A stretch of 64,000 nt of DNA, taken from contig JAUIHI010000020.1 in the NCBI GenBank assembly GCA_030432295.1, positions 1 through 64,000 on the forward strand, written 5' to 3'. Made by a program: the position numbers and the translations under genes. Source of the stretch: Anaerolineae bacterium (GTDB taxonomy: Bacteria > Chloroflexota > Anaerolineae > Caldilineales > Caldilineaceae). Positions 1 through 64,000 of this stretch are shown here, piece by piece (the first letter of the stretch is position 1; every line of letters begins with the position of its first letter). Under the pieces are notes generated by a model. It saw only the letters and a list, made by a program, of their open reading frames with translations, searched no databases and was not told where the DNA came from.

Positions 1-1692
1 CTCCCCGCTGCGGTCCCCCACCTGGCGTCTCAGGGGCAGGGCCTCCTCGTAATAGCCCAACGCCTTCTCCTTCTCCCCCAACGCTGAGTAGACCCGGCCA
101 ATGTTATTCAGCGTCGTCGCCTCGCCGCTGCGGTCCCCCACCTGGCGAAACAGCGGCAGGGCCTGCTCGTAATAGCCCAACGCTTTCTCCATTTCGCCTA
201 AATTACGGTAGACAAAGCCATAATTAGTCAACATACGCGCCTGACTCTTGGCGTCCTCATTCTGTTCAGTTGCAGCCAGAGCCACGGCTAGCCAATTGAG
301 ATATTCTTCCCACAGTCCGCGCCGGGACAGGTAAGTAAACAGACTGTCCACAAACTCGACAGTCGCCGGGTCTTCAGGCGGCGTCTGTTGCCACGCCCAC
401 TGGATTTGAGGATAGAACCCCTCAATCGCCTGCCAATCGTTCCGGTCAGCATTGACCCGTGCCAGGTAGTGTTCCCGGTGGCGATCGGCGGCCTGGGCGG
501 GGGCGCGGGTGCGGGCTACGTCGGCCAGGGTCTGGTGCAGGGCCAACGATTCATCCGAGTCCTGTTCCAGCAGGTTGCGCTCGATGAGCAGGGCCAGGGC
601 GTTGGCCCCAGCGTCGCCGTCCCATTCAGCCACGGCCTGGGCTGCGGTCAGGTCGAAGCTGGCCGGTTTGGGAGCAAAGGCGCCAAGTGCGTAGAAGGCG
701 TCCACCGCGCCGGGGGATTCCTCGGCCAGCCCGTCGAGGCTGAGGGCAATCGTCTCTTGCAGACTCACCCGCTGGGGCGGCCCTTCGACAGGCGCAGGGG
801 GCGCGCCCAAACGGCGGGTCGCCAGTTCCAGACGGCGGGCCGGGTCGGTCAGGTCGGCCAGAGCGCTGCGGCTGGCCTGGGCAAAGCGGGCGCTGGCCCC
901 CGCGGCCAGATAGCCGCCCAGCAGTTCCACGGCCAGGGGCAGGTATCCTACCGCGGCCAGCAGCCCTGCAGCCTGTGCTTCGTCCACAGCCACAGCTTTG
1001 GGGGCCAGGCGGCGCAACAGTTCCAGGGCGTCGGCGGGGGTCAACTCCTCCACCCGCTGGCTGCGCCCGGCAAAGGCGAAGGCCAGCCCCTGGTCCCGGC
1101 TAGTGAGCAGATGGGCGCAGTTGGGTCCACCGCAGCGCAGGTGCTCGGCGGCTTTCAAACCCCAGGCGTCGTCGATGACCAGCAGCAGCTTGCGGTGGCC
1201 GATGGCGTCGCGCACGGCCTGGGCGCGGGCTGCGACGCCGGGTCGGTCGCTCACATCCACGCCCAGGGCCTCGGCCCAGCGGGCCAGGCGGCTGGGCAGG
1301 TCCGGCTGGGTTCCCAGCCCGGCCCAGAGTACGCCGTCGGAGAAGTGGGTCAGCACCGCCCGGTGGTGGGCCAGGGCCACGGCCAAAGTCGTCTTGCCCA
1401 CGCCCGGTTTGCCCTCGGCAGAGAGGGCGACGCTGGCGCTATGGCTGGCGCCCCCGGTGAGTTGGTCCACCAGTTCGGCCACAATCGCTTCCCGCCCCAC
1501 GAAATGCGCGGGCAGGGACGGCACGTCGATCCAGAGAGGTGGGCGATCCGCGGGGAGGATGTAACTGTTGTGGATGTCGCCGATCTGCCCCACATTGCCC
1601 GCCACAACCGGGCCGGTCACGTGGCCGCTGATGTTCTGCTGATTGCCGTGGATGGGCTGGATAGGTTGGGGATCGGGTGGTTGTGTGGTCAT
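1..1692 (-). CDS. STAND NTPase with NB-ARC domain and TPR repeats (3' end outside window)
   Basis: The minus-strand frame runs without a stop from an ATG at 1692 to the window edge, giving 564 codons of an unfinished protein. Residues about 94-102 hold a P-loop (GKPGVGKTT) and a Walker B-like LLLVIDDAW follows, as in NB-ARC/AP-ATPases. The C-terminal part turns into TPRs; at least two consecutive 40-residue copies (LGYYEQALPLFRQVGDRSGE type) are read from 1-180. A glycine-rich N-terminus of about 35 residues (NISGHVTGPVVAGNVGQIG) precedes the ATPase. The family comprises signal-transduction ATPases that oligomerise when the sensor repeats bind a ligand; some act in antiphage defence and others regulate transcription, and the partner here is unknown. 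No effector domain is visible in the part seen. A promoter (1781-1808) and a leader hairpin (1728-1759) lie upstream. Confidence 0.88.
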   Translation of the reverse strand, partial: MTTQPPDPQPIQPIHGNQQNISGHVTGPVVAGNVGQIGDIHNSYILPADRPPLWIDVPSLPAHFVGREAIVAELVDQLTGGASHSASVALSAEGKPGVGKTTLAVALAHHRAVLTHFSDGVLWAGLGTQPDLPSRLARWAEALGVDVSDRPGVAARAQAVRDAIGHRKLLLVIDDAWGLKAAEHLRCGGPNCAHLLTSRDQGLAFAFAGRSQRVEELTPADALELLRRLAPKAVAVDEAQAAGLLAAVGYLPLAVELLGGYLAAGASARFAQASRSALADLTDPARRLELATRRLGAPPAPVEGPPQRVSLQETIALSLDGLAEESPGAVDAFYALGAFAPKPASFDLTAAQAVAEWDGDAGANALALLIERNLLEQDSDESLALHQTLADVARTRAPAQAADRHREHYLARVNADRNDWQAIEGFYPQIQWAWQQTPPEDPATVEFVDSLFTYLSRRGLWEEYLNWLAVALAATEQNEDAKSQARMLTNYGFVYRNLGEMEKALGYYEQALPLFRQVGDRSGEATTLNNIGRVYSALGEKEKALGYYEEALPLRRQVGDRSGE

Positions 1693-1727
1693 CGGGTTTG
1701 GTCCCGGTGGTGGATGGTGGGTTGTTC

Positions 1728-1759
1728 AAAACTGAGTTTCTCGGAAGAAACTCAGTTTT
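1728..1759. repeat. perfect 14-bp stem hairpin in leader of the STAND gene
   Basis: The two 14-base arms (1728-1741 and 1746-1759, core actgagtttct/agaaactcagt) are perfectly complementary around a 4-base loop. The hairpin lies between the predicted promoter and the ATG at 1692. No U-tract follows on the minus strand, so it is more likely a dispersed palindromic repeat or an mRNA leader structure than a terminator. Confidence 0.75.
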
Positions 1760-1780
1760 TGGTGTCCGTCTGGTTTCCTG

Positions 1781-1808
1781 AGTATAGACGTTTTGGCGGG
1801 GTTGGCAA
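1781..1808 (-). promoter_or_regulatory. candidate sigma70-type promoter for the STAND gene
   Basis: On the minus strand a TTGCCA box (1808-1803) and a TATACT box (1786-1781) are separated by 16 bases. Transcription would start near 1774 and give a leader of about 80 bases that contains the hairpin at 1728-1759. Confidence 0.5.
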
Positions 1809-2045
1809 GTTGGGGGAAAGGGGTACAGCGAACAGGAGGATTGCGCGAATAGTGAACATGCGCCCCCCTCGCTGTTGGTGGTGTCGATGTGTCTGTCAAT
1901 AATCCGGTTTGGTGCACAAATGATCAAGGCATAGGCAGTTGATGGGGACCAGGCGAAAGAGAGTCAATCGTCTTCTCGGAAAAGCTGTGCAGCCACTGCG
2001 CTTCAAAGGCCACTACAGTTTTCGGAAACAATTGGACTCTGTGCA

Positions 2046-2954
2046 TTACCAACTGTTCAGTTCGGCGCGCAGTTCTGCCGATATGCCAGTTTCGACCGCC
2101 TCAAATGCCTGATCGATGTGGGCTGTGGTACGACCGCCGATGAGTGTGGAGGTGATGCCCGGTTGGCCGAGCACCCAAGCCAGGGCCAGTTGCACCATCG
2201 ACCGTCCACTTTCGGCGGCTTTGCTGCGCAGCTTCTCCATCCGCTGCATAGAGAGGGCATTTTCATAGACCGCCCAGTGGCCGGGCATGATGTCAAAACG
2301 GGTGCCTTGGGGTGCGGCTCCACTTTGGCTGTATTTACCCGTCAGGAAACCTGCGCCCAGCGGGCTGTAGGAGATGACGCCGATCTGTTGGTCGGCGCAG
2401 AAGGGTAGCAGCTCTTTCTCGATATCCCGAATGGCGAGATTGTAGTTGGGCTGTACAGATTCCAGCCGGGGCAATCCGTTCACGTCGGCGCGCCAGAGAG
2501 CTTTGCAGAGTTGCCAGGCAGCAAAATTGCTACAGCCCAGATAACGCACTTTGCCTTCTGTGACCAATTTTCCCAGCGCGGCCAGGGATTCGTCCATCGG
2601 CGTATTTTTGTCGAAGGCGTGGACCTGATAGAGATCGATCACATCTGTCTGCAAACGGCGCAGGCTGGCTTCGGCGGCCTGGGGAATCCGTTCTGCCGTC
2701 AGGGGCGGGAGCAGTTTAGTCGCCAACACCACCTGGTCACGTTTGCCGCTGGCCTTGAGCCAATTGCCCACCACACTCTCCGACCCGCCTTTGTTATAGG
2801 CTTCTGCCGTGTCGATCAGATTGATCCCTCGTTCCAGCGCGTGATCGAGGATTGTAAAAGCCGCGGTGTCGTCGATTTCACGGCTAAAGGTCACCGCGCC
2901 GAGTCCGATCGCGCTGACTTTGAGATCGCTTCTGCCTAACTGTCGATATTCCAT
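2046..2954 (-). CDS. aldo/keto reductase
   Basis: A 302-residue (beta/alpha)8 AKR, the normal length for the family. It starts MEYRQLGRSDLKVSAIGLG and carries the catalytic tetrad in the usual contexts: Asp and Tyr in NLIDTAEAYN, Lys in LATKLL and His in YQVHAF. The frame stays open to an ATG at 3158, but the extra 68 residues translate an intergenic repeat. The ATG at 2954 has an AGGAA ribosome site and begins exactly at the family N-terminus. These enzymes are cytoplasmic NAD(P)-dependent oxidoreductases of sugars and other carbonyls; the substrate is not readable here. It is downstream of a MocA gene and a GntR gene on the same strand, with which it may form a loose unit. Confidence 0.93.
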   Translation of the reverse strand: MEYRQLGRSDLKVSAIGLGAVTFSREIDDTAAFTILDHALERGINLIDTAEAYNKGGSESVVGNWLKASGKRDQVVLATKLLPPLTAERIPQAAEASLRRLQTDVIDLYQVHAFDKNTPMDESLAALGKLVTEGKVRYLGCSNFAAWQLCKALWRADVNGLPRLESVQPNYNLAIRDIEKELLPFCADQQIGVISYSPLGAGFLTGKYSQSGAAPQGTRFDIMPGHWAVYENALSMQRMEKLRSKAAESGRSMVQLALAWVLGQPGITSTLIGGRTTAHIDQAFEAVETGISAELRAELNSW

Positions 2955-3033
2955 GTCTGTTGGTTCCTGTTGTGTGCCAAGCGTCTGATTTTTTGGAAAA
3001 GCCGAACGCCTGAGCTTCAAAGATATAATCGAT

Positions 3034-3139
3034 GACTCTCCTGCAAAAAGCCATTTGAGCCACTGATAAACGCTGATGAACTCTGATAAAAACAGATTTC
3101 TCTCCTGAAGTTCTCTGCGGCTCTGCGGGAGAATTAGAC
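3034..3139. repeat. copy A of a ~105-bp inverted repeat (partner at 7367-7476)
   Basis: The sequence from gactctcctgcaaaaag to the ctgcgggagaatt end is the reverse complement of 7367-7476. It is essentially identical except for an 8-base segment (agtctccg) present only in the other copy. It sits between the two minus-strand genes and inflates the open frame of the aldo/keto reductase downstream. Confidence 0.9.
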
Positions 3140-3197
3140 GCTTCTGCAGTGGACTCATAGATACGCTACAGGAGAAATTGACGCGCTTTTCGTCACT

Positions 3198-4277
3198 TCA
3201 GGGCGTGGCAATCTCAATCCGTCGGCCCGTGCGGCTCGATTCGTAGGCAGCATCGACGATGCGCGCTGTCTGCAGGGCGTCGCTGCCAGAGGTCCAGGCT
3301 TCGCCCTGGCCTTGCGCGGCGTGGATAAAACCGCGCATAAAGTTCTCGCCAGAGACGCCGCCATAGGCCGGGGATTCTGCCGATGGCATATCAAAAACGC
3401 GCTGGGGCGCGCTGGCCCAAGCGGGGTGGATGCTTTCTGCCACAATTTTGGTCGGTGAACTGGGCGAACTCCACGTGATGCGCCCAAGCTGGCCGTTGAA
3501 GCCCCCATAGGTGTCATAGCCAGCTTTGTTGTGATAGCCGCCACCGCTCAGCGCCATCATATAGCCCGCATGGAGCGAGCCGATCGCGCCGGAGCGAAAA
3601 CGGAGTGAGAGTGTCGCCACATCCTCCACATCAATCGCTTCGCCGCTGCGTGTGGCCACTTCTGCGCTGACTGCAACGATTTCATCACCGGTCACATAGC
3701 GGATCATATCGATGTAGTGGCAGCCCAGCCAGGAGAGAATCCCGCCACCCGACTGGGCATTGTTGAAGAGCCAGTGGCCCGGATTGCGCGCGGCCACCCG
3801 TGTGGTAATCATACGCATCTCTACCGACATCAACGGGCCAATCAGCCCATCGCCGATCATTTGGCGCATCAATTGCACAGCGGGGAGGGTACGGTTTTGA
3901 TAACAGACGCCCAGACGGCTGCCCGTGCGTTCGGCCACAGCGATGACCCGTGCCGTATCGGCTGCGGTGCGCCCAATCGGTTTTTCTGCCATCAGATGTT
4001 TACCCGCTTCCAGAACACGGATGAAAATATCCGGCCCCCAATCGTTGCGCAGGGCACCGATCACAAAAAAGAGGTCGGGGCGCGCCAGCAGTTGGTCGAG
4101 ATCAGTGAAGGTTGCGCTGACTTTGGCCCCCTGTTTGCCCACAACCGCGGCCAATGCCTGCTCGCTCTCGTCCCAGAGCAGGATTTCGCCCACTTCGGGC
4201 AGGGCTTGCAGTGTACGCAGGTGGGCCAGGGAATGGGGATGTTCAATGCCCAACAAAGCGGCTGTAATAGGTTGCAT
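3198..4277 (-). CDS. Gfo/Idh/MocA family oxidoreductase
   Basis: A 359-residue protein with an N-terminal Rossmann domain (ITAALLGIEHPHSLAHL) and the family signature EKP at residues 98-100 (LMAEKPIGRT). This is followed by the alpha/beta C-terminal domain with GGGILSWLGCHYIDMIRY. The lysine of EKP is the conserved catalytic/cofactor-facing residue in known members. Such enzymes oxidise a hydroxyl of sugars, inositols or their derivatives with NAD(P). The nucleotide motif is an unusual GIEHPHS instead of GxGxxG. The ATG at 4277 has an AGGAAA site. It lies between the GntR regulator gene and an aldo/keto reductase gene, on the same strand. Confidence 0.92.
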   Translation of the reverse strand: MQPITAALLGIEHPHSLAHLRTLQALPEVGEILLWDESEQALAAVVGKQGAKVSATFTDLDQLLARPDLFFVIGALRNDWGPDIFIRVLEAGKHLMAEKPIGRTAADTARVIAVAERTGSRLGVCYQNRTLPAVQLMRQMIGDGLIGPLMSVEMRMITTRVAARNPGHWLFNNAQSGGGILSWLGCHYIDMIRYVTGDEIVAVSAEVATRSGEAIDVEDVATLSLRFRSGAIGSLHAGYMMALSGGGYHNKAGYDTYGGFNGQLGRITWSSPSSPTKIVAESIHPAWASAPQRVFDMPSAESPAYGGVSGENFMRGFIHAAQGQGEAWTSGSDALQTARIVDAAYESSRTGRRIEIATP

Positions 4278-4368
4278 AGGGAATTTCCTGGGATTTTCGT
4301 TGGGGAATGTCGATAGCTGATTTAAAAGATTCTGTACTGATCAGAAAGATGGTGAAATAGAAAATGGG

Positions 4369-4441
4369 ACGCTGATTCACGCGGATAGACGCTGATCCAG
4401 AGAAAAAATCTGCGTTTTCAGCGTTTATCTGCGTCCAGTAT
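4369..4441. repeat. dispersed ctgcgt/gctgat intergenic repeat, copy 1
   Basis: The segment contains acgctgattcacgcgga, aaaatctgcgtttt and gcgtttatctgcgtcc. The same word set recurs at 13438-13507, 61374-61452 and 63127-63224. All copies are intergenic, and this one lies between the MocA gene and the GntR gene. Confidence 0.7.
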
Positions 4442-4472
4442 TTTTTATCATCAGTCTGATCACTACATGATT

Positions 4473-5234
4473 TCAAAGATTACGATCGTTGTCATTGTTG
4501 CTCTGATCGCTGCGTTGAACGCGCATCTCTTCCAAAACACTCTGGATGTTGCCATAGTGCTGCACAATGGCCACCCGGGCCGCATCAATATCACGAGCCG
4601 CCAGGGAGTCCACAATGGCTTCGTGCCATTGATAGATTTCCTTAGGATCAGGATTCGATGGAATCGGTGTCCGCTGGCGCGCCTGGGAAAAGACCATCCA
4701 AAAGACATCGACAATTTTTCCCACGCTGCGATTCCGTACGTTGGCCCACAGGGTGCGATGGAACAGCCGATCTTCTTCTGGATAGTCCTTGCCCTGGCCC
4801 AAAATCGTCTGCATACGTTCCAGGATGGCGTGAAATTGCTCTAGCTGGTCATCAGTGACAGCCGCGACAGCCTGGTCGATCATACTGTGCTCAATGTGAA
4901 AGCGCACCTCCAGGATATCCGCCAGGTCCTTAAGGTCAAACATCATGCCGTAGGCCAGGTTTTCGAGCAACGGGTCAAAGGAAAAGTTGCGGACAAACAG
5001 ACCGGCACCGGTTCTGGCCTCAACAATCCCTAATGTTTCCAGGGATTTGATCGCCTCGCGCACAGAGTTGCGGCTGACGCCAAGTTGCTCAGCCAATTCC
5101 GTCTCCGGCGGCAGGGCATCTCCTGGCACCAGCGCCTGCTCAATAATAAATGCTTTGACTTCATCCTGTACGGCCTGATAGAGAAACTGTGGCCGCTTCA
5201 ACTTCCGGTTTTCAAATTTTGGCTTGGAGAGCAT
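4473..5234 (-). CDS. GntR/FadR-type transcriptional regulator (FCD domain)
   Basis: A 253-residue regulator. Residues about 17-82 form a winged helix-turn-helix (PPETELAEQLGVSRNSVREA). Residues about 95-235 form an all-helical FCD ligand domain with the likely metal ligands D155-x3-H159, H204 and H226. FCD proteins are usually repressors released by a sugar acid or related carboxylate. The gene is divergent from the HpcH/HpaI aldolase gene. A 25-bp near-palindrome (5286-5310) covers the -10 boxes of both promoters, so auto-repression and control of the aldolase operon are likely. The MocA and aldo/keto reductase genes downstream may be co-transcribed, although a repeat separates them. The effector is unknown. 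Confidence 0.93.
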   Translation of the reverse strand: MLSKPKFENRKLKRPQFLYQAVQDEVKAFIIEQALVPGDALPPETELAEQLGVSRNSVREAIKSLETLGIVEARTGAGLFVRNFSFDPLLENLAYGMMFDLKDLADILEVRFHIEHSMIDQAVAAVTDDQLEQFHAILERMQTILGQGKDYPEEDRLFHRTLWANVRNRSVGKIVDVFWMVFSQARQRTPIPSNPDPKEIYQWHEAIVDSLAARDIDAARVAIVQHYGNIQSVLEEMRVQRSDQSNNDNDRNL

Positions 5235-5276
5235 GGGAAATCCAGTTTCTATGGGTGTACATATGGAAACACAGAA

Positions 5277-5305
5277 ATGACAATAATACTATCCTACTGT
5301 AGTAT
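5277..5305 (+). promoter_or_regulatory. candidate promoter of the aldolase operon
   Basis: ATGACA (5277-5282) and TAGTAT (5300-5305) are spaced by 17 bases on the plus strand. The -10 box lies inside the palindrome at 5286-5310. The first gene downstream starts at 5372. Confidence 0.5.
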
Positions 5306-5310
5306 AGTAT
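5286..5310. promoter_or_regulatory. predicted GntR operator between divergent promoters
   Basis: The arms atactat and atagtat bound an almost perfect 25-bp palindrome; apart from the central base, one base pair mismatches. It overlaps the -10 boxes of the regulator promoter (minus) and the aldolase promoter (plus). This is the expected place for a repressor encoded by the adjacent GntR gene. The position and symmetry are seen in the sequence; binding is inferred. Confidence 0.65.
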
Positions 5311-5332
5311 GTGAATTGTCGTTAATTTCCAA
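5304..5332 (-). promoter_or_regulatory. candidate promoter of the GntR gene
   Basis: On the minus strand TTGGAA (5332-5327) and TACTAT (5309-5304) are spaced by 17 bases. The -10 box is part of the palindrome at 5286-5310, consistent with autoregulation. Confidence 0.5.
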
Positions 5333-5371
5333 ATCCAATTTTTTATCCCCAGTCAACAGGAGCTACCAACC

Positions 5372-6148
5372 ATGCGCGCAAGTAAGATGTTGGCGAAGTT
5401 TCGCAGTGGAAGTTTTGCCCGAGTTTGTTCGATGGGCCATTTTCTGCCCTTTTATGTGCGCTATGCCGCACACTTCAAATTCGACGGTATTTGGTTGGAT
5501 CTGGAGCATCGCAATATGAGCGACCGGGAGGTGCAAGCGCTCCTGGCTATGTGCCATGCCGCGGACATCGATTGTATGGTGCGCCCGCCCACATTGGAGC
5601 GGACAAAGCTCTACCGCTATTTGGAAGATGGCGCCAGCGGCTTTCTCGTGCCCCTCATTTCCACGCCAGAGATGGCAAACGATCTGGTGCAAGCGGCCAA
5701 ATTCCCTCCCATTGGCAACCGGGGCATGGATGGTGCCGGGCTGGACTCGGATTTCGGCATTGCCGCCTGGGGCGAAGGCATGGACTTTGCCGGGGACGCC
5801 AACCGGGAAACCTTCATCCTGCCCCAGATCGAGACGCTGGAAGCTGTGGCCAATGCCGAGGCCATCGCATCTATCGAGGGCATCGATGGGCTTTTCCTCG
5901 GACCTGCGGACCTTCAGATGCGCATTGGGGCCGCGGCTGGCACGTCGATGACCTTTGACAAAGCCGTAGAGACAGTGGCGGCGGCCTGCGAAAAGCACAA
6001 CAAAGTGTGGGGCATCGCAGTCGGTTCGCTGGAACAACTCAAGCGCTACCAGGCGATGGGTGCCCAAATTGTGCCCTGGGGCGGTGACTTTTCCCTGATG
6101 AGCGTCCTCGACGCCCGCAGTAAAGAGCTGGACAGCGCCGGCCTGTAA
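5372..6148 (+). CDS. HpcH/HpaI family aldolase (2-keto-3-deoxy acid type)
   Basis: A 258-residue class II pyruvate-type aldolase. Visible family motifs are FDGIWLDLEH near residues 38-46 (family DxEH), GNRGMDGAG in place of the usual GxRG, QIETLEAVANAEAIA, and GIDGLFLGPADL. These bracket the divalent metal and the pyruvoyl group. The family cleaves or forms 2-keto-3-deoxy acids to pyruvate plus an aldehyde in the cytoplasm. An AGGAG site (5358-5362) precedes the ATG. It is the first gene of a long plus-strand run with an aldo/keto reductase, a dehydrogenase and an amidohydrolase, which suggests a terminal cleavage step in sugar-acid breakdown under the adjacent GntR regulator. Confidence 0.93.
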   Translation: MRASKMLAKFRSGSFARVCSMGHFLPFYVRYAAHFKFDGIWLDLEHRNMSDREVQALLAMCHAADIDCMVRPPTLERTKLYRYLEDGASGFLVPLISTPEMANDLVQAAKFPPIGNRGMDGAGLDSDFGIAAWGEGMDFAGDANRETFILPQIETLEAVANAEAIASIEGIDGLFLGPADLQMRIGAAAGTSMTFDKAVETVAAACEKHNKVWGIAVGSLEQLKRYQAMGAQIVPWGGDFSLMSVLDARSKELDSAGL

Positions 6149-6271
6149 CGATTGCCGTCATGCGGCGCTGTGCGCCACTATTCGCAGTACGCAGGGCTGA
6201 AACCAATAGAAGTACCGGTTTTACACTGCGCACTACATCCCGACGCGTTTTTATGATGAAAGGTGAAGTCA

Positions 6272-7228
6272 ATGACAACGATGCAGTACCGCACCCTCGG
6301 GCGCACGCAACTCTCTGTATCGGCCCTGGCGCTGGGGACCGTTGAGCTGGGCATGGACTACGGCATTGACGCACCCGGCCATTTCGGGCGTCCGTCCGAA
6401 ATGGCCGCCATCGATCTGGTGCACGCCACTCTCGATGCGGGGATTAACTTTATCGACACGGCGCGCGCCTATGGGGAGAGCGAAGCTGTGCTGGGCAAGG
6501 CTCTGCACGGTCGGCGTGAACAGGTGGTGCTGGCGACCAAAGTGGCCCTTCACCAGCCCGATGGCTCCGTGCCGACAGGTGCGACCTTGCGGCGTCATAT
6601 GCTGGACTCTCTGGAGACCAGCCTGCGTCTCTTGCAGACCGACTACGTCGATCTCTGGCAGATTCACAATGTGGACGCTGCCGTCCTGGCACAACACGCG
6701 GAGGTGGCCAGTGTCTTCGACGAGGCCCGGCGCAGTGGCAAGATTCGTGGGGCTGGTGGCTCCTTCTACGGTGCGGAGTTGCCGGCCCAGGCTCTGGACC
6801 TGGACATTTTCGATGTCCTCCAGGTGACCTTTTCGGTCTTCGACCAGCGGCTGGCCGCCCACGTCTTGCCCCTGGCCCAGGCTCAAAATGTGGGGGTAAT
6901 GGTGCGCTCTGTGCTGCTCAAAGGGGCGCTGACCGAGCGGGCCGAGTACCTTCCCGACCATCTGGAAACCTTGCGCGCCCGCTCCCGCCACTATCGTCGG
7001 CTGGTGACAGAAGCAGGTTTGGGCCTGACAGCCGCGCAAGCCGCTATTGCCTTTGCCCTGGCCCAACCCCAAATCAGCGCAGTGCTGGTTGGCATTCGCA
7101 GCCAGGACGAACTGGCGGAGAATCTGCCCGCATTGACCGCAGCCTTGCCGGCACCCTTGCTCAAAGAACTGGAAGCGCTGCGGGTGGACGACGAGAATCT
7201 GATCAATCCGGGCACGTGGGGCATCTGA
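6272..7228 (+). CDS. aldo/keto reductase
   Basis: A 318-residue AKR beginning MTTMQYRTLGRTQLSVSALA. The catalytic residues are seen in NFIDTARAYGESE (Asp, Tyr), LATKVA (Lys) and WQIHNVD (His). The stretch after the first strand (TVELGMDYGIDAPGHFGRP) is longer than in the other aldo/keto reductases here. It resembles the subfamily that contains D-threo-aldose/L-fucose dehydrogenases, which is suggestive only. The ATG at 6272 is preferred over the GTG at 6263, because AAAGGTG lies about six bases upstream of it. It follows the aldolase gene by about 120 bases and is probably in the same transcription unit. Confidence 0.92.
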   Translation: MTTMQYRTLGRTQLSVSALALGTVELGMDYGIDAPGHFGRPSEMAAIDLVHATLDAGINFIDTARAYGESEAVLGKALHGRREQVVLATKVALHQPDGSVPTGATLRRHMLDSLETSLRLLQTDYVDLWQIHNVDAAVLAQHAEVASVFDEARRSGKIRGAGGSFYGAELPAQALDLDIFDVLQVTFSVFDQRLAAHVLPLAQAQNVGVMVRSVLLKGALTERAEYLPDHLETLRARSRHYRRLVTEAGLGLTAAQAAIAFALAQPQISAVLVGIRSQDELAENLPALTAALPAPLLKELEALRVDDENLINPGTWGI

Positions 7229-7307
7229 TCACCTGCTGGAAGCGCGGTAATTATATGGCCCAATCGACAGTGCCCATCACAAAAAGACTGTTATTTTTTT
7301 GGCTACG

Positions 7308-7323
7308 CCTGTAGTACAATAGG
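7308..7323. promoter_or_regulatory. possible second site resembling the 5286-5310 operator
   Basis: The reverse strand reads ctattgtactacagg, which shares the core tactacag with the operator at 5286-5310. It lies upstream of the MDR dehydrogenase gene. The symmetry is weak and the match is short, so this is only a candidate. Confidence 0.25.
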
Positions 7324-7366
7324 ACAGAATCTGCGTTTCAGGAAAGACTCCACTGGGAAAAGGTCA

Positions 7367-7476
7367 AATTCTCCCGCAGAGCCGCGGAGACTCAGAGAAC
7401 TTCAGGAGAGAAATCTGTTTTTATCAGAGTTCATCAGCGTTTATCAGTGGCTCAAATGGCTTTTTGCAGGAGAGTC
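7367..7476. repeat. copy B of the ~105-bp inverted repeat (partner at 3034-3139)
   Basis: This is the reverse complement of copy A with an 8-base insertion. It ends 15 bases before the start codon at 7492 and so forms most of the leader of the MDR dehydrogenase gene. Confidence 0.9.
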
Positions 7477-7491
7477 AGGTAAAGGATTCCT

Positions 7492-8523
7492 ATGAAAATC
7501 GCCATTCTTCACGGCCCCCGTGACCTCCGCATTGAAGAGCAGCCCCTGGACACCCACCACTTGCAGCCAGATGAAATCTGGGTGGAGACGCGCATTTCAG
7601 CGTTGAAAATCGGCACGGATCGGGGCAATTATGAAGGAGCCGAACGGGTTCCCGGCGCGCCCGACTATCCGCGCTGGGTGGGTGACAGCAATCTGGGCAT
7701 TGTGCGGGGTGTGGGCAGCGCGGTCACCCGCGTGCAGGTGGGCGACCGCATCATTACGCGTATGCCCCACCAGTCCGCCTATATTACCACCCAAGACGCC
7801 AGTATAGTCAAGGCCCCGCCCAATGTCAGCGACGAAGACGCGGTTTACGCCCATCTCTACGCGCTCAGCGCCCACTGCTATCACAAGGCCCATTTCAAAG
7901 CTAGTGAAACGGTGGCGGTGGTGGGGCTGGGCACACTGGGACTGGGCGCGGTAGCAGTCGGTCCCCTCTTTGGGGCGCGGGTGGTGGCGATTGGCAACGA
8001 CGCCTTTCGCATGGATTTGGCCAAACGGATGGGCGCCCACGCCACGCTGCTCTACAACGATCCAGACCTGCACGCAAAGCTGGCGGAGTTCACTGACGGC
8101 GCGGGCATCGATCTGGTGGTGCTGACCGCCAATCCCTGGCCCGCCTACCGCACGGCTGTGGAGATTGTGCGCCCCAATGGCCGGGTTTCGATTGTCAGCC
8201 TGCTGGGGCGGGGCGAGGCCGATCTGGACTTCAATCCGCTCTCTATGCAGAACTTCTACATCAAAGGCATCTCTCTCATCGCTGTCTCTGGTCCCGCGGG
8301 CTATCTCTATCCCAACGGCAGCGGCGATCCCCGCACCACACGGGATCAGTACACGGCGGATCGGACAGCCGCGCATATCCTTTCGCTGATGGCCGATGGG
8401 CGGCTGGAACCGAAACGGCTGATCACCCACCGTTTCCATTACAGCGAGATGGCGAAAGCCTACGAAATGGCCTATGCCCGGGACAAATCCATGTTGGGTG
8501 TCATTTTTAACTGGCAAGAATGA
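7492..8523 (+). CDS. zinc-independent MDR-family alcohol dehydrogenase
   Basis: A 343-residue medium-chain dehydrogenase/reductase. The N-terminal GroES-like domain contains VQVGDRIITR, and a Rossmann domain carries VGLGTLGLG near residue 142. The four-cysteine structural zinc cluster and the usual catalytic Cys/GHE motifs are absent, so zinc-dependent alcohol oxidation is unlikely. Related zinc-free members act on sugars or sugar derivatives. An AAAGGA site precedes the ATG. The downstream amidohydrolase starts 25 bases after the stop. The pair could oxidise a sugar to a lactone and then open it, but this is inferred from gene order only. Confidence 0.9.
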   Translation: MKIAILHGPRDLRIEEQPLDTHHLQPDEIWVETRISALKIGTDRGNYEGAERVPGAPDYPRWVGDSNLGIVRGVGSAVTRVQVGDRIITRMPHQSAYITTQDASIVKAPPNVSDEDAVYAHLYALSAHCYHKAHFKASETVAVVGLGTLGLGAVAVGPLFGARVVAIGNDAFRMDLAKRMGAHATLLYNDPDLHAKLAEFTDGAGIDLVVLTANPWPAYRTAVEIVRPNGRVSIVSLLGRGEADLDFNPLSMQNFYIKGISLIAVSGPAGYLYPNGSGDPRTTRDQYTADRTAAHILSLMADGRLEPKRLITHRFHYSEMAKAYEMAYARDKSMLGVIFNWQE

Positions 8524-8548
8524 ATGGTTATTTTGCAAAGGAGAAGCC

Positions 8549-9556
8549 GTGACAGCCTGGACACATACGGACGCTGACCGGGAATTTGTGGCCCGCCATA
8601 TCGAACCCTACTTGCCCGATCAGATATTCGACGCCCACGCCCATCTTTTTCGCCACAGCCACTATCCCGCGGGCAGCCTGCCGGAGCATCTGAAGGGCAC
8701 GCCCCCTGAGATTGGCCTGGCGGTCTATCGCCAGCAGATGGAATGGCTGCACCCCAACGGGCGCACAGTGGGCGGTCTCTTTTTTGGCCTGGCCTTTCAA
8801 GGCGACCGCACAGGTAACGACGACTTTGTGGCAGCGGAGGTCGCAGCGGGGCAGGCAGACGGCTTCAACGCGCTGGGGCAGATGCTGATTGCCCCGGAAA
8901 TGGAGGCGGAATCTGTGCGCGAGACCGTTCGTCGCCAGGGTTTTGTCGGTCTCAAACCCTATCACCTAATGACGCAGACCACAGGGCCGACTTTTCTGGC
9001 TCCCATCGAAGAGTATCTGAGCGAGGCGCACGTGCGGATTGCCCACGAAGAGGGGTTGTCCATCACCCTGCATATGGTTCTCGACCGGGCCATAGCCGAC
9101 CCGCGCAACCAGGCTACCATTCGCCGCTACTGCGAAACCTATCCCAATATGCGGATGATCCTGGCCCACGCCGCCCGGGGTTTCAACCCCTGGCATACCA
9201 TCGAAGGCATCGGCAGCCTGGCTGGGTTGAAGAATGTCTGGTGCGACACATCCGCGGTGACGGAGGCGGGCGCATTTGAAGCAATCGTCGAGACACTGGG
9301 CCACGACCGCCTGCTCTATGGCACAGACTTCTACGTCAGCCAGATGCGCGGGCGCTGCATCGCCATCGGCGACTCCTTCCATTGGCTCTACGCCGAAGAG
9401 ATGGGGCTGGCCGAAAAGCACACGACACTGAAGCCGGTCCTCATCGGGCTGGAGTCCCTGCGTAGCCTCTTCCTGGCCATCCATCGGCTCAAGCTCAACG
9501 ACCGCCAGATTGAGGATATCTTCTATTACAACGCGGCCCGGCTCTTTTCGTTCTAA
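8549..9556 (+). CDS. amidohydrolase family protein (TIM-barrel metal hydrolase)
   Basis: A 335-residue protein of the amidohydrolase-2 type. The metal-site pattern comprises HxH in IFDAHAHLF, a His in ITLHMVLD, a His in MILAHAARG and an Asp in LLYGTDFYV. The family includes lactonases of sugar acids, decarboxylases and deaminases. The frame is open from an ATG at 8474 inside the preceding gene, but GTG at 8549 has an AAAGGAG site six bases upstream and avoids a 50-base overlap. The neighbouring aldolase, dehydrogenases and aminotransferase suggest a sugar-lactone or related ring-opening reaction. The exact substrate cannot be read. Confidence 0.85.
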   Translation: MTAWTHTDADREFVARHIEPYLPDQIFDAHAHLFRHSHYPAGSLPEHLKGTPPEIGLAVYRQQMEWLHPNGRTVGGLFFGLAFQGDRTGNDDFVAAEVAAGQADGFNALGQMLIAPEMEAESVRETVRRQGFVGLKPYHLMTQTTGPTFLAPIEEYLSEAHVRIAHEEGLSITLHMVLDRAIADPRNQATIRRYCETYPNMRMILAHAARGFNPWHTIEGIGSLAGLKNVWCDTSAVTEAGAFEAIVETLGHDRLLYGTDFYVSQMRGRCIAIGDSFHWLYAEEMGLAEKHTTLKPVLIGLESLRSLFLAIHRLKLNDRQIEDIFYYNAARLFSF

Positions 9557-9576
9557 ATCATTGTCTATTGAGCAAG

Positions 9577-9663
9577 AAATTCACCTCTGAGCCACAGAGG
9601 AAATTGAGAAAGGGAGTCTTCTCAGTGCTCTCAGTGCTCTCAGTGACTCAGTGGTTTTCTTTT
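9577..9663. repeat. intergenic repeat with four ctcagtg heptamers
   Basis: Four ctcagtg units occur between 9621 and 9653, and the flanks (cctctgagccacagagg and actcagtggttttct) are of the same simple-word type. Nothing coding is seen. It separates the amidohydrolase and aminotransferase genes. Confidence 0.6.
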
Positions 9664-9698
9664 TGGTTCCGGCTTGTCCGGGTTAGGGAGTAGACAAA

Positions 9699-11036
9699 AT
9701 GTCCCAATTTCCAGATGTCTCCCGTTCTCTCGAACTCTACCAGCGCGCCGGCGAACTGATCCCCGGCTGGACCCAACTGATCAGCCGCCGTGCCGATCAG
9801 TTTGCCAATGGGGTCAGCCCGATCTATGCGCAAAGCGCCAAAGGCTCCCGCTTTATCGATGTGGACGAAAACGAGTATATCGATTGGGTCAATGCAGTCG
9901 GGGCCATTATTCTGGGCCACGCCGACGAGGTGGTGGACAACGCAGTCAAAGAGCAGATCGACCGGGGCAGTCTCTACACCCTCAACAGCCCTCTCGAATT
10001 GGAGTTGGCCGAAGAACTGTGCAATACACTGCCCAGCGCCCAAATGGTGCGCTACACAAAGGGCGGCGGCGAAGCCTGCTCCGTGGCGGCCCGCATTGCA
10101 CGGGGCACCACTGGCCGGGACAAAATTTTGATCTGTGGCTACCACGGCTGGCACGATTGGTATCAGGCCGCCAATTACGGGGTTGACCCGGAGAGCGGCG
10201 AATACCCTTTCGCCGGGATCGAACCCATCGGCGTGCCCCGCGCTCTGGCCGGTTCGGTCATCCCCTTCACCTACGGCAATCTGGAGATGTTGGAGGCGCT
10301 GCTGGTGGAACACGCGGGGGATGTGGCCGCAATTATGATGGAACCGGCCCGCAGCGAATTGCCACCGGCTGGCTATCTGGAAGGGGTGCAAGCCCTGGCC
10401 CAGGAGCACGAAGCCATTCTGATCTTCGACGAAGTTTCCTGCGGCTGGCGGCAGGCGATTGGGGGTATCCAGAGTATCGTCGGCGTCACCCCGGATATGA
10501 CAGTCGTCGCCAAAGCCATGTCCAACGGCTACCCGATGGGTGCGGTGGTCGGCTCACGTGCGGTTATGGAACCCGCCGCGCGTATGTTTATCTCCAGTTC
10601 CTATTGGAGTGACAACATCGGTCTGGTGGCCTCGCTGACAACCATCCGTGAACTCAAGCGGCGGGATTCCGAAAGCCGCCTGCGCGAGATCGGCGAAAAT
10701 TTGCGGGCCGGGATCAACCGGGCGATGGCCGCGTCGGGACTGTCCGGCAAATGCGCTGGCCTGTCTGCCAATCCGTACGTTGCCCTCGACCTGCCCGCGG
10801 GGGTGGACAGCCGCAAAGTTTCCACTCTCTTTATCCAGGAGATGGCCCGGCGCGGGGTTCACACGTATATGAGCTTCAAAGCGACGCTGGCCCACACCGA
10901 CGCCGACATCGCCCACACCGAGGCCGCTGCCAGGGAAGCGTTCCAAATCATCAGGACGGGTCTCGAACAGGACAAACTCGACGACCTGCTGGTGGCCGAT
11001 GTCAAAAAAGAACCCTTCCGCCGTCAGGTGCGATAA
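9699..11036 (+). CDS. class III PLP aminotransferase (glutamate-1-semialdehyde aminomutase-like)
   Basis: A 445-residue fold-type I PLP enzyme. The motif IFDEVSCGWR supplies the PLP-contacting Asp. K272 in TVVAKAMSNGYPMGA is the Schiff-base lysine, and CGYHGWHDWYQ is typical of the aminomutase-like branch. The biosynthetic enzyme HemL is unlikely here because no haem genes are nearby. Homologues in catabolic clusters transaminate amino sugars or amino acids. It is followed 53 bases later by a FAD-dependent amine oxidase gene, so the pair probably processes an aminated substrate. A purine-rich agggagtag site lies just before the ATG. Confidence 0.92.
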   Translation: MSQFPDVSRSLELYQRAGELIPGWTQLISRRADQFANGVSPIYAQSAKGSRFIDVDENEYIDWVNAVGAIILGHADEVVDNAVKEQIDRGSLYTLNSPLELELAEELCNTLPSAQMVRYTKGGGEACSVAARIARGTTGRDKILICGYHGWHDWYQAANYGVDPESGEYPFAGIEPIGVPRALAGSVIPFTYGNLEMLEALLVEHAGDVAAIMMEPARSELPPAGYLEGVQALAQEHEAILIFDEVSCGWRQAIGGIQSIVGVTPDMTVVAKAMSNGYPMGAVVGSRAVMEPAARMFISSSYWSDNIGLVASLTTIRELKRRDSESRLREIGENLRAGINRAMAASGLSGKCAGLSANPYVALDLPAGVDSRKVSTLFIQEMARRGVHTYMSFKATLAHTDADIAHTEAAAREAFQIIRTGLEQDKLDDLLVADVKKEPFRRQVR

Positions 11037-11089
11037 GAGACCCATCAGGACTGCGTCCCAACCGATATTCAGCGTGGGGAGAATTGTAG

Positions 11090-12298
11090 ATGGCCTCGTC
11101 AACAGCAATTATCATCGGCGGCGGTGTGATCGGGCTGAGTACCGCCTATCAACTGGCGCGCAAACGTTTTGGCAAAGTTGTTCTGCTCGAAAAAGGCCCG
11201 GTCGGTGATGGCGCCAGTTCCCGCGCTGGCGGCATCATCACCGGGCTGCTGTGGAGTGAGATGGGCGTACTGGCGCGCAAGCTCAGTCTGACCCTCTACC
11301 GGGAGCTCTCCGAGGATCTGCCCGGCTACCGCTTTGCCGATGTGGGCTGTCTCAATCTCTTTGACCCGCCCGCCTGGCCCGAACGTCAGCATCTTCTCCC
11401 CCTCTACGATCGGCTGGGCGCGCCCTACGAAGTGCTGGACGTGGCCGAAATGCGCTACCGCTGGCCGGAGTTGACCCCGGCAGAGACGGACATCGGGCTG
11501 CTGGACCCGCTGGGCGGCTACAGCGAACCGGAAGAGTATCTGCCAGCCCTGGCCCAACGCTGCCGTGAACTGGGCGTGGAGATTCGTGAAGGAGTGCAGG
11601 TCACCGGTTTTGTGCAGCACAACGGGCGCGTCACGGGTGTTGCCACCGCCGAGGGAATTGTGGAAGGCGACGCCGTCATCTGTACTGTCCACACCTGGAC
11701 CCAGCACCTGTTGACCCAACTGGGCTGGCCGCCTCCCTTCAAAGCCTTCGTCCACCAGCGCTACGTCTCCACCCCACTCTCATCCGATGCCTCCGCCGTC
11801 ATCCACCTGCCTGCTATCAACGCCAACCCCTACAACGGCTATATTCGTCCGGCCCGGGGCCACCGGCTGTTGGCTGGGGGCGAAACGGGCTGGCGGGAGG
11901 AGTTCTGCACACCCTCGCCCGCCTTCCACCTGTCCGCGCTGACTGTGCCGTCTACGGTCCAGGAGAAACTGGCTGCCGATCTGACGCCACTGGTCCCGGC
12001 TCTGGGGCGCACCCGCTGGGAAAGCGAGAAGGTCGGGCTGATCGCCTTTGCCCTGGACGGTGAGCCGTTGCTGGGGCCACTGGCCCAATTGCCCGGTCTG
12101 TATGTGGGCTGCGCTTTTCACTCCGGCGGCTTTGCCTACAACCCGGCCGCGGGCCTGCTGCTGGCCGAATTTGTGGCCGATGGACGCACACAGATCGATG
12201 TCAGTGCCTTTGCCCCGGAACGCTTTGCCCCTGGCGAGGTGGCTGATTATCTGGCCGCAACGGTCGTTCAGGACGGGGCCGTGCGGCGGCGACATTAA
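11090..12298 (+). CDS. FAD-dependent oxidoreductase (DAO family, amine/amino-acid oxidase-like)
   Basis: A 402-residue DAO-fold flavoprotein. It opens with the dinucleotide-binding motif GGGVIGLSTAYQLARKR and a following acidic residue in VVLLEKG. The C-terminal GLYVGCAFHSGGFAYNPAAG loop contacts FAD in the family. Members oxidise secondary amines or D-amino acids such as glycine and sarcosine to imines. A GGGGAG site precedes the ATG at 11090. Its place between the class III aminotransferase and an Asp-box propeller gene suggests removal of nitrogen from an amino sugar or amino acid conjugate. The substrate is unknown. Confidence 0.9.
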   Translation: MASSTAIIIGGGVIGLSTAYQLARKRFGKVVLLEKGPVGDGASSRAGGIITGLLWSEMGVLARKLSLTLYRELSEDLPGYRFADVGCLNLFDPPAWPERQHLLPLYDRLGAPYEVLDVAEMRYRWPELTPAETDIGLLDPLGGYSEPEEYLPALAQRCRELGVEIREGVQVTGFVQHNGRVTGVATAEGIVEGDAVICTVHTWTQHLLTQLGWPPPFKAFVHQRYVSTPLSSDASAVIHLPAINANPYNGYIRPARGHRLLAGGETGWREEFCTPSPAFHLSALTVPSTVQEKLAADLTPLVPALGRTRWESEKVGLIAFALDGEPLLGPLAQLPGLYVGCAFHSGGFAYNPAAGLLLAEFVADGRTQIDVSAFAPERFAPGEVADYLAATVVQDGAVRRRH

Positions 12299-12315
12299 CC
12301 CAAAAGGAACTCTCT

Positions 12316-13431
12316 ATGCAGATGATAGCGTCTGGAATCCTGGCCCAGGGCGAACGGGGGACGGCACGGGCCATCCTGACCTTTGGGCAGGTCGTCGCCC
12401 TCCACCGCGGCGGTCTGCTGGCGACCTGCCGCGCTGGTTCGAGCAAGGATTGCGCGGATGAGTTGATTGAGTTCTACCGTTCGGTGGATGGCGGTCACAC
12501 GTGGAGCGGCCCGGTTCGGCCCTTTACGCCACCCAAACTGAACGGCAAGACCGGCAGCCTGAAAATATGCTATCTGACCGAATTGACCCCAGGCCATCTG
12601 CTTGCGGCCAGTATGTGGATCGACCGGACGACCTATCCGGGCCAGCCCCTCTTCAACGCCGAAACCGAAGGCTGCCTGCCTATGGAAATCCTCCTGGCCG
12701 AGTCCAGGGACGACGGCCACGCCTGGAGCGAATGGCGTCACGTCCCCATGCCCGCGGAGATTGGCCCCGCCAGCCTGACCAATCCGATTCTCAAGTTGGG
12801 GGATGGCGCGTTGGCTATGAGCATCGAGACGAATAAGCACTACGAGGATTCCGGTCGCTGGTATCAGAAGGCCGTCTACTTCCACTCAACGGATGAGGGC
12901 CAGCGTTGGAGTGAGCCGGTTGTGGCGGGTCAGGACCCGTCAGGACGCATTTTCAACTGGGATATGCGGGCCTGTGTGGCCCCGGATGGGCGCATCGCCA
13001 CTTTTGCCTGGACCTATGACACCCAGACCACCAGCTACCTCAACATTCAGCGCCGCATCAGCACAGATGGCGGCCACAGTTGGTCAGCGCCGGAAGATTT
13101 GGGCATCACCGACCAGGCGGGGCCACCGGCTGTGCTGGCCGATGGGCGCTTCGTCCTGGCATGGGTAGATCGTTTTGTCAGCCATTCGATCCGTGCCCGG
13201 GTCGCGGCCGGGGTGAACGCCCCCTTTGACCCGGCCAGTGAGGTTGTGGTCTATACCCACGGCGCTGAAGCCAAGCGAGACGAAAAGACCGGCGATCTCC
13301 TGGCCGAGATGGGCGCGTGGTCCTTTGGCCTGCCCTCCGCCACCGCCCTGCCCGACGGGGATGTGCTGGTGGTTTATTACGCAGGTGACGACGGGGCAAT
13401 GGATATTCGCTGGGCGCGGCTGCGTCCTTAA
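12316..13431 (+). CDS. sialidase-like six-bladed propeller protein with Asp boxes
   Basis: A 371-residue protein with at least four Asp boxes (SVDGGHTWS, SRDDGHAWS, STDEGQRWS, STDGGHSWS), diagnostic of the sialidase/BNR propeller fold. There is no signal peptide or membrane segment, so it is predicted to be cytoplasmic. The arginine triad of true sialidases cannot be verified by eye, and such proteins in catabolic clusters are often of unknown activity. AAAGGA precedes the ATG at 12316, 17 bases after the FAD oxidase gene, which indicates cotranscription. Two further propellers of the same kind occur at 17477-18649 and 26483-27469. Confidence 0.88.
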   Translation: MQMIASGILAQGERGTARAILTFGQVVALHRGGLLATCRAGSSKDCADELIEFYRSVDGGHTWSGPVRPFTPPKLNGKTGSLKICYLTELTPGHLLAASMWIDRTTYPGQPLFNAETEGCLPMEILLAESRDDGHAWSEWRHVPMPAEIGPASLTNPILKLGDGALAMSIETNKHYEDSGRWYQKAVYFHSTDEGQRWSEPVVAGQDPSGRIFNWDMRACVAPDGRIATFAWTYDTQTTSYLNIQRRISTDGGHSWSAPEDLGITDQAGPPAVLADGRFVLAWVDRFVSHSIRARVAAGVNAPFDPASEVVVYTHGAEAKRDEKTGDLLAEMGAWSFGLPSATALPDGDVLVVYYAGDDGAMDIRWARLRP

Positions 13432-13437
13432 AAAATA

Positions 13438-13507
13438 GAACACTGATGACACGGAAGGGCCGGATTCACACGGATTTAATCTGTGTGTCTCTGCGTAAAT
13501 CTGCGGC
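13438..13507. repeat. dispersed ctgcgt/gctgat intergenic repeat, copy 2
   Basis: Words such as aacactgatgacacgg, cacacggatttaatctg and ctgcgtaaatctgcgg match the repeat family at 4369, 61374 and 63127. It fills most of the gap between the propeller gene and the ferritin-like gene. Confidence 0.65.
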
Positions 13508-13554
13508 CCTGTATTCATTGTTCATTGTGCCCAATTTGGGCGTGGAGAGACTCT

Positions 13555-14751
13555 ATGCAAACGATACTTCCCAAAGAGCAGATCGACTTTGAAACCAACA
13601 AGCGGTTGCTCAATCGCTACCGTTTTATTGAATACGAGAGCTTGCGCATTCTGGCTGGTTGGCTGCCTGCCACGGCCAATATGGAGTTGAAGCTGGCTAT
13701 GGGACGACTGCTCTGGGAAGATGCCCAGCACGTGCAGCATCTCTACCAGCGCCTGCGCGAAGTGCAGACGCCTGCCTTCCGCCCACCGGATGACCCGGCG
13801 CTGGAACATCTGATGGCCCAGGCGCTCAATGCGCCCAACGAGTGGGACCTGCTGGCTGGTCTCTTTCGGGTGATCAAACCGGCCCTGGTGGACGCTTACC
13901 GTTGGCACAGCGGGCAGACCTTTGCCAACCCGGATGCGCCGACCCTCTACGCCTTCAAGCACATTCTGGTCGATGAGGAAGAGCAGCTACGCTGGGCGCA
14001 GGCTGTCTTGGCGGATCACCCGGTGGGGGAATGGGAGAAAACCGTCGCCGAACTCCTGGCCGCTGCCGGTGGTGTTACCGGCCAAGCAGCACGGCCAACG
14101 CGCCCAGCGTCAGACGCAGTGGGCAAGCCATTTGTCCCGCCCCGTCAGGCCGCGCGCGACACCCGCTTCAGTCTGGTAAACCGCAAAGCCGGCCAGGTGC
14201 TCACCGACCCGGATATATTTACCCGACGGCAGTTGGAGTTCGAAAACTATAGCCAGGAGATGCTGGCCGCCGAAACCGTAGCGCTGGTCATCTGGCTTTC
14301 GCCGGAGATGCCCTGGGAGTTCACCTATGACAGCGCCCGCCACTGCTATGACGAGACCCGCCATTGCAAGCTGGGCATTGAGTGGATGGCCCAGCACGGC
14401 ATCGACTACACCCGCGTGCCTCAGAATACCCGCATCTATGAATGGCGCAGCCAATACGACGCGCTGACCCAATATACGCTGCTGACAATGGGCAACGAAG
14501 TTCACGCCTTCCCCTACCGGCACGAGAGCATCAAAGCCTATAGCCAACTGGACGACAAACTCTCGATTCAGTACATTACGTACGATATGGCCGACGAGCG
14601 TACCCACGTCATCTATGGCAAACGGTGGATTCCCGAACTGATGGCGCGCCAGGGGATCGACAAGCCAGCCGAGCAGTTTATCGAAGAGACAGTCGCCCTG
14701 TGGGAAAAGGAGTATCGTTCGGGCCTGTTGCCCCTGCACGAGCACTTATAG
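13555..14751 (+). CDS. ferritin-like di-iron protein, possibly duplicated fold
   Basis: A 398-residue protein. The C-terminal half shows the complete four-helix di-iron pattern: E240 in ETVALV, E267-x2-H270 (DETRH), E315 (GNEVHAF) and E348-x2-H351 (ADERTH). The N-terminal half repeats a degenerate version (E28, E44, D56-x2-H59, DEEEQLRW near 140), so the protein may be an ancient tandem duplication with one intact centre. It recalls the DUF455-like branch of the ferritin superfamily, but the exact family is not certain. The frame is open from 13483; the ATG at 13555 was chosen because a ggagag site precedes it and the upstream part is repeat sequence. It closes the aminotransferase/oxidase run and could catalyse an oxygen-dependent step. 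Confidence 0.75.
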   Translation: MQTILPKEQIDFETNKRLLNRYRFIEYESLRILAGWLPATANMELKLAMGRLLWEDAQHVQHLYQRLREVQTPAFRPPDDPALEHLMAQALNAPNEWDLLAGLFRVIKPALVDAYRWHSGQTFANPDAPTLYAFKHILVDEEEQLRWAQAVLADHPVGEWEKTVAELLAAAGGVTGQAARPTRPASDAVGKPFVPPRQAARDTRFSLVNRKAGQVLTDPDIFTRRQLEFENYSQEMLAAETVALVIWLSPEMPWEFTYDSARHCYDETRHCKLGIEWMAQHGIDYTRVPQNTRIYEWRSQYDALTQYTLLTMGNEVHAFPYRHESIKAYSQLDDKLSIQYITYDMADERTHVIYGKRWIPELMARQGIDKPAEQFIEETVALWEKEYRSGLLPLHEHL

Positions 14752-14946
14752 ACGGGGCAGCCACTCGGCAAAGCGTTCCTGCATCACCCGTTTGCACGCC
14801 TGGTATTGCTCTTCGCTAAAGCCCTGATAGGGGGAGAGCAGACCCAGGGGCATCTCTTCCAGGCCACCCAGCCGCACCAGAAGTTTGTCGTAGGCCCCGT
14901 CGATGCGCCCCTCGGCCAGAAGCGGTCCCAGCGCGCCGTGCAGCAT
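14746..14946 (-). pseudogene. C-terminal remnant of a DapA-family (dihydrodipicolinate synthase-like) gene
   Basis: The frame encodes 66 residues (MLHGALGPLLAEGRIDGAYD...LLSPYQGFSEEQYQACKR...EWLPRL). They look like the last quarter of a DapA-family aldolase/dehydratase; the KLLVRLGG and YxGFSEEQYxxCK patterns are characteristic. A stop codon lies in frame just upstream, and the TIM-barrel with its Schiff-base lysine is missing. The cut point coincides with an inverted repeat (14948-14962 with 15011-15025). It overlaps the 3' end of the ferritin-like gene convergently by 6 bases. It is most likely non-functional. Confidence 0.7.
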
Positions 14947-14947
14947 A

Positions 14948-15025
14948 AAGCCCCCGGCACTTCACGTCCAACAACGACGAAAAGTTGGCTTTCCCCACGT
15001 TTGAATCAAAAGTGCCGGGGGCTTG
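14948..15025. repeat. inverted repeat with 15-bp arms
   Basis: Arms 14948-14962 (aagcccccggcactt) and 15011-15025 are perfectly complementary and enclose 48 bases. It lies 12 bases downstream of the DegT aminotransferase stop on the minus strand and at the breakpoint of the DapA remnant. It may act as a factor-dependent terminator or be the footprint of a small mobile repeat. Confidence 0.7.
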
Positions 15026-15037
15026 GGTTGGCTGTGA

Positions 15038-16225
15038 TCACCCAAAGTAGGCGATAGTCCTGGCCAGTGCTTCCGCTTTTTGCTCAGCTACAGCCGGGTC
15101 GAAGTAGTTGGTTTTGAATTGGAGCAGGCGGGGTTGCACAGCCTCGGCAACCGGACAAAGTCCCCGATCAAAATTCTGCGTCTGCTCCGGGTGAAAGGAT
15201 GCGCGGCGAAAGGCTGGTTCCAGGTGGTTGAGTTGCCAGGCCGCGTAGATGCCGTCGCCGCCCATCTCCTTATATTTGTTGCGAAAATCATACCAGGAAA
15301 AGTCCACCTCCGGTGCGATGTGAGCCACATACGTCCAATAGGAGTGGATATAGCCGTCGGGGGTGGCCTGGGGCGTCAGCCACCCACAGCCGGCGACTGC
15401 CTGGGCATAGAGTTGGGCCGCGGCAATGCGCAGGTCTACCAATTCTTGCAGTCGTTCCAGTTGGGCCAGGGCCACTGCCGCGCACAATTCGGGCATCCGA
15501 TAGTTGAAGCCAATCGAAGCGTGGCGTTCGTACAGCGGGTCTTGAATCGTCTCGCGGGTGATTTTGCCTTTGCCCGCGGCCGCGCCCACCGCGGCGTAGC
15601 CCAGACTGTTGAAGCGGCGGATGCGCTCAGCCAATTCTTCGTCGTTGGTAGTGATCATCCCCCCTTCGCCGCTGGTCATGTGTTTGGTGCTTTGAAAGCT
15701 GAAGCTGGAGGCATGGCCGATGCTGCCGACGATGCGCCCTTTGTAATAGCCCAGAAAACACTCCGCGTCATCCTCCAGAACAAAAAGATTGTGGCGGGCG
15801 GCCAGCTCCATAATCGCATCCATATCGGGCGACAGGCCATAGATGGAGACGGGGATGATGGCTTTGGTGCGCGGGGTAATACAGGCGGCAATCGACCGGG
15901 GATCGATCGTCCAGGTGTGGGGATCGATGTCGGCGAAGACGGGAATGGCGTTGGCGTGCAGGGCGGCAAAGGCGGTCGAGGCCATCGTCAGCGGTGGGAC
16001 AATCACCTCATCCCCAGGACCAACCCCAGCCGCGGCCAGGGCTGCGTGCATTGTGGCTGTGCCGTTGACAAAGGCGATGGCAAAACGGGAGTCAAAAGTC
16101 TCGGCGAAAAGCTGCTCCAATGGTTTGGTCATCAGACCGCCCGCCGAACTGCGGAACTGCGAGTCCAGCACCTGCTGCACGTAGGCCCGTTCCCGTTCGC
16201 CGATACGTTGAATAGTCTGATTCAT
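15038..16225 (-). CDS. DegT/DnrJ/EryC1/StrS family PLP aminotransferase
   Basis: A 395-residue fold-type I PLP enzyme. Family landmarks are FVNGTATMHAALAAAGVGPGDEVIVP, the PLP Asp in LEDDAECFLG and the Schiff-base lysine K181 in SFQSTKHMTSGEGG. Known members aminate keto-sugars or, in a catabolic direction, deaminate amino-sugars and aminocyclitols. The ATG at 16225 (MNQTIQ) is chosen because AAAGGAAA lies seven bases upstream. A longer start at 16261 would overlap the preceding gene. It is last in a minus-strand run with a flavin-type oxidase, an SDR, a propeller and an MDR dehydrogenase. Confidence 0.92.
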   Translation of the reverse strand: MNQTIQRIGERERAYVQQVLDSQFRSSAGGLMTKPLEQLFAETFDSRFAIAFVNGTATMHAALAAAGVGPGDEVIVPPLTMASTAFAALHANAIPVFADIDPHTWTIDPRSIAACITPRTKAIIPVSIYGLSPDMDAIMELAARHNLFVLEDDAECFLGYYKGRIVGSIGHASSFSFQSTKHMTSGEGGMITTNDEELAERIRRFNSLGYAAVGAAAGKGKITRETIQDPLYERHASIGFNYRMPELCAAVALAQLERLQELVDLRIAAAQLYAQAVAGCGWLTPQATPDGYIHSYWTYVAHIAPEVDFSWYDFRNKYKEMGGDGIYAAWQLNHLEPAFRRASFHPEQTQNFDRGLCPVAEAVQPRLLQFKTNYFDPAVAEQKAEALARTIAYFG

Positions 16226-16250
16226 CGGGGTTTCCTTTGGAAAGCGGAGG

Positions 16251-16676
16251 CTATGAGTCAAAGTTCTGTGTGATCATCTTCTGCGGTGTGACGATGACGA
16301 GCACAGCGTCCCACTCCTGGCTGGACTCAGCATAGCGACGGGCTTCCTCGCCATCGGCGATATAGTGGGAGATCAGCCGCCAGCGCATGGCCACTTGCAG
16401 GGGATGGGTCTTTTCGTACAGTTCGACTGTGCCAGTCACCATCACTGTACGCACGTCCTCACGCCCGCCGTCGATGCACAGGCTGATGCGCGGGTCCCGG
16501 CGCAGATTGCGATATTCGGCTGTGTCGCTGGTAATGCAAATGTAAAAGCGGCCTTCTTCGTAGATATACCAGACCGGGCTGAGCTGGGGCGCACCGTCAC
16601 GGCCCACTGTGCCCACAATCGCGTGGCGCGGCTCCTGTAAAAACCTATCGATTTCGCCCTGATTCATCGTTGACAT
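16251..16676 (-). CDS. pyridoxamine 5'-phosphate oxidase-fold (FMN/F420) protein
   Basis: A 141-residue split-barrel protein. The N-terminal HAIVGTVGRDGAPQLSPVWYIYEEGRFYI stretch (about residues 18-46) is the flavin-binding core of the PPOX/F420-dependent reductase superfamily. It is shorter than true PNPOx and lacks its C-terminal part. Such proteins reduce diverse substrates with FMN or F420, and the role here is unknown. The gene lies 25 bases upstream of the DegT gene and 8 bases downstream of the SDR gene, so it is almost certainly co-transcribed with them. An alternative ATG three codons downstream is possible. Confidence 0.85.
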   Translation of the reverse strand: MSTMNQGEIDRFLQEPRHAIVGTVGRDGAPQLSPVWYIYEEGRFYICITSDTAEYRNLRRDPRISLCIDGGREDVRTVMVTGTVELYEKTHPLQVAMRWRLISHYIADGEEARRYAESSQEWDAVLVIVTPQKMITQNFDS

Positions 16677-16684
16677 GAGAATAG

Positions 16685-17467
16685 TTATCCCGGCGCGCTT
16701 AATCCGACCATCAGCCCACCGTCCACGCGCAGCACCGAGCCGGTGGCATAGTCCGCATCATCGCTGGCCAGATAGGCCACTGCTTTGCCGATGTCCTCCG
16801 GGATGCCAATCCGCCCCCAGGGAATCTTCGCGCCCCCCTCCCGAATCTGCTCTTCGCTGAAGTAATTACGCTCGCCGGGGGTGTCGATCCAGCCGGGGTT
16901 GACAACGTTGACGTTGATGCGATGGGGGGCCAATTCGATCGCCATGGTGCGCGCCAGGTGGTTGATGGCCGCTTTGGACATATTGTAGGCGGCGCTGAGT
17001 GCGAAGGCCATCTCCTCGTGCACCGAACTGATGATGACAATTTTGCCCCGGCTGCGCCCCAGCAACGGCTGTTTGACCATCTGTTGCGCGGCCAACTGAC
17101 AGGTGTGAAAGACACCCAATTGGGTCACATTGATAGTACGCTGAACGTTCTCCCACTTCGCCTCGATCACCGGCTCGCGCACCGAAAAGGCCGCATTGGC
17201 CACCACCACATCCAGACGCCCAAACCGTTCCAGCGCCGCCGCGTACATTCCCTCCAACGACGAGCGGTCGGCCACATCTGCCTGCCAGATCATTGCCTGG
17301 CGACCCATTCCCGTAATCTCATCCGCCACAGACTGGGCCTCGTCCGGGTGTGTGCGGTAGTTCACCACCACATCCGCCCCCTCCGCGGCCAAGCAAAGGG
17401 CAATGCCCCGCCCAATCCCTCTGGATGCCCCTGTAATCAGGGCTGTCTTGCCTTCAAATCGTTCCAT
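16685..17467 (-). CDS. short-chain dehydrogenase/reductase (SDR)
   Basis: A 260-residue classical SDR with the cofactor motif TGASRGIG (residues 11-18), VVANAA for the NAG region, the catalytic Ser in IISSVHEEM and YNMSK for the Tyr/Lys pair. The NPGWIDTPG segment and the C-terminal TGSVLRVDGG are also typical. It is a cytoplasmic NAD(P)-dependent oxidoreductase; sugar 1-dehydrogenases and keto-deoxy-acid 4-dehydrogenases are both in this group. An AGGAGAG site precedes the ATG. It is tightly packed between an Asp-box propeller gene and the PPOX-fold gene. Confidence 0.93.
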   Translation of the reverse strand: MERFEGKTALITGASRGIGRGIALCLAAEGADVVVNYRTHPDEAQSVADEITGMGRQAMIWQADVADRSSLEGMYAAALERFGRLDVVVANAAFSVREPVIEAKWENVQRTINVTQLGVFHTCQLAAQQMVKQPLLGRSRGKIVIISSVHEEMAFALSAAYNMSKAAINHLARTMAIELAPHRINVNVVNPGWIDTPGERNYFSEEQIREGGAKIPWGRIGIPEDIGKAVAYLASDDADYATGSVLRVDGGLMVGLSAPG

Positions 17468-17476
17468 TGCTCTCTC

Positions 17477-18649
17477 CTATCCGATATGCCGATCAATGGC
17501 CGCAATCAACTCATCTTCCCGCCAGGTCACAGCAACGGCGTAGTAGTCTCGCGCCAGATAGCGGCTTTCGGCGCTACGATTTTCGTGCTGCCAGGGCTTG
17601 CGCACGGACGGATTGTAGTAGTAGATCGTCACGCCCTGGCCTGGACCAGCACCCCGTTGCACAACGCTGGACGGATAGCCCAGATCAGTGGGCCGCTCTG
17701 ACGGCAGATCGTACCCATACAGGGGCGCGGAGAAGGTGAGCAGCAGGGCTAGCCAACTGCGTCCCCCATCCCGGCTGACTTTGCCTTCGATGCGATAGGG
17801 TGCGGTGCGGTTGCCATAGGTCATCAGAATATCGCCGTTCGCCAATTGCACCAGATCCGCCGGGTGTTGCCGTGCGCCAGTCACCTGCACCGGCGGCGAC
17901 CAGGTGCGACCGCCATCATCCGAACGCGAACTGTAGAGCGCCTGATCCGGGGGAGTGCTGCGCATCAACGCCAGCACCCCGCCGTCGGGCAGTACGGTCA
18001 GGGCCGTCTCGTTCTTGTTGATTCCGACGAGCGACGGCTCACCCCAGGTGGCTCCGTCGTCGTGAGAGCGCACCAGATAGCTACAATCCCCATCGCCCGG
18101 CACCTCGCTCGCACGATTCCCCAAGAGGGATTCGACCGGGCGGCCATAGATGGGCATCAGCAGCGTGCCATCCGCCAGGGAGACGATCTTGCCAAAGGGA
18201 GAGCCAGCCGCCAGCAGGTCCACACCGAGCGGATAAGGCGCCTCCCAGGTCAGCCCCCGGTCGTGGGAGCGGGTGACCCGAATCTCGACACGGCTTTTCT
18301 CCATTGCCTCCCGGCGACGCCAGTTGCCAGCCTCGTCGTAGTTGCCCTGTCGGTGATAGGACAAAATCAATGTACCGCCAGGGGTGACACCAAAGGCGGG
18401 GTTGCGGTCATCGAAGTCGCTGTCGGCGACCACAGCCGGTGGCGACCAGGTGTACCCGGCATCCAAAGAACGCACTACTTCGATGCGGCCATCCAGCCCC
18501 AAATGGCCGGCCCCGCCCCGCAGCACCGCGACCACCGCGTCGCCGGTGAGGGCCAGCACAGGGAAAAGGCCGCCGTCCTGATAGGCGATGACTTCCGACG
18601 TGCCCGGCAGGCCGCGCACATCCAAAATGGGTGTTGATTGCTCTGACAT
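17477..18649 (-). CDS. sialidase-like propeller protein with Asp boxes
   Basis: A 390-residue propeller protein without a signal peptide. Asp-box motifs are seen as SLDAGYTWS, SHDRGLTWE, SHDDGATWG, SDDGGRTWS and SRDGGRSWL. It is the second of three such cytoplasmic proteins in the island. The fold is clear. Enzyme activity on sialic acid is not assured, because no sialic acid lyase or kinase is intact nearby (only a DapA-family remnant). It ends 9 bases before the SDR gene on the same strand. Confidence 0.88.
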   Translation of the reverse strand: MSEQSTPILDVRGLPGTSEVIAYQDGGLFPVLALTGDAVVAVLRGGAGHLGLDGRIEVVRSLDAGYTWSPPAVVADSDFDDRNPAFGVTPGGTLILSYHRQGNYDEAGNWRRREAMEKSRVEIRVTRSHDRGLTWEAPYPLGVDLLAAGSPFGKIVSLADGTLLMPIYGRPVESLLGNRASEVPGDGDCSYLVRSHDDGATWGEPSLVGINKNETALTVLPDGGVLALMRSTPPDQALYSSRSDDGGRTWSPPVQVTGARQHPADLVQLANGDILMTYGNRTAPYRIEGKVSRDGGRSWLALLLTFSAPLYGYDLPSERPTDLGYPSSVVQRGAGPGQGVTIYYYNPSVRKPWQHENRSAESRYLARDYYAVAVTWREDELIAAIDRHIG

Positions 18650-18705
18650 AAAAGGAACCTCTTTTCGTAAGGGGATTGGATCGTTGACGTGCCAGATTTA
18701 GGGCT

Positions 18706-19692
18706 TCAGTCCCATTCGTAAACAGCCCCCAGAAGCCCCGGCTCCCGCTGGCCGAGACGTTCGTAGAGAGCGGGGCCATCCTCCGGTGCAAAGCGGTGGG
18801 TGATGGCAGGGGACAGGTTGAGCTTGCCCTGGCCCAACAGGTCGAGACTCTGACGGGTGTTGTCGTGGATCGAGAAGCGCCAGATGTGGGCCGGGTAGCT
18901 CTCCGCGGGGTCGTTGGAGCAGCCGACCAGACGCAGTTCTTTGCTGTGAAAGTTCTTGAGATAGGACTGGTGGATGGCCGCGGCCATAGCCGGATCAGGC
19001 GGGTCGGGACGGTAGATGCCGAGGATCGCCACCCGGCCCCACTTGCGGGTCAACTCCATCGCCTGCACCAGCCCGCGGTAGCTTCCCGTGGCATCGACAG
19101 TCACGTCGATGCCTCTGTCACCCACAATGCCAGCCAGCGTAGCCGCAAAGTCGCTTGCCAGCGGGTCCAGCGCATGGCGGACACCCATTTGACGGGCGAT
19201 CTCCAGTCGCGTCTCTTCGGTGTCCAAGGCGAGCAGGGGGATGCCCAGGGCCGTGGCAAGCGCGCTGCCCATCAGACCGACCACCCCTTGCCCCAATACA
19301 CAAAGCGTTTCGCCCAGCCGGTAGTCGCACAGACGCAGGGCGTGGAGGACGAGAGTTGGCAGATAGGCAAAGGCAGCCTGATCGAAGTCCACGCCGTTGG
19401 GGATTTTCAGCGCGGCTTCCACAGGTGTCAGCACATATTCGTGATGGGGACCGGCGGTGCGCACCCGATCCCCCGGCTGAAGCTGGTCCACGCCAGGGCC
19501 AACAGCTTCCACCACACCCGCGCCCAAATAGCCGATGGCTGGCCCCGCGCCGGCCAGATAGCGGATGACTTCGCTGCCTGTGCTGATGGCTGTGATTTTA
19601 TGGCGCACCAGCACCTGGCCGGGGCCGGGGGTGGGGATGGGCAACGCTTGCACTTCAAGCTGTCGCGGGCCAGTGAGGATGAGTGCTTTCAC
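18706..19692 (-). CDS. MDR-family dehydrogenase (zinc-free)
   Basis: A 328-residue medium-chain dehydrogenase/reductase starting with GTG (MKALILTGPRQLEVQALP). It has GYLGAGVVEAVGPGVDQLQPGDRV in the GroES-like part and a Rossmann domain with VLGQGVVGLMGS. The structural zinc cysteines are absent, as in the enzyme at 7492-8523. The C-terminus KLNLSPAITHRF and GLLGAVYEWD parallels that protein, so the two are probably paralogues. It is the first gene of the minus-strand run leading to the DegT aminotransferase gene and is separated from the ABC transporter unit by a hairpin. Confidence 0.9.
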   Translation of the reverse strand: MKALILTGPRQLEVQALPIPTPGPGQVLVRHKITAISTGSEVIRYLAGAGPAIGYLGAGVVEAVGPGVDQLQPGDRVRTAGPHHEYVLTPVEAALKIPNGVDFDQAAFAYLPTLVLHALRLCDYRLGETLCVLGQGVVGLMGSALATALGIPLLALDTEETRLEIARQMGVRHALDPLASDFAATLAGIVGDRGIDVTVDATGSYRGLVQAMELTRKWGRVAILGIYRPDPPDPAMAAAIHQSYLKNFHSKELRLVGCSNDPAESYPAHIWRFSIHDNTRQSLDLLGQGKLNLSPAITHRFAPEDGPALYERLGQREPGLLGAVYEWD

Positions 19693-19752
19693 GGGTGGTC
19701 TGCCTTATTTCCGAAGAGTCGAACGTCTTTGTTTTCAACAGGTGATGCTGAA

Positions 19753-19789
19753 AGAGACAGGGGGGCCAGAATCTGACCCCCCTGTCTCT
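19753..19789 (-). terminator. strong hairpin after the ABC transporter operon
   Basis: A perfect 13-bp stem (agagacagggggg with its complement, 19753-19765 and 19777-19789) encloses an 11-base loop. It lies 56 bases downstream of the binding-protein stop and 61 bases upstream of the next gene. No clear U-tract follows on either strand, so it may only insulate or stabilise the 3' end. Confidence 0.6.
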
Positions 19790-19844
19790 CTGTCTGACTA
19801 GGATTGAGGGGCGATGGGTTCTACACCCATCACCAGCTCAACAT

Positions 19845-21956
19845 TTATTCGTTGATAAACCAGGTGGCGGGTACCATCGGATACCATTCGCCCGAAATGG
19901 ACGAGGTAGGCACATTGCGAACCCGGTTCTTGACGATCTTCAACTGGCCGAAGCGGGGGTCGTCCACCACCAGGCCGATGGACCACAGGTTGTCCATGTG
20001 GATTTCGAAGACCTGCTGCATCAGAGCGTTGCGGGTGTCTTCGTCGCCTTCGCCCAGAATCTGATCGCGCAGCACGCGCAGCTGCTTGACATCCTCCGGC
20101 GGCTCCGAACCCTGCTCGCCATCTGTGTCCAGCCACAATGCCCACTCAGGTGCCCACTGCCAGCCTGTCAAAGCAAAGGTGTTGCCATTCAGGGTGGGGT
20201 GCACTGGGCCGCCGCCAAAGTGGCCGCCCCGAGCCGAGACATCGTGCTCTCCATTGTTGTGACGTGTGCCCCACAGCGCGCCAGCTTCGGGTGCGACCGA
20301 AGCATTGATGCCGACTGCGGCCCAATAGCCCCGCACCAGTTCCATCAGCACAGGCGTTTCCGCTGGCCAGGAAGTGGTGGCAGAGATGATCAACAGCAGC
20401 TTTTCACCGTTGGGAGCCAGACGGAAGCCGTCTCCATCCCGCTCAGTCAAGCCGAGGTCATCCAGCATTGTGTTAGCCAGTTCCGGATCGTACTGTGCCC
20501 AGGACTGGAAGAGTTCCGATTCGCCGTGATAGGGAGCGCCACGGGCCGGTGCAATCTGGGAAGGGAAGACGCCGCCCTTGTATTGCAGCTTGACGATTTC
20601 CTCTCGATTGATTGCCACTGACAAAGCCTGGCGGAACTCCTTCTGGTTGTAAAGCTCCTGCTTTACCTCGTCGCCGCTGGTGTAGTTGAACATAATATTG
20701 CCATAGGCGTTGGGCATCCAGTTGGCATAGGCAAAGCGATAGTCGGCCTTTTCTTTGTTCTCCGACAGGATGGCCAGATTAGCAGGACCACCCGTCCAGC
20801 CAATGCCTACATAGTCCAATTCGCCAGCAATGGTTTTGAGCAGGGCTGCTTCCGTGTCCGCAATGCGGACGGTACGGATGGTGTCGATATAGGGCAACTG
20901 ATTGCCGGCGGTGTCGACTTTCCAGTAATAGGGATTGCGCCGATAGGTTTGAATCTGCTGGGGAGGACGCTCGTTGAGAATCCACGCGGCCAGGCTGGGA
21001 TTGTTCGGGTTTTCACTGGAACGCATGTAGTTGAAGAGATCCACCCAAGTGTCAAAGCCCTCTTCTTCCATCTTGGCTTCAATGTCGGCCATTTCCGTAT
21101 AATTCGGGTGGAATCCCATCAGGTAATGCTTGGGCATAGTCGTGAGGTCTGTGCGCGGAAAGCCCCAGCTTCCCAAATACGTTGTGAACAACGCATAGGG
21201 TTTGGAGAAGGAAAACTGAATGGTGAAATCATCCGGGGCGACCAGTTCGGCCAGCACACCATCTCTTGTCAACAGCGCATGGGGGCTGGGCGTCAGTTCT
21301 TCGTTGAGCACGAAGTCATTCCACCAGAACATAATATCTTCTGAGGTAAACGGAACGCCGTCACTCCACTTGATGCCCTTGCGCAGGGTGAGGGTCAACT
21401 GAGTATAGTCATCATTCCATTCCCAGCCGCTAGCCACATTGGGGACAATCTCTTCTTGTGGATTGTGTACGGTCAGGGGTTCAATCAAGAAGTAGGTGAC
21501 GTCGGCAGCCACAGGACGCTGCCCATCAATGCTGGCTACGAACGTCCCGCCATATTTGCCGATAGTTTCATCCGGCTCTACGACAACGGGTTCAACCGGC
21601 AAGCGATCCTCCACAGCAGGCAGATCGCCGCTGGCGACGAGCGCAGCCAGTTCTGGAGCCTCGTGATATTCCGTAATGCCGCCCGCGTCTGCCGGGCTGT
21701 TGAAGACTTGCATCGTCACGGGGCGCTCACCCGCATCCGCGGGTTTATCCATCAACACAGGCCCAGCCATCGAATCCGCAGTGGAGGGAGCCTCGGCGGC
21801 TGCGGGCTGTTCGGGAGCAGCCTGCTCTGTGGTAGAGGCTGGCTCGGCTGGGGCTGCGGGTGATTCTGGTGACGCGGGTGCGCCACAAGCACTCAGTAGC
21901 ATCGCAAGTACGATCAATAGATTGAGCAGTGTCACTCTTTTCGATCTAAATAACAT
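19845..21956 (-). CDS. ABC transporter extracellular binding lipoprotein (peptide/oligosaccharide, SBP family 5)
   Basis: A 703-residue lipoprotein. Residues 1-23 are a signal sequence ending in the lipobox LLSAC with Cys24 as the lipidated residue. An Ala/Pro/Ser-rich linker follows to about residue 65, and then a family 5 solute-binding fold with WEWNDDYTQLTLTLRKGIKWSDGVPFTSEDI. The size is larger than DppA/OppA (about 540), a common feature of homologues that bind oligosaccharides in Chloroflexota. AAAGGAG precedes the ATG. It is the last gene of a minus-strand unit with both permeases and both ATPases, so the importer is complete. Confidence 0.94.
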   Translation of the reverse strand: MLFRSKRVTLLNLLIVLAMLLSACGAPASPESPAAPAEPASTTEQAAPEQPAAAEAPSTADSMAGPVLMDKPADAGERPVTMQVFNSPADAGGITEYHEAPELAALVASGDLPAVEDRLPVEPVVVEPDETIGKYGGTFVASIDGQRPVAADVTYFLIEPLTVHNPQEEIVPNVASGWEWNDDYTQLTLTLRKGIKWSDGVPFTSEDIMFWWNDFVLNEELTPSPHALLTRDGVLAELVAPDDFTIQFSFSKPYALFTTYLGSWGFPRTDLTTMPKHYLMGFHPNYTEMADIEAKMEEEGFDTWVDLFNYMRSSENPNNPSLAAWILNERPPQQIQTYRRNPYYWKVDTAGNQLPYIDTIRTVRIADTEAALLKTIAGELDYVGIGWTGGPANLAILSENKEKADYRFAYANWMPNAYGNIMFNYTSGDEVKQELYNQKEFRQALSVAINREEIVKLQYKGGVFPSQIAPARGAPYHGESELFQSWAQYDPELANTMLDDLGLTERDGDGFRLAPNGEKLLLIISATTSWPAETPVLMELVRGYWAAVGINASVAPEAGALWGTRHNNGEHDVSARGGHFGGGPVHPTLNGNTFALTGWQWAPEWALWLDTDGEQGSEPPEDVKQLRVLRDQILGEGDEDTRNALMQQVFEIHMDNLWSIGLVVDDPRFGQLKIVKNRVRNVPTSSISGEWYPMVPATWFINE

Positions 21957-22093
21957 TCCATTTCTCCTTTGGCCATTCTGATCGGGCTATGCAACCTCGA
22001 TGGTCACATATACATTCTCATTCATAGGGTACGATTCGGTCTCTGCGGGGAAAATCATAGGTGGTGGCGCTGGCTTCTCCTTTCTACACACTG

Positions 22094-23176
22094 CTATGCG
22101 GCATTAACGGTAGACACAGGCGACATTGTAACCCCTTCGAGGGAGAGCGATTCGGCAAAGTGACATAACGAATAATGGGGCGGAGCGCCCTCCGTTGCCA
22201 CGTTGACCAAAGGCGGTGTTTCCGTACGGCAGACATCCTCGGCGTATTTGCAGCGGGGATGGAAATAGCAGCCGGTCGGCACGTCCATCGAATCGGCTAC
22301 ATCTCCTTCCAGCACAATGCGCTGCTTTTTCGTCTCGTCCTCCGAAATGGTGGGAACTGCAGAGAGAAGTGCTTCGGTATAGGGATGCTTGGGGTTGGCA
22401 AATATCTCTTCGGTCTGGCCCAATTCTACAATCTTTCCCACATACATCACCGCGACCCGGTCACTGATATACTCCACCACTGCCAGGTTGTGGGCCACAA
22501 ACAGATAAGTGAGATTCAGTTCGGTCTGCAATTCTTTGAGCAGATGCAAAATCTGCGCCTGGACCGACACATCCAGCGCAGAGACAGGTTCGTCGGCCAC
22601 AATAAACGCTGGCCGCAATGCCAGGGCACGGGCAATGGCGATGCGCTGACGCTGGCCGCCGCTAAACGCATGGGGATAGCGGCGCATATATGTAGGGTCC
22701 AAACGCACGCTGCGTAGAAGCTCGGCCACCCGTTCTTCCAGGTCTCGCTGGTTGCTCACAATTTTGCGGGTTATGAACGGCTCGCCTACGATCTCCAGAA
22801 TCGAGAGGCGGGGGTTCAGGGACGAATAGGGGTCCTGGAAGATCATCCCAGCGTGGCGTTGAAAATCGCGCAATTCCTTCTTGCCCAGCGCGTTGATATC
22901 CACAGGGTCCGCGCCTGGATTTACCCGATAGATCGTATGGCCGCTGGTCGGCTCTATGGCCCGCATAACACAACGACCAGTGGTCGTCTTGCCACAGCCG
23001 CTCTCGCCCACCAGCGCCAGGGTCTCACCCCGGCGCACAGAAAAGCTCACGCCATCCACCGCTTTGACCTGCCCGACAACCTTGCGCATGAAACCGCGGG
23101 TGATAGGGAAGTGTTTCTTAAGATTATCCACTTCCACAACGAAATCCGTCTTGGATGTATTTAGTCTCTCAGACAT
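22094..23176 (-). CDS. ABC transporter ATP-binding protein, OppF/DppF type
   Basis: A 360-residue ATPase with Walker [13 protein letters not shown] (about residue 55), the Q-loop in [16 protein letters not shown], the signature [15 protein letters not shown] and Walker [15 protein letters not shown]. The C-terminal oligopeptide/dipeptide extension carries the cysteine cluster [15 protein letters not shown], which in this subfamily can bind an iron-sulphur centre. It energises the importer together with the OppD-like partner, which ends 9 bases upstream. Confidence 0.95.
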
Positions 23177-23185
23177 ATCTGTTTC

Positions 23186-24256
23186 TCAAACGTAAAGGTG
23201 GCAGCGGACCGAATGATTGGGGCCAACTGTAATTTGTGGCGGTTCGCTCAGATCGCAGACGCCGGGCATAAAGTCGGGGCATCGGGGATGAAAGGAGCAG
23301 CCAGTAGGTCGGTCGTACGGACTCGGCACTGTGCCGGTGATGGCCACAATCTCTTGGGATTTGCCGCCGCCCAATTGGGGAACCGAATTCAGGAGACCCT
23401 TTGTATAGGGATGCTTGGGGTTGCGGAAAAGTTCGCCAGCCGGCGCATTTTCCACATCTTTGCCCAAATACATAATCATCACCCTATCGCACAGTTCTGA
23501 GATGACAGCCATGTCATGGGTAATGACAATCATCGCCATATTCATCTCTTGCTGCAAGTCTTTCATCAGTTCCAAAATTTGGGCCTGAATAGTCACATCG
23601 ACCGCGGTTGTCGGCTCGTCGGCAATCAGCAGGAGCGGATGGCAAGAGAGAGCCATCGCGATCATTGCTCGCTGGCGCATACCACCGCTCAGGGCAAACG
23701 GATAGGCATCGACATTCTGCTCTGGCTGCGGCATACCCACCCGTCGCAAGATATCGATGGCCCGGGCACGCGCTTCCGTCTCGTCTACTTTCTGGTGCAG
23801 CCGGATGACTTCAATAATCTGGTTGCCAATGGTGTAGGCCATACTGAAGGAGGTCATCGGCTCCTGGAAAACCATAGAAACCGTGGCCCCGCGAATCTCG
23901 CGGATTTTGTCACCCCGCCAATCCAGTTGAGCCAAATCCACAATCTCATCGTCGTGTTGGAGCAGAATCTCACCGTCAACAATGCGGCCGTGGGTAGGTA
24001 CAATGCGCAGGATCGATTGGGCCATAACACTTTTGCCACAGCCGCTTTCGCCAGCAACGCCCAGGATTTCACCCCGTTTGATGTCAAAACTGACACCATC
24101 CACCGCCCGCAGGATACCTTCCCGAGAGAAAAATTGGGTGTGCAGGTTGCGCATACTGAGCAGGACATTATCATCCTTCATCTCCTGGTCTCGCCCATGC
24201 CTGGCCGCTGCCTGTGTGTCGGAGAGATTCTTTTTTCTTGGTAAATGGGTAGCCAT
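23186..24256 (-). CDS. ABC transporter ATP-binding protein, OppD/DppD type
   Basis: A 356-residue ATPase with Walker [14 protein letters not shown], the signature [16 protein letters not shown], Walker [15 protein letters not shown] and the C-terminal [16 protein letters not shown] cluster. It is the D-type partner of the OppF-like subunit. The ATG at 24256 (MATHLPRK) has an aggggc site; a start 25 codons later (MKDDN) would give the more usual length but has its AGGAG directly adjacent. The gene starts 8 bases after the permease gene. Confidence 0.94.
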
Positions 24257-24264
24257 ATTTGCCC

Positions 24265-25407
24265 CTAAATCGACGCGTATGGGTCGGCTGCGTCGCGCAG
24301 ACCATCACCCACGAAGTTGAAGCACAGAATAGCCACCACCACCAGTGCCCCCGGCAACAGCAGCCAGGGCGATGAGGCCAGTACTCGAATAAATTGGGCA
24401 TCACGCAGGAGAACACCCCAGCTCACTGCCGGTTCTTGCAGCCCCAGCCCCAAGAAACTCAGGGCGGTTTCGCCCAGAATCATCCCCGGCACGCTCAGCG
24501 TGAGAGAAGCGATGACGTGGCTGTAGAAAGAGGGCAGCATATGCTTGAAAATCGTGCGGAGTTCTGTAGAGCCGTTGAGTTGGGCGGCCATGACGAAATC
24601 CTCTTCACGCAGAGACATAAACTTACCCCGCACAACCCGGGCCAATCCAGTCCAGCCCACCAGCGAGAGAATCACCACAATCCCAAAGTAGACCTGCACC
24701 ACAGTCCAGGTCGGGGGCAGGGCCACGCTCAAAGCCATCCAGAGGGGGAGGGTGGGGATAGAGCGCAGGAATTCGATAACGCGCTGGATGATTACATCCG
24801 TTATCCCGCCATAATAGCCTGACAGACCGCCGATCAGAATACCGATCAGCGAACTGATGGCAATGCCTACCAGCCCGATCGAAAGGGAGATACGCCCCCC
24901 GTGAATGACACGCGAGAGTACGTCCCGCCCCTGGTTGTCGGCACCAAACAGAAAGACTGTGCCCTCCTCCACCCCATAGAGATGGATGTCACTCTCAAAG
25001 AGACCCCATAATTCGTATGGATCCCCGTGGACGAAGAAGCGGATCGGATACTTCAAACTTTCGTCGATGGTATAGGTTGTCTTGAAAGTATTGATGTCAT
25101 ATTCAGATGACACGCCATAGACAAAAGGCCGCCATTGGAATTGCCCGTTGTCGAAGAAGTGTAGCGATTGGGGCGGGGCCAGGGTCAGGTCCGCATCGTA
25201 GTGGCCCGGCGCATACGGTGCAACGAATTCGGCAAAGATAGCTGCTAAATAGAAGATGATTAATATAATCAGTGACAAAACAGCCACCCGGTGTCGAACA
25301 AACTTCCAGCGGATAAGCTGCCACTGGGACGCGACCAACAGCTTCTCTTCTTTGACAGGCACAGTTTCCAGAGGGGAAGTCTCTGGGCTTGCATCCAACA
25401 TAGTCAT
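24265..25407 (-). CDS. ABC transporter permease, DppC/OppC type
   Basis: A 380-residue inner-membrane permease. A cytoplasmic N-terminus is followed by the first membrane helix (VLSLIILIIFYLAAIFAEF) and a long extracellular loop (about residues 65-155) that is larger than in E. coli DppC. The core binding-protein-dependent transport domain carries the EAA loop (DFVMAAQLNGSTELRTIFKH). Its start overlaps the end of the DppB-like gene by 4 bases, a sign of translational coupling. Confidence 0.94.
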   Translation of the reverse strand: MTMLDASPETSPLETVPVKEEKLLVASQWQLIRWKFVRHRVAVLSLIILIIFYLAAIFAEFVAPYAPGHYDADLTLAPPQSLHFFDNGQFQWRPFVYGVSSEYDINTFKTTYTIDESLKYPIRFFVHGDPYELWGLFESDIHLYGVEEGTVFLFGADNQGRDVLSRVIHGGRISLSIGLVGIAISSLIGILIGGLSGYYGGITDVIIQRVIEFLRSIPTLPLWMALSVALPPTWTVVQVYFGIVVILSLVGWTGLARVVRGKFMSLREEDFVMAAQLNGSTELRTIFKHMLPSFYSHVIASLTLSVPGMILGETALSFLGLGLQEPAVSWGVLLRDAQFIRVLASSPWLLLPGALVVVAILCFNFVGDGLRDAADPYASI

Positions 25408-26390
25408 ATCGCCTCCCGAATGCGGGGATCAAGCCAGGCCAGAATAATGTCGGAAATAAGCGTTCCGATCAAAGTCAGGGCACTCAGAATAAATACTACG
25501 CTGCCGGCCAGAAACATATCCTGGCTGAGCAGCGCACCGACAAAGAGTGGGGCCAAGGTGGGCAGCCCCAACACCATAGACGTCAGCAGCTCGCCGTTGA
25601 CAAGCGCAGGCAGGGTCCAGCCAATCGTGCTTGCCACAGGGTTCATGGCAATGCGCAATGGATATTTGACCAATACCCGTCCCTCTTTGAGACCCTTGGC
25701 CCGGGCCACCATTACATAGGGTTTCTGCAATTCATCCAGCAGGTTGGCCCGCATCACGCGGATGAGACCAGCCGTGCCCGATGTGCCGACGATCAGCGCG
25801 GGTAGCCAGATGTGGCTCAGAAGGTCGAGAAGCTTAGCGAGGCTCCAGGGGGCTGTGATATATTCGTCAGAGAATAGCCCAACCGCTACATTGCCCGTCC
25901 ATAGAAAGTAGAGCCACAGAAAAATGAGCGCGAGCAGAAAATTGGGGGTAGCCAATCCCAGAAAGCCAATCAGCGTCGCCACATAATCCCCCGGCGAGTA
26001 TTGATTGTTGGCTGAATAAATGCCGATGGGGATGCTGATCACATAGACAAGCAACAGGGATGTGACGGAGATTGCAAGTGTCCAGGGCAGCCGGGCGCCA
26101 ATCAGCTTTGCCACAGGCTGATTCCACTCCATCGATCGTCCCAAGTCCCCTTGCAGCACACCACTGAACCAACGCCAGTAGCGTACGCTCCAGGATTGCC
26201 CCAACCCATAGCGGGCACGCAGTGCCTCAACCTCAGAAGGATCTACAGACTGCATCTGCGACGTGAGTCGATCCACATAGGAGTCCAAATAATCACCCGG
26301 AGGCGCTTCGATGATCGCAAAAGAGATCACACTGATCACCGCCAGCGTGGGAATCATAAACAATATACGGCGCAGAATAAACGGTAACAT
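25404..26390 (-). CDS. ABC transporter permease, DppB/OppB type
   Basis: A 328-residue permease beginning MLPFILRRILFMIPTLAVIS with the expected first membrane helix. The periplasmic segment contains LRARYGLGQSWSVRYWRW and GDLGRSMEWNQPV (family GDLGxS), followed by four to five helices and the EAA loop KPYVMVARAKGLKEGRVLVK. The frame continues to 26462. The ATG at 26390 is chosen because AGGAAC lies eight bases upstream and the protein then begins at the family N-terminus. It is the first permease after the propeller gene. Confidence 0.93.
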   Translation of the reverse strand: MLPFILRRILFMIPTLAVISVISFAIIEAPPGDYLDSYVDRLTSQMQSVDPSEVEALRARYGLGQSWSVRYWRWFSGVLQGDLGRSMEWNQPVAKLIGARLPWTLAISVTSLLLVYVISIPIGIYSANNQYSPGDYVATLIGFLGLATPNFLLALIFLWLYFLWTGNVAVGLFSDEYITAPWSLAKLLDLLSHIWLPALIVGTSGTAGLIRVMRANLLDELQKPYVMVARAKGLKEGRVLVKYPLRIAMNPVASTIGWTLPALVNGELLTSMVLGLPTLAPLFVGALLSQDMFLAGSVVFILSALTLIGTLISDIILAWLDPRIREAI

Positions 26391-26482
26391 TCGATAGGTT
26401 CCTGCATTGCGGATACCGCAGAACCACCGGGCGGTGGCAAAGCCTGCGGTATTGATGGGCAACCAGACAGTTTGGTAGTTGT

Positions 26483-27469
26483 TTAGCTACGAGAGAGATG
26501 TGCCAGGTAGATGGCCGAAGGGGCCAAACCGGTGCCACTGCCTTCGTGGCTGGAATAGAAGGAGAGAAGGGCTTCGTTGGCTGACAATGCCACAAAGCCG
26601 GGATAGGAGTTATCGCCACCGCTGGGCAGTTCCATAATTTCCTGCAAGCGGTCGTCGACCAGTTCGTAGAGAGTTGTGACAGGTGGTGCATCGCCGATCT
26701 GCTTGCGACCGCCCACCAGATACGTGTCGCCCCATTTAGCCAGCATCGGTCCACCCACGTGCCGGTCCAGATCAACCCGGCTCCATTCGGTATACGGCGG
26801 CTGTGATCGACAGAGTTGGGCCGGATGACCGCCTGCGCGGGCGACTGCCAATAAGCTACCATCGTCCTCAAAGAGCAGGGCCGTCTCGTCCCCGCGGGAA
26901 GGTTTGATCAGACCCAACGGTGCCCAGGTGAACCCGTCTCGGCTGTGTAGCAGCCAGGATTCCATATATTCAGCGGGTTCGGCCCGACGGGGAACCACAT
27001 CAAAATTGCGGATGCGCCGTCCGTTCAGATAGGCCACACCGTCGCGAGTGGCGGCCCGCCAGATGTAGTAGCCGTGGGTCCCGTCCAACATACGCGGACC
27101 TTCCCACGTGCGGCCGTCTTCGCTCCAGGCACAGAAGCCCAAATGATCGTTCACATCCCGCTCTTTGGCATCTGTCGTGTCCACCCACCAGGTGCCGGTA
27201 TAGACCATCAGCTTCCCCTGGAAGATAAGAAAGTGGGGGTCGCGCACATCCCGTTTGGGCACGCTGAAGGCGTGGACTTCTTCCCATTCCTGGCCATCGG
27301 GGCTGGACATCACCAAGATTCTGGACGTCGTGAAGAGCATATGTCCGTCGGGGCAACTGCGGAAGGTCAGGTAATAGCGGTCTTGAAAGTGGCATAAATC
27401 TGTGAAGGCGTTGTGGTTGCCATCATTAAAGAGTTGCCGGATCGAGGTTACGTGGATAGGCATAGTCAT
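26483..27469 (-). CDS. sialidase-like propeller protein (third copy), transporter-linked
   Basis: A 328-residue propeller-type protein with SSPDGQEW, SEDGRTWE and SRDGFTWA blades and no signal peptide. It is shorter than the other two propellers, and the blade pattern resembles cytoplasmic glycosidase- or sialidase-like proteins rather than secreted sialidases. It is the first gene behind the promoter at 27547-27575 and precedes the importer genes, so it is probably expressed with them and may act on the imported oligosaccharide. The activity is unknown. Confidence 0.83.
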   Translation of the reverse strand: MTMPIHVTSIRQLFNDGNHNAFTDLCHFQDRYYLTFRSCPDGHMLFTTSRILVMSSPDGQEWEEVHAFSVPKRDVRDPHFLIFQGKLMVYTGTWWVDTTDAKERDVNDHLGFCAWSEDGRTWEGPRMLDGTHGYYIWRAATRDGVAYLNGRRIRNFDVVPRRAEPAEYMESWLLHSRDGFTWAPLGLIKPSRGDETALLFEDDGSLLAVARAGGHPAQLCRSQPPYTEWSRVDLDRHVGGPMLAKWGDTYLVGGRKQIGDAPPVTTLYELVDDRLQEIMELPSGGDNSYPGFVALSANEALLSFYSSHEGSGTGLAPSAIYLAHLSRS

Positions 27470-27535
27470 ACTTTCTCAGAGCGTTGTGCAGATGGCTGCT
27501 GTTGATGTAATTGTGTCGCAGAGCTATATGATTGT

Positions 27536-27554
27536 CCTATAATTGGATTCTAGG
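27536..27554. promoter_or_regulatory. predicted operator 1 (cctatA-N7-TctAgg type)
   Basis: Sequence cctataattggattctagg. It overlaps the -10 box of the transporter promoter and matches the site at 31233-31251 in length, centre (ttggatt) and outer arms (ccta/tagg). The same regulator probably controls both units. Confidence 0.6.
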
Positions 27555-27575
27555 CGATTCATCTGCGCTTGTCAA
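27547..27575 (-). promoter_or_regulatory. strong sigma70-type promoter of the propeller/ABC operon
   Basis: On the minus strand TTGACA (27575-27570) and TAGAAT (27552-27547) are spaced by exactly 17 bases. The start codon of the first gene is at 27469. Confidence 0.7.
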
Positions 27576-27655
27576 ATCGTCTTCGCATCCACCGGACGCC
27601 CCGGTTTATTCATTACCCCAAGGAATGGATGGCACAGCTTCATCGCAAGTTCCCT

Positions 27656-28753
27656 CTATCCACCGGGGATATAGAGTGTGCGATCCGCCACCGGCAGGCT
27701 GACACGGCTGCCCCCTTGCAGATGGGAATGGGCCAGACCGAACTGGACCTCTACACTCTGCATCGTAATGTCCAGGTTGCCTTTGGTTCGCTCGCCCGTC
27801 TCCAGTTCGTGCAGAATATCACGGATGGTGCAGATGGTGGGGCTTTCCCCACTGGGACGAAATATCTTCTCTTCGGTCGTCTGGGTTTTGCCATTGATGC
27901 GACGAATACGAAATTCACCGCCCGCTTCACAGGCAATCGCTCGCCCTTCTGTGCCGTGCACATCAATATCAAACGAACCCCGGCGGGGCACGAAAATCCC
28001 TTCGGCTCCCCCTGCATAGCCCACCCGATAGAAACCGACCATCGGATCGGCAATCTCGAAACCGGGGGAAGGCAGATACCGGTGTCCTGCCGCGTCGTAG
28101 ACCGGGTGGGCACGCCGCGGCGCGGGGTCAGAGGGATCGCCCTCTTCGATCAGCCGACCTTCCACCCATTGCGGCTGGGGATCGCCCAGGAGCATCGCAA
28201 CCAGATCGAGGGTGTGGGGGTGATGTTTGATCAGATCGGTGTAAAAGTACATTGTGACAAAACGGGGTTCGCCGATGTCGCCCTGGGCAATGGCGGCCTG
28301 GAGCTTTTTATAGCCGTCGTGATGGCGGCGCATGGCCCCCCAGTTAAAGGCGACATTGTTGGCTTTGCAGGCAGCCACAATCCGATCCGCTTCGTCCAGG
28401 GAGGCGCAGAGACCCTTCTCGGCATAGATGCCAGAGACCCCGTTTTCCGCGGCAAAGATGATCGGCTCGGCCCGGGCAAAGGAGGGTGTAGTGATGCTCA
28501 CGATGTCGGGCTTTTCTTCTTTGATCATGGCCCGGTAGTCGAGATAGGTGTTGGTGACGCCAAAACGGTCAGCGAAGCGCTGCATCCGCTCGCCCCCCCG
28601 GTTTGCCACCGCGACCACTTCTGTCTCGTCGATGGCCCCGTAGGCCCCAAAATGGCTGTAGGGCTTGGAGAAGTTGCCTGGCCCGATTTCATCTTCGATC
28701 AGACCGCCCATGCGGCCCGTGCCAATAATGGCGACGCGATAATTTTTGGTCAT
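27656..28753 (-). CDS. Gfo/Idh/MocA family oxidoreductase with EKG motif
   Basis: A 365-residue member starting MTKNYRVAIIGTGRMGGLIEDE. The catalytic signature is changed from EKP to EKG at residues 112-114 (GIYAEKGLCASLDEAD). The C-terminal domain continues with NWGAMRRHHDGYKKL and a substrate-side HPHTLDLVAMLLGDP. GAGGAAAA lies six bases before the ATG at 28753; a longer frame to 28810 is less likely. It is the last of three consecutive paralogues that share the RMGxxI(D/E)xE N-terminus and lack the proline. NAD(P)-linked oxidation of a sugar-like compound is expected. Confidence 0.92.
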   Translation of the reverse strand: MTKNYRVAIIGTGRMGGLIEDEIGPGNFSKPYSHFGAYGAIDETEVVAVANRGGERMQRFADRFGVTNTYLDYRAMIKEEKPDIVSITTPSFARAEPIIFAAENGVSGIYAEKGLCASLDEADRIVAACKANNVAFNWGAMRRHHDGYKKLQAAIAQGDIGEPRFVTMYFYTDLIKHHPHTLDLVAMLLGDPQPQWVEGRLIEEGDPSDPAPRRAHPVYDAAGHRYLPSPGFEIADPMVGFYRVGYAGGAEGIFVPRRGSFDIDVHGTEGRAIACEAGGEFRIRRINGKTQTTEEKIFRPSGESPTICTIRDILHELETGERTKGNLDITMQSVEVQFGLAHSHLQGGSRVSLPVADRTLYIPGG

Positions 28754-28815
28754 TTCAGTTTTCCTCGATGAAGCACAATTTGTGGACCCGATACGCTCTC
28801 CACTCAACACATTCT

Positions 28816-29847
28816 TTAGACATGAAAAATATAGAGCGAACGGTTTTCCAGGGGCAGACTGATACGCCGTTGCTGGCGATGGCTCTCGGCCACAGCCAGA
28901 CAGGCTTCGGTCAAGTGGTGGGTGATCTGGATGTTGCCCAGGGTCGGACGCCCGGTTTCATAGGCGTCCAGAATATCTTCCAGACAGGACTGGGTGGTGC
29001 TGTGGGCTTCCACGGCAGGGGTAGGGGCATCGAGGAAGATGCGCTCCTTTTCACTTTTGACTTTGCGTAGTTGCAGGTCGTCGCCGTTGTTGCGCACACG
29101 GATGCTGCCCAGGGAGCCAATCACTTCAAATTCCCAAGTGCCGCCTGGCGCGGTGGTCGCCTCTACGCCATTGGCAAAGAGTACCTGATAGAGGGCATTG
29201 GGGTCTTTGTCCAGCCGATTGTTTTCAATCACCAAATCCCGGGGCAGAAGTTCCCCCCAGACGCTCACCACTTTGGGGTCGCCCAGCAGAAAGCTGAGGG
29301 TGTCCAGCGAGTGGATGTGGCCGTGGAGCAAGTTGGAACCTGCATAATGCACGGCTGCACGCGGTTCGCCGATCTCGCCGTCGGCAATCATACGGCGGGC
29401 GATATGATAGGGACGACCGAAACGACGCAGAACACCTGTGTTAAAGGGAATATTGCGGCTGCCCACCGCGGCCAACGCCGCATCTGCCTCTTCCATCGAA
29501 CAGGCAATCGCCTTTTCGCAGAAGATCATTGGTACATTGGCTTCCGCCACAGCTACTATCATTTCGGCGTGGAGCACACCTTTGGTACAGATAGCCACCA
29601 GATCAGGCTGTTCCTGGCGAATCATCTCCAGATAATCGTCGTAGAGCGCTGTTACGCCCCAGCGAGTCTGAAAGGCGTCGCGCTTGGCCGGGTCGATGTC
29701 GGCCCCAGCGACGACTTCCAAACGCTGGCTGGCACGACAGGCCGAGGCAATCGAGATAGCTGGCGAACCGGCGGGTCTTTCATCGTCAATGGTGCTGCCC
29801 ATACGTCCCAGCCCAACAATAGCAACCCGGTATATTTTGTCTGTCAT
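28816..29847 (-). CDS. Gfo/Idh/MocA family oxidoreductase with EKA motif
   Basis: A 343-residue paralogue of its neighbours (MTDKIYRVAIVGLGRMGSTIDDE). It has GLGRMG in the Rossmann fold and EKA at residues 111-113 in place of EKP. The substrate side shows NTGVLRRFGRPYHIARRM and GHIHSLDTLSFLLGDP. The start at 29847 has AGGAACT upstream; the frame stays open to 29880. It lies 62 bases upstream of the EKG paralogue gene, in the same orientation. Confidence 0.92.
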   Translation of the reverse strand: MTDKIYRVAIVGLGRMGSTIDDERPAGSPAISIASACRASQRLEVVAGADIDPAKRDAFQTRWGVTALYDDYLEMIRQEQPDLVAICTKGVLHAEMIVAVAEANVPMIFCEKAIACSMEEADAALAAVGSRNIPFNTGVLRRFGRPYHIARRMIADGEIGEPRAAVHYAGSNLLHGHIHSLDTLSFLLGDPKVVSVWGELLPRDLVIENNRLDKDPNALYQVLFANGVEATTAPGGTWEFEVIGSLGSIRVRNNGDDLQLRKVKSEKERIFLDAPTPAVEAHSTTQSCLEDILDAYETGRPTLGNIQITHHLTEACLAVAESHRQQRRISLPLENRSLYIFHV

Positions 29848-29895
29848 AGTAGAAGAGTTCCTGTAAACTGAACGCGCCACAGCGCGGAAAGGGGA

Positions 29896-29972
29896 GGAGC
29901 AAATCTGCTTTCAACCCCACCCCAGCCGACAGAACGTCGGTGGTAGGATGCAGCGGAGAACAGATTTGCTCC
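29896..29972. repeat. inverted repeat element between two MocA genes
   Basis: Arms 29896-29907 (ggagcaaatctg) and 29961-29972 are perfectly complementary. A second small hairpin (ccgac/gtcgg) lies between them near 29926-29940. The element resembles a small non-coding palindromic repeat and could also modulate the downstream genes of the unit. Confidence 0.6.
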
Positions 29973-30007
29973 CAAGGGGGATCAATACGCTGGATACGAC
30001 TAAAAGA

Positions 30008-31090
30008 TCAGACAGTATATTTCGGCTTGTTCGGTCCGCGGTTGCGCTGCAAACGGATGGCGCGTTCTTGCACGGGCAGAGAAATCTTGGCACCGCCCTG
30101 GCGATGTGACTCGATGAGGGCAAAGATCAGTTCTGTGCTGGCCAAAGAAACGCGTGGACCGCCCCGGGTCGGTTCGCCTGTATCCAGGCTATGGACCAGA
30201 TCTTCGATCAGGGCCAGCGTGCTGCTGGCAATGGGCGGATCGGGATAGGGTGCTGTCAGCAAGGCCGTCCCTTTGGGGACGATGGGTTGGCGGCGGCGCA
30301 GATGCCACTCCAACCCGTCGTTGTAGGCAGAAAGCGTGCCATTTTCGCAGATCACTTCGATGTCGCCGCCCCGGGGTGTGACCAGCAGATAGCCGGTGAC
30401 GCCGTTGGCAAAATAGACCGTCCCCTCGCCCACCGGGTCTTCGCGCAGAAGATCGCCGTCGAAAATCTCATCGGTGGCGCGCAGGTTGCCCTGTGCCCAC
30501 ACCGCGGGATGGTCGCTATTCAGGCGCATGACCAGATCGATGTAGTGGCTACCCGTGTTAAAGAGCGTGCCGTTGTTGTAGATGATCACATTTTTGAGCG
30601 CGCCCAGCTCGCCGCTGTCCACCAACGCCTTCATCTGGTCATAGGCGACCGACCAGCGACGGTTGGTGCCCAGATTGAAGAAGACGCCGTGGCGCTCCAA
30701 TGTCTCGGCCATGGCATAGGCTTCGCCCAGAGAGGCGGACATAGCCTTTTCGGCATAGATCGCCTTGACCCCGTGCTCGGCCGCGTAGATGGTAATCTCG
30801 GCGCGCTGTTCCGGCTGGGTGGCGATGCTCAGGATTTCGGGCCGTTCTTTATCGATCAGCTCCCGATAGTCGGTGTATTGACGGCTGGCAGGTATCTGAT
30901 AGAGCTTGCCAAATTCGGCCATCACATCCGGGCGCACATCGGAGCAGGCAATCAGGTCAGTCCGCTCACAGGCCATAAAGCCGGCGGCATGGGAATAGGG
31001 CAAAGCAGTTTTGGGCGAGCCAACGACTTCGTTGTCGATAAAGCCGCCCATGCGACTACAGCCAATGACAGCAGCGCGATAGGTTTTCAT
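30008..31090 (-). CDS. Gfo/Idh/MocA family oxidoreductase with EKA motif (first of three)
   Basis: A 360-residue paralogue (MKTYRAAVIGCSRMGGFIDNE) with GCSRMG in place of GxGxxG and EKA at residues 114-116 (IYAEKAMSASLGEAY). The substrate side includes NLGTNRRWSVAYDQM and GSHYIDLVMRL. AAAGGA precedes the ATG. It is the first gene behind the promoter at 31244-31272, with a leader of about 145 bases, and heads a three-gene unit of paralogues. Three related dehydrogenases in a row suggest successive oxidations of one substrate family or a heteromeric enzyme. Confidence 0.92.
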   Translation of the reverse strand: MKTYRAAVIGCSRMGGFIDNEVVGSPKTALPYSHAAGFMACERTDLIACSDVRPDVMAEFGKLYQIPASRQYTDYRELIDKERPEILSIATQPEQRAEITIYAAEHGVKAIYAEKAMSASLGEAYAMAETLERHGVFFNLGTNRRWSVAYDQMKALVDSGELGALKNVIIYNNGTLFNTGSHYIDLVMRLNSDHPAVWAQGNLRATDEIFDGDLLREDPVGEGTVYFANGVTGYLLVTPRGGDIEVICENGTLSAYNDGLEWHLRRRQPIVPKGTALLTAPYPDPPIASSTLALIEDLVHSLDTGEPTRGGPRVSLASTELIFALIESHRQGGAKISLPVQERAIRLQRNRGPNKPKYTV

Positions 31091-31232
31091 TCATCTGTCC
31101 TTTGTTGGGGGAAAGGCAAGCTATCTAAACAGTAATTAGTATCGCCTCATTTTGGTGTTTTAATGATATAAAACGGCAAACAATTATGCGTTTTGCACAT
31201 AAATGAGGGGAGAAAAAAACCTGTCCGGTTAT

Positions 31233-31251
31233 CCTACAGTTGGATTGTAGG
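31233..31251. promoter_or_regulatory. predicted operator 2 (cctacA-N7-TgtAgg)
   Basis: Sequence cctacagttggattgtagg has 6-bp complementary arms around a 7-base centre and covers the -10 box of the MocA promoter. It is the counterpart of the site at 27536-27554. Confidence 0.65.
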
Positions 31252-31272
31252 TCAATCATCCCGACTTGTCAA
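31244..31272 (-). promoter_or_regulatory. strong sigma70-type promoter of the triple MocA operon
   Basis: TTGACA (31272-31267) and TACAAT (31249-31244) on the minus strand are spaced by 17 bases. Confidence 0.7.
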
Positions 31273-31437
31273 CTGCCCAAAATTGAGGATGCAACCAAAA
31301 TCAGTGCAGAGATAGTGATGCTGCACAACGACGGCCAGGGTTTCGGCGTTCACCTCTTTGGCCATCTGATTCATCAACCCGCGCTTGGATGATGAATGCA
31401 TAGGCACAGTTATCCTGCCCCGGTGATACACGATTTG

Positions 31438-32694
31438 TCAAACGGCTGCAAACGCCCCGGCAACTTTGCGGAAGATGGCGATGGCATCCTCAATCTCCTG
31501 GCTATCCCAATTTTCGTGCAACATCAGATTGAAATGGCTTTCGATCATCGCGTGGGCATTGGGACAGGCAAAGTGCCGGTTGGGATCGCCCTTGTAGTCG
31601 GGACTGGCCCAGGGATAGCCACTGTTGCCAAAGACACGGCGCTTGACAAACCACTCCTGGCTGTGGGGCATACCGGGGCGATAGTCGCTCATCACCAAAA
31701 GTCCTTCGGCGTTCAATGCAGCGCAAAAGGTGGCCTTGTCGCAACTGGCCGCTTCGGGGTGAAAGTGAACGGGCAGAAACCAGTAGCTCGACTCATAGCC
31801 TGGCCGGGGTGGTGCAAGCGAGACCACCGCCAGATCAGCCAGCCCTGCGCGCAGTTGCCCCACAATAGCCCTGCGCCGCTCTACGCTGGCGGGCAGTTTG
31901 CGCAATTGCACCCGGCCAATAGTAGCCGCCAGATCGTTGAGATTGAAGTTGAGCGATGCGGTTACATTGCTCGAACCGGGGGGCAAAAAGAAGGGTTTGC
32001 CCCGATCCGAGGCCCGGCGCACGGCTTGATAGCGCGCTTCGTCGCGGGTGAAGACAACGCCGCCCTGTGGCCCTGTGCTGTGATGTTTGCCGCCCATTGT
32101 GGAAAAGGCGGCCAGATCACCGAACGTTCCCACCAACTGGCCGTGGAGCCGTGCGCCGTGGGCTTGCGCGCAATCCTCAATCACTGGGATGCTGTGTTGG
32201 TGGGCAAGCGTCATAATGCCCTCCATATCGGCTGGTTCCCCGGCAATGTGGGGCACGACAATCGCCCGGGTCAGCGGACCGATCAGCGCAGCAATCTGCT
32301 CTGGCCCGGTGCAATAGCTGTTGGGGATACTGTCCGCAATCACTGGGATCAGATTCTGCAACGGAATGGGCATCATCCCGCCGGGGTCGGTAAAAGCGCC
32401 GATGATCACTTCGCCAAAGGGTTCCAGTTCCAGCGCCTTGAGCGCCACATAGACAGCAGCCGAACCGGAACTGACCGCGTCAGCGTAGCCACCGCCCAGC
32501 CAGTCGGCAAACTCGGCACAATAGGCAAACTCCTCCTCACCGTCATAGGGCGGCAACACGCCACTCTCGATCACCCGTTCCAAAAATTCATCAACGGCGG
32601 CCTTCTCCTCCGGGCCGATGTGGCCACGGCTCGAAAAGGGTTCTACCCGCACTTTGGCGCTATCTGCCTGCGCCGGTTGGCTTCTCTGCTGCAT
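31438..32694 (-). CDS. DegT/DnrJ/EryC1/StrS family PLP aminotransferase
   Basis: A 418-residue fold-type I PLP enzyme with SSGSAAVYVALKALEL, the PLP Asp in VIEDCAQAHG and Schiff-base lysine K203 in AAFSTMGGKHHSTGPQGG. It is clearly distinct from the DegT protein at 15038-16225. Members of the family work on keto-sugars and aminocyclitols. AAAGGA precedes the ATG, and the gene starts 14 bases after the lactonase-like gene. It is last in a minus-strand unit with a lactonase, two MocA-type dehydrogenases and a FAH-fold hydrolase. Confidence 0.92.
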   Translation of the reverse strand: MQQRSQPAQADSAKVRVEPFSSRGHIGPEEKAAVDEFLERVIESGVLPPYDGEEEFAYCAEFADWLGGGYADAVSSGSAAVYVALKALELEPFGEVIIGAFTDPGGMMPIPLQNLIPVIADSIPNSYCTGPEQIAALIGPLTRAIVVPHIAGEPADMEGIMTLAHQHSIPVIEDCAQAHGARLHGQLVGTFGDLAAFSTMGGKHHSTGPQGGVVFTRDEARYQAVRRASDRGKPFFLPPGSSNVTASLNFNLNDLAATIGRVQLRKLPASVERRRAIVGQLRAGLADLAVVSLAPPRPGYESSYWFLPVHFHPEAASCDKATFCAALNAEGLLVMSDYRPGMPHSQEWFVKRRVFGNSGYPWASPDYKGDPNRHFACPNAHAMIESHFNLMLHENWDSQEIEDAIAIFRKVAGAFAAV

Positions 32695-32708
32695 AGCCAG
32701 TCCTTTGT

Positions 32709-33737
32709 TTATAGGGTCGTCATCATCACCCAGAAGGGAGACTTCCCAACTGGATAATCGGTCAACGGCTCCAACGCGCCACTCACCCCATCCACCTGAT
32801 AGGCCGTCATCCTGTCCGCGGCCTCGCCAGCACAGTATAGAAAGCTACCGCTGGGATCGATATTGAAGGAGCGGGGGCTGGCCGGCACAGGGAAGTAGCC
32901 AAAGGGGCGCAGGCTACCATCGGCGGCAATCTGAAAGCCCACAATGCTGTCATGCCCCCGATTGGAGGCGTAGAGCCAGCGTCCGTTGGGGTGGACTTCC
33001 ACATGGGCTGTGCTGCCACCTTCCGTGTAATCGGCGGGCAGAGTCGAAACATTTTGGAAGGCGGTCAGTGTGCCCCGGGCCGGGTCGAAGTGGTGGGCAG
33101 TCACGGTATTGCCCTGTTCGTTGACGATATAGGCCACATCGCCGTCTGGCCCCAGGCAGATGTGGCGGGGACCCGTATTGTCGTCCGGTGGCACAAGCTC
33201 GGCGGGATTATTGGGCGTAAGCAGGCCGGCCGTCCCATCAAAACGGAATTGGCTGGTCTTGTTGACCGGAGAGACGTGGGGCACAAAGACAAAGCTGTCC
33301 TCTACAGCGGCAAGCACCGCGTGGGCCTTTTCCCCTGTGTTGATATACTGCACCAGTTCCCCAATCGAGCCGTCCGCTTCCAGGCGATGTACCGTAATGC
33401 CGCCGCCGGTATAGTAGGCGGTGAGCAGGAAATGCCCGTGGCCGTCGGTGATCAGATGGGCAGGGGTTTCGATGCCTGTGTCCACTTTGTTGATCAGCGT
33501 CAGTTCGCCCGAATCCGGGTCCAGGCGAAAGCTGGCCAGTGTGGTGGAAAGCACGTGGGCATCGTAGAGCACTTTGCCATTCGGATGCAGGCAGAGTGCG
33601 CCAGAAGGGCCATGCGCGTTGTTGACTGCACGCAGCTCCAATGCGCCCGAATGGGGATCGAAATCGTAGAGTTTGATCTGCTCATCGCCGGTCAGCGAGG
33701 CAAAAAGAACGGTTCGTTTCTGTCTGGACTCTGCCAT
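32709..33737 (-). CDS. lactonase family seven-bladed beta-propeller (6-phosphogluconolactonase-like)
   Basis: A 342-residue cytoplasmic beta-propeller of the YbhE/lactonase type. Repeated motifs are ALCLHPNGKVLYDAH, GPRHICLGPDGDVAYIVNEQGNTV, HVEVHPNGRWLYASNRGHDSI and FNIDPSGSFLYCAGE. The family hydrolyses sugar lactones such as 6-phosphogluconolactone, although many members act on unphosphorylated lactones or have unknown substrates. AAAGGAG precedes the ATG. Its place next to two MocA-type dehydrogenase genes suits opening of a lactone made by sugar oxidation. Confidence 0.9.
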   Translation of the reverse strand: MAESRQKRTVLFASLTGDEQIKLYDFDPHSGALELRAVNNAHGPSGALCLHPNGKVLYDAHVLSTTLASFRLDPDSGELTLINKVDTGIETPAHLITDGHGHFLLTAYYTGGGITVHRLEADGSIGELVQYINTGEKAHAVLAAVEDSFVFVPHVSPVNKTSQFRFDGTAGLLTPNNPAELVPPDDNTGPRHICLGPDGDVAYIVNEQGNTVTAHHFDPARGTLTAFQNVSTLPADYTEGGSTAHVEVHPNGRWLYASNRGHDSIVGFQIAADGSLRPFGYFPVPASPRSFNIDPSGSFLYCAGEAADRMTAYQVDGVSGALEPLTDYPVGKSPFWVMMTTL

Positions 33738-33781
33738 ACTGCGCTCCTTTCATCGTGCGTTTGGTTCGTTCGTGGCGTCGA

Positions 33782-34879
33782 TCAAAAGTGTCCCTCATCC
33801 CGCAGGCGATAGAGGACGGAGGCGCGCTCTTCCAGGGGGAAGGCCACCGGTTGGTTGCCCCGCCGCTGGGATTCGTAGACCCCCATCACCATTTCCAGCG
33901 AAGCAATCCCATCCTCCCCCGGCGAACTGGGAGAGTCGCCTGTCTCCATACAGTGGACCAATTCACGTACGGCGTCCAGGATCGAGCTTGCCGCGGGCAG
34001 GGCAGGAAACGGTTCCGGCTCCAGGGCAAACCATTCGATCTGGGAGGTCGGCTCGTTGATGCGGTTTGTGCGATCCACACTGTTCCACCAGCGCGGCCCG
34101 TCGCCGTCGATACGAATGACACCTTCTGTCCCCTGAATCTCGATGCCAAAGCGGTGGTAGCGGGTCAGTTCGTTGACCATCGCCACGCCGCTCAGCCCGT
34201 TGGCAAAGGTGAAGATGGCGTGGCTGTCATCCTCGACACGGAAGGGCTGGGAGCGGCGCACGGCTGTGCCCACCACCGCAAGCGGCTCACCTGCAAAGAG
34301 GCGGAAGAGATCGAAAAGGTGCACAGCGTCGTGGATCAGCGGCCCTTCTTCGTCGGCTGTCCAGGCAGGGAAGGGCTTGACGCCCTGGCAAAAGCCGTAG
34401 AGCGCCACCATCTCGCCGATATGCCCCGCGTCGACCATCTCTTTGGCCTTGCGGTGGGCCGGGTCCCAGCGCCGGGAATGGTTGACAGAGAGCACGCAGC
34501 CCGCGTCGCGACAGGCCGTCACCAGTGCGTCGGCGTCGGTAAGATTCAGCGCCAGGGGCTTTTCGCAGAAAATCCCTTTTACGCCCTCGGCCACAGCAGC
34601 TTCCACAATCGCCCGGTGCAGACCGGGATGGGTGGCAATAGAGACGATGTCCAGCTTCTCCCGGGCAAACATCTCCCGATAGTCGTGATAGAGCGCATCC
34701 ACGCCCCAGCGTTTGCCAAAGGCTTGCAGATGCTCCGCGCCACGGCTGGCCCCGGCCACCAGTTCGGTCTGGGGTAAGACAGCCAATGCACCGGCATGGG
34801 TCATCGGCGTCGGCGGATCAGTCTCCCAGAGTGTGCCGATCCGTCCACAGCCGACAAGTCCTGCCCGATAGGTTTTCAT
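33782..34879 (-). CDS. Gfo/Idh/MocA family oxidoreductase (canonical EKP)
   Basis: A 365-residue member starting MKTYRAGLVGCGRIGTLWE with EKP at residues 106-108 (GIFCEKPLALNLTDAD). The substrate side has NHSRRWDPAHRKAKEM and IHDAVHLFDLFRLFAGEP. Two ATGs are adjacent (34882 and 34879); the second is better spaced from GAGGA. It is upstream of the lactonase-like gene and downstream of the FAH-fold hydrolase gene in one minus-strand unit. Confidence 0.92.
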   Translation of the reverse strand: MKTYRAGLVGCGRIGTLWETDPPTPMTHAGALAVLPQTELVAGASRGAEHLQAFGKRWGVDALYHDYREMFAREKLDIVSIATHPGLHRAIVEAAVAEGVKGIFCEKPLALNLTDADALVTACRDAGCVLSVNHSRRWDPAHRKAKEMVDAGHIGEMVALYGFCQGVKPFPAWTADEEGPLIHDAVHLFDLFRLFAGEPLAVVGTAVRRSQPFRVEDDSHAIFTFANGLSGVAMVNELTRYHRFGIEIQGTEGVIRIDGDGPRWWNSVDRTNRINEPTSQIEWFALEPEPFPALPAASSILDAVRELVHCMETGDSPSSPGEDGIASLEMVMGVYESQRRGNQPVAFPLEERASVLYRLRDEGHF

Positions 34880-34944
34880 CATTGTTCCTCTTTTCTCTGA
34901 CTTTCTTCTTTAACCTTTTTGTGGGCTGGATTGTGCAGGTACTG

Positions 34945-35874
34945 TCAATCCAGCCGCTCGACTGAATTCTCCAATACGCCCAATCCTTCAATCTCGCCAC
35001 GAATCTGGTCGCCGGGGTTCAGACGCAGCTTTTTGGCAAGCCCCACGCCGGCCGGTGTCCCTGTGCTGATGATGTCGCCGGGCTGCAAAGTGACAAATTG
35101 GGAGATAAAGGAGATGGCTTCGGCAGGCGAGAAGATCATCTGGCCTGTGTTGGCATCCTGCTGCAATTCCCCGTTGTACCAAAGCTGCATACGCAGATTG
35201 TCGGGGTGGCTCACCTCATCCGCGGTCGTCATCCAGGGACCCATCGGCCCGAAAGTGTCCAGCCATTTGCCCACCAGCCAATCGAAGAACCAGTCCCCTT
35301 CCTGCAGGGGCAGGTCCTTGCGGAAGGTCAACTCCCGGGCGGAAATGTCATTGAAGATTGTGTAGCCGCCGATGTGCCCTGCGGCCTCTTCCGGGGTCAG
35401 ATTGCGCCCGGTTTTGCCAATCACCACGGCCAGTTCCAGCTCCCAATCGGCGAAACCGGTGGAGGGTGGGACGCGAATGGCATCCTGCGTGCCCACAATC
35501 GAAGTGCAGGGTTTGCTGAAGAAACGGGGGATCATCTTCTCTTTGCCCGCAAAGCTCCCGCCGCCTTCCAGCAGATGGGATGCGTAGTTGCCCGCCAGAC
35601 AGAGCAGCTTGCCTGGGCAAGGGATGGGCGCGCGCAGTTTGACCTGTTCGAGCGGATGTGCGAGTTCGGTGGCGTGGGCTTGTGCCCAAGCCAAGGCGGC
35701 ATTGGCTTCATCCAGCGCACGAGGGCCATCCGCCAGGAGTGCTATCACAGAGGATGCCTGGGCCGGATCACCTTTGCCGCTGGCTTGGAGCGCGGCGGCC
35801 AGGTCAAAGACAGCGCCATCTACCACTGCGCCCACACGTTCTTGCTGGTTGTGGATGTACGTTGCTAATTTCAT
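34945..35874 (-). CDS. fumarylacetoacetate hydrolase-fold protein (acylpyruvase/2-keto-acid hydrolase type)
   Basis: A 309-residue FAH-domain protein. The metal-binding residues are in place: E145 and E147 in FADWELELAVVIG and D176 in YTIFNDISARE. The motifs FSKPCTSIVGTQD, GPMGPWMTTADE and GDIISTGTPAGVG are typical. Family members cleave C-C bonds of 2,4-diketo acids or hydrolyse/dehydrate keto-deoxy sugar acids, for instance 2,4-diketo-3-deoxy-L-fuconate and the L-rhamnonate equivalent. AAGGAG precedes the ATG. With the lactonase and MocA-type enzymes of the same unit it fits the final cleavage of an oxidised deoxy-sugar. Confidence 0.92.
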   Translation of the reverse strand: MKLATYIHNQQERVGAVVDGAVFDLAAALQASGKGDPAQASSVIALLADGPRALDEANAALAWAQAHATELAHPLEQVKLRAPIPCPGKLLCLAGNYASHLLEGGGSFAGKEKMIPRFFSKPCTSIVGTQDAIRVPPSTGFADWELELAVVIGKTGRNLTPEEAAGHIGGYTIFNDISARELTFRKDLPLQEGDWFFDWLVGKWLDTFGPMGPWMTTADEVSHPDNLRMQLWYNGELQQDANTGQMIFSPAEAISFISQFVTLQPGDIISTGTPAGVGLAKKLRLNPGDQIRGEIEGLGVLENSVERLD

Positions 35875-36034
35875 TGGGTCTCTCCTTTGAATTTCGTTTT
35901 GTTTGTGGCTTTCTTGTATTTTGTCAGACCTGGGCCAAAAGAAACTCTGCCCCAGCTTTTCGCCAATTCACACCCAGCGCGTGCGCGCATCCCTTTGCCG
36001 GGCGTCTTCCACAAAGCCGATTGTTTTGCATGGG

Positions 36035-36919
36035 TTATAGCTCGCTCAGGAGGATTCGTTGGCCGCCATTCTCCGCGGAACGGAGCAGCGCGGTCAGAAT
36101 GGCTATCACTTCGACCGCCCAGTCGATGGGGTATGGAGGATTCTTCGTTTCTGCCATTGCGATGGCGCGTTCCAGGGTGCCCACATAGAATTGATCCCAA
36201 TTGCGGATGTCAATCTCGGCCCAGCCCTGTTCGCCATAGACGGCCCCGTGATAGAGGCTGGGGGATTTTTGCAGCAGATTGATCACCCCCTGGCGGCCAT
36301 CGGCATAGTGGACCAGACCCACATCGCAACGGGTGCTGCGTTGGGTACTCACGGCCACGGCTCCCGGCCCCAACAGTGTGTGCAGCAGTTCGACCGGGTG
36401 GATGCCATAGAAAAAGGGGTGGCGCGCCCGGGGATTGGGGACATTTCCCGCTGCAGGGCCGCTGGTCACAGCCAGATTGAGCGGGCCAAACTCGGTCAGA
36501 CGCGGCTGCAACGCCAGCATTTCGACGGCATAGCGCACGGCAGAACAGGACATCAGCGGTGCGCCGTTCTGCGCTGCCAGGCTCACCAATGCCCGCACAT
36601 CGTCAAAGTCGTTGGCAAAGGGCTTGTCCACAAATGTGGGCAGCCCTGCCGCGATGGACAGGCGGGCAGGAGCGGTGTGGTCATCCCCATAGCGGTTGCA
36701 GATCATCACCAGATCAACGCCGCTGATCGCTTCGGCGGGCGTGGCTGTCACCTGTGGAATCTGACACTGGCTGGCTTTTTCCTGGGCCTGTGCCCCATCT
36801 TCCCCCCACAACTTCACCACTTGCGCCCGCCCGTAGAAGGGCGCGCCGGGCAGGTTGACCTGTCTGGCATAGGATTCTGTGTGTGTGCTATCTGCGCCGA
36901 TCATACCAATTCGAATCAT
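36035..36919 (-). CDS. Gfo/Idh/MocA family oxidoreductase (short, DKP motif)
   Basis: A 294-residue, shorter member starting MIRIGMIGADSTHTESYARQ, with DKP (98-100) instead of EKP in TFVDKPFANDFDDV. The C-terminal domain is reduced, and HPFFYGIHPVELLHTLLG is the substrate-side helix. The ATG at 36919 is preferred because GGAG ends six bases upstream. It overlaps the stop of a 36-codon frame (ATGA), so translation may be coupled. It opens the minus-strand unit behind the promoter at 37077-37105. Confidence 0.9.
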   Translation of the reverse strand: MIRIGMIGADSTHTESYARQVNLPGAPFYGRAQVVKLWGEDGAQAQEKASQCQIPQVTATPAEAISGVDLVMICNRYGDDHTAPARLSIAAGLPTFVDKPFANDFDDVRALVSLAAQNGAPLMSCSAVRYAVEMLALQPRLTEFGPLNLAVTSGPAAGNVPNPRARHPFFYGIHPVELLHTLLGPGAVAVSTQRSTRCDVGLVHYADGRQGVINLLQKSPSLYHGAVYGEQGWAEIDIRNWDQFYVGTLERAIAMAETKNPPYPIDWAVEVIAILTALLRSAENGGQRILLSEL

Positions 36920-37026
36920 AACCATCTCCATTCACTGCGACGGACTCTCAATATTCCAGAAATAGATACGTCTTTCAGATAGCCATTTTCTCGATAGAAT
37001 GCTTTTTGCTCTTCTGTCAGTGCCAT
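36916..37026 (-). pseudogene. 36-codon frame resembling a phytanoyl-CoA dioxygenase (PhyH) N-terminus
   Basis: The frame MALTEEQKAFYRENGYLKDV... matches the start of many PhyH-family Fe(II)/2-oxoglutarate oxygenases (LTxEQxxxFxENGYL). It then diverges and stops after 36 codons, without any iron-binding residues. A strong gaggaga ribosome site precedes its ATG, and its TGA overlaps the start of the MocA-type gene. It looks like a PhyH gene deleted to its first exon-sized piece, perhaps kept as a translational leader. The assignment is by eye. Confidence 0.55.
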
Positions 37027-37076
37027 GGGTTTTCTCCTCTGCATAGCCTGCGTATGTCTGATAAAGCGCGGTAATC

Positions 37077-37105
37077 GATATACTACCAAAATTTGGCTTG
37101 GTCAA
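37077..37105 (-). promoter_or_regulatory. candidate promoter of the MocA/FAH/lactonase/DegT operon
   Basis: TTGACC (37105-37100) and TATATC (37082-37077) on the minus strand are spaced by 17 bases. A ccaaaatttgg near-palindrome lies in the spacer and could be an operator. Confidence 0.5.
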
Positions 37106-37412
37106 ATGCGGTATGCAGATTTGTTTTGGAAAGAGAATGGGAAGAAGAAGATGAGGACGGGTTGACAGGATTGGTTCGATGGAAGCTTAAATCTGTAGGA
37201 TAACTATACACCATTTTGCATAATATGCGAATCGCATATCGTGCACTCACTTCCCCCACTGATGAAAAACACTCCCGCTTCTTTCCACAAGCAATAAGGG
37301 CTTCGCCGGAAAGGAATTAGTCTGTTCGAGCCGGAGTGGGCTGTGTAGGATTCATTTTGACGTTTATATTGCCTACCCAACATCGCCCAAGTCCTGGGAC
37401 CTGGCACACGCC

Positions 37413-37440
37413 TTGACAGTGCATCCAGATGTGGTACGAT
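37413..37440 (+). promoter_or_regulatory. promoter of the second GntR gene
   Basis: TTGACA (37413-37418) and TACGAT (37435-37440) are spaced by 16 bases. The start codon used is at 37528. Confidence 0.6.
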
Positions 37441-37463
37441 TTAAATCGTGCATGATACACGAT
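37436..37463. promoter_or_regulatory. palindromic operator cluster at the GntR promoter
   Basis: A perfect 14-bp palindrome acgatttaaatcgt (37436-37449) covers the -10 box. It is overlapped by the inverted pair atcgtg...cacgat (37445-37463). A gcatgat word also occurs twice just downstream. The position is ideal for autorepression by the GntR protein encoded next to it. Confidence 0.6.
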
Positions 37464-37527
37464 GCATGATTCCTTTGCGCTTTGCATAGGCAACACAGCC
37501 AAGATATACCTTAAGGGTAGTGCAGCA

Positions 37528-38196
37528 ATGGACACAGGGACACTGGTAGATCGCGTATATCAAACCCTGAGGGAGCAGATTCTACAGGGGAAATATGAGC
37601 CAGGGCAGAAATTGAACTTGGCCCTGTTGGCGCAAGAACTTCAAGTGAGCAATACGCCGATCCGTGAGGCGATGGCGCGGCTGGAACGGTTAGGGCTGGT
37701 GGAGACTGTCCCCTACGCTGGCCCCAAGATCAGGCGTCTGAACGCTGCCCAACTGCAAGACATTTATGACGTGCGTATCGCGCTGGAAGAGTTAGCCGTG
37801 CGGCTGGTAGCACAAAGCGAAGACCCAGACGCTTTCAACGGTATGGCTGCCGCCCTGGAGATGCAAGAGCGTGCCTGCAAAGGAGATGATCCACGAGCAG
37901 TGGTAGACGCGGATCGGGCATTCCACGATGCCCTTGTCCAGGCTTCCAGGAATAGTGTGTTGCTGGAGATGCTGCCGAATCTGTCGGCTCGCACTCGTTT
38001 GCTATTAGAGTTGAATACCCCCCTGTCGGAAGGGATAGACAGAGAGGCGGCGTTGCGCGGACTACAGGGGCATCGGCGTGTTTTTGAAGCCTTGCGGGAA
38101 GGGGATGCAGACGCAGCAGTGCAGGAACTCCGTCACGAGCTAACCCGTGGCAAGGAGCGCCTGGTGGTACAGATGACCAAGCGGGAAGTCGCCTGA
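37528..38196 (+). CDS. GntR family transcriptional regulator (FCD domain)
   Basis: A 222-residue regulator with an N-terminal winged helix (LNLALLAQELQVSNTPIREA, about residues 29-48). Its FCD domain carries the metal-ligand pattern D129-x3-H133, H182 and H203. The frame is open from 37462, but that ATG would lie directly at the predicted transcription start, so MDTGTLVDRV at 37528 is used. The following genes in the same direction are an aldo/keto reductase, a GH95 fucosidase and two epimerases, which it probably controls. A sugar acid or keto-deoxy acid effector is likely for the family but unproven. Confidence 0.92.
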   Translation: MDTGTLVDRVYQTLREQILQGKYEPGQKLNLALLAQELQVSNTPIREAMARLERLGLVETVPYAGPKIRRLNAAQLQDIYDVRIALEELAVRLVAQSEDPDAFNGMAAALEMQERACKGDDPRAVVDADRAFHDALVQASRNSVLLEMLPNLSARTRLLLELNTPLSEGIDREAALRGLQGHRRVFEALREGDADAAVQELRHELTRGKERLVVQMTKREVA

Positions 38197-38288
38197 AGCG
38201 ATTATGAACGCGAACGCTCTACAAGAGAATAAAAGTTCGACACAAGCCACCGAAAACACCACACCCATATCAAGAAAGGCAAGCGAAA

Positions 38289-39206
38289 ATGCGAAGCAAA
38301 CAACTTGGCAAGTACGGTCCAGACGTCCCGGTCATCTGTCTTGGGGCATGGCCGCTTGGCGGGGGGATGGGCGTGCTGCCCGACAAGCAGGTCATCGACA
38401 CCGTACACGCTGCCCTGGACTGCGGCATTAACTTCATCGACACCGCTGAAGGCTACCAGACGAGCGAATCTGTATTGGGTAAAGCACTGGCGGGCAAACG
38501 GGACAAAGTCATTCTGGCCACCAAACTGTCCGGCGACCATTCACTGGAGCATATGAACCGGGCCATCGAAAACAGCCTGCGCGCTTTGAAGACAGATTAC
38601 ATCGATCTCTACCAGTTGCACGCGCCCAAACCGGAATATCCCATAGAACAGACGATGGGCGGTCTGTTGCGGCTCAAAGAGCAAGGGAAAATACGTTACA
38701 TCGGCGTGTCCAATTTCTCTGCGGAACAGCACGCAGAAGCGCTGCAATACGGTCATGTAGACAGTTCCCAACCGATGTACAGTATGCTTGTCAGAACAGC
38801 GGGAGAGGCCGTGTTGCCCTTCTGTGAGGCCCACGGAATCGGCGTCATTGTTCACTCGCCCCTGGCGAAGGGGTTGCTGACCGGCAAGTACACGCCGGAT
38901 CACAAGTTCCCTGAAGACGACGAAAGAAGCTGGATGGCCGCCTTCCAAACAGAACGTTTCGCCAGCGCCTTGCGCGTGGCAGATGAACTCAACGCGTGGG
39001 CCACGGCACACGGCCACAGCCTCGTCGATCTGGCGATTGCTTGGACGTTGGCGAATACAGCGGTCACATCCTGCATTGTGGGGGCCAAGACACCGGAGCA
39101 AGCCAGACAGAATGCCGAGGCTGCGCAGTGGGTTCTCACCGCCGATGACCTCCGAGAAATCGATCAAATCCAGGGCGATTTTCGAATCTTGAATCTCCAT
39201 CGCTAG
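38289..39206 (+). CDS. aldo/keto reductase
   Basis: A 305-residue AKR (MRSKQLGKYGPDVPVICLGA). The tetrad contexts are NFIDTAEGYQTSE (Asp, Tyr), LATKLS (Lys) and YQLHAP (His), with the NADPH-side VGAKTPEQARQNAEA segment near the C-terminus. It lies between the GntR gene and the GH95 fucosidase gene. Oxidation of a released aldose is a plausible role, but the substrate is not visible. Confidence 0.93.
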   Translation: MRSKQLGKYGPDVPVICLGAWPLGGGMGVLPDKQVIDTVHAALDCGINFIDTAEGYQTSESVLGKALAGKRDKVILATKLSGDHSLEHMNRAIENSLRALKTDYIDLYQLHAPKPEYPIEQTMGGLLRLKEQGKIRYIGVSNFSAEQHAEALQYGHVDSSQPMYSMLVRTAGEAVLPFCEAHGIGVIVHSPLAKGLLTGKYTPDHKFPEDDERSWMAAFQTERFASALRVADELNAWATAHGHSLVDLAIAWTLANTAVTSCIVGAKTPEQARQNAEAAQWVLTADDLREIDQIQGDFRILNLHR

Positions 39207-39212
39207 TCAGTG

Positions 39213-39240
39213 TTGCGATTTGTGAGGCGTTCGCTAGAAT
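39213..39240 (+). promoter_or_regulatory. candidate promoter before the GH95 gene
   Basis: TTGCGA (39213-39218) and TAGAAT (39235-39240) are spaced by 16 bases, 63 bases before the start codon at 39304. It could give the fucosidase operon its own start. Confidence 0.4.
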
Positions 39241-39303
39241 TGGGAAACCGGGAGGAGGAATGACCGGCATAACTCGACTATATGTGACGCGAGAGAGGTG
39301 CAG

Positions 39304-41649
39304 ATGACTAAATCAGACAAGGAATCCCGCAGATTGACGCTTTGGTACGCACAGCCAGCCGTTACGTGGAACGAGGCCCTACCGCTCGGCAACGGTCGGC
39401 TCGGCGCGATGGTCTTTGGGGGCGTTGAGCAGGAGCGTCTACAGTTGAACGAAGACACCCTGTGGAGTGGTGGTCCTCATTGCTACGACAATCCAGATGC
39501 GTATAAGCTCCTGGCCGAAGTTCGGCAGGCTATCGAACAGGGCGAATATGAACGGGCGGAGGCGCTCGCGCAGAATATGCTGGGAAGACACAAATTTCAG
39601 CAGTCGTATCTACCCCTGGGCGATCTCTTTCTCAATTTCTCAAAGCGCGGAGGACCGAGCGAATATCAGCGCACATTGAATATGGAAACCGCCGTGAGCG
39701 AGGTCACCTACCGCATCGGTGACGCGCACTTCACACGAAAGACCTTCGCCTCCCGCCCTGATGAAGTGATTGTGATACGCCTCGAGTGCGACAAGCCGGG
39801 CCAGATCACCTTTGACCTGTCGATGCAGAGTCCCCACCCCTCAAAATCCCAGAGCCTGCCGGATGCCACACTGTCGCTCACAGGCCACACCGGTCCACGG
39901 GAGGAGAGTCGGTTGATCGGCCCTTGGGAAGGCGAGGGTTTGAAGTTTGCAGCGCGGGCCAGCGTCACTGTCGAAGGCGGAAAGGTCGTCGCTCACGGCG
40001 ACAGGCTCTCGGTTGAGGGTGCCAACGCTGCAACCGTCTCTTATGCGGCGGCGACCAGTTACGTGAATTATCAGGACATCAGTGGCGATCCGGCAGGGAA
40101 GGTTGAGGCGTATCTGGACAATATCCAGGGGAAGTCCTGGGAACAGCTTTACAAAAACCACGTGGATGACTACACGGCACTTTTTGAGCGGGTATCCATC
40201 GAGTTGGGCGGAGAAGCTTCCGAGAGCATCCCCACCGATGAACGACTTCGGCGCGTGGCCGAGGGAACGGCTGATCCGCTGCTAACCGAGCAACTCTTTC
40301 AGTATGGCCGGTATCTGATGATCGCCGGTTCTCGGCCCGGCACACAGCCGTTGAATCTGCAAGGCATCTGGAACGACCAGATCAGGCCAATGTGGGGCAG
40401 CAAGTACACCATCAACATCAACATCCAGATGAATTATTGGGTGGCGGAGGTCTGCAACTTGAGCGAGTGCCACGAGCCACTCTTGCGGATGGTGGGCGAG
40501 TTGCAGGAACCGGGGGCGAATACGGCAAAGGTCCACTACAAAGCCGGTGGCTGGCTTGCCCACCACAACACAGACCTGTGGCGCGGCACAGCCCCGGTCG
40601 ATGGCGCGCAGTGGGGCATGTGGCAGACCGGTGGCGCGTGGCTCTGCCAGCACCTTTGGGAACACTATCTCTACACGGGCGACACCGAACATCTGAAGAA
40701 GTCGTACCCCATTCTTAAGGGGGCGGCAGAATTTTTCCTCGATTTCCTCATCACGGACAGGGACGGCTATCTGGTGACCTCGCCGTCGCTTTCGCCCGAA
40801 CATAGCCACGGCGGCGCGAGTGCAGACGGCAAAAGCGACGGGCGCAAGAGTGCCACTATCTGCGCTGCCCCCACCATCGATATGCAGATATTGCGGGACC
40901 TCTTTGCTAATTGCATCGAGACCTCGGAAATTCTGGGTATCGACGAAGAATTCCGGGCAAAGCTGACGCAGACGCGGGCGCGTCTGGCGCCTATGCAGAT
41001 CGGCCAGTATGGCCAACTCCAGGAATGGCTTGTGGAGTGGGACAATCCCGATGACCCCCATAGCCACGTCTCCCACTTGTACGGACTCTTTCCCAGCAGC
41101 CAGATCAATCGCCGCGATACCCCTGAGCTATTCGCCGCGGCCCGCACATCCCTGATGCACCGAGGGAAACACCGCGGATGGCCCGGTGCCTGGAGAATAT
41201 CCCTGTGGGCCAGGGCAGGTGACGGCGATCAGGCCCATGACATTCTGGTCAATTATATTGTGGGGAGCCTCAACGACAATCTGTTCAATGGGAAGCAGAT
41301 TTTCCAGATCGACGCCAATTTCGGCACAACCGCTGGCATCGCGGAGATGCTCTTGCAGAGCCACGGCGGTGAAATCCATCTTCTGCCTGCGCTGCCACAA
41401 GCCTGGCCAGAGGGATCTGTGACGGGTCTCCGCGCACGCGGTGGATTTGAGATCGATATGTGGTGGGAAAAGGGCGTGTTGTCCAAGGCCGCAATTCGTG
41501 CTGACAGAAACGGTCTTTGCCAGCTACGCGCGGGTGTCTCCGTTGTGGTCAAGCAGGGCGACAAATTGGTCAAAACCGAGGAAATCGCGGAAGGTCTGAT
41601 TTCATTCCCGGCGGAAGAAGCTCAGGCGTATGTGGTTGTCCCTGAATAG
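39304..41649 (+). CDS. GH95 family glycoside hydrolase (alpha-L-fucosidase/galactosidase)
   Basis: A 781-residue enzyme with the full GH95 layout: an N-terminal beta-domain (LWYAQPAVTWNEALPLGNGRLGAMVFG), an (alpha/alpha)6 barrel and a C-terminal beta-domain. Catalytic positions match the order known from Bifidobacterium AfcA: N371 and N373 (NINIQMNYW), E499 (SPSLSPEHSH) and D670 (IDANFGTTAGI). GH95 enzymes are inverting alpha-1,2-L-fucosidases, and some cleave L-galactose. There is no signal peptide, so it acts in the cytoplasm on imported oligosaccharides. The ATG at 39304 is used because gagagagg lies directly upstream; GTG at 39298 is the alternative. Confidence 0.95.
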   Translation: MTKSDKESRRLTLWYAQPAVTWNEALPLGNGRLGAMVFGGVEQERLQLNEDTLWSGGPHCYDNPDAYKLLAEVRQAIEQGEYERAEALAQNMLGRHKFQQSYLPLGDLFLNFSKRGGPSEYQRTLNMETAVSEVTYRIGDAHFTRKTFASRPDEVIVIRLECDKPGQITFDLSMQSPHPSKSQSLPDATLSLTGHTGPREESRLIGPWEGEGLKFAARASVTVEGGKVVAHGDRLSVEGANAATVSYAAATSYVNYQDISGDPAGKVEAYLDNIQGKSWEQLYKNHVDDYTALFERVSIELGGEASESIPTDERLRRVAEGTADPLLTEQLFQYGRYLMIAGSRPGTQPLNLQGIWNDQIRPMWGSKYTININIQMNYWVAEVCNLSECHEPLLRMVGELQEPGANTAKVHYKAGGWLAHHNTDLWRGTAPVDGAQWGMWQTGGAWLCQHLWEHYLYTGDTEHLKKSYPILKGAAEFFLDFLITDRDGYLVTSPSLSPEHSHGGASADGKSDGRKSATICAAPTIDMQILRDLFANCIETSEILGIDEEFRAKLTQTRARLAPMQIGQYGQLQEWLVEWDNPDDPHSHVSHLYGLFPSSQINRRDTPELFAAARTSLMHRGKHRGWPGAWRISLWARAGDGDQAHDILVNYIVGSLNDNLFNGKQIFQIDANFGTTAGIAEMLLQSHGGEIHLLPALPQAWPEGSVTGLRARGGFEIDMWWEKGVLSKAAIRADRNGLCQLRAGVSVVVKQGDKLVKTEEIAEGLISFPAEEAQAYVVVPE

Positions 41650-41705
41650 TTGAAAAATATTCTTGAATCCTAAGATTCGCCTACAATGAGGGGGGAGATA
41701 TACTC

Positions 41706-42509
41706 GTGACTGAACAAACTAAAGTTCTCTATACAGGTGGTGATGGCGATATAGGCAAGGTGTTTGCGCGCCTCGCCAACCCTAAGTACAAGCTGCGACT
41801 GACCTATTTCAAGGATCCCATCGAGTCGGATATTCACGAAGTTGTGCAGGTAGACCTCACCGATTTCGAGTCGGTGCGCGCTGCTATGCGCGGTATGGAT
41901 TCAGTGGTGCATTTTGGTGCCGATTCTTCGCCACGGGCATCCTGGGATTCAGTCCTCAACAACAACCTGATCGGCACCTACAACGTTTATGAAGCCGCCC
42001 GTCTGGAGGAGGTTCGTCGCGTTGTCTTTGCCAGCACAAACTGGACCTGTGCCTATCATATTGCCGAGCATGGCAAAGTCAGTGCAGGAGAAGCACCCAT
42101 CCGCCCCGCGAGCCTTTATGCCGTCAGCAAGTGTTTTGGCGAGGCTTTGGGGAGCCACTACTATGACACCTATGGTCTTAGCGTGATTTGTTTGCGCATT
42201 GGTCGTAGTCATGACGCGTCAGACGAAGGCCCTAATACCGAAGAACTGCTTCAGATGTCGAAGATCATCCCTGGCCGTGGACCGTATGAAGGCGATCTCT
42301 GGCTCAAGCTCTGGGTCAGTAATCGTGATATGACTCAGCTCATTGAAAAGAGCCTTGATACCGACTGCGGCTACGGTGTATTCCTGGCTTCCTCGGACAA
42401 TCAACCAGCCATCTATGATCTGTCTGAGACCAAACGCGTGCTGGGCTATAAGCCCGTACACGGCATCCAGCAGTTCTGGGACTTCGAGAAAGGCTGTCCT
42501 CGAGTATAG
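41706..42509 (+). CDS. NAD-dependent epimerase/dehydratase family protein, uronate dehydrogenase-like
   Basis: A 267-residue extended SDR starting with GTG. It has the cofactor motif TGGDGDIG, VVHFGADSSPRASW, NNNLIGTYNVYEAAR and the catalytic YAVSK. The HFGAD and NNxxGTYNVYEAA segments resemble uronate dehydrogenases, which oxidise aldoses or uronates at C1 to the lactone. A gggggag ribosome site precedes it, and TACAAT at 41682-41687 is a possible -10 box. In frame after its stop there is a 22-codon piece like an enolase-family C-terminus. It alternates with aldo/keto reductase genes and a second epimerase gene downstream. Confidence 0.9.
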   Translation: MTEQTKVLYTGGDGDIGKVFARLANPKYKLRLTYFKDPIESDIHEVVQVDLTDFESVRAAMRGMDSVVHFGADSSPRASWDSVLNNNLIGTYNVYEAARLEEVRRVVFASTNWTCAYHIAEHGKVSAGEAPIRPASLYAVSKCFGEALGSHYYDTYGLSVICLRIGRSHDASDEGPNTEELLQMSKIIPGRGPYEGDLWLKLWVSNRDMTQLIEKSLDTDCGYGVFLASSDNQPAIYDLSETKRVLGYKPVHGIQQFWDFEKGCPRV

Positions 42510-42578
42510 CTGGGCGTGGAGATCGACTGGGACTTCGTCGAAAAACCCCGGATAGGCATGACGAAGTATCCGGAGTGA
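42510..42578 (+). pseudogene. possible C-terminal remnant of an enolase-superfamily dehydratase
   Basis: Directly behind the TAG of the epimerase gene, in the same frame, 22 codons read LGVEIDWDFVEKPRIGMTKY plus two residues and then a stop. The LDWDF-type ending occurs in acid-sugar dehydratases, including the one at 56250-57353 (GIGLDWDFID). No start codon or upstream part is present, so it would be a non-functional relic. Confidence 0.35.
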
Positions 42579-42618
42579 TCAGGCTGGCCTCCCATTAGTT
42601 CTATATTGGAGAATACTT

Positions 42619-43572
42619 ATGGAATACACATATTTAGGGAAATCCGGGCTGTATGCGTCGAGGATCAGCATCGGCGGCGTGCAACTCGGATCAGAAGACC
42701 TTTCTCAGCGCCAGGTCGAGCGGATTGTCGGTGCTATGTTCGACGCCGGTATCAATCTAATCGACACCGCGTATATTTACGGCAATGGCCAGTCGGAAGT
42801 ACGGATCGGCAAGGCATTGGGTGCGAAGAGAAAAGATGTGATCCTCGTGACGAAAGGCGGGCATTACAAAGCGGAGTACGATCCACCGAGCATCGGCGCG
42901 CCTTCGCGCAGATACCTGGTGAAGGAAGTGGAGACCTGCCTCAAGCGGCTGAATACCGACTACATCGACGTGTATATGTGGCATATGGGCAACTCGATCT
43001 CTCCGCATGAAATGCTCAGGGCGATGGATGATCTGGTAAAGAGCGGCAAAGTCCTGTACATCGGCGGCTCGAACACGCCAGCCTGGAAGTTGGGGGTTGC
43101 ATCGGAGTACGCACGGAATCACGGCATGAATCCAATCGTACTCGAACAGAGCGGATACTCGATGCTCAACAGAAAATGTGAGTTGGACACAATCCCCTGC
43201 TGTCTGGAATACGGGATCAGTTTCATGCCCTACCGGGCGCTGCAGAGCGGTTTTCTTTCCGGCAGATACAAGAAAGGCGAACCGGTCCCCGAGGACACCG
43301 CGGTCGGACGATACAACAAGCCGACCCTCGACCGGATGTCGACCGACGAGAATTGGGAGATTCTGGAGCAGATCGCACAGGTGGCCGAAGACCTCAGCAT
43401 CCCGCTTCAGGAATTGGCGCTGGCCTGGCTTCTCCATCAACCAGCGGTGGATACGGTTATTGTCGGTGCAAGCAGACCCGAACAGGTCACTGAAAATGCC
43501 AAGGCAGCTACTGTCAAACTCAGCCCGGACGTTCTTGCCCGTCTGGATGAGATATTGAGGAGAAACGACTGA
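42619..43572 (+). CDS. aldo/keto reductase
   Basis: A 317-residue AKR (MEYTYLGKSGLYASRISIGG) with Asp/Tyr in NLIDTAYIYGNGQSE, Lys in LVTKGG and His in MWHMGN. The C-terminal VIVGASRPEQVTENAKA segment binds the cofactor phosphate in the family. Its stop codon overlaps the start of the next epimerase gene (TGATG), so the two are translationally coupled and probably act on the same substrate. Confidence 0.93.
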   Translation: MEYTYLGKSGLYASRISIGGVQLGSEDLSQRQVERIVGAMFDAGINLIDTAYIYGNGQSEVRIGKALGAKRKDVILVTKGGHYKAEYDPPSIGAPSRRYLVKEVETCLKRLNTDYIDVYMWHMGNSISPHEMLRAMDDLVKSGKVLYIGGSNTPAWKLGVASEYARNHGMNPIVLEQSGYSMLNRKCELDTIPCCLEYGISFMPYRALQSGFLSGRYKKGEPVPEDTAVGRYNKPTLDRMSTDENWEILEQIAQVAEDLSIPLQELALAWLLHQPAVDTVIVGASRPEQVTENAKAATVKLSPDVLARLDEILRRND

Positions 43573-44387
43573 TGACATCACCCAAGAAAGTTCTTGTTAC
43601 TGGCGCAACCGGGCATGTGGGCAGCAGTACCTATATGCTTCTGGCGAGCCAACCGGAGAAGTACGATGTGTATGCGCTGGATCGGCAGCGTGAATTCTCT
43701 GGCCGCGTGCCGGCTAGAAATCAGGGCCTGAAAATCCCGGATGAGAAGTTTCATCTGTGCAACCTGGCAGATGCTGGGGCAATTCGGCAGGCGGTCGAGG
43801 GAATGGATGTGGTGGTTCACCTGGGCGCGGACCCCGGCGACGACGGAAGCTGGGAGAGCCTGTTGAACAACAATGTGGTGGGCACGTACAATGTATTTGA
43901 GGCTTGCCGGGCTGCTGGCGTGCCACGGGTGGTTGCAGCCAGCAGCATTATGGTTTCTCAGGGGCAACGGGAGCAGGAGCCTTATAAGTCGATAGTCGAC
44001 AAGCGCTTCGACGATGTGCCCAAGGATTACCCAATGCTCACACCGGCGACACCAGCGGAGCCGAGAGGGATTTACGGCGCTACCAAAGTTTGGTCAGAGT
44101 CCCTGGCACGGGTATACGCCTATTCCCACGGAATGTCGTGCATCTGCATCCGCATCGGTCAGGTGGAACGGGACCGTCCCCGACCGCCCCACGGCCACGA
44201 CTTTTTTGTGAGCCAGCGGGATATCGCCCAGATTATGGAATGCGCCGTCAACGCAGATGAAGAACTGCGATTTGGGATATTCTATGGCATATCGAACAAT
44301 GACTGGCGTTGGATGGATATTGAGGATGCCCGGCAAAAACTGGGGTATGTGCCCCAGGACAGGGCAGAAGACAACCACGTCTATTGA
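43572..44387 (+). CDS. NAD-dependent epimerase/dehydratase family protein, uronate dehydrogenase-like
   Basis: A 271-residue extended SDR with TGATGHVG, VVHLGADPGDDGSWESLLNNN, GTYNVFEACRAAG and the catalytic YGATK. It is a paralogue of the protein at 41706-42509 and shares the HxGAD and NNNxxGTYNV signatures of uronate dehydrogenases. Coupling to the aldo/keto reductase upstream and a 20-base gap to the next one indicate a single operon. A lactone-forming aldose or uronate oxidation is inferred. Confidence 0.9.
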   Translation: MTSPKKVLVTGATGHVGSSTYMLLASQPEKYDVYALDRQREFSGRVPARNQGLKIPDEKFHLCNLADAGAIRQAVEGMDVVVHLGADPGDDGSWESLLNNNVVGTYNVFEACRAAGVPRVVAASSIMVSQGQREQEPYKSIVDKRFDDVPKDYPMLTPATPAEPRGIYGATKVWSESLARVYAYSHGMSCICIRIGQVERDRPRPPHGHDFFVSQRDIAQIMECAVNADEELRFGIFYGISNNDWRWMDIEDARQKLGYVPQDRAEDNHVY

Positions 44388-44407
44388 GTTGAGACAGGAG
44401 ATGAATT

Positions 44408-45301
44408 ATGCAAGCAGGCGATATCCCCAAACGTGAATTCGGGAAAACCGGAGAGATGCTCACTGTGATCGGGCCTGGCGGGGCGCGTTTTCGGATGGTT
44501 TCCTGGGAGGAAGCAACGGCCATTGTGCGCCGCTGCTACGACCTGGGGATCAACTATTACGACTGCTCCCACAACTACTGGGGAGGCCGCTCAGAGGAGG
44601 TCTACGGCGCGGTCCTGGCCCCGTTTCGCCAAGATGTCTTCATCACGACAAAGTGTGACGCGCGCACCCGGGAAGGCGCCGAACGGGAGTTGGAAGCCGG
44701 ACTCAAGAGTATGAAGACCGACTACGTGGACCTCTGGCAACTCCACAAAGTCGGACATTCCGATGACGACCTGGAAGCTATCTTTGCGCCGGGCGGCGCG
44801 ATGGAGGCGCTGGTGGCAGCGAAGAAGGCCGGGAAGTGTCGTTTTATCGGCTTCACAGTCCACGGGGATCCCAATACAGTGGTTCAGTTACTTCAACTCT
44901 ACAACGATTGGGACGCGACACTGATTCCGCTGAATCCAGCCGACCCAGCATATATGAGCTTTGAAAAGATTGCCCTTCCCGCCGTCATTGAGCGGGGTCT
45001 CGGAATCCAGGTGATGAAAAGTCTGGGCAACGGGAAACTGCTGTCGGCCATCACTGCGCGGGATTGCATCAACTACGCGCTGAGCCTGCCCACCCATTGC
45101 ATCGCCCTGGGTTTCACCAGCATTGGACAGGTGGAGGATGACGTCCGCTTTGCTCAGGAGTATAAGCCGCTATCAGGCGAGGAGATGGATCAGCTGCGCA
45201 GCCGGGCCGCCAAGGTGGCTGGCCCGAATCTGGAAGACTGGAAGAAGCCTTTGGGGGCCACGTTAGCAGGCCGACAAACCCCGCTCCACGACGACGTTTG
45301 A
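44408..45301 (+). CDS. aldo/keto reductase (divergent member)
   Basis: A 297-residue AKR. The tetrad region is less canonical (NYYDCSHNYWGGRSEE), while ITTKC and LWQLHKVG keep the Lys and His. It lacks the usual C-terminal phosphate loop (GFTSIGQVEDDVRFA instead), as in a branch of AKRs often found as predicted oxidoreductases with unclear function. It is the last dehydrogenase gene of the operon before the SGNH hydrolase gene. Confidence 0.9.
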   Translation: MQAGDIPKREFGKTGEMLTVIGPGGARFRMVSWEEATAIVRRCYDLGINYYDCSHNYWGGRSEEVYGAVLAPFRQDVFITTKCDARTREGAERELEAGLKSMKTDYVDLWQLHKVGHSDDDLEAIFAPGGAMEALVAAKKAGKCRFIGFTVHGDPNTVVQLLQLYNDWDATLIPLNPADPAYMSFEKIALPAVIERGLGIQVMKSLGNGKLLSAITARDCINYALSLPTHCIALGFTSIGQVEDDVRFAQEYKPLSGEEMDQLRSRAAKVAGPNLEDWKKPLGATLAGRQTPLHDDV

Positions 45302-45388
45302 GCGGCAACGACGAAGCTTGTCCCGGACAAAGGAAAAGCGTTTTCTCTTGCCCGTCCACAAATCTGCCAAGGAGAATCGAAAGTCAAT

Positions 45389-46384
45389 ATGGCTCAACCA
45401 ATCCTGCCCACTGATCCACGTCTCACCTGGTCTGGCGCGCTTTCCCTGGAAAGCGGCGATGGCTGGGCTATGCCCTGGCGCATCCCCCACAGCCAGGCCG
45501 CGCTCTTCTACCCAGGCCTGGTAGAGCGGGCGGCTATGCCCGCTGGCGTGCGCATCGCCTTCCGTAGCGACACCACATCCCTTGCGGGACAGATCGTACC
45601 TTTCCCAGAAATGCCGCCTATCGACCTCTACTGCGACGGCGTCTTTCTCGGCTCTGCCGAATTGGACGGACGCAGCGACTTCCGATTTGTGGGATTGCCG
45701 TCCGGGGAAAAGGTGATTGAACTGTGGCTGCCCCAATTTGGCGAGTTTCGTCTGCGTGAACTGACCGTCGACGCCGATGCCAGTCTGACACCCTTCCAGG
45801 ACGAACGTCCCCGCTGGATCACCTACGGCAGTTCTATCACCCAGTGTCGCACGGCTTCCTCGCCCTCTCACACCTGGCCGGCTATCGTCGCCAGAGAAGG
45901 GGGTTACAACCTCACCGCCCTGGGCTATGGGGGGCAATGCCATCTGGACCCAATGATTGCCCGTATGATGCGGGATATGCCCGCCGACTTCCTCTCCATC
46001 TGTGTCGGCATCAACATCTACGGCAGCGGCTCACTCAATGAACGCAGCTTTAGGCAGGCCATCATCGGCTTTGTACAGTTGCTGCGGGAAGGCCATCCAG
46101 AGACGCCCCTGGCGGTACTCTCCCCCATCCACGCGGTCCACCGGGAGACAGAAGTCAATGCGGCTGGTTTCACCATACAGGCCATGCGGGAAGAGGTCGA
46201 AAAGGCTGTCGCTGTCCTGCAATCCCAGGGAGACGGCCACATTCACTACGTCAACGGTCTGGACATCTTTGGGGCTGAGAGCGCCCACCTGCTGCCCGAC
46301 GATCTGCACCCCAATGCCGAAGGGTACGAATTGATGGGCCGAAATTTCAGCCAAAAAGTGGCCGGACCCTATTTCGGGACTTAA
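45389..46384 (+). CDS. SGNH/GDSL hydrolase (carbohydrate esterase-like, CE2-type layout)
   Basis: A 331-residue protein. The N-terminal part (about residues 1-125) looks like a jelly-roll domain. The C-terminal part is an SGNH esterase: the nucleophile Ser is in WITYGSSITQ, the Gly block in LGYGGQCHLD, the Asn block in CVGINIYGS and the Asp-His pair in LLPDDLHPNAEGY. The family deacetylates sugars. The lack of a signal peptide places it in the cytoplasm, where it could remove acetyl groups from imported fucosylated oligosaccharides. It ends the operon that begins with the GntR gene. Confidence 0.9.
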   Translation: MAQPILPTDPRLTWSGALSLESGDGWAMPWRIPHSQAALFYPGLVERAAMPAGVRIAFRSDTTSLAGQIVPFPEMPPIDLYCDGVFLGSAELDGRSDFRFVGLPSGEKVIELWLPQFGEFRLRELTVDADASLTPFQDERPRWITYGSSITQCRTASSPSHTWPAIVAREGGYNLTALGYGGQCHLDPMIARMMRDMPADFLSICVGINIYGSGSLNERSFRQAIIGFVQLLREGHPETPLAVLSPIHAVHRETEVNAAGFTIQAMREEVEKAVAVLQSQGDGHIHYVNGLDIFGAESAHLLPDDLHPNAEGYELMGRNFSQKVAGPYFGT

Positions 46385-46428
46385 CACCCGCGTCTGGCCC
46401 ACTGTCGTACCTGGCAATCAGACATTCA

Positions 46429-46544
46429 GTGCAATTCAAGTCGGGGGCAATTGCCTTCCCGGAAGGGGGCAGAGCAAGATGGCAAGTGCCTGCATCTCCT
46501 GCCCTCTTCCGGGAAGGTCAGACCCGCTCCGGCTTGAATTGCAC
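46429..46544. repeat. 116-base MITE-like element with 16-bp terminal inverted repeats
   Basis: The ends 46429-46444 (gtgcaattcaagtcgg) and 46529-46544 are inverted copies with one G/T-tolerant mismatch. Inside, a second inverted pair (cttcccggaagg type and cttccgggaagg type) adds structure. No coding content is seen, and target-site duplications are not obvious. It lies between the SGNH gene and the transglutaminase operon. Confidence 0.65.
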
Positions 46545-46585
46545 CCCCACAGGTCGGCAGAGTATCTCCGCTCTGCCTTTGCTGG

Positions 46586-46591
46586 TATAAT
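46586..46591 (+). promoter_or_regulatory. extended -10 element of the transglutaminase operon
   Basis: TATAAT preceded by ctgg lies 68 bases before the ATG at 46660. A convincing -35 box is not visible, so an extended -10 promoter is suggested. Confidence 0.45.
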
Positions 46592-46659
46592 ACGCCACAT
46601 CTACTTTTTTGACTGCTCCAACCGGTTGCTCATCCCGCCGCCTACTCCCAAGGACGACA

Positions 46660-49600
46660 ATGTCTATTCGCGTCGCCATCAACCACAAGACCCACTATAC
46701 CTACGACCGGGCGGTTGCGCTCTCGCCCCACGTCTTTCGCCTGCGTCCCGCGCCCCACTGCCGCACGCCCATCGAAGCCTACTCCCTGCGCATCCGGCCC
46801 GAAACCCACTTTATCAACTGGCAGCAGGACCCCTTCGGCAACTACCAGGCCCGGGTCGTCTTCCCGGAGAAAGGCGAGGAACTCTACATCGAAGTTGATG
46901 TGGTGGCGGATATGACTGTCATCAATCCCTTCGAATTTTTCGTGGAATCCTATGCGGAAAATTTCCCCTTCACCTACGATTCCCAATTGTCCAAAGAATT
47001 GGTCCCCTATTTGGAAGTGCAGGAGGCGGGTCCCCTGCTCACCGCCTGGCTGGCAGAGGTTTCGCGGGACGAAATGCCGATCATCGACTTTCTGGTGGCC
47101 CTCAACCACCGGCTCTACACCGACATCGCCTACTCCATCCGTATGGAGCCGGGGGTGCAGAGCTGTGAGCAGACCCTGGAACGGGCGCTCGGCTCCTGCC
47201 GGGATTCGGGCTGGCTGCTGGTGCAGATTCTGCGCCATTTGGGGCTGGCGGCCCGCTTTGCCTCCGGCTATCTGGTCCAATTGACCGCGGATGTGGAGGC
47301 TCTGGACGGACCCTCCGGCCCCACCGCCGACTTCACCGATCTCCACGCCTGGGCCGAAGTCTATCTGCCCGGCGCGGGTTGGGTCGGGCTGGACCCCACC
47401 TCCGGCCTCTTTGCCGGGGAGGGGCACATTCCCCTGGCCTGCACGCCCCATCCGGTCAGCGCGGCCCCGGTCACAGGGGCCACCGACAAGTGCGAAGTCA
47501 CCTTCGCCTTCGACAACTCCGTGCGCCGCCTGCACGAAGACCCCCGTGTGACCAAACCCTATACCGACGAGCAGTGGGCGGCCATCAATGCTCTGGGCGA
47601 TCAGGTGGACGAGGAATTGACGGCCCAGGACGTGCGCCTGACAATGGGTGGCGAGCCGACTTTTGTCTCCATCGACGATATGGAGGCCCCGGAGTGGAAC
47701 ACCGAAGCCGACGGCCCCCACAAGCGCAAACTGGCCAACCACCTCCTGCGCCGCCTGCAAGACGCCTTTGGCGCCGGCGGCATCCTCCACTACGGTCAGG
47801 GCAAGTGGTATCCCGGCGAACCCCTGCCCCGCTGGAAGCTGGCCGCCTACTGGCGAACCGATGGCCTGGCCCTCTGGCGCAACCCGGACCTGCTGGCTGA
47901 CATCAGCCACGCAGACGTGGGCCACGCAAACGTGGGCCACGACGACGGCGTTAGCGTCGAACAGGCCCGCCAGTTTACTGACACACTGGCCTCCTATCTG
48001 CAACTGTCGCCGACAACCGTCAGCCCGGCCTACGAGGATGTCTTCTACTATCTGCTGCAAGAGGGGCGCATCCCGGACAATCTGGACCCGCTGGCCGCGG
48101 ACCTGGACGATCCCCTGGAGCGGCGGCGGCTGTCCCAACTGTTGGAGCGGGGACTGGGCACGCCCAAAGGTTTCGTCCTGCCCCTGGGCTGGAACTATAC
48201 GAGCCAAAGCTGGGAGAACGGGCCGTGGAGCTTCCGCCGGGGCCATCTCTACCTGATGCCCGGCGATTCCCCAATGGGTCTGCGTCTGCCCCTGGATTCC
48301 CTGCCGTGGCTGGCCGAGGAGGACGAGGACCCCATCTTCGAGCGCTCGGCCTTCGAGGAACTGCCCGCCCTGCCCGACTACTACGCGGCAGTCCAGGCCC
48401 GCTACGACGACGAGGCTGCTCGCCCCGCGGCCAGCCCCAAACAGAAGATCAGGCACGTGCCCCACACCGCGCTCTGTGTGGAGCCACGGGATGGGCGGCT
48501 CCACATTTTTATGCCCCCCGCCAGCTATTTGGAACACTACCTGGACCTGCTGGCCGCGGTCGAACTGTCGGCCCAATCCCTGGGTATCCCCGTCGTCATC
48601 GAAGGCTACGACCCGCCTGCCGACCACCGGCTGCAAAAGATGCTCGTCACCCCGGACCCCGGCGTCATCGAAGTCAACATCCACCCCTCCCACAACTGGC
48701 GGGAACTGGTGGAGAATACGGTTACGCTTTACGAGGAGGCCCGGCTCTCTCGCCTGGGCGCGGAGAAGTTTATGCAGGACGGTCGCCACACAGGCACAGG
48801 CGGCGGCAATCACGTCACACTGGGCGCGGCTGTGCCCGCGGACAGCCCCTTCCTGCGTCGGCCCGATCTCCTGCGCAGTCTGGTGGCCTATTGGCAGAAC
48901 CACCCCGGCCTCTCCTATCTCTTCTCCGGGATGTTTATCGGCCCCACCAGCCAGGCCCCTCGTGTGGATGAGGGGCGCGAAGATCACGTCTATGAATTGG
49001 AGATCGCCTTCCAGCAGATCCCCGAACCGGGCCAGCCTGTGCCGCCCTGGCTGGTGGATCGGGTGCTGCGCAATCTGCTGGTGGACATCACCGGCAACAC
49101 CCACCGGGCCGAATTCTGCATCGACAAACTCTACGCCCCCGGCTCTCCCAGCGGGCGGCTGGGGCTGGTCGAGTTGCGCGCCTTCGATATGCCCCCCCAC
49201 GCCCGTATGAGTGTGGCCCAGATGCTGCTGGTGCGTACCCTCGTGGCCTGGTTCTGGCAGAAGCCCTATCGCCGCAAGCTGACCCGCTGGGGTCCGGCCC
49301 TCTACGACCGCTATCTGCTGCCCCACTTTGTGGAAGCCGACCTGCGGGAAGTGGTGGGCGAGTTGCAGTCCGCTGGCTACGACTTCCGGCTGGAATGGCT
49401 GGACCCCTTCTTCGAGTTCCGCTTCCCCCGCTTTGGCACGGCCCAGGTGCAGGGAATGAGCCTGGAAGTGCGCATGGCTATCGAACCCTGGCACGTGCTG
49501 GGCGAAGAGATCAGCGCGCAGGGCGCGTCCCGCTATGTGGACTCGTCGGTGGAAAAGGTGCAGGTCAAAGTCCAGGGGCTGATCGGTGACCGCTATATTG

Positions 49601-50046
49601 TGGTCTGCAATGGCCGCCGCCTGCCCCTGCGCAGCACAGGCGTTCCCGGCGAATTTGTGGCAGGCGTGCGCTACCAGGCCTGGCAGCCTCCCTCCGCGCT
49701 GCACCCGACTTTGCAGGTGCAGGCTCCCCTGGTCTTCGACATCATCGACACCTGGAACGGGCGGGCGATCGGGGGCTGCACCTATCACGTGGTCCACGCA
49801 GGGGGACGCGCCTATGACGACATTCCGGTCAACGCCAACGTGGCCGAATCCCGGCGGGTCAGCCGCTTCTGGGACTACGGCCACACCCCCGGTGGTGTCT
49901 TTGTCTATCCAGCCACGCCCCGGCCCACCCGCCGCTATATGACCGAACACGGGGGACGCCAGGAGGCGTCCGCCCTGCCGCCCGTCGAAGTCAATCCCAT
50001 TTTCGCCCACACACTGGACCTGCGATGGACGCCGGAAGCACTTTAG
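46660..50046 (+). CDS. transglutaminase-like protein fused to DUF2126 domain
   Basis: A 1128-residue protein. Residues about 1-85 form the bacterial transglutaminase N-domain (HKTHYTYDRAVALSPHVFRL). Residues about 120-260 form the papain-like core with C180 (GSCRDSGW), H229 (LHAWAEVYLP) and D245 (GLDPTSG). The rest is the large DUF2126 (COG4196-type) region with LTMGGEPTFVSIDDMEAPEWN, GTGGGNHVTLGAA and EFCIDKLYAP. The transglutaminase/DUF2126 fusion is a known architecture linked to ATP-grasp/alpha-E proteins, which follow here. The start is the ATG at 46660 (MSIRVAINHKT); an upstream frame to 46609 is unlikely. A short in-frame tandem repeat lies at 47906-47940. Confidence 0.95.
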   Translation: MSIRVAINHKTHYTYDRAVALSPHVFRLRPAPHCRTPIEAYSLRIRPETHFINWQQDPFGNYQARVVFPEKGEELYIEVDVVADMTVINPFEFFVESYAENFPFTYDSQLSKELVPYLEVQEAGPLLTAWLAEVSRDEMPIIDFLVALNHRLYTDIAYSIRMEPGVQSCEQTLERALGSCRDSGWLLVQILRHLGLAARFASGYLVQLTADVEALDGPSGPTADFTDLHAWAEVYLPGAGWVGLDPTSGLFAGEGHIPLACTPHPVSAAPVTGATDKCEVTFAFDNSVRRLHEDPRVTKPYTDEQWAAINALGDQVDEELTAQDVRLTMGGEPTFVSIDDMEAPEWNTEADGPHKRKLANHLLRRLQDAFGAGGILHYGQGKWYPGEPLPRWKLAAYWRTDGLALWRNPDLLADISHADVGHANVGHDDGVSVEQARQFTDTLASYLQLSPTTVSPAYEDVFYYLLQEGRIPDNLDPLAADLDDPLERRRLSQLLERGLGTPKGFVLPLGWNYTSQSWENGPWSFRRGHLYLMPGDSPMGLRLPLDSLPWLAEEDEDPIFERSAFEELPALPDYYAAVQARYDDEAARPAASPKQKIRHVPHTALCVEPRDGRLHIFMPPASYLEHYLDLLAAVELSAQSLGIPVVIEGYDPPADHRLQKMLVTPDPGVIEVNIHPSHNWRELVENTVTLYEEARLSRLGAEKFMQDGRHTGTGGGNHVTLGAAVPADSPFLRRPDLLRSLVAYWQNHPGLSYLFSGMFIGPTSQAPRVDEGREDHVYELEIAFQQIPEPGQPVPPWLVDRVLRNLLVDITGNTHRAEFCIDKLYAPGSPSGRLGLVELRAFDMPPHARMSVAQMLLVRTLVAWFWQKPYRRKLTRWGPALYDRYLLPHFVEADLREVVGELQSAGYDFRLEWLDPFFEFRFPRFGTAQVQGMSLEVRMAIEPWHVLGEEISAQGASRYVDSSVEKVQVKVQGLIGDRYIVVCNGRRLPLRSTGVPGEFVAGVRYQAWQPPSALHPTLQVQAPLVFDIIDTWNGRAIGGCTYHVVHAGGRAYDDIPVNANVAESRRVSRFWDYGHTPGGVFVYPATPRPTRRYMTEHGGRQEASALPPVEVNPIFAHTLDLRWTPEAL

Positions 50047-52625
50047 CCAGCCCGCTCTTGGCCGACTACTCTCTTGTCGGGGGCAACTACGACGAAATGT
50101 GGCAGGCCAAGGGTGTGCTCCAGCCCCACTGGCAGCCCTTCGTCCACTTCCTGACAGCGCTTGGCGCGCCCGGTCTGGAGCGTCTGCAACAGGAGGTGCG
50201 CCGCCTGCTGCGGGACAACGGCGTCACCTACAATGTCCACGGCGCGCCCGACGGGATGCAGCGCCCCTGGCCGATAGACGTTATTCCGCTGATTCTGGAC
50301 GAACCGGATTGGGCGGTGATCGAGGCCGGGGTGGTCCAGCGGGCCGAGCTGCTCAATCTGGTGCTGGAAGATCTCTACGGCCCCCGCAAGCTCCTGGCCC
50401 AGGGATTACTGCCACCGGACCTGATCTACAGCCATCCCGGCTTTCTGCGCGCCTGCGATGGAGTGGTGCAGCCCGGCGAACGTCAACTGCTGGTCTACGC
50501 CGCGGACTTGGCCCGGGGGCCGGACGGGCGCATGTGGGTGCTGGCCGACCGCACCCAGGCCCCTTCCGGCGCGGGCTATGCCCTGGAAAATCGCACAGTC
50601 ATGGCTTCGGTCATGCGCTCGATGTTTCACGAAGGGCGCATCCGCTATCTCTCCAACTTCTTTCGGGAATTGCAGAGCACTCTGGTATCCGTGGCGGGCC
50701 AGCACAAAGAGGCCCCCCGGATGGTCCTGCTCACCCCAGGCCCCCACAACGAAACCTATTTTGAGCACGCCTATCTGGCCGCCTATCTGGGCTACCCGCT
50801 TGTCCAGGGCGGCGACTTGACTGTCGTCAACGGCTCGGTGGTGATGAAGTCCCTGGCCGGGTTGCAGCCTGTGGATGTGATTCTGCGCCGGGTGGACGAC
50901 ACCTTCTGCGATCCCCTGGAACTGCGCTCGGACTCCTATCTGGGCGTGGCTGGTCTGCTGGAAGCGGCCCGCCGCCAGCGGGTGACAGTCGCCAATCCTC
51001 TGGGCGCGGGCATTCTGGAAAATCCGGGGCTGATCCCTTTCCTGCCCGGTCTGGCCCAACACTTCCTCAACGAAGAGTTGATCCTGCCCTCCGCGGCCAC
51101 CTGGTGGTGCGGCCAGCCCCGGGAACTGGACTACGTGCTGACCCATTTGGACGAACTGGTGATTACCCCGATTGTGCCCCATGGCGCGGGCCGCTCAGTG
51201 GTGGGCAGCCAGTTGAGCAAGCGGGAACTGGCCCAGTGGCGGGAGCGCATCCGCCAGCAGCCCCTGGCCTTTATTGGCCGGGAACAGGTCAGCTTTTCCA
51301 CCTCCCCCTCCTTTATCGACGGCAAACTGGAAGCCCGGCATACGGTCCTGCGTAGCTTTGCCACGGCCCAGCGCAGCGGCTACGCGGTCATGCCCGGCGG
51401 CCTGACCCGCAGCGCGGCAGGCCCCGATGCTTTTGTGGTCTCCAACAGCGCGGGGGGCATCAGCAAGGATACGTGGGTGCTCAGCTCCCAACGCCAGCAC
51501 CACATCAGCCTCTGGCAGCAGACCGCGCCGGAGCACGCCCGCCACAGCGATGCCACCCTCTCCAGCCGGGCAGCGGAAAACCTCTTTTGGGTGGGGCGCT
51601 ACGCGGAGCGGGTCGAGAGCACAGCCCGCATCCTGCGCGCCATTCTGGACTATTACAGCCACGACAGTCTGCTGGCCGACGAGATCGAGTCGGCCTGTCT
51701 GAGCCGTCTGCTGGTCGCTCTGACGCAGGTGACGATGACCTATCCGGGTTTTGTGGGCGAGGGTGGCGAAGAGCGGCTGGCCCAGCCCGGCGAGGAGATT
51801 CTGGCCGTTAGCCTGGACGACAAGCGTGTCGGCGGGCTGCTGGCAGACCTGCGGGCGATGGTGGGCGCAGCCTTTGGCGTGCGGGATTTCTGGTCGCCAG
51901 ACACCTGGCGGGTGATCGAAAATATCGAAGACCCGTGGCTCCATCTGGCGGAGGAACCGGAACGGGGGCTGGAGGATGTGCGCGGCGAACTGAACAGTCT
52001 GATCACCCAACTGATGGCCCTGGCCGGGCTGCACATGGAAAGTATGAGCCACAGCGCCCGCTGGCTGCTGCTGGATATGGGCCGACGGTTGGAGCGGGGC
52101 CTGCGCCTCATCGCCTTTCTGCGTGGCGCGCTGGTATCGCCCCAGCCCCAGCCCACCTGGGAATTGCTGTTGGAGACGATGCTGCGCACCACGGAAAATA
52201 TCATCACCTATCGCCGCCGCTACCGGGCCAATCTGCAATTGCAATCTGTGTTGGACCTGCTGCTGCTGGACGAGAAGAATCCTCGTGCTCTACTCTACCA
52301 ACTCAATGAACTGCAAATCCATTTGCAGAATCTGCCCAGAGAAAATGTGGACTACCGCCTCAGCCAGGAGGAGCAGCTAATCCTGCAAGCCTATACCCGG
52401 CTGCGGCTGATCGACACCCAGGCCCTAGCCCAGGTGGACGAGGAATCGGGCCTCTATCTCAAACTGGATGAACTGCTGGCCGAACTCTCCTATCTGCTCA
52501 GCCAGATTTCCCAGGTATTGACCAACCGCTACTTTACCTACGCCCAGCTGCCCCATCAGATTGGCTCCGCCCAGGCGGTTTTGCTGCCGCTGGAACCACA
52601 GCCGCTTTTGGAGGTTGCTCCCTAG
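50025..52625 (+). CDS. circularly permuted ATP-grasp protein fused to alpha-E domain
   Basis: An 866-residue fusion. Residues about 20-490 form the circularly permuted ATP-grasp type 2 domain (DNGVTYNVHGAPDGMQRPWPIDVIPLI, VLADRTQAPSGAGYALENR, MVLLTPGPHNETYFEHAYLA, NPLGAGILENPGL). Residues about 515-845 form the all-helical alpha-E domain (LSSRAAENLFWVGRYAERVE, SARWLLLDMGRRLERG). The two are usually separate neighbouring genes. ATP-grasp enzymes join an acid to an amine through an acyl phosphate, so a peptide ligase role is predicted for the family. The start overlaps the previous gene by 22 bases, and the stop overlaps the next start (TAGTG), so all three are coupled. Confidence 0.95.
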   Translation: MDAGSTLASPLLADYSLVGGNYDEMWQAKGVLQPHWQPFVHFLTALGAPGLERLQQEVRRLLRDNGVTYNVHGAPDGMQRPWPIDVIPLILDEPDWAVIEAGVVQRAELLNLVLEDLYGPRKLLAQGLLPPDLIYSHPGFLRACDGVVQPGERQLLVYAADLARGPDGRMWVLADRTQAPSGAGYALENRTVMASVMRSMFHEGRIRYLSNFFRELQSTLVSVAGQHKEAPRMVLLTPGPHNETYFEHAYLAAYLGYPLVQGGDLTVVNGSVVMKSLAGLQPVDVILRRVDDTFCDPLELRSDSYLGVAGLLEAARRQRVTVANPLGAGILENPGLIPFLPGLAQHFLNEELILPSAATWWCGQPRELDYVLTHLDELVITPIVPHGAGRSVVGSQLSKRELAQWRERIRQQPLAFIGREQVSFSTSPSFIDGKLEARHTVLRSFATAQRSGYAVMPGGLTRSAAGPDAFVVSNSAGGISKDTWVLSSQRQHHISLWQQTAPEHARHSDATLSSRAAENLFWVGRYAERVESTARILRAILDYYSHDSLLADEIESACLSRLLVALTQVTMTYPGFVGEGGEERLAQPGEEILAVSLDDKRVGGLLADLRAMVGAAFGVRDFWSPDTWRVIENIEDPWLHLAEEPERGLEDVRGELNSLITQLMALAGLHMESMSHSARWLLLDMGRRLERGLRLIAFLRGALVSPQPQPTWELLLETMLRTTENIITYRRRYRANLQLQSVLDLLLLDEKNPRALLYQLNELQIHLQNLPRENVDYRLSQEEQLILQAYTRLRLIDTQALAQVDEESGLYLKLDELLAELSYLLSQISQVLTNRYFTYAQLPHQIGSAQAVLLPLEPQPLLEVAP

Positions 52626-53545
52626 TGGTTCGCTATCAGATTGTCCACAGTACCGAATATATCTACGACGAAGCGGCCAGCCTCTGCTACAACGAGACCC
52701 GGCTGCTGCCCCGTCCGCTGGTCAGTCCCCTGTATGCGCAGACAGTGCAGGAGAGCCACGTCTCCGTGCAGCCCATCTGGGACGATTCCCGGGAGCGCAC
52801 GGACTATTTCGGCAATCGGGTGCTCTACTACACCATCCGTCAGCCCCACGCGTCGATGACGATGACAGTGACCAGTCAGGTGGAGATTGTGCCGGGCGAG
52901 GCTGATCTCAACGGCGATCTGCCCGACAGCCCGTCCTGGGAAGAGACAGCCGCGAGCCTGCAGAGTGAGGCCGACCCGGAATGGATGGAGGCCCGCCAGT
53001 TTGCCCTGGCTTCTCCCTACGCCCCCATCCTGGCCGAAACCGCCCGCTTCGCCCGGTCCTCTTTCCCCACAGGGCGGCCTGTGTTGGCCGGGGCCGCGGA
53101 CCTGATGACCCGCATCTACACCGGCTTTGACTTCAAACCCGGCGTCACCACCATCTCCACCCCCATCGACGAAGTGCTGCGTACCCGGGCCGGGGTCTGC
53201 CAGGACTTCGCCCACCTGATGCTGGGCTGCCTGCGCTCATTGGGGTTGGCCGCCCGCTATGTGAGCGGCTACATCGAGACGACTCCCCCGCCGGGCCAGG
53301 AGAAGTTGCAGGGCAGCGACGCCTCCCACGCCTGGTGTTCCCTTTTTGTGCCGGACCTGGGCTGGGTGGACCTGGACCCGACCAACAACGTCCTGCCCCA
53401 CGACCAGCACATTGTCCTGGGCTGGGGCCGGGATTACGGGGATGTCACACCCCTGAAAGGGGTCTTCTTCGGCGAGGGCGAACACGAATTGCAGGTCAGT
53501 GTGGATGTGATCCGTCTGGAAGCCGGGGCGGATGAGCCTACCTGA
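52625..53545 (+). CDS. transglutaminase family protein
   Basis: A 306-residue transglutaminase-like protein starting with GTG. The N-domain is YQIVHSTEYIYDEAASLCYNETRLLPR, and the core has C192 (RAGVCQDFAH), H235 (ASHAWCSLFVPDLGW) and D251 (DLDPTNN). Proteins of this type are cysteine peptidases or amidases rather than true crosslinkers in bacteria. It is the last of three overlapping genes and lies directly behind the ATP-grasp/alpha-E gene. No signal peptide is seen, so action is in the cytoplasm. Confidence 0.94.
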   Translation: MVRYQIVHSTEYIYDEAASLCYNETRLLPRPLVSPLYAQTVQESHVSVQPIWDDSRERTDYFGNRVLYYTIRQPHASMTMTVTSQVEIVPGEADLNGDLPDSPSWEETAASLQSEADPEWMEARQFALASPYAPILAETARFARSSFPTGRPVLAGAADLMTRIYTGFDFKPGVTTISTPIDEVLRTRAGVCQDFAHLMLGCLRSLGLAARYVSGYIETTPPPGQEKLQGSDASHAWCSLFVPDLGWVDLDPTNNVLPHDQHIVLGWGRDYGDVTPLKGVFFGEGEHELQVSVDVIRLEAGADEPT

Positions 53546-53616
53546 AGATAGCCGCCACCGATATAAATTCTCGTTATTGGCTTGCAGAAGGTCAATGACT
53601 CAGGAAAAGTTGTTTT

Positions 53617-53698
53617 TCAGTAGTTCACGATTCCTGTGAAATTGAGATGAGAAGCATCCTCAGATGCCCGTTTCACCTTGAAAATCGCGAACTACTGA
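53617..53698. repeat. structured inverted-repeat element downstream of the transglutaminase operon
   Basis: Outer arms 53617-53632 (tcagtagttcacgatt) and 53683-53698 pair over 16 bases with one G-U. Inner pairs gtgaaa/tttcac and gcatc/gatgc allow a branched fold. It lies between convergently unrelated units and may be a terminator or a small repeat. Confidence 0.55.
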
Positions 53699-53747
53699 TT
53701 TTATAAATCTGGATAGTCCCATAGCTTCATTTACTCAGGAGGTCCCT

Positions 53748-55631
53748 ATGCTTCGTCTTTTTACTACTGCTCTGTTCGTCTTGCTGTTGACTGCCGGATC
53801 GTACCCGACCAGCCAACCTGTGCTGGCGGCTCCAACTAGCGTCAGCGCGGCGGTGACTCTCACCGTCAATACCAGCGAAGATGTGAACAACAGCCTCTCG
53901 ACCACCTGCACGTCGGCCACTGATGGCAAATGTACCCTGCGCCGGGCAATTATCGAGGCCAGCAACACCGCTCCGGCTGCCCGGCCTGTGACCATCAACT
54001 TCAATCTGCCCATCAGCGATCCCAACTACGAGCGGGAAGCCCCCGACACCTGGACAATTGTGGTAGACAAGGGCGCGCTGCCGCCACTGAAAACCCAGAG
54101 CAGTCTCGACCCACTGGGACAGGTCACCATCGACGGCGCGACCCAGCCCGGCGGGCGCGCGACAGACCCAAAGATTTTCTGGGACTTGAACGATAGAAGT
54201 TTTGAGGTGGAGAGTACCCAAAACGTCATCCGCAATCTGGGCTTTGTCAACATCGGTTCGATTGTCTTGAAAGAGGACGGCAATTTGGTCGAGGACAATT
54301 GGATGGGGCTGACCGGCGATGGCACAGCCATCTACTTCCGCACGCCGGGGGATGAGAAGCGCCTGGCCCTGACCGAAGGGGTGCGCATCAGCAGCAATGG
54401 CAACACTGTGCGTCGTAACACCATTGTCGGTGCATCTACCAAGGCCATCAACATCGACGGCGGTGACAACAATATCATCACCCAAAACCAAATCGGGACC
54501 CGAGCCGACGGCACTGTGCCCGCTGTCGCCGCCCAGAGCGAGTGCGTGGCCAGCTTCAACTACAATCCCCAGAACTGGTACGGTGGCTGGGGCATAGGTC
54601 TGGGCGGCAGCAACAATACCGTCACCGAAAACCGGTTGGCTGGGATGCAGAATCTGCGGGCACCGAATGACACCGCACCTATGGCCCTGGAGATTTTTGG
54701 CCGGGATCATACGATCCAGAACAATATCATCGGGATTGACAGCGACGACCCGGTTGACGACTACACAGGCGTCTGTGGACAAGGCATCAAAGTGAGCGGA
54801 CAGGGAACCGATATTCTGGACAATACGATTGCCCGCAGTCGCACAGGCTTTGAGTCCAGCAGTGGGGATCTGCTGGACGGGGCGATTCTCTACAGCGATA
54901 GCAGCTTCAATCCTGGCGGTATTACTGTGCGGGGCAATTTGGTCTATCAGGGGCCGGGGGATATCTACGTATTTGGGCCGGAGGTTCTGCAGGCCCTGCG
55001 CCTATTCCGTCCGGCCCGCATTACCAGTATCCAGGGAACTACTGTCAAAGGTAGCAACGGCATCGATCCCAAGGGGGTTGAGAGCAACTGCCCCAACTGT
55101 CTCATCGATTTCTACCTAGACGGACGGGATGATCGGGGGGATGCCCTGGCCTATGCGGGCAGCACAGTGGCCGACGCCAATGGGAACTTCACTTTTGAGT
55201 TGGCAAGTCCCCTAGTGGACACCGCGGGTATCCGCACCAGCAGCACTACCCAATCTGCCGATATTATTGGCAACCTGGCGGTGAGTACCACCACCAAATT
55301 CTCCGGCCTCTACACCAAAATCGCATCTCTGGAGATTCAAGGCCCGATCACCGGCACTGCCGACACAGACACCTCCTTCACCTTCCGTATCACGCCTCTC
55401 TCCCTGGCCGGGCCGGTGACCTATACCATCGACACAACCGACTTCAATCGTTCGGTCCAGACCGAAGATTTCACGGCAGCGACCCTGAAACGCCGCTGGA
55501 CTAGTGACGGGGAGAAGATCATCACCGTCACCGCGGACAACGGCCTGGTAAGCATCACAGATACCCACACGATTCAGATCGGTGAAGTGGACACAAGCAA
55601 GAAAATCTATCTTCCTTTCGTGACCCGATAG
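53748..55631 (+). CDS. secreted CSLREA-type right-handed parallel beta-helix protein
   Basis: A 627-residue exported protein. A signal peptide covers about residues 1-28 ([15 protein letters not shown]... ending near VLAAP). A CSLREA-like domain ([12 protein letters not shown], then [12 protein letters not shown] around residues 62-73) follows, and then a NosD-like parallel beta-helix full of NNxxxxN coils ([49 protein letters not shown]). The C-terminal 100 residues form a beta-sandwich-like module, and the last residues are [16 protein letters not shown] precedes the ATG. The role is probably surface-associated carbohydrate binding or adhesion. No catalytic site is recognised. Confidence 0.9.
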
Positions 55632-55683
55632 AGCTACTGCAACGAGTAGCCTGAGGGCCAACGCCCCATACTGGTGTATGGCA

Positions 55684-55725
55684 GCAGTCGAAGTTCGGCT
55701 TTACGTAAAGCCGAACTTCGACTGC
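55684..55725. repeat. perfect 42-bp palindrome (possible terminator)
   Basis: The half gcagtcgaagttcggcttta plus c (55684-55704) is followed directly by its exact reverse complement (55705-55725), with no unpaired base. It lies 52 bases after the stop of the beta-helix gene. No U-tract follows, so it could be a terminator-like stem or a dispersed palindromic repeat. Confidence 0.75.
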
Positions 55726-55848
55726 CCCAGAAGCCTCCGTATCCCTATGCTCGTCCCTCGCGCTGTCTAGAATATAGTTGACCCCTTCAACTGCTACCAG
55801 ACCCTGGATGTGGTGCGGGCGGTGATGGCCGCGGGCCGAGCCGGAGAG

Positions 55849-55950
55849 ATCGCCCTCCATCAACACTTCCGGCTCGACGATCGGCACAATACCGGTCTCC
55901 TGGCAGAGCGCGGCATAGCGGGCCAGGGCGTGGGCGTTGGCCTCGATGCA
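55849..55950 (-). pseudogene. remnant of a class I fructose-bisphosphate aldolase gene
   Basis: On the minus strand one frame reads [18 protein letters not shown] followed by [16 protein letters not shown]. This is the strongly conserved central block of class I fructose-1,6-bisphosphate aldolases ([28 protein letters not shown]). The flanks on both sides are unrelated, and no Schiff-base lysine part (downstream) or N-terminal barrel is present. It is a decayed fragment of about 35 recognisable residues. Confidence 0.65.
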
Positions 55951-56249
55951 GCATCGATCCCGGCCCGGACCAGCCGAAAGAGAATCTCTTCACCGTCACC
56001 ACCACCCGCGGAAAGAGTGCCGTACTGCTCTGTGCCTCCCTACGGCGATGACCGAGAAAGCGATGGCCGAGAAAGCGATAGCTGGTACATCGGCATTGCT
56101 GCCCCCTCTTTTTCTTCCAGAGCAACAACGACAACGGCAAAAACTGGTATCTCTCCCGCCATCAGATTGGATGGCGCGGGGGCGAGCCACTGCTTGGGCC
56201 GGAATGAAAACCGATGCTACCATCCGTGCCAGTCGTCGCTCCGCTTGCA

Positions 56250-57353
56250 TCACAGCACAGCGACGGTGGCGTTGTCGATGAAATCCCAGTCCAGCCCGAT
56301 GCCCATCCCTGGCCCTTTGGGGATGTGGGTGTAGCCCTCGGCGTCGATGTGAATGTCTTCCAACAGGCCGAAATTGTAGATATCCGGCGGCCAGAGAATC
56401 TCGAAGAATTCGCAGTTGCGCATGGCGCAGGCACAGTGGAGGTTGACCAGTTCGAGCGGGTGATAGATGGCCGTGTGCAGCTCGCACTGGACGCCGAAGG
56501 ACTCGGCCAGCCGCGCCGTCTTCATCACAGCGGTCACGCCCCCTTTCCACGACACATCCGTGCGCACCATATCCACAATCCGCTCCTGGATGCAGTAGAC
56601 CGCGCTGTAGTGGCTGCCGGCGATGACTTCCGTGCCGCAGATAGGTATGTCCAATTTGCTGGTCAGGCTCTTCAGCCCGTAGAGGTCCACGTCGAAGAGG
56701 GGTTCCTCCAGCCAGTGGTAGTTGAGCTTCTCCAACTCCCGACCCATGCGCAAGGCCTGCTCGTGGTTGTAGGCAGCCACCGGGTCGGCCATAAGCACAA
56801 AATCGTCGCCCACGGCCTCCCGACAGGCCCGGTAGGCGGCCAGGTCTAAGGCGTAGTTGCCGGGCGGGTGGAGTTTGTAGCCGTGCAGCCCCCGCTGCTT
56901 GCAAGCCATGGCCTCGGCTGCGTAGTCGTCCGGGGTGGGATGGAGCAGGGAACTAGCGTAGGTGGGCACTTTGTCCCGGTAGCCGCCCAGAAGTTGGAAG
57001 AGGGGCAGACCGGCCCGGCGTGCGGTGATGTCCCAAAGGGCGATGTCGAAGGGGCCGTAGGTGTAGATGGGGGTGTGACCCCACCAGCGGTCCTGCACCC
57101 GGCTCTCGTGCCAGAGCGCTTCCCGGTAGAGGGGGTCTTTGCCCAGCAGCCAGGGCTTGACCGCAGTGGCGGCAATCTGTCCGGCCATCTGCGCCCCCCG
57201 TCCGGCAAAGCCGAAGGAGTGGCCTTCGATGCCCTCGTCGGTCAGCACCCGGATAGCGAGAAACTCCAACTCGGACTTCTCGCCCTTCATCTGGTTCTGG
57301 CCGATGTCGGAGGTGTGCCGACAGACGTGGATTTGGATGTCAGTTATCTGCAT
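56250..57353 (-). CDS. mandelate racemase/muconate lactonizing enzyme-family acid-sugar dehydratase
   Basis: A 367-residue enolase-superfamily enzyme. The Mg ligands are D190 (LMADPVAAYN), E216 (HWLEEPLF) and E242 (CGTEVIAG). The general-base elements are K160-x-H162 (GYKLHPPG) and an Asp/His dyad D266 (VRTDVSWKGG) with H293 (CELHTAIYHP), spaced as in mandelate racemase. These features fit a sugar-acid dehydratase or epimerase; KxH instead of KxK leaves the exact acid sugar open. It is followed (upstream on the strand) by a zinc alcohol dehydrogenase gene 63 bases away, probably as a two-gene unit. Confidence 0.93.
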   Translation of the reverse strand: MQITDIQIHVCRHTSDIGQNQMKGEKSELEFLAIRVLTDEGIEGHSFGFAGRGAQMAGQIAATAVKPWLLGKDPLYREALWHESRVQDRWWGHTPIYTYGPFDIALWDITARRAGLPLFQLLGGYRDKVPTYASSLLHPTPDDYAAEAMACKQRGLHGYKLHPPGNYALDLAAYRACREAVGDDFVLMADPVAAYNHEQALRMGRELEKLNYHWLEEPLFDVDLYGLKSLTSKLDIPICGTEVIAGSHYSAVYCIQERIVDMVRTDVSWKGGVTAVMKTARLAESFGVQCELHTAIYHPLELVNLHCACAMRNCEFFEILWPPDIYNFGLLEDIHIDAEGYTHIPKGPGMGIGLDWDFIDNATVAVL

Positions 57354-57416
57354 TTGCCAATTTCCTCTCTTTGGGGGTGCGACAGGAAAATAGATGGACG
57401 GTCAGTTTAGGCCGCT

Positions 57417-58418
57417 TTACCCGCCGTTGTAGCGCAGCAGCACTTTGCCTGTGCGTCCGGCCGCAAACTCCTGGAAGGCGGTGTCTGCATCGGCCACAGG
57501 GAAGTGATGGGTAATCAGCTTCTCCACGGCCAGCCCCTGACGGTAGAGAGCTAGCATCTGCCCAAACTCGCCGAAGTGATAATACCAGGAGCCGAAGGCG
57601 GTGATGTCCCGCCGGATGAAGTCGGCGGAGGGGGAGAGTTCCACACCGGGCTGTTCGCCGTTCATCACGACTAGCCCGCCAGTGGCCACCGCAGCGAAGC
57701 ACTGTTTGAGCGTCTCCGGTTTGCCGATGGCTTCCAGACAGACATCCGGTCCGCGTCCGCCGGTCAATTCCCGGATGCAGGCCACCGGATCGCTGCTGGC
57801 CGCGTCGATGACGTGGGCTGCACCCAGCTCCTCGGCCAGTTCCAGCCGGGTGGGGGAAATGTCCACAGCCAGCACCTTGCGTCCCAGAAAACGCTGCATG
57901 AGCAGATTGCCTAGGCCGATGGGTCCCACGCCGAAGATGGCAATGTTCTGGATGGCCGGGTCACCCAGGCGGGTGGAGGTGTGGTAGGGCACGCCCATCC
58001 CGTCGCCGCTGAGGAGGACGCCCGCTTCCCAGGGCACGTCGTCGGGCAAGGGGTGGCAGCCGTGGGCGGGGATACAGATTTGCTCCGCGTGCATATTGCC
58101 GATGAAGCGGTGGTTGGCGCACCAGGTATAGCGCCCCGCCGCGCACTGGTCGCACTCTCCGCAGCCGACGATGGCGCTCAGCCCCACCCGTTGGCCGATT
58201 GCCAGAGAGGTGACGCCTGCGCCGAGGGCAATGACGGTCCCCGCTGCTTCGTGGCCGTTGTTGCCACTTTTATTCTCCCCACTCCGATAGCCCTTCAGTT
58301 CGCTGCCACACAGGGCAGAGACGGCGGTCTTCACCACCACTTCGCCGGGGCCGGGTGTGGGGCTTGCTGCTTCGGTTACGTCTATCCGACTGTTGCCCAA
58401 AAGTGATAGGATACGCAT
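57417..58418 (-). CDS. zinc-dependent alcohol/polyol dehydrogenase (MDR)
   Basis: A 333-residue MDR enzyme with both zinc sites. The structural zinc cysteines are in GCGECDQCAAGRYTWC, and the catalytic Cys and the His/Glu pair are in SALCGSELK and GHEAAG. The Rossmann motif is FGVGPIGLGN. Compared with the zinc-free MDR proteins in this window it is a classical sorbitol/threonine dehydrogenase-type enzyme. GAGGAAAA lies before the ATG at 58418; the open frame to 58550 adds 44 residues without family similarity. It probably oxidises a sugar or sugar alcohol ahead of the dehydratase. Confidence 0.93.
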   Translation of the reverse strand: MRILSLLGNSRIDVTEAASPTPGPGEVVVKTAVSALCGSELKGYRSGENKSGNNGHEAAGTVIALGAGVTSLAIGQRVGLSAIVGCGECDQCAAGRYTWCANHRFIGNMHAEQICIPAHGCHPLPDDVPWEAGVLLSGDGMGVPYHTSTRLGDPAIQNIAIFGVGPIGLGNLLMQRFLGRKVLAVDISPTRLELAEELGAAHVIDAASSDPVACIRELTGGRGPDVCLEAIGKPETLKQCFAAVATGGLVVMNGEQPGVELSPSADFIRRDITAFGSWYYHFGEFGQMLALYRQGLAVEKLITHHFPVADADTAFQEFAAGRTGKVLLRYNGG

Positions 58419-58616
58419 GGATTTTCCTCTGCAATGCTGAAGAGGCGCGCCACAGCGCGGGGAGAAAGATGGCGTGTATGGTACATCATAAGAGGAGGGA
58501 AGGCAATCAGCTTTTGCCGTGTCCGCAGGGTACTCGTCGGCAAGTGCCAAAGGTTAGCGCGGGGCGTATTGGGCCGCAGATTGAAAATTGGAGACAGGCC
58601 GGGCAACGCGGCGCAC

Positions 58617-58655
58617 AAAAAACCGCCTCCTGGCTAATTGCCTTGAGACGGTTTT
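58617..58655 (-). terminator. rho-independent terminator of tRNA-Lys
   Basis: On the minus strand a stem of about 9 bp (aaccgtctc with gaggcggtt) is followed by a run of T. It begins about 12 bases behind the tRNA 3' end. Confidence 0.8.
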
Positions 58656-58666
58656 CGTGTTTTCAA

Positions 58667-58738
58667 TGAGCCCCCTGGGACTCGAACCCAGAACCCACGG
58701 CTTAAAAGGCCGTTGCTCTGCCATTGAGCTAGGGACCC
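58667..58738 (-). tRNA. tRNA-Lys (anticodon TTT)
   Basis: The 72-base sequence folds into a full cloverleaf: acceptor GGGTCCC with GGGGCTC (two G-U pairs), D-arm GCTC/GAGC, anticodon stem ACGGC/GCCGT with loop CTTTTAA, T-arm CTGGG-TTCGAGT-CCCAG and discriminator A. The anticodon TTT reads lysine codons AAA and AAG. The 3' CCA is not encoded. Confidence 0.95.
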
Positions 58739-58753
58739 GCACACAAGAATCTA

Positions 58754-58782
58754 ACTATACCCCATAGCGCTGATCTTGACAA
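58754..58782 (-). promoter_or_regulatory. sigma70-type promoter of tRNA-Lys
   Basis: TTGTCA (58782-58777) and TATAGT (58759-58754) on the minus strand are spaced by 17 bases. The -10 box ends 16 bases before the tRNA 5' end. Confidence 0.7.
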
Positions 58783-58818
58783 ATTTGGGCGGAAATGGGT
58801 GCGATGCCCTTCGTGGGT

Positions 58819-59760
58819 CTAGCGGGTCGCGCTCACATCCGTCGACGGCACTGCGTCATCCGCCACATCCAGCGTCACCGGCCAGGAACGGCTCAGTGGT
58901 ACGTCGCTTTCATTGATTGCCACAACCCATAGCGCCGTTCGACCAGCGGGCAAAGGCGCGGCCATCTGCCAGCCCCAAACGCCCTCTATCGAAACGACAA
59001 CTTCGCCCACTGCCTCGCCCAGCGGCGGCCCCTTCGCTCCAGACGAACCCGCGGCTGATAGCCCGGTCAGCCTCTGGGCGAAGATGACCAGCCGCCTGCC
59101 TGCTGGCCCGCTCCCTGAAAAATAGGGGGTACTGTTCTCCATTTTTGCCGCAGAGGGCAGGGGCGACAGTATCACCGGTGGGGGGACGGCCTGGGCAACA
59201 GTTCCCACCAGCGCCATGCGGGAGACCGTCTCCGACAAGACCGCTCCGCTGGCATCCACGCCGCGGACCTGCACCCACGTCATCCCCACGGGCAAAGGGG
59301 CAGACGGGGCAAACTGCCAATAGCCATCCCTGTCAGCCAAAACCGAATAACGCCGCCCCTCCACCAGGATTTCCACCAATCCGTCGGCCTCTGTCTGCCC
59401 AAAAAAGAGAGGGGTATTGTTGGTCAGTGGCCCATGGCCCGGTTCCAAAATCATCAGTTGTGACAGGTTGGCACTAGAAATTGAGGCTTCGGCAACCGGT
59501 GTGGGAAGCGGAGACCCTGTGGCTGGGACCGCATCGACCGTTGCTTGGGCCACTTCCTCTACAACCGCCGGGGCGGTGCCCGTCTGGCTGCTGGCCCCCA
59601 CCACCGGACGTTGACCGGGCCGGGCAATCGGCGAAGCGCCTTGGGGGTCGGGCAGAGGCGACTGAGCGGGCGAAAAGACGAGCAGCCCAATCCAAAGAAG
59701 CAGCGCCAGCCCAATCTTCCATCGATCCAAACGCCAATCAAAATAGGGAGGCCCCTGCAT
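58819..59760 (-). CDS. membrane-anchored protein with Ig-like/beta-sandwich repeats, function unknown
   Basis: A 313-residue protein. One membrane helix lies at about residues 16-31 (IGLALLLWIGLLVFSPA), followed by an Ala/Pro/Thr-rich linker. Two related modules near residues 100-185 and 190-295 then share LEPGHGPLTNNTPLFFGQTEADGLVEILV-like and PYFSGSGPAGRRLVIFAQ-like starts and YWQFAPSAPLPVGMTWV/WGWQMAAPLPAGRTALWV ends, as in bacterial Ig-like repeats. The protein is expected on the outer face of the cytoplasmic membrane. It starts 3 bases after the helix-hairpin-helix gene on the same strand. No enzyme signature is present. Confidence 0.8.
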   Translation of the reverse strand: MQGPPYFDWRLDRWKIGLALLLWIGLLVFSPAQSPLPDPQGASPIARPGQRPVVGASSQTGTAPAVVEEVAQATVDAVPATGSPLPTPVAEASISSANLSQLMILEPGHGPLTNNTPLFFGQTEADGLVEILVEGRRYSVLADRDGYWQFAPSAPLPVGMTWVQVRGVDASGAVLSETVSRMALVGTVAQAVPPPVILSPLPSAAKMENSTPYFSGSGPAGRRLVIFAQRLTGLSAAGSSGAKGPPLGEAVGEVVVSIEGVWGWQMAAPLPAGRTALWVVAINESDVPLSRSWPVTLDVADDAVPSTDVSATR

Positions 59761-59763
59761 ACA

Positions 59764-60480
59764 CTACCCCTTTGCCTGTAGCTCCCTGGCTTCCCCAATC
59801 CAGGCGGCGAAGTCGATGGCGTCATCCAGCCGGTGAGCGGGAATAATCGCGGCCAGTTCCGGCGCGGTGGTCTCGGCCAACTGGGCAAAAGTGACGATCC
59901 CGGCCCGCACCAGTTCCTGCTCAAAGACCTGATCAATGCCTGGAATGCGGGTCAAATCGTCGGGCACAGGACCGGTGTAGCTTGCGCCGATCCGTCCATT
60001 TTCTGCGGCCAACTGGCGGGCCTGCTCGATCCAGGATTCCGGCTGGCTGGTGGGCAGGGCCTTCGTAATCGCCCGCAGGGTATCCACATCCACCTGGCCC
60101 AACTCGTGCCAGGTGAAGATACCCGCTTCGTAGAGCCGCTGCTCATAGACATCCCCGATGCCCCGAACGTCGGAGAGCGGGTCTGGGCGGTTGCCGCTTG
60201 CTGCGCCCGGCGGGCCGCTGGCAGCGCTGGACTGACCGCTCCCCGCGTCGGTGGCTCCAGCGTCGCCAGCCCCAGCATCGCTGGCCCCATAGGGCTGATA
60301 TTCGGGCGCGGGATAGGCCGCCGGTTGCCGGTTGGATTGGGCCGATCCACTCCGGGACGGAACTGAAGCACCCGCGCCCACGTGCCGACGACGAAACCAA
60401 AGCCACTCAGTCAGGGTAGAGATCACCCATCCCAGCAGAAAGCCTGTCCCCACATACCACAATATATTCATCCCGGCCAT
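59764..60480 (-). CDS. membrane-anchored protein with two helix-hairpin-helix modules
   Basis: A 238-residue protein. An N-terminal membrane helix (ILWYVGTGFLLGWVISTL, about residues 6-23) and an Ala/Ser/Gly-rich linker precede two related helix-hairpin-helix modules: SDVRGIGDVYEQRLYEAGI near 103-121 and TRIPGIDQVFEQELVRAGI near 176-194, each followed by a tail with a Leu-rich helix. The motif GIGxxxxxxLxxAGI is used for DNA or protein contacts. In membrane-anchored proteins of this type the partner is unknown. It is followed by the Ig-like membrane protein gene, probably in one operon. Confidence 0.82.
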   Translation of the reverse strand: MAGMNILWYVGTGFLLGWVISTLTEWLWFRRRHVGAGASVPSRSGSAQSNRQPAAYPAPEYQPYGASDAGAGDAGATDAGSGQSSAASGPPGAASGNRPDPLSDVRGIGDVYEQRLYEAGIFTWHELGQVDVDTLRAITKALPTSQPESWIEQARQLAAENGRIGASYTGPVPDDLTRIPGIDQVFEQELVRAGIVTFAQLAETTAPELAAIIPAHRLDDAIDFAAWIGEARELQAKG

Positions 60481-60565
60481 GCGTCTACCCCCCAGAATTC
60501 AAGATTCCCACAAATGCCCATTGCCAGTCTCTGTAGTGTACGGGCGCTGGATAGGATTGTCAATC

Positions 60566-61357
60566 TTATTTGCGCTGGCTACGCCGTTGGCGAGCCGCCT
60601 CAAAGAGGATAACCGAGCCAGCCACCCCAGCGTTGAGCGATTCCACCGCGCTGGAAATGGGAATGGCAATCGGCGTGGACGCGGTCAATGCGGCCTGGCT
60701 GGGGCCGTGGGCCTCGCTGCCGATGACCAGTGCCGCGGGCTGGTTCCAATCCACGGCGTCGTAGCTGAGTCTGGCCTGGGCATCCGCCACATAGAGCGGA
60801 CGTTCTCCCCCCAGCACCGACGCCACTTCGTCCCAATCGGACGCCACCCGCAGCGCTATGCGAAAATGCGCCCCCATGCCAGCCCGCAATACTTTCGGGC
60901 TGAAGGGGTCAACTGTCCCCGGTCCAAAGACGACCAACTCCACCCCCGCGGCCACTGCACTGCGCAGTAGTGTGCCCGCGTTGCCTGGGTCCCCCACCCC
61001 ATCCAACACCAGCACCAGCCAGGGGTTCGGCGGCACAGGCAGATCGGGTAGATGGCTCAACGCCACGATTCCCTGGGGTGTGGTCGTGTCGCTGATCTCG
61101 GCCAAGAGGGCTTCGCTCACCGTAAAGAGGGGCACGCCCGCATCTTCCAACGCCGATAGGAGGGGCAGCGGTTCCGGCTGGTCCAGAAAATGCTGGGTGA
61201 CGAATACCGAATCAAAAGAGACCCCAGCGGACCAGGCGTCTGAGACCAGACGGGTCCCCTCCAACAGGCAGAGACCGGCCTGCTCCCGTGCCCGCCGCCG
61301 GCTGAGCTTGCGGGCCAATTTAATGCGTGGGTTGCTGGCGCTGGTGATCTCTTGCAT
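60566..61357 (-). CDS. SpoU/TrmH family RNA 2'-O-methyltransferase
   Basis: A 263-residue SPOUT enzyme. An N-terminal substrate-binding domain with ITSASNPRIKLARKLSRRRARE is followed by the trefoil-knot domain with motif 1 DGVGDPGNAGTLLRSA, motif 2 VIGSEAHGPS and motif 3 IPISSAVESLNAGVAGSVI. It transfers a methyl group from S-adenosylmethionine to the 2'-O of rRNA or tRNA. It resembles the RlmB/TrmH group, but the target nucleotide cannot be read. It lies downstream of rplT, behind a terminator and a repeat. Confidence 0.93.
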   Translation of the reverse strand: MQEITSASNPRIKLARKLSRRRAREQAGLCLLEGTRLVSDAWSAGVSFDSVFVTQHFLDQPEPLPLLSALEDAGVPLFTVSEALLAEISDTTTPQGIVALSHLPDLPVPPNPWLVLVLDGVGDPGNAGTLLRSAVAAGVELVVFGPGTVDPFSPKVLRAGMGAHFRIALRVASDWDEVASVLGGERPLYVADAQARLSYDAVDWNQPAALVIGSEAHGPSQAALTASTPIAIPISSAVESLNAGVAGSVILFEAARQRRSQRK

Positions 61358-61373
61358 AGTTCAATAGAATAGG

Positions 61374-61452
61374 ACGCTGATGACGCTGAAAAGAATGATT
61401 GACGCAGATGAAATCTGTGAAATCTGTTGTTTCTGCGTACATCTGCGTCCCG
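61374..61452. repeat. dispersed ctgcgt/gctgat intergenic repeat, copy 3
   Basis: It contains gacgctgatgacgctg, gacgcagatgaaatctg and ctgcgtacatctgcgtcc. It is of the same type as copies at 4369, 13438 and 63127 and lies between rplT and the RNA methyltransferase gene. Confidence 0.65.
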
Positions 61453-61480
61453 CTTCTAACCGCGGCTGATGGGGAAAAGA

Positions 61481-61508
61481 AACGGCAGGGACCGAAGCCC
61501 CTGCCGTT
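61481..61508 (-). terminator. rho-independent terminator of the thrS-infC-rpmI-rplT operon
   Basis: On the minus strand a 10-bp stem (aacggcaggg with its complement) encloses an 8-base loop and is followed by a T-rich tail. It lies 53 bases after the rplT stop. Confidence 0.85.
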
Positions 61509-61561
61509 GCCTGTCGAATGGTATTGTGTCGTGTCGAAGATCGGGGATCGGACGAACCGAA

Positions 61562-61924
61562 CTACGCTGGGCTTAGTTGAGATTTGGCCAGCTCGGCAAT
61601 TTTGCCAAAGGTGGCGGCATCCCGGGCCGCAATATCAGCCAGCACTTTGCGATCCACCTGGACGTTCGCCAGTTTCAGGCCGTATACCAGCTTGCTGTAG
61701 GTCAGGCCGTTGAGCCGGGCCGCAGCGTTGATGCGGGTGATCCAAAGACGGCGGAAATCCCGTTTGCGGTTGCGTCGGTCGCGAAACGCATAGAACAGAG
61801 ATTTCAACATCGCCTCGTTGGCCCGCTTGTAGAGCTTCGAGCGACTGCCATATTGCCCTTTGGTAAACTTCAAAACTTTCTTGTGCCGCCTATGGGCAGC
61901 TACCCGCGGTGATGACCGTGGCAT
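61562..61924 (-). CDS. rplT: 50S ribosomal protein L20
   Basis: A 120-residue basic protein with the L20 layout ([49 protein letters not shown] and [26 protein letters not shown]). L20 binds 23S rRNA early in large-subunit assembly. In E. coli and Bacillus L20 also represses its own operon, but no leader structure for that is visible here. It is the last gene of the infC-rpmI-rplT cluster and is followed by a terminator. Confidence 0.97.
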
Positions 61925-62080
61925 TTGTTTCTCCTTCCGTGAGGGCGGGCTGGGGAATCATCCCCAAACCTCTTGCGGTGCCGTCCACGTATTAGGTAGT
62001 AGATAATAGATAGTAGTTACTTCACAGACATTCCCAACCTGGCAAATGCCTTTTCAACAGGCAAACCGGGCTGGGTGGTC

Positions 62081-62272
62081 CTAGGCGTTGACGCCCATTT
62101 TGACCAGGCTGACCATCTTTTTGCTGGTGCTGGCAATCGGGTGGCTGTAGTCATCGGTCCGCCGCTTGCGACGGCGCAGATGGCTGCCCCCTGCTTTCAT
62201 GCGCATCACTTTGCCATTCTTGGTCAACCGCAGACGCTTTTGCGTCCCTTTGTGTGACTTCATCTTAGGCAT
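62081..62272 (-). CDS. rpmI: 50S ribosomal protein L35
   Basis: A 63-residue protein (MPKMKSHKGTQKRLRLTKNG, GGSHLRRRKRR) of normal L35 length. The open frame reaches further upstream to 62416, but the ATG at 62272 with GGAG eight bases before it gives the family N-terminus. It lies between infC and rplT, the conserved order. Confidence 0.96.
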   Translation of the reverse strand: MPKMKSHKGTQKRLRLTKNGKVMRMKAGGSHLRRRKRRTDDYSHPIASTSKKMVSLVKMGVNA

Positions 62273-62425
62273 TTCTGGACTCCAATTCTTGCCATTCGAC
62301 AGGCAAACAAGACAAAACGGGCAAATGCCCGTTTGTTCAGCACCAAAGTATACCCCGATACAGGGCATTTGTCTACTTTTTGGGCCGGTCAAACTACAAA
62401 ACGCTCTGTCAACCACAGCCCAGGA

Positions 62426-62959
62426 CTACTCTTCGTCCTTGCTTATGCTGGACCCAGGCGCCAGCAGCATAAACATGGAGCGCCCTTCAAAAGCCGGGTG
62501 GGACTCCACAATCGAAACCGGGGCTAAATCAGCGGCGACGCGTTTCATCAAATTGAACGCTACTTCCCGGTGGACGATCTCCCGTCCCCGAAAACGAATG
62601 GTCACTTTGACTTTGTTGCCCTCGGCCAAAAATTTGCGCGATTTGGTGAGAACGACCTGAATGTCGTGCTCGCCGGTCTTGGGGCGCAAGCGCACTTCCT
62701 TGACTTCGATCTGCTTCTGCGCTTTGCGGGCTTCCCGTTCGCGCTTCTGCTTTTCATAGAGGAATTTGCCATAATCCATCAGCCGACAGACCGGCGGATT
62801 GGCATTTGGCGCGACCTCAACCAGGTCCAATTCCTTCTCCATGGCGATGGTCAGGGCATCGCGGGTTTGCATAATGCCAAGCTGCTCGCCTTCGTCGTCG
62901 ATTACGCGGACTTCGCGGGCGCGAATGTCTCTGTTGACTCGAGTAGTATCTCTGCTAAT
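62426..62959 (-). CDS. infC: translation initiation factor IF-3, ATT start
   Basis: A 177-residue protein. The first 29 codons (SRDTTRVNRDIRAREVRVID after the start) continue in frame upstream of the first ATG and match the conserved IF-3 N-terminus. No ATG, GTG or TTG is available there. The ATT at 62959 lies seven bases behind AAGGAG, and rare AUU starts for infC are well known because IF-3 autoregulates translation from them. The body contains VEVAPNANPPVCRLMDYGKF and the C-domain IRFRGREIVHREVA. It lies between thrS and rpmI. Confidence 0.95.
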   Translation of the reverse strand: MSRDTTRVNRDIRAREVRVIDDEGEQLGIMQTRDALTIAMEKELDLVEVAPNANPPVCRLMDYGKFLYEKQKREREARKAQKQIEVKEVRLRPKTGEHDIQVVLTKSRKFLAEGNKVKVTIRFRGREIVHREVAFNLMKRVAADLAPVSIVESHPAFEGRSMFMLLAPGSSISKDEE

Positions 62960-63238
62960 ATCCGTGCTCCTTGTGGGTTGCGTCGATGCGCTTCCGGGCT
63001 GGTGACTTTATAAATAATTTCCGGCAGGGAGGGAAGACTTCGACTATCTATACGATCAGTTGGGAAGTATAGCACTACCAGAGTGAGACGTCAAATCAAA
63101 TTTCAGTTTTCCAACAAAGATAAGGGGGACGCAGATTTTCATGATTGGAACTGATTGACGCTGATTTTGGCAGGATTTACCTGTTATCAGCGCAGATCAA
63201 TCAAAATCATGAAAATCTGCGTCCTCTTCTTTGCTTGT
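62960..63238. other. thrS-infC intergenic region
   Basis: It holds the infC ribosome site (AAGGAG near 62967) and the repeat at 63127-63224. Between about 63000 and 63120 no further signal was recognised. Confidence 0.6.
63127..63224. repeat. inverted dispersed repeat behind thrS, copy 4
   Basis: Arms 63127-63146 (ggacgcagattttcatgatt) and 63205-63224 are perfectly complementary over 20 bp. The centre has further gctgat/atcagc pairing. It belongs to the same word family as copies at 4369, 13438 and 61374 and lies 14 bases downstream of the thrS stop. Confidence 0.75.
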
Positions 63239-64000
63239 CTACAGATCGGCAGCGCGGCTGGCTATGCGCTGGCCGATCTGGGCGATGAACTCGTCCACCG
63301 GCAGCCCGTTCTGGCGGGAGCCGTCCCGCTTGCGCAGGGCCACTGTGCCCTCTTCCATCTCCCGGTCCCCCACCACCAGCATATAGGGCACTTTCATCAA
63401 TTGGGCCTGGCGGATTTTGTTGTTCATCCGCTCGGAACCCAAATCCGCCGAGACCCGCACACCAGCCACGGCCAGGCGCTGGCGCAACTGCTCGGCGTAT
63501 TCGTTGTGGACATCTGTAATCGGGATGACCCGTGCCTGCTCGGGCGCCAGCCAGACCGGGAACGCGCCGGCGTAGTGTTCGATCAGAAAGCCGACCATCC
63601 GCTCGTGGGTGCTGAGCGGTGCGCGGTGGATGCAGAGGGGCGTCTCTTCTTCGCCCTCGCCGTTGATGAAGGTGAGGTCAAAGCGTTCGGGCACAGCAAA
63701 GTCCACCTGATTGGTGGCCAGGGTGAACTCCTTGCCGATGGCGCTCCACACCTGCACGTCGATCTTCGGACCGTAGAAGGCGGCTTCGTCCGCCACTTCC
63801 ACAAAGGGCACATTGCCATTCGTCATGGCGTTGCGCACCATATCCTCGGTCTTTAGCCAGAGGCGCTGGTTGTCCACATACTTCTTGCCCAGCCCTTTGG
63901 CGTGATGGGTACTCAGCCGCATCACATAGCGCTCCAGGCCGAAGAGGTCGAAGTAGTGTTTGTACATATCCACCACGGCCAGGAACTCCTGCTCGAACTG
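63239..64000 (-). CDS. thrS: threonyl-tRNA synthetase (C-terminal part, 5' end outside window)
   Basis: The open frame enters at the right edge and ends at 63239, giving 253 residues of the class II synthetase. Visible parts are the catalytic-core YVMRLSTHHAKGLG and YGPKIDVQVWSAIGKE, motif 3 PLCIHRAPLSTHERMVGFLIEHYAG and the anticodon-binding domain (PEQARVIPITDVHNEYAEQLRQRL, KVPYMLVVGDREMEEGTVALRKR). It attaches threonine to tRNA-Thr. Motif 3 has STHER in place of the more common GSIER. It is first in the conserved thrS-infC-rpmI-rplT order. Confidence 0.97.
   Translation of the reverse strand, partial: QFEQEFLAVVDMYKHYFDLFGLERYVMRLSTHHAKGLGKKYVDNQRLWLKTEDMVRNAMTNGNVPFVEVADEAAFYGPKIDVQVWSAIGKEFTLATNQVDFAVPERFDLTFINGEGEEETPLCIHRAPLSTHERMVGFLIEHYAGAFPVWLAPEQARVIPITDVHNEYAEQLRQRLAVAGVRVSADLGSERMNNKIRQAQLMKVPYMLVVGDREMEEGTVALRKRDGSRQNGLPVDEFIAQIGQRIASRAADL

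Follow-up and report, generated by a model that had tools for sequence, protein, structure and literature searches.

A shared promoter-operator element of an importer operon and an oxidoreductase operon in Caldilineaceae, and GntR-A as its candidate FadR-subfamily regulator

Two promoters with one element

Two neighbouring minus-strand units of an uncultured Caldilineaceae genome (G000; 6.7 Mb, 61 contigs), one for an Opp-type importer and the other for three oxidoreductases, raise the question of which regulator controls both. They lie in a 64-kb stretch of DNA, referred to here as the window. According to the initial annotation, each unit starts with a TTGACA-17-TA(G/C)AAT promoter, whose -10 box is covered at the same register by a 19-bp element. 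Coordinates and a regular-expression search confirmed this description.

19845-27469, minus strand: P1 unit; a propeller-like protein (26483-27469), then an Opp-type ABC importer with two permeases, two ATPases and an SBP_bac_5 binding protein (19845-21956, minus strand)
27656-31090, minus strand: P2 unit; three GFO_IDH_MocA oxidoreductase genes (30008-31090, 28816-29880 and 27656-28810)
27547-27575, minus strand: P1 promoter of the propeller/ABC importer unit; TTGACA (27575-27570)-N17-TAGAAT (27552-27547)
31244-31272, minus strand: P2 promoter of the triple MocA unit; TTGACA (31272-31267)-N17-TACAAT (31249-31244)
27536-27554, minus strand: P1 19-bp element; CCTAGAATCCAATTATAGG, read on the plus strand as CCTATAATTGGATTCTAGG
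31233-31251, minus strand: P2 19-bp element; CCTACAATCCAACTGTAGG, read on the plus strand as CCTACAGTTGGATTGTAGG

The two promoters are the only matches to TTGACA-N17-TANAAT on either strand of the window, and the two elements, both with a central TTGGATT in the plus-strand reading, are its only exact matches to CCTA-N11-TAGG. By itself the bare frame is poor evidence, since eight matches were found in the window with one mismatch allowed, versus 11.6 expected. The weight of the observation is carried by the common interior of the elements, their equal register over the -10 boxes and their conservation. The part conserved across P1 and P2 reads TTGACAAG....gaTgA.T..ccTA.AAT.caA.T.TAGGA.aA.c, and beyond about 46 bp, as judged by eye, the likeness ends. 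The shared promoter-operator elements are real and beyond chance.

It is unlikely that the 19-bp unit as such forms the core dimer site: the most constant stretch is the box TRTAGGAYA, and the left CCTA arm shares bases with the -10 hexamer and has been lost from P1 of the related genome G004. The proposal of a 19-bp operator is thus refined rather than discarded: the element is best read as a TRTAGGAYA box with a weaker outer inverted half-site (CCTA) overlapping the -10 box. The functional site in P1 and P2 may be a 17-bp core, the 19-mer or both.

Conservation in the genus and rarity in the genome

Same-register elements are present upstream of the orthologous units in other genomes of the genus, namely at P1 and P2 in G001, G004 and G005, at P1 in G002 and at P2 in G006. 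The 19-mer at P1 recurs in G001, G002, G005 and G004, where the left arm has decayed and the right TAGGACA is kept. At P2 it recurs in G001 and G005 and is degraded in two genomes: G004 reads CCTACAATCCAAACAATCTTT, with the right box gone and the left part kept, and the box of G006 is TACGATA. Genome-wide scans of G000, done by pattern matching, showed that the 19-mer is not scattered; its one further match, with two mismatches (C29:41219), lacks a correctly placed TTGACA-N17 promoter and was discarded. The element recurs at both promoters in one register, is preserved across the genus and is not dispersed through the genome, which supports the suggestion that one regulator probably co-controls both units.

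A candidate regulator in the same gene cluster

The same gene cluster, which is of a sugar type, encodes, about 22-26 kb from the P1 and P2 operons, a GntR-type regulator designated GntR-A.

4473-5234, minus strand: gntR-A; regulator of the FadR subfamily with GntR HTH and FCD domains, proposed to repress P1 and P2
5304-5332, minus strand: gntR-A promoter, TTGGAA-17-TACTAT, read from the sequence
5290-5306, minus strand: putative gntR-A self-operator, TATACTACAGTAGGATA, in the intergenic region shared by gntR-A and the divergent aldolase gene
5372-6148, plus strand: HpcH/HpaI-type aldolase gene (PF03328), divergent from gntR-A and syntenic in G001, G002, G005 and G006

GntR-A comprises an N-terminal GntR winged HTH (PF00392, 3.2e-20, 72.0 bits against a cut-off of 27) and a C-terminal FCD domain (PF07729, 4e-20, 72.9 bits against a cut-off of 24.3), the arrangement of the FadR subfamily. 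In this subfamily the FCD domain binds a carboxylate ligand, often aided by a metal that Asp and His residues coordinate; residues D154, H158, H203 and H225 of GntR-A are invariant in a seven-sequence alignment and would be candidates for such a metal-binding set. The orthologues in G001, G002 and G005 are 84-88% identical. None of the curated NCBIfam cut-offs was reached by GntR-A (NanR 107 of 260 bits, LldR 93.7 of 311, PdhR 75 of 330, ExuR 71 of 396).

The gntR-A promoter contains the palindrome TATMCTA-CAR-TAGGATA, with the TAGGATA box located 7 nt past the -10 box; in P1 and P2, TAGGAYA stands at the identical register. The self-operator is TATACTACAGTAGGATA also in G001, G002 and G005, TATACTACAATAGGATA in G006 and a perfect palindrome, TATCCTACAATAGGATA, in G016. 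A symmetrised matrix was built from the five self-operators of G000, G002, G005, G006 and G016, with the P1 and P2 sequences left out. In the window it ranked the self site first (29.4), followed by three candidate targets:

31230-31246, minus strand: candidate GntR-A operator in P2, AATCCAACTGTAGGATA; score 20.2, second after the self site
7310-7326, plus strand: P3, third candidate target operator, TGTAGTACAATAGGACA; score 14.6, upstream of the zinc-dehydrogenase operon at 7492
27533-27549, minus strand: candidate GntR-A operator in P1, AATCCAATTATAGGACA; score 12.9, fourth in the window, with about 0.13-0.29 chance matches expected

Sequence simulated with an identical dinucleotide composition gave 0.29 matches per 64 kb above a score of 12 and 0.13 above 14, and 2 Mb of it contained none above 16. 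The P3 site is identical in G001 and G002 and reads TATAGTACAATTGGATA in G005. The operon downstream of it, from 7492, is of the zinc-dehydrogenase/aminotransferase type.

Genome-wide, the consensus of the self-operators alone, TATMCTACARTAGGATA, allowed up to two mismatches, had a sole non-self match in each of three genomes: P2 in G000 and G001, and P3 in G005. The broader pattern WRTNSWANNRTAGGAYA matched four times in G000, at the self site, P1, P2 and P3, three times in G001 and twice each in G002 and G005, every time on the contigs of the cluster or of gntR-A; as this pattern was fitted partly to the sites themselves, its informative part is the absence of further matches. The candidate sites lie in front of co-functional genes, are conserved at the orthologous promoters and are rare in the remainder of the genome. 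A further pattern with a variable gap, GTAGGATA, yielded little, and its sites on C55 of G006 and C183 of G004 were dropped for want of a matching promoter. The site at 37186, CTTAAATCTGTAGGATA, has the right half-box only, and its score of 6.6 is within the noise.

Since the near-identical elements most likely bind a GntR-type repressor from the same cluster, a local regulon with a nameable regulator emerges: P1, P2, P3 and the gntR-A/aldolase intergenic region would together form one four-operator regulon of the FadR-subfamily repressor GntR-A, a reading to which we assign a probability of roughly three quarters. The earlier suggestion that the regulator may be encoded elsewhere loses ground, the self-operator model having recovered P2 and, more weakly, P1. 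The related statement that the operator is unlike the palindromes of both GntR genes stands for gntR-C, the second such gene of the window, and for gntR-B on another contig, but not for gntR-A, whose self-operator matches the right arm and the register.

Several observations count against GntR-A. The fit of P1 to the self-operator model is only moderate, and in G001, G002 and G005 P1 has a poor left partner half-site. The self-operator consists of two inverted boxes with centres 8 bp apart, whereas the outer boxes of P1 and P2 are 16 bp apart. The register of P3 relative to its -10 box differs, and the P1 box is retained in G004, where gntR-A was not found.

Absence or apparent splitting of gntR-A and the state of the P2 box

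In four genomes with intact gntR-A (G000, G001, G002 and G005), every P1 and P2 copy seen carries TAGGAC or TAGGAT. In G004, where the search for gntR-A was negative, the aldolase gene that it normally adjoins has different upstream DNA. In G006, gntR-A is present in two pieces at contig ends (L183 1-140 and L171 1-150, on C385 and C14), each running into foreign sequence, and was apparently split by an insertion element. The absence or apparent splitting of gntR-A would thus go with an erased or mutated P2 box, which is suggestive, not conclusive, because it concerns two genomes, both draft assemblies that are fragmented or partly contaminated. One of the foreign sequences at the G006 fragment ends resembles the C-terminus of a transposase.

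Other explanations of the shared element

The 19-bp CCTA-N11-TAGG unit could itself serve as dimer site for a different regulator whose gene lies elsewhere, with TAGGATA at gntR-A reflecting partial coincidence or overlapping specificity. The left-arm CC before the -10 box is kept in all P1 and P2 copies but one, the left part of P2 persists in G004 despite the lack of gntR-A, and sister genera use a 19-bp geometry of the same x-N11-x form, TGGT-N11-ACCA. This explanation is nevertheless unlikely: P1 of G004 kept the right arm and lost the left, the sole further 19-mer match in G000 lacks a matching promoter, and a model built from self-operators only recovered P2 first genome-wide.

It is more improbable still that P1 and P2 are alike merely through duplication of a promoter segment, the 19-mer having been inherited without operator function. 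The likeness does extend beyond the proposed boxes, over some 46 bp that take in TTGACAAG and the spacer; however, it ends with the element, the species with intact gntR-A all have the same TAGGA box while adjacent spacer bases vary, and the box recurs in P3 and in the otherwise unlike promoter of gntR-A.

Control of P1 and P2 by gntR-C (37462-38196, probable start 37528) or gntR-B (contig C54) is very improbable: both are FCD-GntR proteins or close relatives, and a gntR-B orthologue adjoins the propeller operon in G008, G025, G027 and G030, but the palindrome upstream of gntR-C (ATCGTG/CACGAT type) has nothing in common with P1 and P2, the element upstream of gntR-B, TGGT-N11-ACCA, is absent from the window, and no near-full-length gntR-B copy was found in G002, G004 and G005, where P1 is conserved. 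The promoter of gntR-C itself (37413-37470, plus strand) contains repeated ATCGTG/CACGAT and GATGCATGAT elements, unlike those of P1 and P2.

Operator architecture and proposed mode of action

The operators of the FadR subfamily follow the palindromic consensus NyGTM-N0-1-KACNy, and additional, weaker half-sites 7-12 nt from the centre of a GntR site are documented (PMC4494728). Compared with GTM-N0-1-KAC, the GTAGTAC of P3 fits fully, while ATAGGAC of P1 and GTAGGAT of P2 are each one position off; the gntR-A self-operators are palindromic in TATMCTA/TAGGATA. P1 and P2 combine a strong right box with a weaker partner, AATCCAA, at 8 bp and the inverted CCTA arm at 16 bp, overlapping the -10 box.

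We infer binding, repression and the kind of ligand as follows. The ligand-free GntR-A dimer would occupy the TRTAGGAYA box, with its inverted partner, over the -10/start region of each promoter and block RNA polymerase. GntR-A would be released when its FCD domain binds a small pathway metabolite, which is probably a carboxylate, for instance a sugar acid. Uptake would then be induced jointly with the three MocA enzymes, the aldolase and the dehydrogenase operon at 7492.

Judged by its sequence, the GntR-A system belongs to a well-known kind, the ordinary local regulon. Like LldR, PdhR, NanR, ExuR and DgoR, FadR-subfamily regulators of local catabolic regulons, GntR-A has a GntR HTH and an FCD domain, a putative self-operator between the regulator and a divergent catabolic gene, and candidate target sites over the -10/start region with boxes related to GTM-N0-1-KAC. 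It differs from them in its predicted half-sites, TRTAGGAYA instead of TKGT/ACMA, and falls short of every NCBIfam equivalog cut-off. NanR of E. coli, which gave the best named-family score and is a relative of solved structure (6on4), likewise has repeated operator boxes; it binds direct GGTATA repeats (PMC8012715), whereas the boxes of the candidate GntR-A sites are inverted. Literature searches found no described GntR regulon of Caldilineaceae, and the present assignment provides a testable regulator-operator pair for an uncharacterised catabolic cluster and a route to its inducer.

Co-control in sister genera

In sister Caldilineaceae genera, the P1/P2-type element is replaced by TGGT-N11-ACCA upstream of the MocA unit (G008, G020 and G027) and the propeller unit (G020). 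The same element precedes gntR-B in G000, G001, G008 and G025. Its occurrences at MocA, propeller and gntR-B genes are:

L105, positions 8378 and 10954
L106, position 2368
L103, position 9404
L201, position 9302
L202, position 9975

TGGT-N11-ACCA is likely the gntR-B operator, which points to replacement of the regulator. As sister genera share this element at the MocA, propeller and gntR-B genes, co-control of the importer and MocA units seems older than the particular regulator. The gntR-B type thus resembles GntR-A in having a putative operator at both units, with co-control apparently conserved, and differs in the operator arms and in the GntR protein itself, which is about 30% identical. 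The comparison offers a small, clean example of apparent regulator replacement with co-regulation conserved. A tentative and rather doubtful extension is that the same operons have passed between FCD-GntR repressors within one family, with TRTAGGAYA of gntR-A here and TGGT-N11-ACCA, as found upstream of gntR-B, in the sister genera, and that GntR-A accepts inverted boxes at centre spacings of both 8 and 16 bp, possibly as stacked dimers.

The composition of the P2 unit varies within the genus. In G004 and G006 a similar Opp-type importer apparently separates the first MocA gene from the P2-type promoter, the G006 arrangement being composed of two contigs joined by homology, not by sequence. 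In G005 a second Opp-type importer occupies this position (L094 8891-16783), and the insertion also holds a D-aminoacylase-like amidohydrolase and other genes.
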